The notes beneath the pieces were generated by a model. It had not been told where the DNA came from. It saw only the letters and a list, made by a program, of their open reading frames with translations, and ran no database searches. A stretch of DNA of 48,742 bases, taken from assembly GCA_030017895.1 (NCBI GenBank), contig JASEGV010000016.1, forward strand, positions 1-48,742. The letters are read 5' to 3'. Both the position numbers and the translations under genes were made by a program. Source of the stretch: Bacteroidota bacterium. GTDB taxonomy: Bacteria > Bacteroidota > Ignavibacteria > UBA10030 > BY39. This document shows, one piece after another, positions 1 through 48,742 of the stretch. Numbering within the stretch: the first letter of the stretch is position 1; each line of letters opens with the position of its first letter.

Positions 1-886
1 ATGTTACGCTGTTTCTATCTATCATTTTTACCCACTCACTTCCACGATGAGCCATAAAAATTATGTGCCTGAAGTTGATAAAGAATTATTTACAGCTCTG
101 TTAATGAAAGCTGCCGAGTTACCTTCAGACCAAAGTCTTGAAGTCGTGCAAAAGATTGTAAAAGGCAAAACGGGCGATAAAAGAGAAAGTGTTATTCGAA
201 AGTTTGTTGAAGATTTGTATGGCGACACTGATTTACGAACGAAAGAAAAAGCTGAGAAGCTATTGAAAGAAGATGATGATGATATTCGCGATGATGAATT
301 CGTTGAGTTTGCAATTGCACTCGATAAAGATGACGCTGTGGTTAAAGACAGCTATGCTAAGTATGAAACTCAGGTAGGTTTATTGCGGACGAAGTTAATG
401 GAAGCAGTTATGCAGTGGAAAGGCGGAATATCATATCCCGATGCTAACAGAACATTGCGTTTCACATACGGAACTGTTAAACCGTTACGACCACGCGATG
501 CAGTTAATTTGGATCATGTTACAACGCTCGGAGGCGTGATGGAAAAAGAAACCGGTTCCGAACCGTTTAAAGTTCCCGCTAAACTACGCCAACTTTGGGA
601 AAAGAAAGATTTTGGAATTTACGCCGATAAAAAATCGGGCGATGTTCCTGTGGCTTTCATTTCGAATCTTGATATCACAGGCGGTAATTCGGGTAGTCCA
701 ATTTTGAACGGTAGAGGTGAACTTACCGGCTGTGCTTTTGATGGAAACTGGGAAGGGGTAGTCGGCGATTATCATTTCGAGGATGCAATGAACCGCACTA
801 TCAGCGTAGATTCAAGGTATATTTTGTTTATTTTAGATAAATTTTCGGATGCACAGAATCTTCTAAATGAAATGCAAATTAAATAA
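1..886 (+). CDS. S46 family serine peptidase (dipeptidyl-peptidase 7/11 type), C-terminal part
   Basis: The frame is open from base 2 of the window with no stop, so this is the 3' part of a longer gene; the ATG at 47 is an internal methionine. Family members are about 700 residues and this piece is about 294. The nucleophile motif GGNSGSP is followed by a GELTGCAFDGNWEG stretch, typical of the trypsin-like core of S46 dipeptidyl-peptidases, which release dipeptides from peptide N-termini in the periplasm. The His and Asp of the triad and the signal peptide would lie upstream of the window. A helical region (roughly the first 130 residues seen) matches the helical domain that caps the active site in this family. 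The P1 specificity (DPP7 or DPP11 type) was not assigned. The gene ends 151 bases before sprA. Confidence 0.9.
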   Translation, partial: CYAVSIYHFYPLTSTMSHKNYVPEVDKELFTALLMKAAELPSDQSLEVVQKIVKGKTGDKRESVIRKFVEDLYGDTDLRTKEKAEKLLKEDDDDIRDDEFVEFAIALDKDDAVVKDSYAKYETQVGLLRTKLMEAVMQWKGGISYPDANRTLRFTYGTVKPLRPRDAVNLDHVTTLGGVMEKETGSEPFKVPAKLRQLWEKKDFGIYADKKSGDVPVAFISNLDITGGNSGSPILNGRGELTGCAFDGNWEGVVGDYHFEDAMNRTISVDSRYILFILDKFSDAQNLLNEMQIK

Positions 887-1037
887 CTTGCTATTTAATA
901 ACCTTTTTTATAACTTTTGATTGAAATAAAAACAATATGGAGTCGTTGTTATAGATATTTGTTAATAATTATAAAAGTGTAACTAATTAGTTCTGAATAA
1001 TTTTCTGATACATTATTAAGCAGTATCGGCTAACAAC

Positions 1038-4000
1038 GTGAAAAACTTACATCTAATATTTCAAAATTGGAAGAATTTTTTCTCCAATAAATCAAACATC
1101 ATTGCAATTTTATTTGCAATAATCGGTTTAGGGATATCTTTCCTGGCATTTTCCCAATCGGCAAATTCGACATCCGGAAATTTATTCCTCTCCCCTACAA
1201 TCTCTGATACAACCGACACGATCGAAGATGAACCCGAAGAAGAAATCGACGAGGAAGACCACAGAGAAGTTCCGCCGCAAGACCCGAACATCAACACCAG
1301 AACCCACGGAGAAATTTTCAAAGATTCTTCTCAAACAGCCGAATGGGTCGATTCAACAACTTATGTTTTTATTGATTCCACATCACGAGTTGAACACTTT
1401 TTACATAAGCGAAACGAATTAGTTTGCGCCAACCCGTTTGTAAAAAATCCACATCCACTATATTTAGAAAATCGCAGCACCGCATATCAACTTACTGTTG
1501 CTTTGGATAGCACCGGACGTTTCGTAGATGTAACCGAAAAGATATACGATAAAGATGTAAAAATTCCGATTCGACTCACGTTGGAAGATTATATACAACA
1601 ACGATTAGAATTTGACCGGTATAAATCGTGGGAAGCATTAGCTAAAGTATATGTTTCGGAACAGAAAGAAGTAGGTTTAAGTGAATTTTTTGGTTCTATT
1701 ACAAATATCGAAATTCCAATGCCTGCAGTAGGATTTCTTAGTATATTCGGACCGCCCAAAATCAATTTACGAATCAGCGGTGCCGTTGATATCAAAGCTG
1801 GATTCCGAAGCCAGAAATCGGACCAAACTTCACTATCTGAACGCGATCAGGTTCGTAACGAGCCGAACTTCAATCAAGAAGTTCAGATAAATGTGAACGG
1901 CACGATCGGTGATAAACTAAATATACTTGCCGATTGGAATACCCAACGTACATTTGAGTATGAAAATCAATTGAAGTTAAAATATACCGGTTATGAAGAC
2001 GAGATAATACAAAGCATTGAAGCCGGCAACGTCTCGTTACAAACCGGCGGCTCTTATATTGGTAGCAGCCAGGCGCTATTCGGAATCAAAGGGAGATTCC
2101 AGTTAGGTCCCCTATCGTTGCAAACAGTAGTATCGCAGAAAAAAGGGCAGACAAAAGAGTTGACTGCTTCAGGGGGCGCTCAGGAAAAAACTTTTGAGAT
2201 TCGGGCTTTTCAATATTCCACAAATCATTATTTTTTCGATACTGTTTACCGGAATATTTTCGAGACACTCTTTGCTTCTCTCGATAACCAATTGCCATTT
2301 ACGATGCTGCAATATCAAATTGTGGAAATTGAGGTTTGGAAAACCAGACAAGGGGGTATTTTTCAAGCTGGTCAAAAAGAAGGAGTTGCTTTAATCGACT
2401 TGCCGCCAATTTATCCGAATCAAACATATCCTGACTCACTCAGAGAGTTTAGCGCCAGATCGGGAAGGATTGAGCGCGGAACCTGGATTAAGCTTCAACC
2501 TAATGAATATAAATACAATCCGCAGGCAGGTTATATTTCTATATCTACAAGTTTACAAAACGATCAAGCTTTGGCTGTTGCATTCAGAACTCAAGGTGCA
2601 ACCGGCTCCCTTGATGACGATATGATTTTTGGAGAATTTGCTGGTTCAGATACTTCAAGCCGAGCTATGATTCTCAAACTAATCCGACCAAAATATTTGA
2701 ATCCAAGCGACAAACCTGCTTGGGACTTAATGCTGAAAAATATTTATTCATTAGGTGGATCGAATTTGAAAAAAGAAGGATTCGAGCTGAAAATATATCG
2801 GGAATCAGGCGGACAAGCCGATATCGACGAGCTATACGGTACCCCATTACTCCAAATATTGAAACTCGACAGATTAGGTGATAATAATTCTCAGCAGCCC
2901 GATGGCTTGATCGATTTTAATAACCGTACTGTAGATCAGGCGCGTGCAGAAATAATTTTCCCGTCGCTTGAACCATTCCGAAAATCAATACGTGAATTTT
3001 TAATCTCCAAAAACGAATCCGATGCGGTTATCGATTCTTTAATCTTCCCCGAAATCTACGATACACTCACTTATGTAGCCCAGCAAAGTAGGGGTAATCG
3101 TTACGTCCTCAAAGGAAAGTCCTCTACTGGCGGTCAGAGCAAGTATAGTCTTGGTTTCAATATAGTAGAAGGAAGTGTCCAAGTTCTGCTCGATGGTTCT
3201 CCCCTATCACCGAATGTTGATTATACTGTTGACTATATGATTGGCGAAGTTATTATCAGGAGTGCACGCGCGTTAGTACCGGGTGCAAATCTCCAAATTA
3301 AATACGAACAGAACGACCTCTTCCAACTTGCTTCAAAAACTTTAATAGGTTTGCGCGGCGAAATGGACCCGCTCCCTAATACTAAGTTAGGTTTCACATG
3401 GATGAATTTGAATCAGGAAACTCTCAGCGACAAAGTCCGTTTGAACGAAGAACCTACTAACAATTCAATATTCGGCGTCGATGCTATGACATCTTTAGAC
3501 TTGGGCTTTTTAACTACCGCAATCGATGCCTTACCGTTCATTAAAACTAAGGAGATGTCGAGTATTAAAATTGCAGGCGAAGCCGCGTATATGCTGCCCG
3601 ATCCTAACACGAAGAAGAGTTCGATTGCAAGCGATAAAGGTTCGGGTATTGCGTTCATTGACGACTTTGAAGGAGCGCGTAGAACTATTCCACTCGGAGT
3701 TGGGTATTCAACCTGGAGACTATCAAGTCCTCCCGGTTACACTCCATTAGGAAATATTCCAGACTCAATAAAAACTTATTCAAAAGGAAAGCTCAGTTGG
3801 TACAACCGGCTGCCAAGCAACGTATTCATTAACGATATTTGGCCCAATAAAAGCGTGCGGCGCGGTCAAGAGCAAGTTACAGTACTTAATTTAGATTACT
3901 TCCCAAAAGAACGCGGACCATTTAACTATTCATTAGATATCGAATCGACATTGCTTTCTGAACCAAATAAAAATTGGGCGGGCTTAATGAAATTTTTAGG

Positions 4001-7000
4001 CGGCACCGGATCGAATATTATTGAACAGAATATTAATTATATCGAACTGTGGATTAAAGCTGAAAATATGCCCGGCAGCGCCGCTGCGAATTTACAACGA
4101 GGGAGGTTATACTTAAACATCGGAAAAGTTAGCGAAGATGTAATCCCCAATAAGAAGCTGAACAGCGAAGATCTAGTAAAAACTGTTAATCCCAATGGCG
4201 TTCTCAACGAAGGTGAAGACGTTGGTTTAGATATGCTCACAGATGCTGAAGAAAGAATTGCTTACGCTGCATTAGTAAATAAGTATCCCGAACTCTCTTC
4301 CGATCCGAGTGGTGATAATTGGGCTTTTTCAACAGGCGGCATAGACTTCAGCCACATAAACGGAACAGAACGCAGCGCCTCAAGCCCTGAAGGTAGATTT
4401 CCCGACACCGAAGATTTGAATACTAACGGCTCGGTTGACCTCATAGATAGTTATTTGGAGTATGAAGTTCCACTCGATACGGTTTATATCGACTCGCTCG
4501 GATTCGAAAGACAAAACGAATTTATTGTCGGCGGTGGTTCTCTCGGTTGGCATCAAATAAGAATACCACTCACTAATTTCACACGTAAAATCGCATCAGG
4601 TGCTGAGAGTTCCACCGACATTTTACAAAACGTTCAATTCGTCAGGATGTGGGTTTCAGGATTCGATCAACCGGTCCGTATCAGAATTGCAGATATTAGC
4701 TTAACCGGGAATCAATGGCAGGAGGTGAATAGAACTGATTCTGTCCTCAAAGTATCTGTTGTAAACATCGAAGATAATCCCGAGTATGAAAGACCTCCCG
4801 GCGTAATCCGTGAGCGTGATAGAACACAACCCGATCAGGAAATTTTCGGGAACGAACAATCGCTCAACATACAGATCAGAGGGTTGGTTGATGGTCAATC
4901 ACGTGAAGCATTTAAATATTATGCCTACAAACCCTTGGATGTTTTTAATTACCGGACAATGAAAATGTTCGTTCACGGTGAAAGAACTTTTGATTTCAGA
5001 GGACTTGACGAATATGATGCCGATGTTTATCTTCGTTTTGGTTTCGACTCGTTAAATTACTACGAGTACCGCGCCCCGCTCCATCAAGGTTGGGATCCGC
5101 AGAATAACGAAATTGTAATTAAATTTTCTGATTTAACATCTATCAAAGAAGGAAGAGATTCGATACGTGGACGTTCTACACCAGTACCCGTTCCCGGTGG
5201 TCCTCCCGGCTCTTACTATGTTGTGCGTGGTAATCCCGCTTTAACAAATATCAGATACATTTGGGTTGGAGTTGAAAATCCAGTTGATAAAGGAAAAGCG
5301 ATTGTATCCGGCGATATTTGGTTTAACGAATTGCGTGTTTCCGATGTAGATGATACACCGGGCTGGGCTTACCGCTTCGATACTCAACTTAAAATAGCCG
5401 ACTTCGGAAATGCTACGTTCAATTACTCGAAAATGGATCCATACTTCCACGGATTGGATCTGCGGTTTGGTTCAAGAACTAACTCGGTAAACTGGGCAGC
5501 GAGTGCAAATTTTGCGCTCGAACGGTTTTTGCCTTCAAGCTGGCAAGGAACTTCGCTGCCGTTCAGCTATTCACATACCGAAAATATTGTGAACCCACAG
5601 TATTTTCCAAATACCGATATACGTGTCGATCAAGCTGCTGAACGTGTCCGACAATCTTTGCTGAATGAAGGACATAGTTCCGAGCAAGCGGACTCGGCAA
5701 AAAATTCGATCTTGAACGAAGCCCAAACTTTGCGGATATCAGATTCTTATGCAGTTCCAAATTTACGAATTGTTATTCCATCTTCGGCTTGGTATATCAA
5801 CGAAACTTTCAACAAGATAGGATGGAAGTTTAATTACACAAAATCGATGGAACGTAATCCAACAATCGCTGAACGTATAAGCTGGGCTTGGAACGGTGGT
5901 GGAAATTATGCAGTGGCTATACCGCCTAATTTCTATTTCTCTCCATTCACAAAATTATTTGCGGGCGTTTGGTTGTTAGAAGATTTTAAAGATTATAAAG
6001 TATTTTATATTCCGATTGTAAGTTTTAATACCGGGTTCGGTGTTCAACGGGGTCAATCGTATGAAATTGCAAGAGTTCAATCTGTTCAACGTCCTGTTTT
6101 CCGTAACTTCAACGCGAGTCGTTCGCTAGCGTTTGGATGGAAACTGACAGAAGGCGGGCTTTCGAGTTTATCGGGCGATTACGCGCTTAATATCGAAAGT
6201 TTACTTTTACATTTAGAAACCGATTCGGCAGGTACTCAACGCCGCTTTTCTGATATTCTAAAAGATATTTTCAGAACAAATAAGCTCATCGATTTCGGAA
6301 GAGATTCCCGCTATGGACAAAGATTTAGCATCAACACCAAACCCAAACTACCCAACTTATTAGATATCAATAAATATTTAGATTTTACTTTGGGTTATAG
6401 TGTAAATTACGGATGGCAAACTAACTTCCAACCGGGCGATATCGGAAAAAGTGCCGGCTGGGATAACAATATTACTTTTTCTTCTAATTTTAAATTAAAA
6501 GCTTTAACCGATCCTTGGTTTGCTTTCAAAGATGAACCAGAAACACCTCAGGCAAAATTACCTCCTCCGAGAATTCGAGAACGTGAACGAACTGATGATT
6601 CTACTGCAGTAATGGATACAACTGCTGTTGAAGAGCCAGTTGTGCAACCAAAAGGACCCAACAAAATATTCTCACAGCTCAAAACTCTTTCAAAAATTTT
6701 CATTAAGTACCCTCTATTGGATTACGAAACAATAAATATATCATTCACTCAAACAAACCGTTCGACTAACTCCGGTGTTCGTGGCAGCACGGGTTTTATG
6801 AACTTCTGGGGAATCCCTCCATTCCAAGACCCTAATCCCGAATATGGTCCTTCACGTTTATATCAATTAGGCATCGTTGCCGACCCAAGCGGAAAACTTG
6901 AATTTGAGCGAACTACAGGTTTCCCGTTTGTTAAATTCAATGTGATAAAAGGATTGCGCGCACCCAACGCTCAGTTACCTGATCAGTTTACACACACGAA

Positions 7001-8003
7001 CAGAATTTCGCTACGAACAAGCAGACCGTTGTGGGAAGGCGCCTCTTTGGATTTAACCTGGAATTTGTCGTGGGCTTTCAATAAATCAATCACACTTGGT
7101 ACTGATGCCGAAGGTGTGCCTTCAATCAGCTCAATGGCAATTTCCGGAAATGTTGATCGCTCCTTCTTTACTTTGCCACCCGTTCTTCTCTTTAAGATGT
7201 TAAAAAGTAATTTAGAAGAAGTCGGTAAAAAATATAACTCCCGCAGAATTGATATCACTGATAAAGCATCGGACGATGTTAAACTTGCAGAATCATTCGA
7301 AGAAGGGATGGAAGCCCTGCCATTATTACGGAAAGTATTGGGTCCACTTGTGCCCCGTGCAAACTATTCATTCCGTTGGGATGGTTTAGAAAAAACTTTA
7401 GGAATCGGCGATTATATCGACCGCCTTTCTTTCGATCACGTGTACACATCGAACTTTGCAAAACAATGGCGTGGAAATCCCGCAGGAGGTATCCGAACCG
7501 AAGGCGAACGAATTGGATATGGTTTTGCACCCCTCATCGGCTTGAATGCAACGATGAAACAATTGCTAAAAGGAAATGTTACAACTACTCTGCGGTATAA
7601 CACTACTTCTTCATACGATTTGAATATAGCTGCCCGGAATATAGCCAGCACTTTAACTCAAGAATTATCATTCTCAATGAATTACAACCGCCGTGGTTTC
7701 GAGTTTCCATTTTTCGGACTCTCACTGAGCAACGATATAGATTTGAGTATGAGTTATTCGATGTCGCATAATTCGCGCACCACATACGAGGTAAACCAAT
7801 TAGAAACTAACCCCGACGGAACTCCTTTAGAAGGGACTACGAGAACAATGTTTGAACCGAGATTAAGATACGTATTAAGTTCGCGCATAACGGCCTCAGT
7901 ATTTTACCGATATACTAAATTAGCACCCGATGAGGGGGGTTCTTTGATTCCGGGGAACACAACAAATGAGGGTGGATTGGATATAAGAATTGCAATACAA
8001 TAA
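1038..8003 (+). CDS. sprA: SprA/Sov, T9SS outer-membrane translocon
   Basis: A 2321-residue protein with a hydrophobic N-terminal segment (residues about 20-40, ending near FSQSANS) consistent with a signal peptide, then long stretches of beta-strand-rich sequence. Length and repeated barrel-like segments match SprA (Sov in Porphyromonas), the very large beta-barrel through which type IX secretion clients leave the cell. Recognisable are the N-terminal conserved block near FLSIFGPPKINLRISG, the DWNTQRTFEYENQLKLKY block, and the C-terminal barrel ending in a strand (GGLDIRIAIQ). The start is GTG without a clear ribosome binding site; no better start precedes the signal peptide. porX follows after 9 bases, suggesting one transcript. 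An acidic stretch (residues about 60-75) and a Pro/Arg/Asp-rich insert (about residues 1835-1875) are probably flexible. Intact as far as can be seen. Confidence 0.95.
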   Translation: MKNLHLIFQNWKNFFSNKSNIIAILFAIIGLGISFLAFSQSANSTSGNLFLSPTISDTTDTIEDEPEEEIDEEDHREVPPQDPNINTRTHGEIFKDSSQTAEWVDSTTYVFIDSTSRVEHFLHKRNELVCANPFVKNPHPLYLENRSTAYQLTVALDSTGRFVDVTEKIYDKDVKIPIRLTLEDYIQQRLEFDRYKSWEALAKVYVSEQKEVGLSEFFGSITNIEIPMPAVGFLSIFGPPKINLRISGAVDIKAGFRSQKSDQTSLSERDQVRNEPNFNQEVQINVNGTIGDKLNILADWNTQRTFEYENQLKLKYTGYEDEIIQSIEAGNVSLQTGGSYIGSSQALFGIKGRFQLGPLSLQTVVSQKKGQTKELTASGGAQEKTFEIRAFQYSTNHYFFDTVYRNIFETLFASLDNQLPFTMLQYQIVEIEVWKTRQGGIFQAGQKEGVALIDLPPIYPNQTYPDSLREFSARSGRIERGTWIKLQPNEYKYNPQAGYISISTSLQNDQALAVAFRTQGATGSLDDDMIFGEFAGSDTSSRAMILKLIRPKYLNPSDKPAWDLMLKNIYSLGGSNLKKEGFELKIYRESGGQADIDELYGTPLLQILKLDRLGDNNSQQPDGLIDFNNRTVDQARAEIIFPSLEPFRKSIREFLISKNESDAVIDSLIFPEIYDTLTYVAQQSRGNRYVLKGKSSTGGQSKYSLGFNIVEGSVQVLLDGSPLSPNVDYTVDYMIGEVIIRSARALVPGANLQIKYEQNDLFQLASKTLIGLRGEMDPLPNTKLGFTWMNLNQETLSDKVRLNEEPTNNSIFGVDAMTSLDLGFLTTAIDALPFIKTKEMSSIKIAGEAAYMLPDPNTKKSSIASDKGSGIAFIDDFEGARRTIPLGVGYSTWRLSSPPGYTPLGNIPDSIKTYSKGKLSWYNRLPSNVFINDIWPNKSVRRGQEQVTVLNLDYFPKERGPFNYSLDIESTLLSEPNKNWAGLMKFLGGTGSNIIEQNINYIELWIKAENMPGSAAANLQRGRLYLNIGKVSEDVIPNKKLNSEDLVKTVNPNGVLNEGEDVGLDMLTDAEERIAYAALVNKYPELSSDPSGDNWAFSTGGIDFSHINGTERSASSPEGRFPDTEDLNTNGSVDLIDSYLEYEVPLDTVYIDSLGFERQNEFIVGGGSLGWHQIRIPLTNFTRKIASGAESSTDILQNVQFVRMWVSGFDQPVRIRIADISLTGNQWQEVNRTDSVLKVSVVNIEDNPEYERPPGVIRERDRTQPDQEIFGNEQSLNIQIRGLVDGQSREAFKYYAYKPLDVFNYRTMKMFVHGERTFDFRGLDEYDADVYLRFGFDSLNYYEYRAPLHQGWDPQNNEIVIKFSDLTSIKEGRDSIRGRSTPVPVPGGPPGSYYVVRGNPALTNIRYIWVGVENPVDKGKAIVSGDIWFNELRVSDVDDTPGWAYRFDTQLKIADFGNATFNYSKMDPYFHGLDLRFGSRTNSVNWAASANFALERFLPSSWQGTSLPFSYSHTENIVNPQYFPNTDIRVDQAAERVRQSLLNEGHSSEQADSAKNSILNEAQTLRISDSYAVPNLRIVIPSSAWYINETFNKIGWKFNYTKSMERNPTIAERISWAWNGGGNYAVAIPPNFYFSPFTKLFAGVWLLEDFKDYKVFYIPIVSFNTGFGVQRGQSYEIARVQSVQRPVFRNFNASRSLAFGWKLTEGGLSSLSGDYALNIESLLLHLETDSAGTQRRFSDILKDIFRTNKLIDFGRDSRYGQRFSINTKPKLPNLLDINKYLDFTLGYSVNYGWQTNFQPGDIGKSAGWDNNITFSSNFKLKALTDPWFAFKDEPETPQAKLPPPRIRERERTDDSTAVMDTTAVEEPVVQPKGPNKIFSQLKTLSKIFIKYPLLDYETINISFTQTNRSTNSGVRGSTGFMNFWGIPPFQDPNPEYGPSRLYQLGIVADPSGKLEFERTTGFPFVKFNVIKGLRAPNAQLPDQFTHTNRISLRTSRPLWEGASLDLTWNLSWAFNKSITLGTDAEGVPSISSMAISGNVDRSFFTLPPVLLFKMLKSNLEEVGKKYNSRRIDITDKASDDVKLAESFEEGMEALPLLRKVLGPLVPRANYSFRWDGLEKTLGIGDYIDRLSFDHVYTSNFAKQWRGNPAGGIRTEGERIGYGFAPLIGLNATMKQLLKGNVTTTLRYNTTSSYDLNIAARNIASTLTQELSFSMNYNRRGFEFPFFGLSLSNDIDLSMSYSMSHNSRTTYEVNQLETNPDGTPLEGTTRTMFEPRLRYVLSSRITASVFYRYTKLAPDEGGSLIPGNTTNEGGLDIRIAIQ

Positions 8004-8012
8004 AGAAAGAGA

Positions 8013-9578
8013 ATGATGTTAAATAAAGGTAAAATACTTTGGGTAGATGACGAAATCGAGCTTCTGCGTCCGCACATTCTTTTCTTAAAAGAAAAAGGTT
8101 ATGCGGTTGAAACTGCTACCAACGGCGAAGATGCTGTCGATTTAGTTACTACGAAAACTTTCGACTTGGTTTTTTTAGACGAGATGATGTCCGGGATGGG
8201 CGGCTTGCGAACTCTTTCCGAAATCAAAAACATCAGGCCTGAACTGCCGGTTATTATGGTAACTAAAAGCGAAGACGAAGGTTTGATGGAAGATGCCATC
8301 GGCAGCAAAATTAACGACTACCTGACCAAGCCGGTTAATCCAAGTCAGATTCTTTTAGCTTGTAAAAAGTTTTTAGAAGGCAAGAAGATTACCGGCGAAC
8401 ATGTTTCGCGCGATTACATTAAAGAGTTTAACGAAATATCAGTTTCATTGTTATCGAACCCCGACGCAAATGATTGGATAGAAATTTATAACAAACTCGT
8501 AGGATGGTCATCCGATCTCGATCAACATCCGGAATTAGGTTTAAAAGATACATTTCACGACCAATTCCGCTCCTGCAACGTTGAATTCTCGAAATTCATC
8601 GAAAAAAATTACAGGCATTGGCTTGAAAGTTCGGATAGACCACCACTTTCGGTTGACGTTGTCGAACGGTTTTTAATCCCCGAATTGCAGGAGGGAAAAT
8701 CGGTTTTCTTTTTTGTGATAGACTGTCTGCGGCTAGACCAATGGTTAGGTATGGAAGTTATCCTGCGCGACCTTTATAATATTAAAAAACAGTTTTATTA
8801 TTCCATCCTCCCTACTGCTACACCTTATTCACGAAATGCAATTTTCAGCGGTGCATGGCCCAACGATATCGAACGCCGTTTCCCGGAAATCTGGGAACAA
8901 TGGGAAGATGACGACCACAGCCGCAATAAAAACGAGCTGCAGTTCCTCTTAAATTTATTGGGACGACGTAAAATCAATCTCAAACCAGAACCCAAATACA
9001 TAAAAATAATCGACCCTGAGTTTGGAAAGAACATTGAACAAAATATCCTATCCTTTACACACAATAAACTAACATCTATCGTGTTTAATTTTGTGGATAT
9101 GCTTGCACACGGCAGGTCCGATTCGCAATTGTTAAAAGAAATTGCCCCCGATGAATCAGCATATCGTTCGCTCACGCAATCGTGGTTTGCTCATTCTTCC
9201 TTGTTGAGTATGTTCCGTACACTTGCTACACAAAAGAATATTAAAGTAATTGTTACAACCGACCACGGAAGTATCCGCTGTATGCGCGGCGCCAAAGTAA
9301 TAGCCGACCGTCAAGCTGCCACAAATTTACGTTACAAATTTGGCAGGAATCTTAAAGTCGATGATAAACATGCTATCTTCATAAAAAATCCAAACGACTA
9401 CCGGCTTCCCAACCGAGGTGTTACGGTTAATTATATCATCGCAAAAGAAGATTATTATTTTGTTTATCCCACCGATTATCATAAATATCTTGCCCAGTAT
9501 CGTGATAGTTTTCAGCATGGTGGAATTTCATTAGAAGAAATGATTCTACCGGTTATTGTCCTCGAACCAAAGCTCTAA
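8013..9578 (+). CDS. porX: PorX-type response regulator with PglZ (alkaline phosphatase-superfamily) domain
   Basis: Residues 1-125 form a receiver domain: acidic pair Asp12/Asp13, phospho-acceptor Asp56 in FDLVFLDEMM, Thr84 and Lys106 (DYLTKP). The remaining part is a PglZ domain with metal-site residues typical of the alkaline phosphatase superfamily: Asp237 (VIDCLRLDQW), Thr270 (TPYSRNAIFSG), Asp362 and His366 (NFVDMLAHG), Asp417-His418 (TTDHGS) and His502 (QHGG). In Porphyromonas and Flavobacterium PorX governs T9SS function, and its effector domain has been reported to be a zinc-dependent phosphodiesterase acting on oligonucleotides. All expected residues are present, so both functions are likely intact. 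It lies directly behind sprA and 9 bases before tsaE. No PorY-like sensor kinase is in the window. Confidence 0.93.
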   Translation: MMLNKGKILWVDDEIELLRPHILFLKEKGYAVETATNGEDAVDLVTTKTFDLVFLDEMMSGMGGLRTLSEIKNIRPELPVIMVTKSEDEGLMEDAIGSKINDYLTKPVNPSQILLACKKFLEGKKITGEHVSRDYIKEFNEISVSLLSNPDANDWIEIYNKLVGWSSDLDQHPELGLKDTFHDQFRSCNVEFSKFIEKNYRHWLESSDRPPLSVDVVERFLIPELQEGKSVFFFVIDCLRLDQWLGMEVILRDLYNIKKQFYYSILPTATPYSRNAIFSGAWPNDIERRFPEIWEQWEDDDHSRNKNELQFLLNLLGRRKINLKPEPKYIKIIDPEFGKNIEQNILSFTHNKLTSIVFNFVDMLAHGRSDSQLLKEIAPDESAYRSLTQSWFAHSSLLSMFRTLATQKNIKVIVTTDHGSIRCMRGAKVIADRQAATNLRYKFGRNLKVDDKHAIFIKNPNDYRLPNRGVTVNYIIAKEDYYFVYPTDYHKYLAQYRDSFQHGGISLEEMILPVIVLEPKL

Positions 9579-9587
9579 TTTATTTTG

Positions 9588-10016
9588 ATGAACTGCTACA
9601 TCACTCAAAGCGAACAAGAAACAATTAAACTGGGATCGGAATTTGCAAAAACCAAATTGAAAGCGGGCGATGTCGTAGCCCTTTTCGGCGATTTGGGCAG
9701 CGGTAAAACACGGTTCGTTCAAGGTATTTGCAAAGGTTTTGGAATTACTGAACACGTCTCAAGCCCTTCATTTACAATTATGAACGAATATAACACAGGT
9801 TCACTAAAAATTTACCATTTCGATTTTTATAGGGTAAAGTCCACCGATGAAATTGTAGATATCGGTTTTGATGATTATATTAATACTGACGGAATTTGCG
9901 TCATCGAATGGGCTGATCGTGTAACCGGCTTGCTTGGCAGCAGGTTCGAAGTACACTTTTCACTCGGCGATGCTGAAAATATACGTGATATAAAAATTGT
10001 TCAATTAAATACCTGA
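9588..10016 (+). CDS. tsaE: tRNA t6A37 threonylcarbamoyladenosine ATPase subunit TsaE
   Basis: A small P-loop protein of 142 residues with Walker A GDLGSGKT (Lys40), the SSPSFTIMNEY segment, and HFDFYRV...EIVDIGFDDY followed by CVIEWADR, all characteristic of TsaE (YjeE). With TsaB and TsaD it makes the t6A modification at position 37 of ANN-decoding tRNAs. The ATG at 9588 is preferred to the TTG one codon upstream. It is followed 6 bases later by tsaB, so the two partners are co-transcribed; tsaD is not in the window. porX immediately upstream is an arrangement I recall from other Bacteroidota. Confidence 0.95.
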   Translation: MNCYITQSEQETIKLGSEFAKTKLKAGDVVALFGDLGSGKTRFVQGICKGFGITEHVSSPSFTIMNEYNTGSLKIYHFDFYRVKSTDEIVDIGFDDYINTDGICVIEWADRVTGLLGSRFEVHFSLGDAENIRDIKIVQLNT

Positions 10017-10022
10017 TAGCTG

Positions 10023-10715
10023 ATGAAAGTGCTTGGCATTGAAACGGCAACGCTTGTGTGTGCTGCCGCTGTTGTTGAAAATGGAAATATAATTTCGGAA
10101 AAATCTTTTACTGAACCGAACATACACTCTGAAAAAATTATAAGTGTGATAGACGAAGTACTGAATACTGCCGGTAGCTTCGATGCGATTGCAATTTCGA
10201 TAGGACCAGGTTCGTTCACCGGCTTAAGAATCGGTGTGAGTACGGCAAAAGGTTTGGCATACTCAACTGGGAAACCAATGGTTGCAGTTTCAACGCTCGA
10301 AGCTCTTGTATTTAACATAATATCCAATCGAGTTTCAGATGAGAATGAAATTGTAGCCGCCTTGATTGATGCTCGTCGCGATGAATTTTATACCGGACTG
10401 TATAATATCCGGGATAACGAAATTGATGTAATCCTAAAACCGCAAGCCCTTCGTTTTAACGAGCTACTATCTAAATTGCCTCTCACAAAAGTAGCTTTCG
10501 TTGGCGATGGAGTTCAAAAATTTAGACAGTTAATTGAGACGCACAACTATGGTTCTGAAAATTTGAAATTTTATCCGGATGGTATTAACTTTTGCAGAGC
10601 CTCGTCGGTTGCTTTTGTAGGCGAAAAATTGTTAAAATCGGGTGTAACCGAAAACATTGCTGAACTTGAACCTGTTTATATCAAAGATTTTCAAACATTG
10701 GTTAAAATATTATAA
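10023..10715 (+). CDS. tsaB: tRNA t6A37 complex subunit TsaB
   Basis: A 230-residue ASKHA-fold protein beginning MKVLGIETATLVCAAAVVENG (ATPase-fold phosphate loop), with the HSEKI motif and the signature SIGPGSFTGLRIGVSTAKGLAY. TsaB is the non-catalytic partner that binds TsaD and TsaE during threonylcarbamoyl transfer to tRNA. The start ATG follows the tsaE stop by 6 bases. Length is typical for the shorter TsaB form. Confidence 0.94.
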   Translation: MKVLGIETATLVCAAAVVENGNIISEKSFTEPNIHSEKIISVIDEVLNTAGSFDAIAISIGPGSFTGLRIGVSTAKGLAYSTGKPMVAVSTLEALVFNIISNRVSDENEIVAALIDARRDEFYTGLYNIRDNEIDVILKPQALRFNELLSKLPLTKVAFVGDGVQKFRQLIETHNYGSENLKFYPDGINFCRASSVAFVGEKLLKSGVTENIAELEPVYIKDFQTLVKIL

Positions 10716-10726
10716 AGGAAAATTTT

Positions 10727-11566
10727 ATGGCTTGGTTTAGAAGATCGAAAGACAGTATTGATGCTGCAACGAAGAAAAAAGATGTCCCCGACGGTTTGTG
10801 GCTGAAATGCGAAAGTTGCAGCGAAATAATTCACCGCACTCTGCTTGAGCAACAGTTTTTTACCTGCCCTAAATGCAATCTACATTTTCGTATTGGAAGT
10901 AAAGAATATTTTTCAATCCTCCTCGATGAAAAAACATTCAAGGAGAGCGATGCAAAAATGCGGTCGAAAGACTTACTTGGTTTCGTGGATACAAAACCGT
11001 ATAAATCAAGAATTAAAGATATGATCGCCAAATCCGGTTTAAACGATGCTGTTCGTACCGGAATCGGCAAAATTAACGGAATCGAAGTTGGTATTGCGGT
11101 TATGGACTTTAGCTTTATCGGAGGGAGTATGGGTTCTGTCGTGGGCGAAAAAATCGCACGCATTACCGAGAAAGCACGCAAATCAAAAATCCCGTTAATC
11201 ATTGTTTCGGCAAGCGGCGGTGCACGGATGATGGAAGGGGCGTTCTCGTTAATGCAGCTTGCAAAAACGAATGCACGCCTCGCTCAACTTTCGGATGCCG
11301 GAATACCTTTCATATCGGTAATTACCGACCCAACCACCGGCGGCGTAACCGCTTCATTCTCGATGATGGGCGATATTAATATTGCTGAACCCGGTGCTCT
11401 AATCGGTTTTGCCGGTCCGCGTGTAATCAGGCAAACTATCGGTAGAGACTTGCCAGCAGGTTTTCAACGCTCCGAGTTCCAACTTGAACACGGTTTCGTT
11501 GACCTCGTTATCCATCGGAAAGATTTGAAGGATAACATCACAAAACTTTTACGGATGATGTATTAA
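10727..11566 (+). CDS. accD: Acetyl-CoA carboxylase carboxyltransferase subunit beta
   Basis: 279 residues with the N-terminal zinc ribbon Cys28/Cys31/Cys47/Cys50 (KCESC...CPKC), then the crotonase-like carboxyltransferase fold with VSASGGARMMEGAFSLMQ and TDPTTGGVTASFSM motifs. It transfers the carboxyl group from carboxybiotin to acetyl-CoA, the first step of fatty acid synthesis, together with AccA (not in the window). A ribosome binding site AAAGGAA lies 7 bases before the ATG. The stop codon overlaps the start of panC by one base (TAATG), suggesting translational coupling. Confidence 0.96.
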   Translation: MAWFRRSKDSIDAATKKKDVPDGLWLKCESCSEIIHRTLLEQQFFTCPKCNLHFRIGSKEYFSILLDEKTFKESDAKMRSKDLLGFVDTKPYKSRIKDMIAKSGLNDAVRTGIGKINGIEVGIAVMDFSFIGGSMGSVVGEKIARITEKARKSKIPLIIVSASGGARMMEGAFSLMQLAKTNARLAQLSDAGIPFISVITDPTTGGVTASFSMMGDINIAEPGALIGFAGPRVIRQTIGRDLPAGFQRSEFQLEHGFVDLVIHRKDLKDNITKLLRMMY

Positions 11567-12474
11567 TGCATATAATTACTTCAGTTTCAGAAATGCAGCA
11601 TTATTCGGATAAAACCCGGATAAACGGAAATAAAATAGCGGTCGTTCCTACGATGGGATATTTGCACGAAGGACATCTTTCCTTAATTCGTCTCGCTAAA
11701 CAACATTGCGATGTAGTGATTACAACAATTTTTGTCAATCCTGCCCAATTTTCTCCCGGAGAAGATTTTGAAAAATATCCGCGTGATTTGAACAGGGATA
11801 TTTCAATGTGCACATCGGCAGGATGCGATGTAGTATTTGCACCCGATGTTGCCGCAATGTACAATCATAATTTCCTTACTTTTGTTTCGGTCGATAATAT
11901 TACGAATAAACTTGAAGGCACATCCAGACCAACACACTTCAAAGGTGTAACCACTGTTGTTGCGAAACTATTCAACATCACTAAACCTCACGTCGCTGTA
12001 TTCGGACAGAAAGACGCACAGCAGGCAGCAGTAATAAAAATAATGGTGAAGGATTTGAATTTTGATATTCAGTTAATCGTCGGACAAACTATTCGTGAGG
12101 CAGATGGACTGGCGATGAGTTCAAGAAATATTTATCTGACAAATGGCGAAAGAAAGGATGCATCAGTTCTCTATAAATCTCTGAAACTTGCTGAAGAAGA
12201 AATTATTAACGGTGTAAATTCAGTTGAAATAATTAAAGCCAAAATGATAGATTTAATTTTATCGAAACCGAATTTCATAATTGATTACATTTCTTTCAAC
12301 GATGCCGATACTCTTGAAGAATTAGGCGCCATCGCCGAAACACCGGTTTTAGTTTCGTTAGCTGCCCGCATAGGTAAAGTTCGATTAATTGATAATTTAG
12401 TAACTGAAGTTACGCAAAAGAGTCATTCTGAACGAAGTGAAGAATCTGAAACCTCAAATTCAGGCTATTTTTAG
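11566..12474 (+). CDS. panC: Pantoate--beta-alanine ligase
   Basis: A 302-residue protein with VPTMGYLHEGHLSLIRLA (HIGH-type nucleotidyltransferase motif), FVNPAQFSPGEDFEKYPR, VFGQKDAQQA and MSSRNIYL, all diagnostic of PanC, which joins pantoate and beta-alanine with ATP for CoA synthesis. It overlaps accD by one base. The last 24 or so codons (after RLIDNL) do not resemble PanC: they are the translation of a palindromic repeat beginning at 12401 and read SHSERSEES, so the native stop has probably been lost and replaced. The catalytic region is unaffected, so function is probably retained. coaBC, acting later in the same pathway, is at 43136. Confidence 0.95.
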   Translation: MHIITSVSEMQHYSDKTRINGNKIAVVPTMGYLHEGHLSLIRLAKQHCDVVITTIFVNPAQFSPGEDFEKYPRDLNRDISMCTSAGCDVVFAPDVAAMYNHNFLTFVSVDNITNKLEGTSRPTHFKGVTTVVAKLFNITKPHVAVFGQKDAQQAAVIKIMVKDLNFDIQLIVGQTIREADGLAMSSRNIYLTNGERKDASVLYKSLKLAEEEIINGVNSVEIIKAKMIDLILSKPNFIIDYISFNDADTLEELGAIAETPVLVSLAARIGKVRLIDNLVTEVTQKSHSERSEESETSNSGYF

Positions 12475-12527
12475 ATGTTTCGCTTCGCTCAACATGACAA
12501 AAAGTCAATTCTGCGTAACTTCAGTTA
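12401..12527. repeat. 127-bp palindromic repeat element (REP/MITE-like) over the panC 3' end
   Basis: The 16-base arm TAACTGAAGTTACGCA at 12401-12416 recurs as its exact reverse complement at 12512-12527. Just inside, GTCATTCTGAACGAAGTGAA (from about 12422) is an imperfect inverted match of the stretch ending CGCTTCGCTCAACATGAC near 12498. The whole unit could fold into one long hairpin. The inner sequence, which translates as SHSERSEES, is a motif I recall as a dispersed repeat in many bacterial genomes. It begins inside panC and ends 11 bases before the next start codon. Confidence 0.85.
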
Positions 12528-12538
12528 GTAATTGAGAA

Positions 12539-13309
12539 ATGAGTAATAAAAAAAAATTAGCAGTAATAATAATGGCTGCCGGCAAAGGCACTCGTATGAA
12601 AAATCCTGATATTGCAAAAGTAATGTACGAAGTTGCCGGTCAACCTATGATTGCACATGTAGTCGATCTCAGTAATAAACTTCAACCGTCCCGAATTTTA
12701 GTTATTGTCGGCTGGCAGCGAAATTCTGTTGTCGATTATTTTATGGCTACAGAAAATAATATCGAGTTCGTTGACCAACTACAACAGTTAGGCACAGGTC
12801 ATGCAATAATGCAAACCGAAAGTTATCTCGCTAACTTCGAGGGCGACGTTCTAATTTTATCGGGAGATGTACCATTGCTAACGAAACAAACTCTTGATGG
12901 ACTTTTGAAGCATCACAACGAAAGCTTTGCATCTGCAACAATCGTTAGCGCTGAAATTTCAAATCCAACCGGCTACGGAAGAATTATTAGAAGCAAGGAT
13001 GGTTCGGTTATCAAAATTGTAGAACAAAAAGATGCAACAGCCAATGAATTGGCAGTGCAAGAAATTAATTCCGGAATTTATTTGTTTGATAAAGTGAAGC
13101 TATTTGATGCTTTGAAACATCTCAAGCCGACAAATGCGCAAGGCGAATATTATCTGACCGATGTTTTTGAAAATTTTTGGAAAAACGGCTGGAAAGTTTC
13201 GGCTTTAAAAACTCCCGATTCCATTGAAATTATGGGAATAAACGACTTAAATCAACTCGAAGAAGCACGAAAATTATTTGACTCGAGAAAAACTATTCAA
13301 CGAAGTTGA
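12539..13309 (+). CDS. GlmU-like UDP-sugar/nucleotide pyrophosphorylase, single domain
   Basis: 256 residues forming only the nucleotidyltransferase half of GlmU: the loop AAGKGTRMKNPDIAKVM near the N-terminus, QLGTGHAIMQTE for uridine recognition, LSGDVPLL with a metal-binding Asp, NPTGYGRI, VEQKDAT and the INSGIYLF plus GEYYLTDVFE segments. These point to N-acetylglucosamine-1-phosphate uridylyltransferase activity. The left-handed beta-helix acetyltransferase domain of E. coli GlmU is absent and no remnant follows, so the acetylation must be done by another protein or the substrate differs. The gene starts right after the palindromic element at panC, which may separate it from the upstream operon. 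Confidence 0.9.
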   Translation: MSNKKKLAVIIMAAGKGTRMKNPDIAKVMYEVAGQPMIAHVVDLSNKLQPSRILVIVGWQRNSVVDYFMATENNIEFVDQLQQLGTGHAIMQTESYLANFEGDVLILSGDVPLLTKQTLDGLLKHHNESFASATIVSAEISNPTGYGRIIRSKDGSVIKIVEQKDATANELAVQEINSGIYLFDKVKLFDALKHLKPTNAQGEYYLTDVFENFWKNGWKVSALKTPDSIEIMGINDLNQLEEARKLFDSRKTIQRS

Positions 13310-13361
13310 AATTATTAAGTAAATTCTTTATACTTATGTTAGAATTTTTAAGGAAACTGAT

Positions 13362-13853
13362 ATGAAAAAATCATTTTACATAATCGCCATACTATTGAGC
13401 GCTGTATTTGCATTCGATGCCAACGGTCAATACAAAAATCAACGTCCCGAACAAACGAGTGTAGTAAACTCTTTATACAGACCTGCACCAAGTATTTCGG
13501 GGATGCTTAGTTGGTTCAATGCTGAAAACTTTCAAATGAATCATAATTTTTCAATGCAATATATTTCAGGCAGCGGCTCCGGTTTATCATTAGCATCATA
13601 CACAAACAGTATGTTTTATCAAATCTCAAATTCGCTTGATACACGTTTGGACGTGAGTTTGATTGGCTCCCCTTTCGGGCAGTATAGCAAGCAGGATAAT
13701 TTCAACCGGGTTTTGATAAGCAGAGCCGAGCTGAATTACAGACCATCGGAAAACTTCCGCATTCAGCTTCAGTATCGTCAGCTTCCGATAAGTTACTACG
13801 GCTACTATATGCCGCATCACTGGTACACTCCGCCATTCAACTTCGAAGACTAA
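13362..13853 (+). CDS. Small secreted protein of unknown function
   Basis: 163 residues with a clear signal peptide (MKKSFYIIAILLSAVFAFDANGQ, likely cleaved after Gly or Gln near 23). The mature part alternates hydrophobic and polar residues (MFYQISNSLDTRLDVSLIGSPFG, IQLQYRQLPISYYG), suggesting a few beta strands, and ends in an aromatic, His-rich tail (YYGYYMPHHWYTPPFNFED). I do not recognise the family; the short length argues against a full outer-membrane barrel. An AAGGAAA ribosome binding site precedes the ATG. It lies 13 bases before the LytR_C gene and is probably co-transcribed with it. Confidence 0.75.
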   Translation: MKKSFYIIAILLSAVFAFDANGQYKNQRPEQTSVVNSLYRPAPSISGMLSWFNAENFQMNHNFSMQYISGSGSGLSLASYTNSMFYQISNSLDTRLDVSLIGSPFGQYSKQDNFNRVLISRAELNYRPSENFRIQLQYRQLPISYYGYYMPHHWYTPPFNFED

Positions 13854-13866
13854 TTATAGGATTTAT

Positions 13867-14337
13867 TTGAAATTAAAACCGAACGATAAAAAGAATCGGT
13901 CAAAGTTATTTCTGACCTGGACTCTAAACTTAACTATTTTTCTGCTTTTTATAATAGTCGCATATCTTTTCTATGCTTTTCTTTTTCAACAAATCCCAAC
14001 GACCGTAAACAACCAACCAACATTAATTGACACTTCGCGACAAATAATACAAGTCGAGATTTTAAACGGAAGTGGTGGTAAAGGGATCGCTGCCAAGTTT
14101 ACAAATTATCTGAGAACAAAAGGGATTGATGTTGTCGATACACGAAATTATAGAAGTTCGGACATCGAAGAAACTTTTGTTATCGATCGTATTGGCAATC
14201 TTCAAAATGCAGCTCAGGTTGCTAATGCTCTCGGAGTATCAGAAACAAAAATTATTCAACAAGTCAATACCGATTACTTCATTGCAGTTACTGTAGTAAT
14301 CGGAAAAGATTATCACAAATTAAAACCAATGATGTAA
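13867..14337 (+). CDS. Membrane-anchored LytR C-terminal domain protein
   Basis: 156 residues: a basic N-terminus, one transmembrane helix (about residues 17-38, LNLTIFLLFIIVAYLFYAFLF), then a LytR_C domain beginning IIQVEILNGSGGKGIAAKF and including QNAAQVANALGV. This domain occurs alone or attached to LytR-CpsA-Psr proteins and is thought to sit in the periplasm near the cell wall; its biochemical role is unknown. The start is TTG with AGG 6 bases upstream; there is no in-frame ATG before the membrane helix, so a non-ATG start is required. It precedes rsfS, a common neighbourhood for this domain in Bacteroidota-like genomes. Confidence 0.85.
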   Translation: MKLKPNDKKNRSKLFLTWTLNLTIFLLFIIVAYLFYAFLFQQIPTTVNNQPTLIDTSRQIIQVEILNGSGGKGIAAKFTNYLRTKGIDVVDTRNYRSSDIEETFVIDRIGNLQNAAQVANALGVSETKIIQQVNTDYFIAVTVVIGKDYHKLKPMM

Positions 14338-14349
14338 CAAGGAGAACAG

Positions 14350-14763
14350 TTGACACCAAAAATTTTAGCTAAAATAATTGCAAACCTTACTCTCACAAAA
14401 AAAGCTCACGGCGTAATTATCATGGACTTAAAAAAAATAACCGATATAACTGATTACTTCGTTTTATGTTCAGCCGATTCCGACACCCAAGTTAAAGCGA
14501 TAGCTGATGCCGTTATTGATGGTACAGACGAAATCGGCATGCCTGCCTGGAGAACTGAAGGGCTAACTCAACGACAATGGATAATTATCGATTTTATTGA
14601 TGTTGTGGTGCATGTTTTTTTAAACGAAGCCCGGCACTTTTATAATTTAGAAAAACTTTGGGGCGATGCAAAAATAGAAACAGTCGTAGATAAACCACCA
14701 GCACCGAAACCTAAAACTACTAAAACTACAAAGAAAAAAATTGAAAGAAAATCTAAAAAATAA
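14350..14763 (+). CDS. rsfS: Ribosomal silencing factor RsfS
   Basis: 137 residues with the family core: MDLKKITDITDYFVLCSADSDTQVKAIADAV, then GLTQRQWIIIDFIDVVVHVFLNEARHFYNLEKLWGDA. RsfS binds ribosomal protein L14 and blocks subunit joining when nutrients are scarce. The start is TTG behind a strong AAGGAG site (5-base spacing); the first ATG is about 24 codons inside the conserved fold and would truncate it. The Lys/Thr/Pro-rich tail (KPPAPKPKTTKTTKKKIERKSKK) is disordered and its codons overlap the start of argS by 23 bases. Confidence 0.93.
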   Translation: MTPKILAKIIANLTLTKKAHGVIIMDLKKITDITDYFVLCSADSDTQVKAIADAVIDGTDEIGMPAWRTEGLTQRQWIIIDFIDVVVHVFLNEARHFYNLEKLWGDAKIETVVDKPPAPKPKTTKTTKKKIERKSKK

Positions 14764-16387
14764 AATATTAGATGCGGTAAAATTTTTTATTCCGGATTTT
14801 AACGGCGACGCCGTTTCAAGTCGCCTCGTTATCGAAAAACCACGACTTGCCGAACACGGTGATTTAACAACGAATATCGCAATGATTTCAGCGAAACAAG
14901 TCCGAAAAAATCCCCGACAATTTGCACAAGAATTAATCGAAAAATTTGAGCTTGACCCATATTATTTTGCTAAAGTAGAAATTGCCGGTCCGGGATTTAT
15001 TAACTTCATGCTTACAAACAATTATTTTTATGAACGGCTTGGAACCATCGTCAAAGAAAAGTCAAATTTTGGGAAACTAAATGTTGGCGACCGGAAGAAA
15101 ACTCAAATCGAATTTGTAAGCGCCAACCCTACCGGTCCGCTCACTGTAGGACATGGCAGAGGCGCCGTCCTCGGTGATACGATCGCTAATCTGTTAGAAT
15201 GGAACGGCTACGATGTAACGCGTGAATATTACTTTAACAATGCAGGCAGACAGATGCGTCTCCTCGGCGATTCCGTCCGTTTAAGATATCTTGAGCTGAC
15301 AGGCGAAGATGTTGACTTCCCGGTAGATTATTATCAGGGTGAGTATATAAAAGATATTGCTCAACATCTCGTAGATGAATTTGGCGTTTCGTTAAAAGAA
15401 AATCAAGACGAAAATATTTTTAAACAACGTGCCGAAGATGAAATTTTTGATGATATTAAAAAAACCTTGAGACGTTTGAAAATTGAATTCGAGGTTTTCT
15501 TCAACGAGAAATCACTATATGACAACGGCAGTATCGATAGCATTGTAAATGAGTTTCGCCAAAAAGATTTAGCTTACGATAAAGACGGGGCTGTCTGGTT
15601 TAAAGCATCGCAATTAGGAGGCGACACCGATAAGGTAATAATTAAAAGCACGGGCGAACCTACTTACCGGCTCCCCGATATTGCATACCATCGGAATAAA
15701 TTTCAACGCGGCTTTGAACTGATTATAGATTTATTAGGCGCCGACCACGTTGCCACTTATCCCGATGTAGTCGCAGGTTTAAAAGCTCTCGGCTACGACG
15801 AGAGAAAAGTAAAAGTTTTGATACATCAATTCGTTACGATTGTTCAGAATGGTGAAATCGTGAAAATGTCCACCCGCAAAGCTAACTTCATCACACTCGA
15901 CGAATTGATTGACGAGGTAGGCGCCGACGTTGTGAGATACTTCTTCATTATGCGAAGTATGGACAGCCACTTAAACTTCGATTTGAAATTAGCAAAAACT
16001 CAATCGGATGAGAACCCGGTCTATTATCTTCAGTATGCACATGCACGAATCGCAAGCATAATCCGCTATGCCGAAAGCGAAGGAGTTGACGTTTCGGAAA
16101 AACCTGAATTTGATTTATTAACTCAACCCGAAGAAATAAATTTGATTAGGCAGCTTGAGCAATTTCCGGATTTTGTTGAATCCTGCGCTGCAAACTACGA
16201 TCCTCACCGACTTGCCGAATATCTGCACGAAACAGCCGGCTTCTTCCACAAATTTTATCATCAACATCGCGTTGTTACCGACGACAAGCAGATGACCGCA
16301 GCACGAATTGCACTTTGCCTTGCAACAAAAATTGTTCTGAAAAACTGTTTCGATATTTTAGGAATAACAGCTCCCGAAAAAATGTAA
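14741..16387 (+). CDS. argS: Arginyl-tRNA synthetase
   Basis: 548 residues with the HIGH-equivalent SANPTGPLTVGHGRGAVLGD, the KMSKS-equivalent KMSTRKANF, and the C-terminal anticodon-binding DALR domain (HARIASIIRYAE onward, with EYLHETAGFFHKFYHQHRV). It charges tRNA-Arg. The start is TTG inside the last codons of rsfS; the next methionine is about 47 codons later, beyond the conserved AEHGDLTTNIAM block, and no start codon was found further upstream in frame, so TTG is the only sensible choice. The overlap with rsfS suggests coupled translation. Confidence 0.95.
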   Translation: MKENLKNKILDAVKFFIPDFNGDAVSSRLVIEKPRLAEHGDLTTNIAMISAKQVRKNPRQFAQELIEKFELDPYYFAKVEIAGPGFINFMLTNNYFYERLGTIVKEKSNFGKLNVGDRKKTQIEFVSANPTGPLTVGHGRGAVLGDTIANLLEWNGYDVTREYYFNNAGRQMRLLGDSVRLRYLELTGEDVDFPVDYYQGEYIKDIAQHLVDEFGVSLKENQDENIFKQRAEDEIFDDIKKTLRRLKIEFEVFFNEKSLYDNGSIDSIVNEFRQKDLAYDKDGAVWFKASQLGGDTDKVIIKSTGEPTYRLPDIAYHRNKFQRGFELIIDLLGADHVATYPDVVAGLKALGYDERKVKVLIHQFVTIVQNGEIVKMSTRKANFITLDELIDEVGADVVRYFFIMRSMDSHLNFDLKLAKTQSDENPVYYLQYAHARIASIIRYAESEGVDVSEKPEFDLLTQPEEINLIRQLEQFPDFVESCAANYDPHRLAEYLHETAGFFHKFYHQHRVVTDDKQMTAARIALCLATKIVLKNCFDILGITAPEKM

Positions 16388-16396
16388 CATCCCTTT

Positions 16397-18217
16397 ATGA
16401 ATTTTTATCTTCATTTAATTCTAATTTTATTAGTTACAATTAATTCTTGCAGCAGTCCTCAATTGGCACAAGTTAAAATATCATTAAACGGTGAATGGCT
16501 TTTTTCAGCCGACTCACAGAAAATCGGAATTCAGCAAAAGTGGTTTGTACCTGAATTCGACCGCTCGGATTGGGAAAAAGTTCAAACGCCTGCCTTCTGG
16601 GAAGAATATCCATCGCTTGCAAATTACGACGGATGGGGCTGGTATGCAAAAAAATTCTTTCTCGAAAAAATATCCGAACCTGTAAGTTTACACTTAGCCG
16701 GTGTAGATGATGATGCGGTGGTTTGGATTAATGGTATCGAAATTGGCAGCCACACAGGTTATAGTGATCCCTTTGCGCTTGATTTGAAAAATGCGTTACT
16801 CGAAGGTGAGAATTTTATTGTTGTACAAGTTTTAGATTACGGTGGTGGCGGCGGAATTTATAAACCCATCACACTTATTGATACAAAGTATCTCGACGAG
16901 TTACTAAAGAGTGAATATTTTGGAAAACAGGCGGTGCAGAGCGCCGACTGGGTTAGAGATGCTGTAATTTATTCCGTGTATCTGCGTTCGTTCTCAAAGG
17001 AAGGAAATTTTGCGGGATTAGAAAAACGAATACCTGAATTAAAAGATTTGGGAGCTACAGTTTTATGGATGATGCCGATACATCCTGTCGGAATTACCAA
17101 ACGCAAAGGCAGGTTGGGCAGCCCTTACTCTATTCAAGATTATTATTCTGTCAATCCGGAATTTGGTAAGCTTGACGATTTTAAAAAACTTCTGAGAACC
17201 GTTCATGATAACAATATGAAGTTGATTATTGATTTGGTAGCTAATCATACTTCGTGGGACAGTAAACTCATAAAAGAACACCCTGAGTGGTTTAATAAAG
17301 ATAACAGAGGAAATATTATTGCGCCGAATAGCGACTGGAGCGATGTAGCAGACCTTGATTATTCAAAACCTGAGCTGCGTAAGTATATGATTAAAATGAT
17401 GAAGTGGTGGGTGGACGACGTAGGCATTGACGGTTTTCGCTGCGATGTATCGGAACTTGTTCCAACAGATTTTTGGGAAACAGCCCGCGATGAATTAAAC
17501 AAGATTAAACCGGTGATGATGCTCTCTGAAGGGTCAATACCTGAACATCACATGAAGGCATTCGATATAACATACTCATGGAATGTGTATGATGCGTTAG
17601 AACCGTTATTAAAAGGTAAAAGACCTGTTGAATTATTGGATCAGATTTTTCAGAACGAATTTTACCAATTCCCTACCGGCTCGTTGAGATTGCGATTCAA
17701 TACAAATCACGATAAAAATGCCTGGGACGCACCGACGATCGAGAAGTTCGGTTTGGAAGGTTTAAAATTATCGATTGTCTTGATTAATACGATTCCCGGT
17801 ATTCCGATGATTTACACAGGCGAAGAAGTAGCAAACGACAAACGGTTGGATTTATTCGATAAAGTTGATGTTGACTGGAATCGTTCGAACGAGATTGGTG
17901 AGTTATATAAAAAACTATTCAACCTGCGGCATACAAACCGAGCATTAACTTTAGGGAGTATAGTTCGTGTCTCGAATACGAACAAAAAATCGGTGTATGC
18001 TTTTTTCAGAATCTATGAAAACGAGATGGTTCTTGTTATACTTAATTTTTCTAATGCAAAGGCGGATGTAGAATTAACTATCTCGGAAACAGCATTCAAA
18101 TCAAAAGAAAAATTTAAAATGCAAGAGTTATTTACGGATGACCAAATAGAGATCAGTAAAACAGGGCATCGGATATTTTTAAACCCGTTTGATTACAAGG
18201 TTTTTGTGAAGAAATAA
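16397..18217 (+). CDS. GH13 alpha-amylase-family lipoprotein with N-terminal galactose-binding-like domain
   Basis: 606 residues. A lipoprotein signal ends at Cys18 (VTINSC). Residues about 25-165 resemble the beta-sandwich sugar-binding domain of GH2 enzymes (FDRSDWEKVQTPAFWEE, VSLHLAGVDDDAVVWINGIEIG). A GH13 barrel follows: IIDLVANH, nucleophile Asp350 (GFRCDVS), acid/base Glu378 (LSEGS) and Asp439 (NTNHDKN), so the catalytic triad is complete; a C-terminal beta domain ends the protein. It probably hydrolyses or rearranges alpha-glucans at the membrane surface. The start lies 10 bases after argS with no clear ribosome binding site. The exact substrate is not assigned. Confidence 0.88.
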   Translation: MNFYLHLILILLVTINSCSSPQLAQVKISLNGEWLFSADSQKIGIQQKWFVPEFDRSDWEKVQTPAFWEEYPSLANYDGWGWYAKKFFLEKISEPVSLHLAGVDDDAVVWINGIEIGSHTGYSDPFALDLKNALLEGENFIVVQVLDYGGGGGIYKPITLIDTKYLDELLKSEYFGKQAVQSADWVRDAVIYSVYLRSFSKEGNFAGLEKRIPELKDLGATVLWMMPIHPVGITKRKGRLGSPYSIQDYYSVNPEFGKLDDFKKLLRTVHDNNMKLIIDLVANHTSWDSKLIKEHPEWFNKDNRGNIIAPNSDWSDVADLDYSKPELRKYMIKMMKWWVDDVGIDGFRCDVSELVPTDFWETARDELNKIKPVMMLSEGSIPEHHMKAFDITYSWNVYDALEPLLKGKRPVELLDQIFQNEFYQFPTGSLRLRFNTNHDKNAWDAPTIEKFGLEGLKLSIVLINTIPGIPMIYTGEEVANDKRLDLFDKVDVDWNRSNEIGELYKKLFNLRHTNRALTLGSIVRVSNTNKKSVYAFFRIYENEMVLVILNFSNAKADVELTISETAFKSKEKFKMQELFTDDQIEISKTGHRIFLNPFDYKVFVKK

Positions 18218-18550
18218 CAACGAACCCCGACATGTTTAGATCGGGCCTTGCGTTTTCTTACTCGACCTCGGGAGTTGGTCGTGTAAGTGTATTTTTTAAG
18301 GAGTTATTATGAAACAGTCTGTTTCTAATACTACTAATATGATGCCGTTACATTCAAAAAGATTCATTCAATAAAAGTGCCTTTTCATATATCATTTCGC
18401 CCATTCTGACGATTTAATATCTCGTATAACTTTATTCACATACCTCTTGAGTAATTATTTTTAGAAATTTGTAGAATTTTCAGTTTTGTTTTGAAGACAA
18501 ATTTTCTTAAAATTCAAATAATCAGATTAATAATTTTTAAAGGTCTTATA
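18218..18550. other. Intergenic region with two small hairpins
   Basis: This 333-base gap contains CCCGA (18226-18230) facing TCGGG (18241-18245) and CGACC (18263-18267) facing GGTCG (18277-18281). Either could end transcription of the GH13 gene, but neither is followed by a convincing T-run. A short ORF with a strong ribosome binding site lies at 18309. I see no convincing promoter for the S9 peptidase, although it presumably lies in 18375-18540. Confidence 0.4.
18309..18374 (+). CDS. Possible 21-residue small protein or leader peptide
   Basis: An ATG preceded by TTTAAGGAGTTATT, a near-ideal ribosome binding site matching those of the secreted-protein genes on the other strand in this window. 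The ORF encodes a polar peptide beginning MKQSVSNTTNMM with a basic end (HSKRFIQ) and no signal peptide or membrane segment. It may be a genuine small protein, a leader for the downstream peptidase gene, or the surviving start of a deleted gene. I do not recognise it. Confidence 0.3.
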   Translation: MKQSVSNTTNMMPLHSKRFIQ

Positions 18551-20494
18551 ATGGAACGAAGCTTCACAATTTTACTATTCATACTTGCATTCACGATATC
18601 TGCCGTGGCACAACAAACAGGATTGCTGGCGCCTGCCGATAATTTAGTCGTCGATGGAATTCCACCAATTCCCCTCTCGGTTGTAGAGGAAGTTGGTAGA
18701 TACACAGAATTTCGCTCAGCCGGATTTTTAAGCTGGCATCCTACAAAATTAGAGATGCTCATCACAACTCGTTTTGCCGAGACGCTGCAAATCCACTGGG
18801 TGAAATTTCCCGGCGGAGCCCGCACTCAAATGACCTTCTTCCCCGAACAAGTTGGAGCCGCTTCTTTCAATCCCAAATCATCCGAGTATTTTGTTTTTAA
18901 CAAAGATATCGGAGGCGGCGAGTGGTTCCAAAATTATCGGTTCGATATTCAGACAGGCAGCATCACCCTGCTGACTGATGGCAAATCGAAAAATACTTTC
19001 GGAGTTTGGTCAGAGGATGGAAAGAAGATGACCTACACTTCGACACGCAGAAACGGAAAAGATGTAGATATTTACACTATCGAACTAGCTAATCCAAGCA
19101 GCGATAAACTTTTAGCCGAAGTCTCGGGAGGTGGTTGGGAAGTTCTCGACTGGTCGCCCGATGCAAAAAAAATTTTAGTCCGCGAAGGTGTTTCTATTAA
19201 CGAAAGCTATCTCTATTTGTTCGATTCGATAACAGGTGAAAAAGAATTAATTACACAAAAAAAGGAAGGTGAACAAGTTGCTTACAGCAGCGCTAAGTTC
19301 GGTAAGGATGGCAAAGGAATTTTTCTAACAACCGATTTGAACTCCGAATTTTTCAGATTAGCTTATTACGATTTGACTTCCAAGAAATATAAATTTTTAA
19401 CAGAGCATATTAAGTGGGATGTGGATGAATTTGAACAATCTCCCGACGGGAAACAAATTGCTTTCGTAACTAATGAAGATGGAAGCGGAGGACTACACCT
19501 GATGGATGTTAAAACCGGGAAAGAATTGAAGCTGCCCAAAATTCCGGCTGGTGTTATTTCAGGAATCAAATGGCATAATGACGGCGTGAACATCGGATTC
19601 AGTTTAAGCTCTGCACGTTCTTCCACCGATGCTTACTCGATAAATACAAAAGCCGGAAAATTGGAACGCTGGACTTTCAGCGAGACAGGCGGAGTTAATG
19701 TTGAAAAATTTGCCGAGCCAAAATTGATTCACTGGAAGTCTTTCGACGGGAAAATGATTTCAGGTTTTCTTTACAATCCTCCCGAAAAATTTAGAGGCAA
19801 GAGACCCGTAATTATTGATATACACGGTGGACCTGAGTCGCAGTTCCGTCCCACTTTCCTTGGTCGATATAATTATTATCTCAACGAACTCGGTATCGCA
19901 TTAGTTTTTCCAAACATCCGCGGCTCAGCGGGTTATGGTAAAACATTTTTGAAATTAGACAACGGATATTTACGCGAAGATTCATATAAAGATATCGATG
20001 CACTTTTTGATTGGATTAAATCGCAATCAACTTTAGACGCCGACAGAATTATGATTACAGGCGGAAGTTACGGCGGGCACATGACACTCGCGATTGCAAC
20101 TTATTATCCGGAAAAATTCCGTTGTGCTGTTGATATAGTCGGCATCTCTCACTTTGTTACTTTCCTCGAAAATACAGAAAGTTATAGGAAGGATTTGCGG
20201 CGTGTTGAATACGGCGACGAACGCGACCCAAAGATGCGCGAGTTTATGGAAAAAATAGCACCTTTAAATAACGCCCATAAAATTAAAAAGCCGTTGTTTA
20301 TTATACAGGGTAAAAACGACCCGCGCGTTCCTGCAAGCGAAGCTGAACAAATGGTTGCTACTTTGAAAAAGAACAACACTCCCGCTTGGTATCTGCTTGC
20401 AAAAGATGAGGGACATGGATTCAGCAAGAAGAAGAACCGCGACTTCCAGCTCTACTCGACAATTATGTTTATAAAAGAGTTTCTATTAAAGTGA
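18551..20494 (+). CDS. S9 family prolyl oligopeptidase-like peptidase, secreted
   Basis: 647 residues with a signal peptide (MERSFTILLFILAFTISAVAQ), a WD40/TolB-like beta-propeller (about residues 40-370, with repeats such as WSPDAKKILVREG and QSPDGKQIAFVTNEDG) and an alpha/beta-hydrolase domain. The catalytic triad is Ser506 (GGSYGGHM), Asp590 (GKNDPRVP) and His622 (EGHGF). It likely trims short peptides or N-acylated peptides in the periplasm. The ATG at 18551 is chosen because it has an AAAGG site and opens a signal peptide; an in-frame TTG 60 bases upstream would add a non-signal extension. The gene is monocistronic, ending before a convergent gene. Confidence 0.92.
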   Translation: MERSFTILLFILAFTISAVAQQTGLLAPADNLVVDGIPPIPLSVVEEVGRYTEFRSAGFLSWHPTKLEMLITTRFAETLQIHWVKFPGGARTQMTFFPEQVGAASFNPKSSEYFVFNKDIGGGEWFQNYRFDIQTGSITLLTDGKSKNTFGVWSEDGKKMTYTSTRRNGKDVDIYTIELANPSSDKLLAEVSGGGWEVLDWSPDAKKILVREGVSINESYLYLFDSITGEKELITQKKEGEQVAYSSAKFGKDGKGIFLTTDLNSEFFRLAYYDLTSKKYKFLTEHIKWDVDEFEQSPDGKQIAFVTNEDGSGGLHLMDVKTGKELKLPKIPAGVISGIKWHNDGVNIGFSLSSARSSTDAYSINTKAGKLERWTFSETGGVNVEKFAEPKLIHWKSFDGKMISGFLYNPPEKFRGKRPVIIDIHGGPESQFRPTFLGRYNYYLNELGIALVFPNIRGSAGYGKTFLKLDNGYLREDSYKDIDALFDWIKSQSTLDADRIMITGGSYGGHMTLAIATYYPEKFRCAVDIVGISHFVTFLENTESYRKDLRRVEYGDERDPKMREFMEKIAPLNNAHKIKKPLFIIQGKNDPRVPASEAEQMVATLKKNNTPAWYLLAKDEGHGFSKKKNRDFQLYSTIMFIKEFLLK

Positions 20495-20558
20495 TGGCGG
20501 ATGGAAAAGGAATATTGGATTATTGGAATATTGGTTTGTTGGATTTTAGTCTTTGCTA

Positions 20559-20615
20559 TCACGGTCTAAGTTCCGTGAACATTATATGTCGAATAATAGG
20601 TCCGCTATTAGCGGA
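20559..20615. repeat. Two hairpins between convergent genes
   Basis: TCACGG (20559-20564) pairs with CCGTGA (20573-20578) across an 8-base loop, and TCCGCTATTAGCGGA (20601-20615) is a perfect odd-length palindrome. They lie between the convergent S9 peptidase and helicase genes. Flanking sequence is low in complexity: an ATTGGATTATTGGAATATTGG-like stretch near 20514-20543 faces a rough inverted counterpart, ATCCATTATTCCACTAATCC, near 20638-20657. This could be a bidirectional transcription barrier or a decayed REP-type element; no T-run supports a classical terminator. Confidence 0.5.
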
Positions 20616-20681
20616 TGAATTTTGATATCTTCAGCTTATCCATTATTCCACTAATCCCCCCTTTTTTTGCACTCATCAATA

Positions 20682-23600
20682 TTACAAATTTCTGCCGCTG
20701 ATACACTTCCCATTTTTTTGATAATTACAGTATTCACACATATCTTCGTTGCGTGTGAACTGATTCGATTTTATCTTCTCAATCACATGTAATATTTCCG
20801 TCTCAATATTTTTTATCTTATCTTTACTGAATTTATAAATCTGCGGGTGGTCAGGATATTTTGTAAATACTAATGTCGCTTCAATTTCATCCACTTCCAA
20901 AAAGCGGGCAACCAAAACAGAGTAAAATGCCATCTGCCAATAATAACGGTCGGCTTTATTTTTAATATTTTTTAGAGTTACATTATCGGTTTTGTAGTCG
21001 AGAATGCACCATTTTCCTTCTTGACTCTTATATAGTCTATCCAACGTGCCGGTCAGATAATCATCGCCAAAAACTGTGTTGAGAGTAAACTCTGTTTTAT
21101 ATTCCGGCAATCGAATAACAGTTTTGCCAAAATCCGATTCGAAATAATTTTTCACTTGTAATAATATATCGTTCGTAACTTGATTTATTTTTTCGTCCTC
21201 GATCACAAATTCGCTTTTCAAATTTTGCAGTATAAAACTACTAATATCTTTCTCGTTAAAACTTTGATACTTTTCAAGAACAGAATGTGTTATCGAACCA
21301 ACAATCCCTCTGTATATCCTGTCGTTCGGGTCATCTTCTTCATGAAACTTAATGGATCGCATTTCAAACTCAGGCATTCCGAGTTGGTATTTCAAAAAAT
21401 ATTTCGTCGGACAATCCTTGAACGTCTGGATTTGTGTAGCCGAGAAAAAGTTACTCCGAATCTGTCCCTGTCGCGATTTAATTAAAATATCCCCGATTGA
21501 TTTCTCCGATTCAACAACTCTTGCATCTTCCGACACTATTTCTATATGTTCAGGCGCTGTATAAATTTGAAGGTTCAGCAGATAATCGATTTCGGAGTGT
21601 AAAAAGTTATTATTTTCTAAATTAATTGTTTTTACTTTTAGGTTATCAACTAGGTGTTCGCCTTTCATAATTTCATTTGAGTTTATATTTAAACTCTTTA
21701 ATACCCAATTCAAAGCTGATTTAGAATTTTCAGGTAAACTACCTGAAAGCACTAACACATCCTTAGCGCGTGTGCAGGCAACATAAAATATTCTTTTTTC
21801 TTCAGCTTCAGTTTTTAAGTGCGATTGCTGCTTCAGAAATCTATAAATCAGCGGGTCAATTTTTTGATCATTCGAATTTTCTTCCATTGCCTGAAAACCG
21901 ATACCGACTTTACTGTCGATGTATGGAGCATTATCGTACTTAAATTTTTTATCAAGAAACGGAACAAAAACTACCGGAAATTCAAGTCCTTTCGCTGAAT
22001 GGATCGTCATTATTTGTACAGCATTCCCATCGCTTTCGATGCTTGCCTGCCCTTCACGCTGTTCGCCTGCAATCAAAGTTTTAAGCCGCTCCACAAAATC
22101 GTATAGGTTAGCAAATCCCTTTCCTTCGAAGTTACGTGCCAAACGGAGAAGTTTATCCACATTTAAACGACTTTGTTCACCACGTTGTAAGCCAGCTATT
22201 GTTCCAAGCCAACCAGTTTGCCTGAAAATTCTTTGAACGAGTAACGGTATCGGTAAGCGAGATGCGTAACTGATATTATCATCCAAAATATTTACTGCAC
22301 GCTTTGCATTGTCGGATACATTTTCTGTTTGTATGAACGATTTAAGTTTTGACCAAAAATCTGAACCATTAGTGTGGTTCGCAATCTCGAATAATTCAGC
22401 ATCGGATAGCGTGAAAAAAGGCGACCTGAGCAATCCAACAAGCGCTACATCGTTGTGGCGATTCAGCAAGAATTGGAAGTAATTGTAAAAATCGTAAATC
22501 TCCTGCGTTTGATAAAAACCTATACCCCCTGTAATTACATAAGGAATTTTATATTTGTTGAGGATAAGTTCTAATTTCTTCAAATGAGTGCGGCTTCGCA
22601 ACAGAATAGCAGCATCTTTGAAACGGAAATCGTTTGGAGTTTCAGCCGCATCGTAGATTTGGTATTTAGTTTGGACCAAATTGATTATCCGCCGTGCAAT
22701 TGCCTCACACTCGATTTCTATAATTTTTTCCTTTTCATTTGAAGGTTTTAAGAGCAGCAGTTCAACTTTTCCGGATGCTGAATTGTTTCTACATTTTAAC
22801 AACTCATTGTATTCAACTTCAAATTGATGGCTTCCCTTGACCAATATTTTTGCAAAAACAACGTTTACAAAACAGACTATGTCGGTAAGAAGCCGGAAAC
22901 TTTCAGCTAACACTATTTTTCCTTTTCGTTCATCAGCAGTTGATACAACCGCATTCCCATTCCACCTTATTTCATTATCCGTCGTTTGATAATGTGTGAT
23001 ATCTTGTTTTGTTTTTTCAAAAACTTCAACCTCAGCATTCCGGAATCCATAAATCGACTGCTTTGGGTCGCCGACGATAAACAAGTTTCCGCTTTGTAAA
23101 TCGAAGAGGAGCTTTCGGAATATTTCATACTGTAGTAAATTCGTATCCTGATACTCATCAACCATAATATATTTGAACTTTGAAGCGAGCTTCTGCTGCA
23201 CTTCACTCGACTTGAGCATTTCATAAGTTTTTAACTGTAAGTCCTCGTAATCGAGGTAACTCTTTTCGTTTTTCTTGAGTTCATAAATTTTCAGCGTATC
23301 TTTGTAAAGCGAAAGAGCCACACGTGTAATATTCAGTAGAATTATTTGGTGTTTATTTTTTATATAGGAACAATATACCTCGATAAGTTCCTTCGAGCTT
23401 TCCCAAACATCTTTAAGAATTGATACTAAGTCGTTCACGGATGAATTATCTACTCCCCTGCCGAAAATATCCGCCCGAAGTTCTCCTTTCTGCGTGAGCA
23501 TACCTTCGATTATTTCTCCGAACATTTTTATTTTATGATCTTCGGTTTTAGCTGTGTGCCAAACGTTCAACATCTGCAAAATTTCAGTCGCTTTTTTACT

Positions 23601-24314
23601 ATTACCCGCTTTTAAAATTTTTTCTGCAGCCTCTATACAACCGGAATCAATGACTGTCGAGAGTATTTGAGACTCTGTTATTTCATCCCAAATTTTCAAA
23701 ATATCATCGTCCGATTTTCCCGCCGATAAGATTCCATCCTCTGTTAAAAGCCGTTCGACTTGTTCACGTTTTCCAAGAAATAGCTTTACAAAGCTTTGAA
23801 GTTTATTCTTCCCGAGAGTCCGTAAAACTAATGCCAACTCTTCATATCTTTTATCCGAAGAATTATTCAGCCATACAGCTATTGTTTCCTGGATTGATTC
23901 CTGTATCAAAATTTCCTGATCTACGCCATCGAGAACAGAAAAACCGTAATCAACATTCGCCTCTACAGGAAACTGCCTCAACATTTTTGAACAGAAGGAG
24001 TGGATGGTGGAAACATTTGCCGAGGGTAAGTGATTGCTGATGTCCTCGATTTTTTTAAGTCTATCTAACGATTTTTCAGATTGTAATAATCCGTTAAGTG
24101 TATCGGAGATTTTTTTTTTCAATTCGCTTGCCGCTTTTTCGGTAAAAGTTATTGCAACAATCTCATCAATCTTCGTATCGGTGTTTAATAGAATATCAAT
24201 AAAACGACTTACGAGAACAGTAGTCTTACCTGAACCAGCATTTGCTGTAACCGATAGATGTCTTAATATGTCGTGAGCTTTTTTTTGGCTCTCTGTAAAA
24301 ATAGTTTTTGGCAT
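20682..24314 (-). CDS. AddA/RecB-type UvrD helicase-nuclease
   Basis: 1210 residues. SF1 helicase motifs: Walker A ANAGSGKTT (Lys30), ITFTEKAASE, STIHSFC, MVDEYQDTN, GDPKQSIYGFR, and late motifs IMTIHSAKGLEFPVVFV and FYVACTRAKDVLVLSG. A C-terminal PD-(D/E)XK nuclease carries GTLDR and ILDYKTD (Asp1106, Lys1108) with a downstream YYWQMAFYSVL helix. Cys968 (FKDCP) with Cys1193, Cys1196 and Cys1204 (CEYCNYQKNGKC) form the four-cysteine arrangement of Fe-S-stapled nucleases (AddB, Cas4). The protein resects double-strand breaks for recombination; AddB and RecC partners are not in the window. Its start lies behind the terminator of the porin gene, so it is probably transcribed separately. Confidence 0.9.
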   Translation of the reverse strand: MPKTIFTESQKKAHDILRHLSVTANAGSGKTTVLVSRFIDILLNTDTKIDEIVAITFTEKAASELKKKISDTLNGLLQSEKSLDRLKKIEDISNHLPSANVSTIHSFCSKMLRQFPVEANVDYGFSVLDGVDQEILIQESIQETIAVWLNNSSDKRYEELALVLRTLGKNKLQSFVKLFLGKREQVERLLTEDGILSAGKSDDDILKIWDEITESQILSTVIDSGCIEAAEKILKAGNSKKATEILQMLNVWHTAKTEDHKIKMFGEIIEGMLTQKGELRADIFGRGVDNSSVNDLVSILKDVWESSKELIEVYCSYIKNKHQIILLNITRVALSLYKDTLKIYELKKNEKSYLDYEDLQLKTYEMLKSSEVQQKLASKFKYIMVDEYQDTNLLQYEIFRKLLFDLQSGNLFIVGDPKQSIYGFRNAEVEVFEKTKQDITHYQTTDNEIRWNGNAVVSTADERKGKIVLAESFRLLTDIVCFVNVVFAKILVKGSHQFEVEYNELLKCRNNSASGKVELLLLKPSNEKEKIIEIECEAIARRIINLVQTKYQIYDAAETPNDFRFKDAAILLRSRTHLKKLELILNKYKIPYVITGGIGFYQTQEIYDFYNYFQFLLNRHNDVALVGLLRSPFFTLSDAELFEIANHTNGSDFWSKLKSFIQTENVSDNAKRAVNILDDNISYASRLPIPLLVQRIFRQTGWLGTIAGLQRGEQSRLNVDKLLRLARNFEGKGFANLYDFVERLKTLIAGEQREGQASIESDGNAVQIMTIHSAKGLEFPVVFVPFLDKKFKYDNAPYIDSKVGIGFQAMEENSNDQKIDPLIYRFLKQQSHLKTEAEEKRIFYVACTRAKDVLVLSGSLPENSKSALNWVLKSLNINSNEIMKGEHLVDNLKVKTINLENNNFLHSEIDYLLNLQIYTAPEHIEIVSEDARVVESEKSIGDILIKSRQGQIRSNFFSATQIQTFKDCPTKYFLKYQLGMPEFEMRSIKFHEEDDPNDRIYRGIVGSITHSVLEKYQSFNEKDISSFILQNLKSEFVIEDEKINQVTNDILLQVKNYFESDFGKTVIRLPEYKTEFTLNTVFGDDYLTGTLDRLYKSQEGKWCILDYKTDNVTLKNIKNKADRYYWQMAFYSVLVARFLEVDEIEATLVFTKYPDHPQIYKFSKDKIKNIETEILHVIEKIKSNQFTRNEDMCEYCNYQKNGKCISGRNL

Positions 24315-24353
24315 AATAATCGACTTAATATAACAGGTTAGATAGAAATAAAA

Positions 24354-24376
24354 AAGCCGATCGTTAGGATCGGCTT
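24354..24376 (-). terminator. Rho-independent terminator of the FadL-like gene
   Basis: AAGCCGATC (24354-24362) pairs perfectly with GATCGGCTT (24368-24376) across a 5-base loop. Read on the minus strand, the stem is followed by TTTTTATTTC. It lies 25 bases after the stop of the upstream minus-strand gene (24402) and before the helicase gene start. Confidence 0.9.
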
Positions 24377-24401
24377 ATTTGAAAGAAATTTATTTTAGTT
24401 T

Positions 24402-25844
24402 CTAAAAACGATATGTAACCGTTGCTACAACATTGTGAGTTTTAATCTTTTCATCAACGCGCGAAGTTTTATCGTAATTCACACGGAACGAATCCCAAAA
24501 GCCATAAGCATAACCCAAGTCGAAAGCAACAATATCTTGAACAATAAAGCCGACACCCGCTGTTATATACTTACGTGCAAATGATGACGGATCGTCTTTG
24601 TATGGCGAGGGAAGAAAAGCAAAACCTCCACGCAATCGCATACCCATTGCAGGTAATTCGTATTCTGCACCGCCCCGCAAATTCACTGTAGGTTGGAACA
24701 TTTCTTTGATATCTGTATTGTAACTGATTAAATCTTCGGGTGCATTACGGAATTCCATTTGTGTCCAATCTGTGTATTCAAGATCTGCAGTCAACATCAA
24801 ATCTTGAATGATATAAGATACACCACTGCTGAACATAAAAGGTGAAACTACATCGTATTTAGTTTTGAATTTCGAAGGTTTATCGTATGGATATTTGAAG
24901 TTATCTCCATTATCAAAAAAACTTTCGCCTTGCGAGGTAAATGTTTCTTCAATTGTCAGCCACGAAGGGGTTTTAAAACTCAATCCTATTCTTACCACAT
25001 CCGACATACGATACAACATACCGAATTTGGCTGAGAAGCCATTAACAGTTGCACTTATTGTTTGGTCGATAAATAAAGACCTAAAATCGAAAGGAAGTGT
25101 TCTATAAATATTATCCAAATCTTGTTCGGAGTAACTTCGTTGCCAGGAATATGAGCCGGTATTAATATTTAAACTCATACCTACATATAAATTTTTTGCA
25201 GCTTCCATCGCACCGCCTACACTCCAATTGTTCATCCCACCGCTTTCTAAAATTTTACCGCTTTGTGTAACGCTGTCCTGAATGCGGCTATCAAAAACAA
25301 AAGAATTAGGACTCAAAGAATCTATATTTGCTAAATACAATTCCCAAGCTAAATTACCTTTTGGACTTTTTGTTGTAGAAATACCGTGACGGGCGTAATT
25401 TTGGATAATTGAACTTACAGGATTAAAACCGCTGAATGAAAGAGCTCCGGCAAAATCATTTATACGATGATAACCCGCAGCGAATACCATACTTCCGCGA
25501 GTTGTAGGGAAAGGATATGCTACGCCGAAATTATTCAGCTTCGTGCTGCTCGTAGAAAAAGATTTTTCGTTTCCATACAAACTGCTATTATCTTTAGATG
25601 AAAGGTGAGATAAGCCGAAAGAAAATTCGGACATATCTAATTGACCTAATCCTGCAGGATTCCAGAACAAAGCTGTGTAATCGTTTGATATGCCGGTGTA
25701 AGCCATACCCAAACCGAGCGACCTGGCACCAACACCGGTTCCTAAAGTTGAATATCGCAACGCATCTTCAGGAAACTGTGCGAAACTTGATACCGAAAAA
25801 GTTAAGAGGACAATGATTACAGTTGAAAATATATTTTTCTTCAT
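24402..25844 (-). CDS. OmpP1/FadL-family outer-membrane protein
   Basis: 480 residues with a signal peptide (MKKNIFSTVIIVLLTFSVSSFAQ) followed by the family opening EDALRYSTLGTGVGARSLGLG and NDYTALFWNPAGLGQL, then an amphipathic beta-barrel ending in aromatic strand FRV...VVATVTYRF. FadL-type barrels pass hydrophobic compounds through the outer membrane. PorV, a T9SS component of the same superfamily, has a different N-terminal signature, so I do not assign that role. Ribosome binding site AAGGAAA. It begins 32 bases after the lipoprotein gene and ends in a strong terminator, so the two form a bicistronic unit. Confidence 0.88.
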   Translation of the reverse strand: MKKNIFSTVIIVLLTFSVSSFAQFPEDALRYSTLGTGVGARSLGLGMAYTGISNDYTALFWNPAGLGQLDMSEFSFGLSHLSSKDNSSLYGNEKSFSTSSTKLNNFGVAYPFPTTRGSMVFAAGYHRINDFAGALSFSGFNPVSSIIQNYARHGISTTKSPKGNLAWELYLANIDSLSPNSFVFDSRIQDSVTQSGKILESGGMNNWSVGGAMEAAKNLYVGMSLNINTGSYSWQRSYSEQDLDNIYRTLPFDFRSLFIDQTISATVNGFSAKFGMLYRMSDVVRIGLSFKTPSWLTIEETFTSQGESFFDNGDNFKYPYDKPSKFKTKYDVVSPFMFSSGVSYIIQDLMLTADLEYTDWTQMEFRNAPEDLISYNTDIKEMFQPTVNLRGGAEYELPAMGMRLRGGFAFLPSPYKDDPSSFARKYITAGVGFIVQDIVAFDLGYAYGFWDSFRVNYDKTSRVDEKIKTHNVVATVTYRF

Positions 25845-25876
25845 TATTATTTCCTTAAAAATTTTGTGAGAACAAA

Positions 25877-26872
25877 TTATCGACCGCCTCGTGTATTGCC
25901 GCCGCGTGAACCTTGGTTACTGTCGTTACTTCCACCACGGGAATCGTTTCCTCTGGGCGGAGGCGACGATGGTGGCGGCGATGATGGTGGAGTTGACGGA
26001 GGTGGCGGTGGTGGAGTATATGTACGTGTTTCCTCACGACTGCTGCCGCGGTCATTTCCTTTACCTTCATCACGTGATGGTGGTGTGTTCTGTCGATCTC
26101 TACCCGGTTGGTCATAACGCTCACGCCGCGAATCGGGACGACTTCCACTGCTTTCACCTCGTCCGGTTCCGGACCTATCCGGCGAACGTGGACTCACCGA
26201 TCTTGTATCTTCTCCACTTCTCGATTTTCCGCGAACCTGTTCATTACTTCCTGTTTGTGAGCGACCACCGGTACCTGTAACTCCAACACCTGTTGGTAAA
26301 TCATAACCACTTCTACCGCCGTCAAATCTATCCGGGCGATTTTCTAAAGTTTGTGATCCTCTATCAATGCTACCTCGATTTCCACCAAAATCTCTTTTAG
26401 TTCTCACCACGTCTCCCTTATCACTCACATAATACCAAGGTGTTCCCCCATAATAATACGAGGGATAGTAATATGACGGGAAATAATAAGGATGTGGATA
26501 ATATACATAAGGAGTCCAGCACCATGAACTCCACGGGTCATAATGCCAATATCTATCGTAGAACCATGGATCGTTATATACGTAACCAAATGATACCGAG
26601 GGCCAATAATATGACGGGTAGTAGTAGGAATATGACCAGCGATGTCGAGGATACCAATTTCCGCCGTCAAAATAATAGTTATTGATTATCTGGCCGCCCG
26701 CTTGAGTATACATAGTATCGCTGTAATATTCAGAATCGTATCTTTCGTTCTCAGCGTAAGAGTAATTTTCATTTACTACGTTTCGTTCTTGCTTCACAGT
26801 ATCAAATCGTGTATAGCAACCGGAAAGCGAAACGATGATACTAAAAGCCGCAATTAAAAATTTTATCTTCAT
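25877..26872 (-). CDS. Low-complexity Tyr/Trp-rich and Arg/Gly/Pro-rich lipoprotein
   Basis: 331 residues. A lipoprotein signal ends LSGC (Cys19). Residues about 50-150 are very rich in Tyr, Trp, Pro and His (repeated SYYYPSYY, YFPSYYYPSYYYGG), with a GDVVRTKRDFGGNRG bridge; about 165-275 are Arg/Ser/Gly/Asp-rich, then TYTPPPPPPSTPPSSPPPSS, and the end is a Gly/Arg-rich tail (GGNTRGGR). No known domain was recognised; it may be a structural envelope protein that binds wall or surface polymers. The second ATG (26872) is chosen because GGAG lies 6 bases before it; the ATG four codons earlier has no ribosome site. A sigma70-like promoter lies about 90 bases upstream. Confidence 0.8.
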   Translation of the reverse strand: MKIKFLIAAFSIIVSLSGCYTRFDTVKQERNVVNENYSYAENERYDSEYYSDTMYTQAGGQIINNYYFDGGNWYPRHRWSYSYYYPSYYWPSVSFGYVYNDPWFYDRYWHYDPWSSWCWTPYVYYPHPYYFPSYYYPSYYYGGTPWYYVSDKGDVVRTKRDFGGNRGSIDRGSQTLENRPDRFDGGRSGYDLPTGVGVTGTGGRSQTGSNEQVRGKSRSGEDTRSVSPRSPDRSGTGRGESSGSRPDSRRERYDQPGRDRQNTPPSRDEGKGNDRGSSREETRTYTPPPPPPSTPPSSPPPSSPPPRGNDSRGGSNDSNQGSRGGNTRGGR

Positions 26873-26957
26873 AATAAACTCCATTGATTATTTTCATTAT
26901 TCAATTACACAACACAAATGCCACAAAAATTCGTCAAAACCAATTAAATCTATCATT

Positions 26958-26986
26958 AATCTAATTAAAAAAGAGTAGATTGTCAA
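26958..26986 (-). promoter_or_regulatory. Putative promoter of the lipoprotein-FadL unit
   Basis: On the minus strand TTGACA (26981-26986) is separated by exactly 17 bases from TAGATT (26958-26963). It points towards the lipoprotein start at 26872. Confidence 0.55.
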
Positions 26987-27050
26987 CCGATGTTATAGAA
27001 ATGTTTCGATTTTTATACAATTGGACTAATTTTGTGTTTAATTGAATACA

Positions 27051-27818
27051 TTATAGGCGACCGATGTATTCAACTGAAATGGTTCGATTAGCAATGCTAA
27101 TATTATGTTGATTTTTGAAGATATCTTTTAAATTAACTCCTAAGGTGAAACCGCTGCCAATCGATATCCTGACAGCTAAATTCAGGTATCCATATCCTTC
27201 ACCTAACGCTTTTGGGTCGCTGTCGTTTATCGCCAGATTATATTCGGCGATGATGGATAGAAAATTTCCTAAAGTTTTTTCGGCTCCGAAAAATAAATTC
27301 AAATCTTTATCGCTGTCGGCACGTTCGAGTGAATAATTAATACCGCTATGAACACTCAAAAATCCGGCTACCGAAAAATTTTTACTGATGACCAAAAAAA
27401 TGCCGGGTGATTTTATAGCGTAACGATCCAATGAGTCGATGTAAATTTCTTTCCCCTGAGAATCGAACCCTAACGCTATTGCCGGAAGAATCTGAGATTC
27501 ATCGAAGGGACGAGCTTTGATGCTCATGCCTGGAAATTTATTCCACTCTGGTTTCGAAGAACCGATGAGATGAGTTCCACCGTATGACAATCCGACGTTG
27601 AAAGTATTTAGTAAACCGAACGAGACTCCAAATAATGCACCCCCATTTTGATAAAAATCTACATCTGCTGCATATTGCAGATGGCCAATTATTCCAGCCG
27701 TTGGCATATCTACAACAAAGCGAGGTTCAAAATCGCCGCTCGAACCGGCTGATCCTTGTGCATACAAATTATGAAAAGAGATGAGAAAGAAAAAAGAAAT
27801 TAATATGATTTTTTTCAT
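27051..27818 (-). CDS. Predicted outer-membrane beta-barrel protein
   Basis: 255 residues with a signal peptide (MKKIILISFFFLISFHNLYAQ) and a mature part of alternating strands: FVVDMPTAGIIGHLQYAADVDF, LFGVSFGLLNTFNVGLSYGG, and a C-terminal LAVRISIGSGFTLGVNLKDIF. It resembles YjbH-like conserved barrel proteins of unknown role, but the match is only by overall pattern. The ATG at 27818 (AGG about 8 bases upstream) opens the signal peptide; the frame extends 49 codons upstream, but that extension lies within the glycosylase gene and its 7-bp repeat and is not plausible coding. It is the last gene of a five-gene run. Confidence 0.75.
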   Translation of the reverse strand: MKKIILISFFFLISFHNLYAQGSAGSSGDFEPRFVVDMPTAGIIGHLQYAADVDFYQNGGALFGVSFGLLNTFNVGLSYGGTHLIGSSKPEWNKFPGMSIKARPFDESQILPAIALGFDSQGKEIYIDSLDRYAIKSPGIFLVISKNFSVAGFLSVHSGINYSLERADSDKDLNLFFGAEKTLGNFLSIIAEYNLAINDSDPKALGEGYGYLNLAVRISIGSGFTLGVNLKDIFKNQHNISIANRTISVEYIGRL

Positions 27819-27832
27819 AACTAACCTATAAA

Positions 27833-28450
27833 TTATTTTCTTGAAACCCATTTGTTGTCTTTGATGTAAAACCTCCACATATGTTCTGAACCGTTGGTGA
27901 TGCCAACTCTGGAAGATGAAATGATTTCGGATTTCGGATTTCGGATTTCGGATTTTCCAATCCATATCTCATCTCCGCACAGGTCAGTTCCGTTTTCATT
28001 TCTTCCGAGTGCAAATGCTTGGCAAACTTTTGCAGGACCGTTCGTGAGATTGTGAATATTTTTTGAGGTGCCAATTTTTCTGTGGGTTTTCATAAATTCG
28101 ATATTCTCGACCGGTTCTACAGCGCGTATCAGTACAGCGCATCCTTGGTCTTCTTCCTCTGTTACAACATTGCAGCAGTAGTGCATACCGTAAGTGAAGT
28201 AAACATATAAATGCCCACCTTGCCAGAACATTACTTCGTTACGTTTGGTTTTTCCACGAAATGAATGACTTGCAATATCATTATGCAAATAAGCTTCTGT
28301 CTCAACAATTTTACCGACAAGTAACTTCCCCATGTATTTTCGGATTAAGTATTCACCGAGTAAATCTTTTGCAATTTTTATTGTGTCTCGTAGATAGAAT
28401 TCACGGTCTAACTTTTTATAGTCAGTGTTAACCAGGCCTATCCGTGTCAT
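27833..28450 (-). CDS. 3-methyladenine DNA glycosylase (AAG/MPG family)
   Basis: 205 residues: LDREFYLRDTIKIAKDLLGEYL, VGKIVETEAYL (with the catalytic Glu), RNEVMFWQGGHLYVYFTYGMHYCCNVV, CAVLIRAVEP, LTNGPAKVCQAF and a C-terminal RFYIKDNKWVSRK, the complete signature of the mammalian-type AAG fold. It excises alkylated purines. The loop before SSSRVGI contains KSEIRNPKSEI, the translation of a 7-bp tandem repeat. The ATG at 28450, 7 bases past the aldehyde dehydrogenase stop with GGAG upstream, is preferred; a GTG at 28477 would overlap that gene. Confidence 0.92.
   Translation of the reverse strand: MTRIGLVNTDYKKLDREFYLRDTIKIAKDLLGEYLIRKYMGKLLVGKIVETEAYLHNDIASHSFRGKTKRNEVMFWQGGHLYVYFTYGMHYCCNVVTEEEDQGCAVLIRAVEPVENIEFMKTHRKIGTSKNIHNLTNGPAKVCQAFALGRNENGTDLCGDEIWIGKSEIRNPKSEIISSSRVGITNGSEHMWRFYIKDNKWVSRK
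27923..27956. repeat. 7-bp tandem repeat (GATTTCG) inside the glycosylase gene
   Basis: Four exact units of GATTTCG from 27923 to 27950 followed by a partial fifth. Because 7 is not a multiple of 3, translation on the minus strand cycles through three frames and gives KSEIRNP with a 21-base period. It sits in a surface loop of the glycosylase and preserves the reading frame. Confidence 0.9.
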
Positions 28451-28457
28451 CCGTGTT

Positions 28458-30077
28458 CTATCTCCTCTGAAACTCACGGATTATTTTGTCAACCTCGTCT
28501 TCCGATATTCCACTTCCTAAAACATTCCCGCTTTTTGGTGAAGTAATTTTTTCTGTTTCTTTTACCGGCTGGGCTGAACCTTTTTTCCAAACTGGAATAT
28601 TCCCCGCTCCTTCACGTAAATGCTGCTCGATTTTTTCTATCCAGGATTCCGCCGTCTTAATTTCTGCAGTTGTCTTGGCAGCTTGCGGTTTAACAAATAT
28701 CGGCTCGCCCGCTTGTGAAGGATTTACAGGTCTTGTTTCAAACACGAGTCGCTTTATGTTAATCAGATGTTTAGCGGAAACATTTTCAGAAATAATCGAG
28801 CCTCCGATTGTTCCGGGACCGAGTGTGAGGGATGGCAGAAGCTCGTTTGTCCCGCCAACTGCGCCAAATGCCGCCTGCGTATTTACCAAAATTCTTGAAG
28901 CTGGTTTCTCGAGTGCAAATTTCATTATAATATCTTCATCGGACGAGTGAATAACCAGAGTATGTCCTAACCCGCCAAATTCAAGAAGTTCGATGCAGCG
29001 ATGGCAAGCGTCACGCCAATTAAGTTCTGTGTAGAACGAAAGAACAGGCGATAGTTTCTCGCGAGAGAGTGGAATGTTCTTTCCGACTGCGTTTAATTCG
29101 GCAATTAAAACTTTTGTGTCGGATGGAACTTGGATACCTGCTTTTTCAGCAATAAACAGAGCCGATCTGCCCACCATAGCTGCGTTCAAGTGTCCTTCGT
29201 TATCAAACATCAGGCGCGAAAGTTTTTCTTTAGCTTCTCCTTCCACAAAGTAACCACCAAGCCGTTTGCACTCTGCAACGACCTTATCTTTTATGGGTGA
29301 ATCGCAAATGAGCGAAGATTCAGTCGAGCATAGCACACCATTATCAAATTGTTTTCCCGATAAAACATCGGCAACAGCTTTTTGTATGTTTGCAGTTCTC
29401 TCGATGAAAGCTGGCACGTTTCCGGGTCCAACTCCATAAGCAGGTTTGCCTGAACTGTAAGCTGCTTTTACCATTGCTCCGCTGCCGGTTGCGAGAATTA
29501 CACCGGTTAATTTATTTCGCATCAATTCATTTGTACCTTCGAGTGTCGGCTGTGTCATACAGTGTATTACTCCTTTGGGTGCACCGACAGATTCAGCAGC
29601 TTCACGTATTAGCTTGGCTGCTTCCAACGTTGAGTAAATTGCTTTCGGGTGTGGGCTTGCAACTATTGCGTTTCTTCCTTTTAAGGAAATGATCGCTTTG
29701 AACATCATCGTTGATGTTGGATTCGTAGATGGAATTAAAGCGGCAACTACTCCCATCGGTTCGCCGATTTCGATAATCTTCTTCTCGCGGTCTTCGCGAA
29801 TCACACCTGCTGTTTTCAAATCTTTGATTGATTCCCAAACTCGCCTTGTAGCGAATTCATTTTTCTTCTTTTTGTCTTCAGGTTTTCCGAAACCGGTCTC
29901 CTCGTAAGCCATTTTACCCAAGAGTTCTGCCGCTTCGTAACCTGCATCTGCCATTGCTTTCACAATCTTATCGACACGTTCCTGATTGAAGGCGCGGAAT
30001 TCCTGAACAGCTTCATTCGCTTGTTCTAATAAATCGCGCACTTCCTGTATTGATGCTAAATCTTTGTATGATGACAT
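28458..30077 (-). CDS. CoA-acylating aldehyde dehydrogenase with C-terminal extension
   Basis: 539 residues. The core (about 1-450) resembles the acetaldehyde dehydrogenase half of AdhE and the EutE/PduP enzymes: PMGVVAALIPSTNPTS, catalytic Cys250 (QFDNGVLCSTESS), FGGLGHTLVIHS, GAVGGTNELLPSLTLGPGTIGGS. It would interconvert an aldehyde and its acyl-CoA using NAD. Residues 451-539 are an extension: a helix near 469-490, a Gly/Ser/Pro/Lys-rich linker (about 493-523) and a terminal amphipathic helix ISEDEVDKIIREFQRR (524-539), the pattern of a bacterial microcompartment encapsulation peptide. No alcohol dehydrogenase domain follows. It begins 9 bases after the upstream barrel gene; ribosome binding site AAAGGAA. 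Confidence 0.9.
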   Translation of the reverse strand: MSSYKDLASIQEVRDLLEQANEAVQEFRAFNQERVDKIVKAMADAGYEAAELLGKMAYEETGFGKPEDKKKKNEFATRRVWESIKDLKTAGVIREDREKKIIEIGEPMGVVAALIPSTNPTSTMMFKAIISLKGRNAIVASPHPKAIYSTLEAAKLIREAAESVGAPKGVIHCMTQPTLEGTNELMRNKLTGVILATGSGAMVKAAYSSGKPAYGVGPGNVPAFIERTANIQKAVADVLSGKQFDNGVLCSTESSLICDSPIKDKVVAECKRLGGYFVEGEAKEKLSRLMFDNEGHLNAAMVGRSALFIAEKAGIQVPSDTKVLIAELNAVGKNIPLSREKLSPVLSFYTELNWRDACHRCIELLEFGGLGHTLVIHSSDEDIIMKFALEKPASRILVNTQAAFGAVGGTNELLPSLTLGPGTIGGSIISENVSAKHLINIKRLVFETRPVNPSQAGEPIFVKPQAAKTTAEIKTAESWIEKIEQHLREGAGNIPVWKKGSAQPVKETEKITSPKSGNVLGSGISEDEVDKIIREFQRR

Positions 30078-30086
30078 ATAATTCCT

Positions 30087-30836
30087 TTATAATGAATATG
30101 TTAATCCTATGTATGGAAATTTAATAATCTCGAACTTGTCTCTATCTCTAAAAAAACTAAATCGTGTGAAAACAAATGCTAATTCTGAAACAAAATTACT
30201 TCTATAAGCTCTTACACCAATTAAGAATAATGATAACTCGAATCTGTCATCATAAGTTTGTGGTATCATTCCTTCAGCTATGAATTTAACGCCCCCTTTT
30301 TCTTTGCTCGAAATAATTGTTTCAAATCCAACCTGTGCCCAACTGTGTGAGTTGCTGTATTCAGTTTCTTTCTGAAAAAATTGTGTAATGTTAAAGTGAA
30401 GTTTTGTATAATAAGTGCCTAAACTAAATGAAAGATTTCCATAAAAATTTTCACCCGGATTCGTATCTGATGAAAATAATTTATTTGCGATAAACCAATC
30501 GGCACCGATTGCAACGCCCCTAACCAAATCGTCGCTTTGGTAAATTTGGAATTTTGCACCGGTTCCTAAAAACGAGGAACCCCATATCGGTAAGTTGGTT
30601 GTGAGGTTTAAATGAAAATAATCTGTGATTGCATAACCGCCTTGAATCAGATAAAAGGTGTACATACTTCCCCAAAATTTTCCCTTTGGGACGGTGTTAC
30701 CTGTCGACATCCAGAAAAGCCGATTCTGAACTGGGTCAGATACGGTTACCACATTTTCAATATTACTTTCTTGGCAAACGGATGCGGATATAGGTATCAG
30801 GGGAAAAGATAATATTAATATCGATAATAATTTCAT
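30087..30836 (-). CDS. Predicted outer-membrane beta-barrel protein
   Basis: 249 residues with a signal peptide (MKLLSILILSFPLIPISASVC) and about ten amphipathic segments (YAITDYFHLNLTTNLPIWGS, LSFSLGTYYTKLHFNITQFF, FELSLFLIGVRAYRSNFVSELAFVF), ending in a typical C-terminal strand, FPYIGLTYSL. I do not recognise a named family. Its ATG overlaps the stop of the DUF296 gene by one base (TAATG) and its stop lies 9 bases before the aldehyde dehydrogenase start, so it is translated within the same operon. Confidence 0.75.
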   Translation of the reverse strand: MKLLSILILSFPLIPISASVCQESNIENVVTVSDPVQNRLFWMSTGNTVPKGKFWGSMYTFYLIQGGYAITDYFHLNLTTNLPIWGSSFLGTGAKFQIYQSDDLVRGVAIGADWFIANKLFSSDTNPGENFYGNLSFSLGTYYTKLHFNITQFFQKETEYSNSHSWAQVGFETIISSKEKGGVKFIAEGMIPQTYDDRFELSLFLIGVRAYRSNFVSELAFVFTRFSFFRDRDKFEIIKFPYIGLTYSL

Positions 30837-31276
30837 TAAATGAGATTTTTATTTTTCCACAAGAACAAATTAGTTGTCTCTTCTTTTTCGCGTACTAAAT
30901 CTTCGCCTGTATATTCATCGATGAAAACTTCGCAGGCAAATACTTTTGTGCCAGGCATCAGATGTCCGCCAAAAACTTTTCCTTCTTTATCGCTGAGTGT
31001 AATATGTGTATGGACGAAAGGTTTTCCTTCTCGGATACTCACATTACCGGTGCAGTTTAAAATTTCATAGCCACCGTTCAACTCAATTGTATTGTACTCT
31101 TTTTTAATCTGGTCAAAATATCCGATGATAGCATTTGTAACCGCACCGATAGCTGTAACTTTTCCGATGCGAATATCTTCTTCGGTTACAATTTTTGTGA
31201 GTGCATCATATAAATCTGAACCTGACGGAATTGCACCGATAAATGAGCGTTTGTATTTGTATTGTAGTCTAAACAC
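30836..31276 (-). CDS. PPC/DUF296 domain protein
   Basis: 146 residues matching the Plants-and-Prokaryotes Conserved (DUF296) fold: an N-terminal SGSDLYDALTKIVTEEDI, IGAVTNAIIGYFD, and the His cluster FVHTHITLSDKEGKVFGGHLM, then VFACEVFI. Bacterial members are trimers with bound metal; in plants the domain is fused to AT-hook DNA-binding motifs, which are absent here. Function is unknown. It heads the five-gene run with the aldehyde dehydrogenase. Confidence 0.88.
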   Translation of the reverse strand: MFRLQYKYKRSFIGAIPSGSDLYDALTKIVTEEDIRIGKVTAIGAVTNAIIGYFDQIKKEYNTIELNGGYEILNCTGNVSIREGKPFVHTHITLSDKEGKVFGGHLMPGTKVFACEVFIDEYTGEDLVREKEETTNLFLWKNKNLI

Positions 31277-31382
31277 AGCCCAAATATATAGAATTAAGAG
31301 GATTTTAACAAGACTTTTTGAATCTCATAAACATGAAAATCATCGAGGATAATATCTTACCATTAAGTGCCTTAGCATGACA

Positions 31383-32426
31383 CTATTTAAGTCCTAACCC
31401 AAACTGTGAAGTATGCTTTTGTTTCAACCCGAAATGTTCATACGCCAACTTAGTTGCTTCTCTGCCGCGCGGTGTTCTTTGTATAAATCCTTCTTGCAAT
31501 AAATACGGCTCATACACTTCTTCAATCGTCCCAGGGTCCTCGCTCACGGCTGATGCAAGCGTTGCGAGTCCCACGGGACCGCCAGCAAACTTTTCAATTA
31601 TCGTAGTAATTATTCGCTTGTCCATCTCATCCAGACCGCGGCTGTCAACCTCGAGCGCTTGTAATGAATATTCTGCGACTTCTTTATTAATAATTCCTTT
31701 GTGGGATTTTAGATTCTTATCTGCCTGTGCAAAATCTCTGCAACGTTTCAAAAGCCGGTTTGAAATTCGGGGTGTGCCGCGTGAACGGGTAGAAATTGTT
31801 TGCAATCCGTCATCGGTTATTTCGACGTTTAAAATGTCTGATGAGCGCTTAATAATTTTTACAAGTATGTTCGAGTCGTAGTAATCCAACCGATTCGTTA
31901 CACCAAAGCGTGAACGCAGCGGAGCAGTAAGTAATCCTGAACGGGTTGTAGCGCCGACGAGTGTAAATTTTGGCAGCTTCAGCTGAACATTACGCGCATT
32001 CGGTCCCGAGTCGAGAACAATGTCTATAACAAAATCTTCCATCGCGGGGTAGAGGTATTCTTCAACAACAGGATTGAGCCGGTGGATTTCATCGATGAAC
32101 AACACATCACCCTGATTAAGACTTGTTAGAATTCCCGCCAGGTTATACGGTTTATCTATCGCAGGTCCTGATGTAATTTTTATGTTGCTCCCCATCTCAG
32201 CGGCGATGATGTATGCGAGCGTGGTTTTCCCAAGTCCGGGCGGACCTGTTAGTAAAACATGGTCGAGTGTTTCGTTCCGATTTTTTGCAGCGGCGATGAA
32301 AACTTTCAAGTTACTAACAATCTTTTCTTGACCATAAAACTCGGTAAACTTAAGCGGGCGCAAGGTTTGGTCAAGTTCAATTTCCCCTTCAAATTGTTCG
32401 GGTGATGTAATATCGGATTTACGCAT
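31383..32426 (-). CDS. ruvB: Holliday junction branch migration helicase RuvB
   Basis: 347 residues with the RuvB opening [19 protein letters not shown], Walker A GPPGLGKT (61-68), Walker [12 protein letters not shown], sensor 1 VGATTRSG, the Arg-finger segment APLRSRFG, and the C-terminal winged helix ([20 protein letters not shown]). With RuvA it drives branch migration of Holliday junctions. RuvA and RuvC are not adjacent. The upstream region holds decayed genes. Confidence 0.96.
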
Positions 32427-32479
32427 AAATTTGATATCAATTTAAACAGAATAAGTGTGAAATTCAAGAAATTCTCAAG

Positions 32480-32605
32480 ATTCGTGTATTCCCTGAGCTT
32501 GATGTGGTTGCCATCTAAATCTTCCACCCGTGCAAACTTTCCCTCGTCGTAGATTTCGATTCCTTTGACAATCGCATCGTGTTTTATTATATCATCTACT
32601 CTCAA
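32480..32605 (-). pseudogene. Remnant of a glyoxalase/VOC superfamily protein
   Basis: On the minus strand about 42 codons read DAIVKGIEIYDEGKFARVEDL and continue DGNHIKLREY, which matches the last beta-strand pair of VOC proteins (the ARVEDLDGNHIKL block with the metal Glu/His region). The rest of the roughly 120-residue domain is missing, and the reading frame runs on into unrelated sequence over the start of ruvB. It is best read as a C-terminal gene fragment. Confidence 0.65.
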
Positions 32606-32644
32606 ATTGATTGTGAATACTTGCTATCATATTTAAATAAATGC

Positions 32645-32782
32645 TTAAGGAAGTGTGGAGCCGCGCGCTCCGTACCATGGGTGAATTTCATAACTTAATC
32701 GACCGGCTTTTATTGCAGGGTCGTTGCCGATTAATTGTTTCGCCTCCTCGGCAGTTTCCACGTCGAGTATAAATATACCACT
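32645..32782 (-). pseudogene. Remnant of a YCII-related (YciI-like) protein
   Basis: About 43 codons on the minus strand read GIFILDVETAEEAKQLIGND followed by PAIKAGRLSYEIHPWYGARG and a stop. This is the C-terminal half of a YCII-related domain (the DPAIKAG...EIHPWYG block). An in-frame TGA occurs immediately upstream and no start is available, so the N-terminal half is lost. The further stretch 32783-32930 holds nothing I can identify. Confidence 0.75.
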
Positions 32783-32930
32783 TCAAAAAATAATTGTGTA
32801 TTATAAACTGTTTTAGAAGTTTTTCGGCCCGTTTATCACACCCCTGTCGAAGTCAGGAGGCCACTGAACTCGATAATTTGGGTGATGCATTGCGGAAAAC
32901 AGGAGGTAAAAAGTGACCATTAACCTCTCA

Positions 32931-33959
32931 TCAATATCCTTGCAAGTCGAGATTAGTTAGACCCAAATCCTTCGCCCAACGAACTGTTTCTAAATATTCC
33001 TCACGGGCTAACCTTCGCGCAATTTCAGGATAGTCGAATGCCTTATACATAGGTCTGTATTGCGACATCAAGTTGATGTACGTATCCTTCGGCAAATTTT
33101 CCGAAATCCACACAAGTATCTCTTTCGTCCCGCCAACCCGATTCGGCATCACTAAATGACGTATCATCAAACCTCTGTACATTAAACCATCTTCCGCCGG
33201 CTTAGCTACACCCACTTGGTGATGCATTTCGAGTATCGATTCTTTCGTCAGTTCAGGATATGTTGCAGCGCCCGAAGAATATTTCTCAGCCATCTTTCCG
33301 TCTGAGTATTTAAAGTCGGGGAGATAAATATCTACGACACCATCTAAATATTTAAGTATCTCTATTTTTTCCCAGCCGCAAGTGTTATAAATAACAGGAA
33401 GTTTCAAACCCTTGCCAGCAGCTAAATCTAATGCAAGCAGAATATGCGGTGAGTAATGAGTGGGAGTTACAAAATTAATATTATGGCATCCCTTTCTTTG
33501 AAGCGCTATCATCATATCAGCAAATTGCTCTAGAGTCTTCTCTGAACCCATTCCGCCCTGACTGATTTCCCAGTTTATGCAGAACACACATCGCAACCCG
33601 CAGTTAGTAAGAAAAATTGTTCCCGAACCGCCATCGCCAACGAGCGATTTTTCCTCCCCGAAATGTGGATGGTATGATGAAATCTCTAATTTTGCAGTTG
33701 AGCCACAGAATCCTTCACCCCCCGTTATACGGTTAGCGCCGCATTCCCTCGGACAAAGTTTACAATTTTTCATCGTCAGCCAAAGCTCTTCGCCTCTTTT
33801 TTTTAACTCTCCACTTTTGTGCAATTTTATGTAGGCGGGTTCAAACTTATAGACATCATCCACAGCGCGGCAGTTAATCCCAAGTTTAGCATATGCTGTA
33901 TTGGTTATTGCAAGAATGGCACACGATTTTATAAATTCTCTTCTCGATTGTTTGTTCAT
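32931..33959 (-). CDS. Radical SAM protein (PflX/COG1313-like) with twin-arginine signal
   Basis: 342 residues. The N-terminus SRREFIK followed by SCAILAITNTAYA fits the twin-arginine translocation consensus. A cysteine cluster (Cys66, 69, 73, 85: NCKLCPRECGANR...GFCG) precedes the radical SAM motif Cys120-x3-Cys124-x2-Cys127 (CGLRCVFC). The rest resembles the uncharacterised pyruvate-formate-lyase-activase-like group: VTPTHYSPHILLAL, YNTCGWEKIEILKYLDGVVDIYLPDFKY, GLMIRHLVMPNRV. Substrate is unknown. A strong AGGAGG site lies 9 bases before the ATG. It is downstream of the T9SS cargo genes but separated by a terminator-like hairpin. Confidence 0.88.
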   Translation of the reverse strand: MNKQSRREFIKSCAILAITNTAYAKLGINCRAVDDVYKFEPAYIKLHKSGELKKRGEELWLTMKNCKLCPRECGANRITGGEGFCGSTAKLEISSYHPHFGEEKSLVGDGGSGTIFLTNCGLRCVFCINWEISQGGMGSEKTLEQFADMMIALQRKGCHNINFVTPTHYSPHILLALDLAAGKGLKLPVIYNTCGWEKIEILKYLDGVVDIYLPDFKYSDGKMAEKYSSGAATYPELTKESILEMHHQVGVAKPAEDGLMYRGLMIRHLVMPNRVGGTKEILVWISENLPKDTYINLMSQYRPMYKAFDYPEIARRLAREEYLETVRWAKDLGLTNLDLQGY

Positions 33960-34006
33960 TTTATCACACCTCCTATGATTTACAACAATAATCGATGTAA
34001 AAAGTG

Positions 34007-34043
34007 CCGGCTCGAGAAAACTTATTAGTCAGCTCTGAGCCGG
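34007..34043. terminator. Probable bidirectional terminator
   Basis: CCGGCTC (34007-34013) pairs with GAGCCGG (34037-34043); GAG/CTC inside extends the stem with one bulge. The plus strand continues with eight T residues (34044 onward); the minus strand continues CACTTTTTAC. Only the minus strand has a gene ending here (34069), so its likely job is to stop transcription of the sorting-domain protein. Confidence 0.7.
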
Positions 34044-34068
34044 TTTTTTTTACTATTAGAAAATACTC

Positions 34069-35454
34069 TCAACGTATGAGTAGCATCTTTTTAACGATTG
34101 TGTAGCTTCCAGCTGTGAGTAGCTCGGTAGAGCTCACGAAGAGTTTGTAGAAGTACACTCCTGAAGATAAATTATCAGCAATAAATTCAACCCACTGGTC
34201 TCCAGCGTCTAAATTTTCCCGGTCGAGAAGTGTTGCTACTTCTCGGCCTAACATATCGTAAACTTTCAGAGTAACTAAACCTGCTTCTGGAAGTGAGAAA
34301 GAAATATGTGTAGATGGATTGAATGGGTTAGGATAATTTTGATAGAGTGAAATCTTTTCTGGCATTTCATCCTCAATTGAGAAACGCGAATGACGCGCTC
34401 CCTTACTAAAAGCTAAAGGGTTGGGATGGATAAAAGGTACTTCATCAACCGAGTGCGTTCCTTTCAGTAAAAACGGAGTCAGACTCAAGGCAATGTATGG
34501 TCCATCGAAGGCACGGTTAATTCGACTAACTGCTGAATCGAGTTGAGCGTAAATGACTGGAGACGCTGAGAAATGGTGATAATATGTGAGTATCGAGTCA
34601 GCTAAGTAAGTAATCTCACGAATTTTTAAACCGTTACACGGGTCGGTTGGATTACTCAGATCGTTGTACAGTAAATCACCGAGGGCAGTTGTGTCAGTTG
34701 GTTCTGTTGCCCCGGAATCATTCGCTATGATAGCGAGCTTTAAAGCATGAACTTCGCCAAGCAGCCGATTATCGTGCTTTTTTACTTTTGGATTTTTCAA
34801 TTCTCTGATGAATGGTTTTACCTGACTCGACCCAGTAGCAATTTCATCGAATCCACCCGCAGTTCCTGTATGCGGGAAGTACATCCTGTCAGCTTTCATA
34901 TAGCGGATCCATCCAACGGCAAGTGTGTCAGTTACTTTTCCAATCACCAAACCAGCGGGTCGATTAATGATTTTTTTATAGATATATTCCAAAACATTTC
35001 CGCCGTTTGGTTGGATGAAATTTGGGGTGTAGCTGCCAGCCAACTCAGTTCGTTTAACACCCGCCTGAACTCCATCTACTAACCAGAACCAGAAATTTGC
35101 TTGAGTTCCCTGTGCTTTCTTAGCTACGTTAAAACTAAGAACTGCAGAATCTCCGAGAGAAACAGTCTTTCCAGTTGCCCTTACTGTTTTATTTTTATCT
35201 AAAAAAGTGAATGATGAAAATCCACCGGAATCAAGAATACTAATAATCGAAGAATTAAACCGTATTTGTATTCCGTTTGCCGCTTGAGTCAATTCATCAT
35301 TGTGAAAAACGAATGTTGTATTACTGCTCACAACTTTTCCTGCTTTAGCTTTTTTTAATGACAAATCGTTTTGGCTGAATGTGCGATACTTCGGCTGCGA
35401 AATAGAAAACGAAACTATAAGCAACCCTAATATTAAATTAAATAATATTTTCAT
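34069..35454 (-). CDS. T9SS type A sorting-domain protein
   Basis: 461 residues with a signal peptide (MKILFNLILGLLIVSFSISQ). The middle region starts PKYRTFSQNDLSLKKAK and contains AGLVIGKVTDTLAVGWIRYM, FIRELKNPKVKKHDNRLLGE and ALGDLLYND; the same blocks recur in the next upstream gene. The C-terminal domain (about residues 370-461) is a T9SS type A sorting domain: ISLYQNYPNPFNPSTHISFS, VYDMLGREVATLL, SSGVYFYKLF, IVKKMLLIR. The protein should be exported through SprA. Function unknown. AAGGAG site before the ATG; 62 bases downstream of the SBBP-repeat gene and probably co-transcribed with it. Confidence 0.88.
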   Translation of the reverse strand: MKILFNLILGLLIVSFSISQPKYRTFSQNDLSLKKAKAGKVVSSNTTFVFHNDELTQAANGIQIRFNSSIISILDSGGFSSFTFLDKNKTVRATGKTVSLGDSAVLSFNVAKKAQGTQANFWFWLVDGVQAGVKRTELAGSYTPNFIQPNGGNVLEYIYKKIINRPAGLVIGKVTDTLAVGWIRYMKADRMYFPHTGTAGGFDEIATGSSQVKPFIRELKNPKVKKHDNRLLGEVHALKLAIIANDSGATEPTDTTALGDLLYNDLSNPTDPCNGLKIREITYLADSILTYYHHFSASPVIYAQLDSAVSRINRAFDGPYIALSLTPFLLKGTHSVDEVPFIHPNPLAFSKGARHSRFSIEDEMPEKISLYQNYPNPFNPSTHISFSLPEAGLVTLKVYDMLGREVATLLDRENLDAGDQWVEFIADNLSSGVYFYKLFVSSTELLTAGSYTIVKKMLLIR

Positions 35455-35516
35455 TGTAAAACTCCTTTCGAGTTTTTTAAATTTATTTGTTATTTGTGTG
35501 CTATTTGGACTGAAAA

Positions 35517-37841
35517 TTATTTCATCAGCAACATCTTTTTGATTTCTTGAAATTTATTATCGACAGCGAGACGATAGAAATACACTCCTGAAGCAAAGCC
35601 ATTTGCGATGAACTCGATTGTATGTTCGCCTTCATCTAATTCTTCACCGTTCAATAGCTCTGCAACCTCACGTCCTAATAAATCGTACACTCTCAACGTA
35701 ACTACACCTGCCTCTGGTATCGAGAAGGAAATGTTTGTCGTTGGATTGAATGGGTTGGGATAATTTTGATGCAATTCAAACTTGTAAGGCATTTCTTCCA
35801 GCATCTCAGGTTTAAACTCTAAGCGCATCTGAATTGCTAAAGGATTTTTTTGTAAGAAAGGAATAGTATCTAACAGTGCAGTACCCGAAGCCATAAATGG
35901 CGATTGACTTACTTGAGCAAAAGGTCCCGAAAAAGCTCCGTTAATCTTTGTTAACATTGTATCGAGCCGAGCCCAATCGATGCCGCTGTAGTTCCTGTAA
36001 TATGATACAAGGTTATCAACAATTAATGCTATTTGTCGGATTGTATATCCATTATAACGATAACTTGTGTCGTTGTTTCTAAATATCAAATCTCCAAAAC
36101 CGATAGGAGTGATTTCAGCATCACTCGCTCCGATATTAACCTTGAGTGTTGCTAACTCGCCAGCTAACTTATTGTTGTGGTCTATTAGTTTTGGGCTTTT
36201 TAATTCTTTAAAGAAGGGTACGCCCTTCGCAACATCGAATCCGCGAGGATTATCGATGTGAGGCGCGAATTTCATCAAATCCTTCCCGGCTTTAAAACGC
36301 ATCCATCCGCAGATATTAGGACTATCGGGTCGAGCTATGCCAAGTACCAAGCCGCCCGGCGCGCCCGCGTATCCTTTCTTAATTTTTGGGAATGCTCTCG
36401 CAAATGCCGAGTCGCGTAGGTTACCAAAGTTGCCCGTTGAGTTGTAAGGTTTTAAACTTACTCCTTTTAATAAAAGATCGTTTTGTGTAATTGTCCGATA
36501 TTTCATCGAATCTTCTTTTACATACTTTATAGTTATGAAATCGGGAGGTCCTTTTTTACTTGTTGTTGTACCCGAAACATAATAGGCACCTCTGTATTCA
36601 GCTAAAACAAGTCCCACATCATCATTGCTCATCAAGCCGTTGTACCTTAATTGCCAGTTAATATCGCCATCGGCTTGCAGTTCAAGAAATATTATGTCTC
36701 TTCCTGAATTTAGTCCAAAACTTGAGCCAACAATGTGCGGAGAACCGCCTCCCAAAATAGAATAACCGACATCCTCATCATTTGCAGGACCATTAAAATG
36801 CGATTCAAAAATTAAATCCCCATCGCTCTGGTCATATCGAAGAGTAATGATATCATAGTAAGAACCGAAAGTAACCGAACGACCGGTTATGTAAACACGC
36901 GAATTACTGTGCAGAGCAATACCGAAAGGTGTATCATCACCCGAAGCTGTTCCGTTATAAACTTTTGTCCAAACCGTATCTCCAGTAATACCGTTTACTC
37001 TCATTGTTAGAATATCGTTGCCTGTGCCTACGTTAGTTGTGCCGGTTAAATACAATTCATCAGCATCTCTCCAAACCATTGCTCGCATAAAATCATCAGC
37101 AGCGGCTGTTCGCTTAAACAATCGTGTCCATACTGTATCGCCTGTCCTTGAATTATATTTTATTACCAAATAGTCATTGTCGGCACCTCTGGCGACACCA
37201 CCGACATAACAATAATTGTATTCCTCCAATTTTAAATAAACAGGATAATCGTTACCATTACCCGGACCGTTATAAGTCTTCGACCAAACCAAACTACCCG
37301 CGCTGTTATATTTTAAAGTAATGATATCGATGCCCGTACCTGACCCAACAGTAGAACCGGTAACGTAAACATTCATCGAATCATCCACCTGAACTGAAGC
37401 TGGTTTATCCTCTCCGCTTCCGATATACTTTACTGCCCATTGCTGTAGCCCCGCTTTATTGTACTTAATAGTAACAATGTCCAAACCAGTTCCATCGCTC
37501 CAACCTGATACATAAACATTCTCGGCGCTGTCAACAACAACTTTTACAGGTTTATCTTCACCGGCACCTGAGCCGTTGTATCGCTGTATCCACTGCGTAA
37601 TACCATCTGAGTTATATTTTATTGTTGTAATATCAGCTCCAGTTCCGACACCATTACTCCATCCGGTTATTATAATGCTGCCCGAGTCATCAACTACGAT
37701 TGATGTAACAACATCTGTCGAGTTTGCTGGTCCATTATAATGAGCCACCCACTGACGAAGAGGTTGGGCTTGAGAAGGGATAATAAATAATGTTGTTAAG
37801 ATAAGAGAGAGGAAAAGTAAAGAGGCTTTAAAAATTTTCAT
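35517..37841 (-). CDS. SBBP-repeat (beta-propeller) protein with T9SS sorting domain
   Basis: 774 residues: a signal peptide (MKIFKASLLFLSLILTTLFI... to SQAQ), then about seven repeats of roughly 55 residues built on a 'Y(N)GSGAGEDKP...VDSAENVYVSG...DIVTIKYN' pattern (SBBP repeats, expected to form a propeller) up to about residue 430, then the same KYRTITQNDLLLKG module as the downstream gene (about 445-680), and a C-terminal T9SS sorting domain (HQNYPNPFNPTTNISFS ... IKKMLLMK). Secreted or surface-attached; ligand unknown. AAGGAG site and a good promoter lie upstream, making this the first gene of the pair. Confidence 0.9.
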   Translation of the reverse strand: MKIFKASLLFLSLILTTLFIIPSQAQPLRQWVAHYNGPANSTDVVTSIVVDDSGSIIITGWSNGVGTGADITTIKYNSDGITQWIQRYNGSGAGEDKPVKVVVDSAENVYVSGWSDGTGLDIVTIKYNKAGLQQWAVKYIGSGEDKPASVQVDDSMNVYVTGSTVGSGTGIDIITLKYNSAGSLVWSKTYNGPGNGNDYPVYLKLEEYNYCYVGGVARGADNDYLVIKYNSRTGDTVWTRLFKRTAAADDFMRAMVWRDADELYLTGTTNVGTGNDILTMRVNGITGDTVWTKVYNGTASGDDTPFGIALHSNSRVYITGRSVTFGSYYDIITLRYDQSDGDLIFESHFNGPANDEDVGYSILGGGSPHIVGSSFGLNSGRDIIFLELQADGDINWQLRYNGLMSNDDVGLVLAEYRGAYYVSGTTTSKKGPPDFITIKYVKEDSMKYRTITQNDLLLKGVSLKPYNSTGNFGNLRDSAFARAFPKIKKGYAGAPGGLVLGIARPDSPNICGWMRFKAGKDLMKFAPHIDNPRGFDVAKGVPFFKELKSPKLIDHNNKLAGELATLKVNIGASDAEITPIGFGDLIFRNNDTSYRYNGYTIRQIALIVDNLVSYYRNYSGIDWARLDTMLTKINGAFSGPFAQVSQSPFMASGTALLDTIPFLQKNPLAIQMRLEFKPEMLEEMPYKFELHQNYPNPFNPTTNISFSIPEAGVVTLRVYDLLGREVAELLNGEELDEGEHTIEFIANGFASGVYFYRLAVDNKFQEIKKMLLMK

Positions 37842-37890
37842 ACTAAATACTCCTTAAATACAATTATATGAAACCGTAATTATTTATTTA

Positions 37891-37919
37891 AAATTAGTGA
37901 TTAATCGGATGATTGTCAA
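37891..37919 (-). promoter_or_regulatory. Putative promoter of the T9SS cargo pair
   Basis: On the minus strand TTGACA (37914-37919) is followed after exactly 17 bases by TAATTT (37891-37896), about 50 bases upstream of the start codon at 37841. The rest of the 271-base gap (37842-38112) shows no gene. Confidence 0.6.
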
Positions 37920-38112
37920 GAAAAATTGTTAAATAAAATTTGGGATTTTGAAATTCTTTAAAATCTGCCGAATTATAGGGATTTTCTGCTTAAAGCCTAT
38001 CCCCAATATGAATTACGGTTTTGTTTTATTCCAAAATACTCGAACGCAATAGCAACATTTTAATATCGGCGGATTTGACGAATTCAGTATTTGAAAAACA
38101 CTTTTTAAATAT

Positions 38113-39390
38113 TTAATTAAAAAAATAAAAACTACCACCCGAACCACCGAAGCGAGGATTTACTATATTATTATAAATTGAACCGAATGTGTAACTTAAA
38201 CCAATATAACCACTATACCTGTAATTAGTTGCAAGTTCTGTGCGGCGAAGAAGTATCTCTTCAGTTGTGGCTGCCCCTTTTCGAAGTGATAATTGGTCGC
38301 TAATTCTCGAATAGCTTGAAAAAAGGTTTAACGAAAGCCCTTCAAATAAACGTAATTTTAAATTAGTATAAATTCTTAAGCTTCGTTTCTGAAAATCGTG
38401 TAGGAATTGAGAACCCGAAACTGTTGTTGAAATAGAACCCCACGGCTGGCGCAAATCTATAGTAAAAGAGAGTGATTGTTTGAAAAGCTTTTCGGCTGTC
38501 TTGTCGAATATTGTCTCTTCCTCATAACGAACATTTTCATGACTTAGTTTATACATCAATCGGAATTGTCTGCGAGTCGATTCACTGTATGGGAAAATAT
38601 TGTATTCGACTGCAGGTGAAACTGAAACTCTTAGTTTAGTATTGCCGAACGTAGAAGTTGAAACGTCTGTAAAACCTCCAATCGACCAATGCTCACTAAT
38701 ACTTTTTACAGCCATCGCATCAAAATCGTAACCGCGCGATATACTTAATATTTTCAGATATCCCCAATCGAATTTATTTTCATTGTAATTCGTACTTAAC
38801 GAAAAATTAAACTTCCAATCGTGTGTAATTCTCGTGGCACTAAATCCGCCCGATAGGTAAACTGACCTTGATACCTTTTCGCCGTTTAAATTAGAATTAA
38901 TCCTCGCACTAAATACCCAGTAATCCCATTCATCAATAACTTCTTCAATTTTTGTAGGGACTTTATAATTGATATTTAAGAACTCACTTAAGGGTGTTCG
39001 GGCAACATATCTTGTTAATCCAATTTTTAACAATCTTGTTAATTTTTGACGTTTCAGGTCTTCAGTATCCGATTGTTTTGTAGTAAACGAGAGAGTGTCG
39101 TTCAAACCAGCCGCCTTGTTCTGACCGATAAAAGTTAGTGTATATTCCTCGCCCCCGCCACCTGTACGTTGTGTGGTAACCAAGGCATGAACATCGGCCT
39201 GATTTGGATCGCGAACGTAATTTACAAATGTAATTTCAGTGCGGATATAATTTTCGTCGCAGAAAAAGCAATCAATAAAAACATTTGGTGCAAACTGCCT
39301 CAAAGTATTTGTAGTGTCTTCAAGTTCCTGTGAAAATAATTGGGTTGTGAATAATAGCAAAAATAGGACAATGGATAAATACCGTTTCAT
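38113..39390 (-). CDS. Uncharacterised envelope protein, probable outer-membrane barrel
   Basis: 425 residues with a signal peptide (MKRYLSIVLFLLLFTTQLFSQ). Residues about 30-150 form a soluble domain with a conserved-looking block (FIDCFFCDENYIRTEITFVN, DVHALVTTQRTGGGGEEYTL, RLLKIGLTRYVARTP); the two Cys in CFFC could form a disulfide. The rest consists of long amphipathic strands (HDWKFNFSLSTNYNENKFDW, RQFRLMYKLSHENVRYEEE) ending in a Gly/Phe-rich tail. I recall similar proteins in related phyla but know no function. AAGGAGT site; it starts 42 bases after rqcH. Confidence 0.75.
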   Translation of the reverse strand: MKRYLSIVLFLLLFTTQLFSQELEDTTNTLRQFAPNVFIDCFFCDENYIRTEITFVNYVRDPNQADVHALVTTQRTGGGGEEYTLTFIGQNKAAGLNDTLSFTTKQSDTEDLKRQKLTRLLKIGLTRYVARTPLSEFLNINYKVPTKIEEVIDEWDYWVFSARINSNLNGEKVSRSVYLSGGFSATRITHDWKFNFSLSTNYNENKFDWGYLKILSISRGYDFDAMAVKSISEHWSIGGFTDVSTSTFGNTKLRVSVSPAVEYNIFPYSESTRRQFRLMYKLSHENVRYEEETIFDKTAEKLFKQSLSFTIDLRQPWGSISTTVSGSQFLHDFQKRSLRIYTNLKLRLFEGLSLNLFSSYSRISDQLSLRKGAATTEEILLRRTELATNYRYSGYIGLSYTFGSIYNNIVNPRFGGSGGSFYFFN

Positions 39391-39432
39391 CTTTAACTCC
39401 TTTCAATAGTTATGGATGTTTATATATAGAAA

Positions 39433-41118
39433 TTATGTTTTTTCTTCAGGTAATTCAGGTTCAACAAAAATTACTTTTTCGCGTTCGAGTACTACAGTGC
39501 CTTCGTTACTTTTTTTAGGTTTGCGAACATATTTTCGCTCGCAATATGCAACCGGTACATTGCCGGCATTTCGCATCTTGCTATAATAAGCTGCAATACT
39601 TGCCGCTTGTTTTACTGCTTCTTTCTCCGGTTTTATTTTCGTGTTACCTACTTTTAACACAACGTGCGACCCACCCGCACCTCGGGCATGGAACCAAAGG
39701 TCGTTCGGTTTGGCATATTTCATTGTCAGCAAGTCGTTATTAGCAGCGCTCTTGCCTACCAATACTTCAAAATTGCCTGCCACTTTAAAAATTCGGAACG
39801 GAGGTAGTGCCGCCTTTTCTTTTTCAGATATTAAGTGCATTCGTTTTAAGTCGGCATCATACTCTTCCTTAAATTCAGCAAACTGTTCTTTTGTTTGACA
39901 GTTATCTAAATGCAAAAGCAGTTTCTCGAGGAGTGCAATATTTTTTGTAACATCTACCAGCCGAGTTTTTACCGCCTCGCATGCAATTCGAGCTTTTCTG
40001 GATTTATCGAAATACCGCTCAGCATTTTTTGCCGGAGTTAATTTGGGATCCAAGGTTATACGCATTAGTTTATCATTGTGAAATACATCCTCCACATCAA
40101 TATCCTTAGTCCCTTTTGTTAGATGTTGTAAATTTGTCATTATGACTTTTGCGATATGGTCATATTCATCAGCACGACTTGCCTCCAATACTTCATTTTT
40201 TATTGCTTTTTCTGTGCGTACTAACTTATCAAGTTCATTTCTAATTTTTATTAAGAATTCTTTTTTGTCAAAATCAATATTACTCGCCTTAAACGATTTC
40301 GCAATGAAAACTCTTACCGCCTCATTTACACTTGAATAATTCTCGGCTGTCGAGCCGGTTAAATGCTCTAACTTTATCATCGAAAATACACGTGGAATAT
40401 TGTTGCTGGAATAAATTGTCGGGAAAGGCTTACTTACTTCTGTAAATAAATTAATTAATTGTTGGTATATGGTTTTTAAATCATCGTGAGTTAATTCACC
40501 AGCATGAACTTTCTCTTCAAGTTTTGCACGATGCAAAGCTTCACGTGTAAGGGTTGAACCAAGAAACTTATAAGCGCCCTTTACTGCACTGAAAGTTGTC
40601 TTGTTTCCATCCTCCAGCATTTTATTCTTAAATGTTTCAAAATCGGCTATCAAGTTGGCAAAGTCATCTTCTTTTGATTTCAACAAATTTTCGTACGATT
40701 TTCCAACAAAATCTTTACTGTGTTTAAAGGTATTGATTATTTCTTTGTTCTCGTTGATTAAAAATATGTTCGCCGATGTTGTTCCAAAAAGATGAAACAG
40801 CATTTTCATCTCATTCGAAAAATTAATATTTATTATTCTGTCAAAAAGATGTCCGGTGATACTATTGATTGTTTGGTTATTTAATTCAGTAAATAAAGAG
40901 ATTGAATTCCGTTTTGCCCTTGCGATTTGTTCTCGCATAAAAATAAAATTCATCTGCGGAGTAATAGAGACAGATAAAGTTTTAAGATTGGTGTTTGCAA
41001 GTAACGAAATTTGTAATTCATTTTTTTGTTGTGAAAATAATTCAAGAACTGTGGCATTTTTGAGTGCCCCATTAAATTCATCCGCAAGACTTTGAAGTGT
41101 AATAAAATGATTCAACAT
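39433..41118 (-). CDS. rqcH: Ribosome quality control protein RqcH (NFACT/Rqc2 family)
   Basis: 561 residues: an NFACT-N domain (about 1-230, including ALHRAKLEEKVHAGELTHDD near its end), a helical coiled-coil middle (about 270-430) and the C-terminal NFACT-R domain with PFRIFKVAGNFEVLVGKSAA and MKYAKPNDLWFHARGAGGSH. RqcH binds the 50S subunit carrying a stalled peptidyl-tRNA and adds C-terminal alanine tails that mark the chain for degradation. The ATG at 41118 begins MLNHFITLQSLADEF, the normal family start; the frame continues upstream with unrelated hydrophobic sequence that is not coding. It is divergent from yicC across about 220 bases, which hold no other gene I can identify. Confidence 0.9.
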   Translation of the reverse strand: MLNHFITLQSLADEFNGALKNATVLELFSQQKNELQISLLANTNLKTLSVSITPQMNFIFMREQIARAKRNSISLFTELNNQTINSITGHLFDRIININFSNEMKMLFHLFGTTSANIFLINENKEIINTFKHSKDFVGKSYENLLKSKEDDFANLIADFETFKNKMLEDGNKTTFSAVKGAYKFLGSTLTREALHRAKLEEKVHAGELTHDDLKTIYQQLINLFTEVSKPFPTIYSSNNIPRVFSMIKLEHLTGSTAENYSSVNEAVRVFIAKSFKASNIDFDKKEFLIKIRNELDKLVRTEKAIKNEVLEASRADEYDHIAKVIMTNLQHLTKGTKDIDVEDVFHNDKLMRITLDPKLTPAKNAERYFDKSRKARIACEAVKTRLVDVTKNIALLEKLLLHLDNCQTKEQFAEFKEEYDADLKRMHLISEKEKAALPPFRIFKVAGNFEVLVGKSAANNDLLTMKYAKPNDLWFHARGAGGSHVVLKVGNTKIKPEKEAVKQAASIAAYYSKMRNAGNVPVAYCERKYVRKPKKSNEGTVVLEREKVIFVEPELPEEKT

Positions 41119-41338
41119 AATTTTTGCATTTCCTTTTTTTAACCGCTCAAATATACAAAAACCGAAGATTATCTCAAACAGGAGCGAAAGGCTTGGAAGA
41201 TGATTAAAATTTTTGTAATTTAGGTGTGGCAATTTCTAAATTTTCTCATTTCTGATTAATAAACGCCAATTTTATAAATTCCTATGTGAGTTTGTATTTA
41301 TTCAGAAGCACTATCAAAAAAAATAACAGGATTTATAG

Positions 41339-42220
41339 ATGATTTCGAGCATGACGGGCTACGGCAGAGGCGACGCTGCACAAAAAGGTATTACTGCAAC
41401 GGCAGAACTTCGCAGCGTGAATAACCGGTTCTTAGAACTAACTATACGGCTTCCAAAAAATTTATCGCATCGCGAAAACGATCTAAAAGAAATAATACAA
41501 TCTAAGATTGACCGCGGTAAAATTAATTTGTCTGTAAATATCGAAACACCTGCCGATCAACAGGCACCTATGATGATTAATAAAGATGCTGCCCGGACGA
41601 GTTATAAAATACTTAATGAACTAAAAAAGTCGGTTAATATTAAAGAAGACATTACAATCGATCATCTGTTAAAGTTTTCCGAAATCATACGACCCGAAGA
41701 TAAAGAAAACATAGGTGAAGTTGAATGGGTGTTGTGCGAAAAAGCGGTTAGAAAAGCTTTAGGCAATCTTCTGAAGATGCGCATTGATGAAGGCAGCGAA
41801 TTACAAAAAGATTTATCCCGTCGAATAAAATTGATTGATAAAAAGATAGATATAATTGAGAAGCTCTCGAAACAACGCATCCCGTTCGAGCGAGCAAGGC
41901 TGCGCGAACGAGTTGATAAATTAGTTGAAGCAAAAGACCGTATCGATGATAAACGCTTGGAACTCGAAATAATATTATTATCTGAAAAATTGGATATAAC
42001 AGAAGAGTGTGTGCGACTCCGAAGTCATCAAAAATATTTTCTCGAATCGATGAATGGTAAAGAACCATCAGGAAGAAAATTAAATTTCCTGGTGCAGGAA
42101 ATTCATCGCGAAGTAAATACGATAGGTTCCAAAGCAAACGATGCAATAATCTCGCGGCACATTATTGAAATAAAAGAAGAGCTCGAAAAAATAAGAGAAC
42201 AAATTCAAAATATAGAATAA
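41339..42220 (+). CDS. YicC/YloC-family endoribonuclease
   Basis: 293 residues with the family start MISSMTGYGRGDA, the segment AELRSVNNRFLELTIRLP and the C-terminal GRKLNFLVQEIHREVNTIGSKAND, diagnostic of YicC (DUF1732). E. coli YicC has been reported to be an endoribonuclease taking part in small RNA turnover. An AGGA site precedes the ATG. The stop TAA abuts the gmk ATG with no intervening base. The placement next to gmk and rpoZ is conserved in many bacteria and points to an RNA-related role. Confidence 0.92.
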   Translation: MISSMTGYGRGDAAQKGITATAELRSVNNRFLELTIRLPKNLSHRENDLKEIIQSKIDRGKINLSVNIETPADQQAPMMINKDAARTSYKILNELKKSVNIKEDITIDHLLKFSEIIRPEDKENIGEVEWVLCEKAVRKALGNLLKMRIDEGSELQKDLSRRIKLIDKKIDIIEKLSKQRIPFERARLRERVDKLVEAKDRIDDKRLELEIILLSEKLDITEECVRLRSHQKYFLESMNGKEPSGRKLNFLVQEIHREVNTIGSKANDAIISRHIIEIKEELEKIREQIQNIE

Positions 42221-42781
42221 ATGAGTAACCCGAAACTGATTGTCGTCTCCGCACCCAGTGGATGCGGCAAAACAACAATTGTGAAAGAAATTTTGAAAAA
42301 TCATCCTGAATTTCATTTCTCGGTGTCGGCAACCACCCGTGCGAAACGAAATAATGAAACAGACGGCAAAGATTACTACTTTATAACTAACGAAGAATTT
42401 CAAAAGCATATCGAAAATGATACGCTCATCGAGTGGCAAAAAATTTATGACTATCATTACGGCACGCTTGTATCCGAAGTTGATAAATCTTTTGCCTGCG
42501 GTAAATCGGTTGTATTTGATATAGATGTATTAGGTGCTTTATCTATAAAAAAGAAATATTCTGAAGATTCGATGCTGATTTTTATTGATGTCCCGGATAT
42601 GGATATTTTAAAAGAGAGGCTGAAAAACAGGAAAACAGAAAGCCCTGCAACTCTAAAAAAACGAATCGACCGAGTCGAAATGGAAATGAAACAAAAAACA
42701 TTGTTTGATTATATTGTAATAAACGACCAGCTCCAACAAGCTGTCGATGAAGTTGAAAAAATAATAAGCAATAAACTTTAA
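42221..42781 (+). CDS. gmk: Guanylate kinase
   Basis: 186 residues with P-loop SAPSGCGKTT (Lys17), the GMP-binding segment SVSATTRAKRNNETDGKDYYF, YGTLVSEVD, and lid Arg residues in LKKRIDRVEMEM. It phosphorylates GMP to GDP. The start follows yicC directly. Confidence 0.96.
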   Translation: MSNPKLIVVSAPSGCGKTTIVKEILKNHPEFHFSVSATTRAKRNNETDGKDYYFITNEEFQKHIENDTLIEWQKIYDYHYGTLVSEVDKSFACGKSVVFDIDVLGALSIKKKYSEDSMLIFIDVPDMDILKERLKNRKTESPATLKKRIDRVEMEMKQKTLFDYIVINDQLQQAVDEVEKIISNKL

Positions 42782-42802
42782 TAAAAACACAAAGGAAACC
42801 AA

Positions 42803-43123
42803 ATGCCAATAAAATCTATAAGTCTTGAAGCTCTGGAATCAAAAGTTGATAACATCTACGAGGCAATCGTGGTGTTATCGAAACGCGCTCAGCAGATTAA
42901 TGAAGAAATAAAGATTGAATTCAACCAGCGGCTAGAGATTGTTCAATCGAAATTAATGAGCGAAGATTCGGATGAACCTGAAACTATGGAAACGGTAACT
43001 AATCCGGAACAGGTTGTCATAGCACGCGAATTCGAAAAGCGACCGAAACCAACACAAGTAGCTATCAAAGAATTACTCGATTCAAAATTGGACTACAAAT
43101 ATAAAAGCGAAAGCAACAGCTAA
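42803..43123 (+). CDS. rpoZ: RNA polymerase omega subunit
   Basis: 106 residues. The segment DNIYEAIVVLSKRAQQINEE corresponds to the omega/Rpb6 helix that clamps the beta' C-terminus, followed by VVIAREFEKRPKPTQVAIKELLDSKLDYKY. Position directly after gmk is the classic rpoZ location. AAAGGAA site 7 bases before the ATG. The sequence diverges from E. coli omega but matches the Bacteroidota type in length and layout. Confidence 0.87.
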   Translation: MPIKSISLEALESKVDNIYEAIVVLSKRAQQINEEIKIEFNQRLEIVQSKLMSEDSDEPETMETVTNPEQVVIAREFEKRPKPTQVAIKELLDSKLDYKYKSESNS

Positions 43124-43135
43124 ATTTGAATTAAT

Positions 43136-44359
43136 ATGTTACGCGGTAAAAAAATATTGATCGGAATTACAGGCGGAATTGCCGCTTACAAAATTCCACT
43201 GCTAGTCCGCGAATTTAAAAAACAGGGTGCTGCTGTAAAAATCGTGATGACAAAGGCCGCTACCGAATTTATTAACCCGAACACGCTTGCGGCTCTTTCA
43301 GAAAATGAAATTGTTACCGATACTTTTCCTGATTCGTCGCTTTCTGTTGTTAAATCCGAAACCTGGCACATACACCTCGGAACTTGGGCTGATATTTTGT
43401 TGATAGCTCCTGCAACCGCAAATACCATAGCAAAAATCGCTTATGGAATTGCTGATAATCCGGTTACTATTATGGCGCTTTCGATTCGCTGTCCGGTTGC
43501 CATTTCCCCTGCAATGGATACCTATATGTGGGAAAACCCGGCGACGCAAGAAAATTTATCAAAACTCCGGCAACGCGGTTATCGGATAATTAATCCTGAA
43601 GTCGGCGAACTCGCCAGCGGTTTAACAGGAAAAGGTCGTTTACCTGAAATAAAAAAATTAGCAACTTCTATACAAAATATTTTTGACAAGACACATCAAG
43701 ATTTTTCCGGTAAAAAAATACTCGTTACTGCCGGACCGACTTATGAACCAATCGATCCGATTAGATACATCGGAAACAGATCCTCCGGTAAAATGGGCTT
43801 TGCGATTGCCCGATGTGCTGCTGAACGCGGTGCCAAAGTTACCCTGATAACAGGACCCTCGAATCTGGAAACACCTAATTTTGTAGAGAAGATTGAGATT
43901 GAAACTGCTGAAGAAATGTATAACCAATGTATCAAACATTCCTCTAAATCCGATGTTGTAATAATGGCGGCAGCCGTTGCCGATTTCAAACCGGAGATTA
44001 CAGCGAACCGCAAAATTAAAAAAGAAGATACTGTCAGCAATAATCTCACGCTGAAACTTACAAAGACAAAAGATATTTTAGAAACGTTAGGAAAGAAGAA
44101 AATAAAACATCAAGTGCTTGTCGGTTTTGCATTGGAAACTGATAACGAAATTGAAAATGCAGTAAAAAAACTAAAACTTAAAAATCTCGATTTTATTGTA
44201 ATGAACAACCCATTAAAAAAAGGGGCAAAAATCGGCGGCAACACAAACGTCGTATCTTTCCTCCATAAAAATGGAACGAAAGAAATCTTTAATAAAATGC
44301 AGAAAGACGATGTTGCGAATCAAATACTTAATCGTATTTCTAAATTAATCAGAAGTTAA
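43136..44359 (+). CDS. coaBC: Bifunctional phosphopantothenoylcysteine decarboxylase/synthase
   Basis: 407 residues. The N-terminal flavoprotein (CoaC) domain starts KKILIGITGGIAAYK and includes WHIHLGTWADILLIAPATANTI; the C-terminal CoaB domain (from about 190) has VTAGPTYEPIDPIRYIGNRSSGKMG, MAAAVADFKPE and VGFALET. It makes phosphopantetheine precursors for CoA. Two CoaC motifs differ from E. coli: PAMD where E. coli has PAMN, and ELASGLTGKGRL where E. coli has ACG. I recall these variants from other Bacteroidota. udg begins immediately after the stop. Confidence 0.95.
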   Translation: MLRGKKILIGITGGIAAYKIPLLVREFKKQGAAVKIVMTKAATEFINPNTLAALSENEIVTDTFPDSSLSVVKSETWHIHLGTWADILLIAPATANTIAKIAYGIADNPVTIMALSIRCPVAISPAMDTYMWENPATQENLSKLRQRGYRIINPEVGELASGLTGKGRLPEIKKLATSIQNIFDKTHQDFSGKKILVTAGPTYEPIDPIRYIGNRSSGKMGFAIARCAAERGAKVTLITGPSNLETPNFVEKIEIETAEEMYNQCIKHSSKSDVVIMAAAVADFKPEITANRKIKKEDTVSNNLTLKLTKTKDILETLGKKKIKHQVLVGFALETDNEIENAVKKLKLKNLDFIVMNNPLKKGAKIGGNTNVVSFLHKNGTKEIFNKMQKDDVANQILNRISKLIRS

Positions 44360-45064
44360 ATGAGTGATATTCGAAAAGATTTTAAAGATATCCTGAATAG
44401 TGCAGAAAGCTACTTAATGCAACAGGAACAGTTATGTGGCGATATTATTTATAAAACAACAGCATCAAAAATTGAAAAAACTTCTGCGCCTTTTGCAGAA
44501 TATCAACGCGTAAATAGTTTAGATGAATTTAACGCGCAGATATCTTCTTGCAAGAAATGTTCTTTAGGCAATTCACGTAAAAATTTTGTATTTGGAGTTG
44601 GCAATCCTAATGCAAAAGTAATGTTTGTAGGAGAAGCTCCGGGCGCTGATGAAGATGCTCAGGGTGAACCTTTCGTCGGACGCGCAGGACAGTTACTAAA
44701 TAAAATTTTAGAAGCAGTTCAACTCAAACGTGAAGATGTATATATATGCAACATTCTGAAATGTCGCCCACCCGATAACCGCGACCCGATGTTAAAAGAA
44801 ATGGAACTCTGCACCCCATATCTTTCTAAACAAATCGAATTAATAAAACCGAAATTTATTATTTGCTTGGGTCGAATTGCGGCTCAATGGTTGCTACAAA
44901 CAAGCGACAGTTTAACAGCGATGCGGCAAAAAGTTTATAATTACCAGGGGGCTAAATTAATTGTAACGTACCACCCTGCAGCGTTGCTGCGTAATCCAAA
45001 TTGGAAGCGACCGACTTGGGAAGATATGCAATTATTCCAAAAACTTTGTAACGAACAAATGTAA
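44360..45064 (+). CDS. Family 4 uracil-DNA glycosylase (4Fe-4S)
   Basis: 234 residues. After a non-conserved N-terminal 60 residues come CKKCSLGNSR, the uracil-pocket motif FVGEAPGADEDAQGEPFVGRAGQ, YICNILKCRPPDNRDP with a later Cys (ELCTPY) and the catalytic-loop TYHPAALLRNP. The four Cys are arranged as in 4Fe-4S family-4 enzymes, which remove uracil from DNA. The start directly follows coaBC; dnaB follows after one base. An older annotation for this family is 'phage SPO1 DNA polymerase-related'. Confidence 0.93.
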   Translation: MSDIRKDFKDILNSAESYLMQQEQLCGDIIYKTTASKIEKTSAPFAEYQRVNSLDEFNAQISSCKKCSLGNSRKNFVFGVGNPNAKVMFVGEAPGADEDAQGEPFVGRAGQLLNKILEAVQLKREDVYICNILKCRPPDNRDPMLKEMELCTPYLSKQIELIKPKFIICLGRIAAQWLLQTSDSLTAMRQKVYNYQGAKLIVTYHPAALLRNPNWKRPTWEDMQLFQKLCNEQM

Positions 45065-45065
45065 T

Positions 45066-46529
45066 ATGTCTGAAAAGAAAAGAAGTAAAAAATATACAGA
45101 CTCAATAAATATTAGAGACCAACATGAAGGACGCGTGCCGCCTCAGGCGGTAGAAATCGAGGCTCAGGTTTTAGGGTCGGCTTTAATTGAAAAAGAAGCT
45201 GTCCCAAAAATTATTGAGATTTTGCAGCCGGAGATGTTTTACAAACCTGCGCATCAAAAAATTTTTCAGGGTATTATTGCCCTTTTCGAACGCAACGAGC
45301 CTGTTGATGCTGTAACTTTAAGTGAAGAATTAAGGCGACGCGGCACATTAGAAGAAATCGGCGGTTCCATATATTTAACAGAATTAACGATGCAAGTAAA
45401 CAGTGCTGCTAATGTAGAATTCCATGCCCACATTATTCTTGAAAAAGCTTTGATGCGCAATCTCATTACAACTTCAGCCGAAATAGCCAATAGAGCTTAC
45501 AGCGATTCGGAAGATGCTATCGATTTACTCGATTCTGCTGAAACAAAAATATTTCAGATTTCTGAATATAGGTTGAAGAAAAGTGCGACACCTATAAAAC
45601 GGGCGCTAAACGAAACCCTCGAAATTTTAGAAAAAATCCACGGTAAGCACGGAGGCATCACCGGTGTTCCTACCGGATTTACAGATTTAGATAACGCAAC
45701 CGGCGGATTTCAAAATTCCGATTTAATAATTATTGCCGGACGCCCAAGTCAGGGTAAAACAGCTTTTGCACTTTCATTGGCAAGAAACGCTGCGCTCCAC
45801 ACCGTGAAACCTACAGCGATAGTAATTTTTAGTATTGAAATGGCTGAGCAGCAATTAGTTACCCGCTTGATTTCTTCGGAAGCAAGGATAAACGCTCATG
45901 CACTTCGTACGGGCAGATTACCAGACGAGAAGTGGCAACGTTTAGGAATGGTTGTTGGACGCCTCGCAGAAGCGAAAATATTTATAGACGATTCACCATC
46001 GCTTTCGATTTTAGAAATCCGCGCAAAAGCACGACGCTTAAAAGCCGAGCATAATATCGGAATGATTATTATCGACTATTTACAACTCGTTCATCCGCCT
46101 AAAAGTATGGACAGCCGCGAACGGGAAATCTCGATGATTTCACGGTCGTTGAAAGCTTTAGCAAAAGAAATAAATATTCCTGTTATCGCATTATCTCAAT
46201 TGAACCGCGGACTTGAAACACGCAGCGGCGACAAACGTCCTGTACTTGCCGACCTCCGTGAGTCGGGTGCTATCGAACAAGATGCCGACGTTGTTATATT
46301 CGTTCACCGTCCCGAAACTTATAAGATTAACGAGGTCGATGACGCACACGGAAATAAAATTTCAACCGAAAGACTCGCCGAACTTATTATCGGTAAACAA
46401 CGGAACGGTCCCACAGACATAATACGACTAACATTTCAAAAAGAATACGCCGGTTTCGAAAACCGGGCATCAGATACTCTCGAAGAATTAGTAGTTTCTT
46501 CTGCATCCGGATCAGATTTGCCTTTTTAA
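45066..46529 (+). CDS. dnaB: Replicative DNA helicase DnaB
   Basis: 487 residues: N-terminal primase-interacting domain (RVPPQAVEIEAQVLGSALIE), linker helix, and RecA-like domain with ITGVPTGFTDLDNATGGF, Walker A AGRPSQGKTAFAL, MIIIDYLQLV (Walker B), ALSQLNRGLE and LRESGAIEQDADVVIFVHR. It unwinds DNA at the replication fork. No intein interrupts the P-loop, a common intein site. Short basic N-terminal tail. Last gene of the operon starting at yicC. Confidence 0.97.
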   Translation: MSEKKRSKKYTDSINIRDQHEGRVPPQAVEIEAQVLGSALIEKEAVPKIIEILQPEMFYKPAHQKIFQGIIALFERNEPVDAVTLSEELRRRGTLEEIGGSIYLTELTMQVNSAANVEFHAHIILEKALMRNLITTSAEIANRAYSDSEDAIDLLDSAETKIFQISEYRLKKSATPIKRALNETLEILEKIHGKHGGITGVPTGFTDLDNATGGFQNSDLIIIAGRPSQGKTAFALSLARNAALHTVKPTAIVIFSIEMAEQQLVTRLISSEARINAHALRTGRLPDEKWQRLGMVVGRLAEAKIFIDDSPSLSILEIRAKARRLKAEHNIGMIIIDYLQLVHPPKSMDSREREISMISRSLKALAKEINIPVIALSQLNRGLETRSGDKRPVLADLRESGAIEQDADVVIFVHRPETYKINEVDDAHGNKISTERLAELIIGKQRNGPTDIIRLTFQKEYAGFENRASDTLEELVVSSASGSDLPF

Positions 46530-46571
46530 TAGTTAACAAAACTCTAACATCATTAAACAATTATTACCGTT

Positions 46572-47333
46572 ATGAAAAATTTTATCTTATTCTTATTCCT
46601 ATTATTCTTATTAGCCGGCTGCCAATCAACCAAAATGGTTCCCGGATTATATTGGGAACAATTAACCTACAAAGTATCTTCCGAAGGCGACACGAGCAAA
46701 ATCAATCAGAAATTATTTTTGATACCGAATAGATTAAGGACTGAAGTTTCAACCGACTACGCTGACTCTTTTACAATAATACAACTCGATTCACAAATTG
46801 CACTGCGGGGTAACCCGATAGATAGCTCATATTCAAGAACAACATTTGAAGAAATTACAAAAAGTCAGGAATTGAGAAAAGAAAACGTCCGCCGTATGCG
46901 CGCTCAGATGGATACATTGCCTCCCAATTTAAGGCGATTGATGGAAATGGACATGGGAGTTAAATGGCAGCCGGAAATATATGCTGTTATTGAAACAGGA
47001 GAGAAAAAAAATATTTCAGGATTGAATTGCGAAAAATTTATTGTAACAAACCGCGACAGCTTGGAAGGCGAATACTGGGTAACTAATGATTTAGGCTCGA
47101 TGGATCAGTACGGAAAAGATTGGTTGGCAATTATGGAAAAAACTATGTCGTTAATTGTTTTTGAAAAATTTAAAATGCTTTACGAAAAAGGTTTTATTGT
47201 TGCCTCTGAAATTAAAGGTACGCACTTACTCGTAACTAAAGTTGAAAAAAAATTATTACCTGATAATTTATTTTATGTTCCGGAATATTATAATTTCATT
47301 CAGACAGTTACTCGCAGACAATCATCTAACTAA
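46572..47333 (+). CDS. DUF4412-like lipoprotein
   Basis: 253 residues with a lipoprotein signal ending LLAGC (Cys17). The mature part resembles DUF4412-type envelope proteins: YKVSSEGDTSKINQKLFLIP, LRTEVSTDYADSFTIIQLD, GEKKNISGLNCEKFIVTNRD, YWVTNDLGSMDQYGKDWLA. The pattern (a strand-rich, LolA-like half barrel that is read for a 'sticky' hydrophobic ligand) is known, but function is not. No ribosome site; transcribed 42 bases after dnaB or from its own promoter. Confidence 0.75.
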   Translation: MKNFILFLFLLFLLAGCQSTKMVPGLYWEQLTYKVSSEGDTSKINQKLFLIPNRLRTEVSTDYADSFTIIQLDSQIALRGNPIDSSYSRTTFEEITKSQELRKENVRRMRAQMDTLPPNLRRLMEMDMGVKWQPEIYAVIETGEKKNISGLNCEKFIVTNRDSLEGEYWVTNDLGSMDQYGKDWLAIMEKTMSLIVFEKFKMLYEKGFIVASEIKGTHLLVTKVEKKLLPDNLFYVPEYYNFIQTVTRRQSSN

Positions 47334-47423
47334 TCCGATTACTCCCATCATCCTACCCGATTTTTCTTTATCGCGGCGGTGCGAATGGAATAGTTCTTGA
47401 GATAGAGTTTAGACACAGTCTCA

Positions 47424-47486
47424 TTTCCTCTTGGGTATAGACGATTTCCCCTTGGCGATATTGAATTTCTCTTTGGGGATAAAAGT
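47424..47486. repeat. Degenerate 21-bp tandem repeat
   Basis: Three consecutive 21-base units begin TTTCCTCTTGGGTATA, TTTCCCCTTGGCGATA and TTTCTCTTTGGGGATA, and a fourth, weaker unit starts near 47487. On the minus strand they translate as seven-residue repeats GKTFIPK, EKFNIAK, GKSSIPK in an ORF of 65 codons (47421-47618). The period of 21 keeps the frame, which suggests past or present coding as a heptad-repeat peptide. Confidence 0.6.
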
Positions 47487-47618
47487 TTTTCCCGTTCCGA
47501 CCTTTTTGTTTTTAACCGTCATTCTGCACTGATTATTGGTGAAAATTTCAATAAAAATTAGGCGTAATAGCTGATTTTGTGGAAGTATCGATTTTTTTGC
47601 TAAAATTTTTAAAAACAC

Positions 47619-47647
47619 TTGACTTATTTATTATGATTGCTTAAATT
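47619..47647 (+). promoter_or_regulatory. Putative promoter
   Basis: TTGACT (47619-47624) and TAAATT (47642-47647) are separated by exactly 17 bases. It points towards the small ORF at 47715 and the lipoprotein at 47889. Confidence 0.55.
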
Positions 47648-47662
47648 GTTCCAAGCTAATAA

Positions 47663-47679
47663 AGAACGTAAAACGTTCT
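47663..47679. promoter_or_regulatory. Palindrome downstream of the promoter (possible operator)
   Basis: AGAACGT-AAA-ACGTTCT is a perfect 7-base inverted repeat with a 3-base spacer, starting 16 bases after the -10 element, i.e. just past the expected transcription start. It fits a dimeric regulator site; a short RNA hairpin is the alternative. Confidence 0.45.
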
Positions 47680-47714
47680 AAAAGTTACACATATAATAAC
47701 TTATTAGGAAGGTG

Positions 47715-47849
47715 ATGTGTATTATGTTTGTAAAAAGAAACGGCGTTAAAATTTCAGGCAGCCCCAAAATGCCCCTCCGAAATTTCGGAATTATAAATCC
47801 GGATTTTGGATTTATATTCTCAATGTTTTACAATACATTTGTTCATTGA
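47715..47849 (+). CDS. Possible 44-residue small protein
   Basis: ATG preceded by AGGAAGG; a second in-frame ATG lies three codons on. It encodes a mildly basic peptide beginning MCIMFVKRNGVKISG and ending FIFSMFYNTFVH, no recognised family. Part of it spans the near-palindromic AAATCCGGATTT, so it may be chance. It lies between the promoter and the lipoprotein gene, and could be a leader ORF. Confidence 0.25.
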   Translation: MCIMFVKRNGVKISGSPKMPLRNFGIINPDFGFIFSMFYNTFVH

Positions 47850-47888
47850 TTCAATGATTAAATCTAATCAATCTTTCGAGGTTAAAAA

Positions 47889-48742
47889 ATGAAATCAATA
47901 AATCCAATTATCCATTACTCCACTACTCCCCGCCCCAACGACGTAGGCGGGCAGGCATTTCTCCATTCCTCCAAATTAATAATTTTATTTTTCATTCTTC
48001 ATTTTGCATTCTTCAATTTTCATTGCAAAAAGCCAACCCCTCCGGATATTGATGACACGCCAAAACCAGGCAAACGCGATTACAAATGGACTATAGACAC
48101 ACTTGCATATCCGGGAAGTTTCCAAACCTTGATGCGAGATATTTGGGCAAGCTCACCGACAAATGTTTATGTGGTGGGACATAATGATCAACCGGGACCC
48201 GGAACAATGTTTAGGTATGATGGCACAAGTTGGAAGACAACTAGATTTCATGTTGCAGATGGTGGAAATGTTAGCGGTGCTGTAAGTCTTTCTGCGATTC
48301 ATGGTATTGGGCCGAATGATATATATGCAGTTGGTGAGAGTATTTATGAAAATCCCGCACCGCCGCCGAATTTTTTAGACTCGAGCTTGATAATACATTT
48401 TGATGGAAATCTGTGGAGGGAGATACTAGTTGAACGTGGAAGAAATTTGCAAACAGTACGGCCTGGAGTACTAGGCTCGGTCTGGGCGGGAGGTATGATT
48501 GGCACGCTTTACAAAAATGAACACAATACGTGGACAAAACTAAATACTGACACAACCCTTTGGTTTAATTATTTTGCTGAAGGTGATAATAACACATACG
48601 CTCTGGCATACACACCTATTACCGTATCGGGCATTCCTACGGTTCATTACTTATTACGCTGGGCAAGTCCTTTATGGAAGGTAGTAGACTCGTTTTCTGT
48701 TCTAAATGCGATGAGTGCACCATTCGGGCATTCATCCATGCG
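47889..48742 (+). CDS. Lipoprotein with propeller-like repeats, 5' part
   Basis: The frame is open from the ATG at 47889 (GAGG about 7 bases upstream) to the end of the window, so the gene continues beyond it. A hydrophobic signal segment (about residues 30-44, LIILFFILHFAFFNF) ends at Cys46 (FHCKK), a plausible though imperfect lipobox. Repeats of about 60 residues follow, built on 'DIWASSPTNVYVVG...FRYDGTSWKT', 'AIHGIGPNDIYAVG...LIIHFDGNLWREI', typical of propeller-like surface proteins. Residues 5-28 (NPIIHYSTTPRPNDVGGQAF...) are not signal-like and appear to come from inserted repeat DNA. Function unknown. Confidence 0.75.
   Translation, partial: MKSINPIIHYSTTPRPNDVGGQAFLHSSKLIILFFILHFAFFNFHCKKPTPPDIDDTPKPGKRDYKWTIDTLAYPGSFQTLMRDIWASSPTNVYVVGHNDQPGPGTMFRYDGTSWKTTRFHVADGGNVSGAVSLSAIHGIGPNDIYAVGESIYENPAPPPNFLDSSLIIHFDGNLWREILVERGRNLQTVRPGVLGSVWAGGMIGTLYKNEHNTWTKLNTDTTLWFNYFAEGDNNTYALAYTPITVSGIPTVHYLLRWASPLWKVVDSFSVLNAMSAPFGHSSM
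47929..47951. repeat. GC-rich hairpin repeat in the lipoprotein signal region
   Basis: CCCGCC (47929-47934) pairs with GGCGGG (47946-47951). It sits in otherwise AT-rich DNA and is flanked by a low-complexity stretch (ATTATCCATTACTCCACTAC) resembling the one near 20638. It resembles REP-type hairpins seen in many genomes. Confidence 0.55.

What the first reader, a model, noticed from the sequence alone, without database searches (positions are those of the whole stretch)
28458..30077. Aldehyde dehydrogenase with a microcompartment-type encapsulation peptide but no shell genes nearby
Seen: after the CoA-acylating aldehyde dehydrogenase core, an 89-residue extension ends in a Gly/Ser/Pro/Lys-rich linker and an amphipathic helix ISEDEVDKIIREFQRR. 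Known: bacterial microcompartment cargo enzymes, including aldehyde dehydrogenases, carry short helices of this kind behind flexible linkers. Inference: this enzyme is packaged in a shell encoded elsewhere, or the helix binds another scaffold. The window has no BMC-H or BMC-P shell gene, and its neighbours are barrel proteins, a DUF296 protein and a DNA glycosylase, which is not a known microcompartment layout.
Basis: partly seen in the sequence, partly recalled or inferred. Interest (0 to 1): 0.65.

Follow-up and report, generated by a model that had tools for sequence, protein, structure and literature searches.

The report
Scattered microcompartment enzyme for deoxyribose breakdown
This bacterial enzyme carries a likely address tag for a protein-shelled organelle whose shell genes are scattered elsewhere in the genome, and a second tagged enzyme suggests that the organelle breaks down the sugar of DNA, which would give a job to an organelle type whose function was unknown.

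Summary
Window 28458-30077 (-) encodes a 539-aa CoA-acylating acetaldehyde dehydrogenase with a variable tail ending in a conserved helix; the window has no shell gene. The genome, however, encodes a shell scattered over four other contigs: two BMC-H, one PduT-like BMC-T, three BMC-P. In 197 genomes of the class, dehydrogenase and shell genes occur together in 67, shell alone in 6, neither in 123, and a dehydrogenase homologue without shell in 1 (44% identical, tail lacking the helix). Single-contig genomes show the scattering is real. This matches the published FRAG microcompartments, reported from Ignavibacteriae with no known signature enzyme. New here: a deoxyribose-phosphate aldolase (DeoC) elsewhere in the genome has an N-terminal encapsulation-like helix; such extensions align in 67 shell-bearing and 4 shell-free genomes (two of these inspected: the helix is gone). 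One relative has DeoC, RpiB, this dehydrogenase type and shell genes in one compact SPU-like locus. Best reading: the enzyme is cargo of a dispersed metabolosome that splits deoxyribose 5-phosphate and turns the acetaldehyde into acetyl-CoA. Encapsulation and flux are inferred, not shown. A neighbouring deoB gene is weak support only, because that block is inherited synteny.

The parts
28458..30077 (-). CoA-acylating acetaldehyde dehydrogenase, 539 aa, with 89-residue C-terminal tail
   Evidence: ORF; TIGR02518 above cut-off; closest solved structures 3k9d and 5j78
28728..30065 (-). Catalytic core, about residues 5-450; Cys250 (29328-29330), inferred catalytic cysteine, invariant in the alignment
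   Evidence: alignment A1 of 18 orthologues; phmmer alignment to 3k9d
28599..28646 (-). Middle tail motif SWIEKIEQHLREGAGN, residues 478-493
   Evidence: W479, I483, R488, A491 invariant in A1; related motif in the other sampled orthologues except G013 and G085; predicted helix 479-490 at low confidence
28521..28598 (-). Variable linker, residues 494-519
   Evidence: variable length and sequence in A1; pLDDT below 50
28461..28520 (-). Terminal LGSG plus encapsulation-like helix ISEDEVDKIIREFQRR, residues 520-539
   Evidence: conserved pattern in orthologues; predicted helix 526-538

Best explanation
The enzyme is a core cargo protein of a bacterial microcompartment whose genes are dispersed over the genome. 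Its C-terminal helix, on a flexible linker, would dock in the groove between shell hexamers (or to other cargo helices) and so load the enzyme into the shell. [quoted passage not shown] NAD+ might be regenerated by electron export through the PduT-like shell trimer and the RnfC/PduS-like flavoprotein encoded near it, since no PduL and no clear iron alcohol dehydrogenase was found. Shown by sequence: the tail, the shell genes, the co-occurrence, the DeoC extension, the PduT-type cysteine. Inferred: docking, encapsulation, substrate flux, electron export.
For: Shell genes on four other contigs. Together in 67 of 197 genomes, AldDH alone in 1, shell alone in 6, neither in 123, Fisher p 2.6e-44. 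Terminal helix conserved behind a variable linker. BMC-H keeps AMVKAA and AATDAGAAAA, the segments reported to form the encapsulation-peptide groove of PduA. DeoC with N-terminal helix-like extension, tracking the shell (67 versus 4 genomes). AldDH model is acetaldehyde-specific by NCBIfam. Compact locus RpiB-DeoC-BMC-P-AldDH-BMC-H in G085. PduT-like BMC-T with the aligned cysteine near an RnfC/PduS-like gene in several genomes. In G033 DeoC lies within 5 kb of the BMC-P pair.
Against: No experiment. The genomes are related, so co-occurrence is not a count of independent events. The helix moment is unremarkable. DeoC is a housekeeping enzyme, so its link to this shell rests on the extension. 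The DeoB-BMC-P adjacency is a single inherited block that also holds rpoD. No PduL and no clear alcohol dehydrogenase, so the standard recycling is missing.
Confidence: 0.72

Rival explanations
1. The enzyme is cargo of the scattered shell, but the aldehyde comes from another source and DeoC's extension is a separate matter.
For: DeoC is a common enzyme; FRAG types were reported without a signature enzyme; no gene adjacency of AldDH and DeoC in the own genome.
Against: DeoC extension tracks the shell; shell-free members of genus g6 have lost its helix; G085 has the two enzymes in one shell locus.
Confidence: 0.18
2. The tail is not a packaging signal but a structural or partner-binding element of the enzyme itself (tetramer contact, or contact with another cytosolic scaffold).
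For: The middle motif is at least as conserved as the terminal helix; tetramer packing was not modelled.
Against: Orthologues with this terminal helix were found only in genomes that also have shell genes, contig-cut copies aside; the model shows a detached helix.
Confidence: 0.08
3. The scattering is an assembly or binning artefact, and the shell genes belong to another organism or to one broken locus.
For: The genome is a 176-contig assembly with the shell genes on four different contigs.
Against: Contamination is listed as 0.7%; the same sets occur in the close relative G162 and, far apart, in single-contig genomes such as G113, G180, G183.
Confidence: 0.02

Closest known systems
FRAG microcompartments (Sutter et al. 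2021, PMC8217296)
   Same: Shell genes at several genomic places, three BMC-P genes, reported from Ignavibacteriae, AldDH mostly away from the shell genes
   Different: No signature enzyme was named there; here a tagged DeoC is proposed. Shell-protein trees that define FRAG subtypes were not tested
SPU (sugar phosphate utilization) microcompartments
   Same: DeoC and RpiB as signature enzymes, acetaldehyde as the intermediate, AldDH; the compact G085 locus in this class has this content
   Different: No main locus in this genome; whether its RpiB is cargo is open; no PduL
HO microcompartment (Haliangium ochraceum)
   Same: Remote DeoC with EP-like N-terminal extension noted in some genomes, BMC-P triplet
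   Different: HO has a main shell locus and other BMC-T types; here the BMC-T is PduT-like
Melioribacter roseus BMC-P satellites (Axen et al. 2014, PMC4207490)
   Same: An ignavibacterium with seven BMC-P genes spread over five loci
   Different: Described there as satellite loci beside a PVM-like locus; no function given to the dispersed genes
PduP/EutE-type BMC aldehyde dehydrogenases
   Same: Core cargo enzyme with a terminal encapsulation peptide on a linker
   Different: PduP carries its peptide at the N-terminus; here it is C-terminal with an extra middle motif

Membership tests
Acetylating acetaldehyde dehydrogenase (TIGR02518) | Score above the curated cut-off | tested here: met
   634 versus 620.1 bits
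Encapsulation peptide | Short terminal helix behind a poorly conserved disordered linker | tested here: met
   conserved terminus, variable linker, predicted helix
Encapsulation peptide | Marked amphipathicity | tested here: inconclusive
   moment 0.58, shuffle p 0.06
Encapsulation peptide | Directs cargo into a shell | not testable with these tools
   needs an experiment
FRAG microcompartment | Shell genes at several places, remote from one another | tested here: met
   four contigs; far apart in single-contig relatives
FRAG microcompartment | BMC-P triplet | tested here: met
   three PF03319 genes, on C35 (two) and C19 (one)
FRAG microcompartment | Shell proteins fall in the FRAG clades of the published trees | not tested
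   reference trees not at hand
SPU microcompartment | DeoC-type aldolase (pfam01791) as cargo | tested here: inconclusive
   DeoC with helix-like N-terminal extension that tracks the shell; cargo status is inferred
SPU microcompartment | RpiB (pfam02502) as cargo | tested here: inconclusive
   second RpiB on C11 with added EutQ-like N-terminal domain; no linkage to shell genes seen
SPU microcompartment | Main locus with shell genes and these enzymes together | tested here: not met
   genes on separate contigs; met only in relative G085
Canonical metabolosome core | PduL phosphotransacylase (PF06130) | tested here: not met
   no match in the genome; Pta-family genes present
Canonical metabolosome core | Iron alcohol dehydrogenase (PF00465) | tested here: not met
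   only two weak partial matches, 33 and 24 bits

The most novel reading that the evidence does not exclude
The scattered (FRAG) microcompartments of Ignavibacteria are a deoxyribose metabolosome fed by DNA debris, with tagged DeoC and AldDH, no PduL or alcohol dehydrogenase, and electron export through a PduT-like iron-sulfur shell trimer and an RnfC/PduS-like flavoprotein; it may descend from a compact SPU-type locus that broke up while protein tags kept the organelle together.
Probability: 0.4. Interest if true: 0.72.

Novelty: new variant of a known kind. Interest (0 to 1): 0.56.

Why it matters
FRAG microcompartments were published as enigmatic, with no signature enzyme. A tagged DeoC together with a tagged acetaldehyde dehydrogenase gives a testable substrate (2-deoxyribose 5-phosphate, plausibly from DNA) and shows that cargo can be assigned by tags and co-occurrence when a gene cluster has dissolved. 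It would make an organelle found across a class of mostly uncultured bacteria part of the recycling of environmental DNA.

Tried and rejected
The DeoB-BMC-P adjacency looked decisive (26 of 30 loci) until rpoD proved equally constant on the other side: downgraded to weak. Pattern scans of the fetched loci for further proteins with the same C- or N-terminal helix found none, but they cover only fetched stretches and the patterns are narrow. Pfam gave no reliable family for the extra domain on the second BMC-H. The hydrophobic moment was not a strong argument. The first DeoC query had wrong coordinates. Paper searches for a function of FRAG compartments, or for phosphopentomutase with microcompartments, found no assignment in the held library; subscription papers are not covered.

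Full report
The gene. Window 28458-30077 on the minus strand is an uninterrupted 539-codon ORF starting with ATG. It matches the NCBIfam model for acetylating acetaldehyde dehydrogenase above its curated cut-off and is closest among solved structures to 3k9d and 5j78. The core runs to about residue 450; the rest is an 89-residue tail. The three other aldehyde dehydrogenases of the genome show no such tail.

The tail. Thirty loci from named public genomes, mostly Ignavibacteria or Bacteroidota metagenome assemblies, and further sampled genomes of the class were compared. The tail has variable linkers and two constant pieces: a middle motif, [WF]xxxIEExxRxxAGN in most sequences, and a terminal helix with the pattern GxGISExE(V/I)xxII(R/K)EF. 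The AlphaFold model has low confidence overall (mean pLDDT 59) but shows a disordered stretch and a separate terminal helix; it cannot test packing on the tetramer. This fits the published description of encapsulation peptides as terminal amphipathic helices of about 18 residues on disordered linkers (PMC12339742).

The shell. [quoted passage not shown] The BMC-T aligns over its full length with PduT, including the cysteine at residue 41; that PduT binds an iron-sulfur cluster there is from my own knowledge. The BMC-H contains the two helix segments reported to form the encapsulation-peptide groove of PduA (PMC11157265).

Co-occurrence. In 197 genomes of the same class the AldDH (E at most 1e-80) is in 68, BMC-P in 73 and BMC domains over the cut-off in 75. 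AldDH and shell occur together in 67, AldDH alone in 1, shell alone in 6, neither in 123 (Fisher p 2.6e-44). The exception G042 has a 44% identical homologue whose different tail lacks the helix. Of the six shell-only genomes, G035 and G045 are 79% and 68% complete; two of the others were inspected: G119 has an EUT-like compact locus, and G096 has BMC genes beside a divergent AldDH. The genomes are related, so the p-value does not count independent events; but shell-bearing and shell-free members exist within the same genus (g6, g13) and within several families, so joint loss probably happened more than once (inference).

The scattering is real. In single-contig genomes the genes lie far apart, for example G113: AldDH at 0.87 Mb, DeoC 2.30, BMC-H 2.32, BMC-P 2.42; G180: 2.08, 3.75, 3.09, 2.70 Mb; G183: 1.91, 3.06, 2.64, 3.52 Mb. 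In the 30 named loci no shell-gene homologue lay on the fetched flanks (up to 10 kb) of the AldDH; its usual neighbours are ruvB, a PCC/DUF296 gene and a methylpurine glycosylase gene.

The partner enzyme. The genome's DeoC (contig C23) carries about 70 residues before the aldolase core, beginning MNNSEIERIIKLVLNDYP. Across the class, DeoC alignments that start inside this extension occur in 71 genomes, 67 of them shell-bearing; in most shell-free genomes the alignment starts at the core. The four shell-free cases are G177 and G188, where helix and Cys motif are gone and only a remnant aligns, G139 (78% complete) and G095 (not inspected). Shell-free G166 keeps a helix-like start without the Cys motif. 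In G085 the order is RpiB with a helix-like N-terminus, DeoC, BMC-P, AldDH ending in SPQEIERVVRQVVNEILETKRSS, BMC-H: a compact locus with the two enzymes that SPU microcompartments share. The own genome has a second RpiB (C11) with an added N-terminal domain resembling the start of EutQ, and a plain RpiB; whether the former is cargo is open.

How it would work. [quoted passage not shown] AldDH converts acetaldehyde, CoA and NAD+ to acetyl-CoA and NADH. The usual recycling enzymes were not found: no PduL and only weak PF00465 matches; Pta-family phosphotransacetylases exist. An RnfC/PduS-like gene lies beside the PduT-like gene, directly or one gene apart, in G000, G162, G150, G082 and G119, which suggests electron export through the shell; this is inference.

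What is known. Sutter et al. describe FRAG microcompartments: shell genes at up to six places, a BMC-P triplet, found in Ignavibacteriae among others, mostly remote from known enzymes, without an obvious aldehyde-producing enzyme; for the HO type they mention remote DeoC with EP-like extensions (PMC8217296). Axen et al. noted scattered BMC-P genes in Melioribacter (PMC4207490). So the dispersed shell is known; the tagged DeoC as its likely signature enzyme in this class is, as far as the held library shows, not stated.

Limits. Nothing here shows encapsulation. DeoB next to BMC-P in 26 of 30 loci was at first persuasive, but rpoD is just as constant on the other side, so it is one inherited block. 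FRAG membership by shell-protein phylogeny was not tested.

Noticed in passing
window 28599-28646 (-): A second conserved tail motif, SWIEKIEQHLREGAGN, lies between core and terminal helix; it is absent from the AldDH of the compact G085 locus and from G013. Its role is unknown.
   Followed up: partly
L012 9181-9783 (-), and L110-L138: The second BMC-H has a variable acidic linker and a conserved C-terminal domain of about 42 residues (LxxLxVHxLRxLARxxxxFPIKGRxISxANR); Pfam gives no reliable family, one weak Rho_N hit.
   Followed up: partly
L017 1438-2337 (-), and L139-L165: Between the N-terminal helix and the aldolase core, DeoC has a Cys motif (CxxGxCxxxxCVxH), strict form in 28 of 34 sampled extensions; it may bind a metal.
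   Followed up: partly
L013 7660-10279; L186, L187, L188, L181: An RnfC/PduS-like gene lies beside the PduT-like BMC-T gene, directly or one gene apart.
   Followed up: partly
window 30836-31276 (-): A PCC/DUF296 gene precedes the AldDH, with a barrel-like gene between them, and stays close to the AldDH in many relatives.
   Followed up: no
L014 8700-11343 (-); L079-L108: deoB, two BMC-P genes and rpoD form a block conserved across the class; in many genomes two small genes are inserted between deoB and BMC-P.
   Followed up: partly
L181 (G119), L174 (G085): The same class also holds compact microcompartment loci: an EUT-like one in G119 and an SPU-like one in G085.
   Followed up: partly
L190 1252-1947 (+): An RpiB paralogue carries an N-terminal domain about 48% identical over 44 residues to the start of an EutQ-like protein in the G119 locus.
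   Followed up: partly
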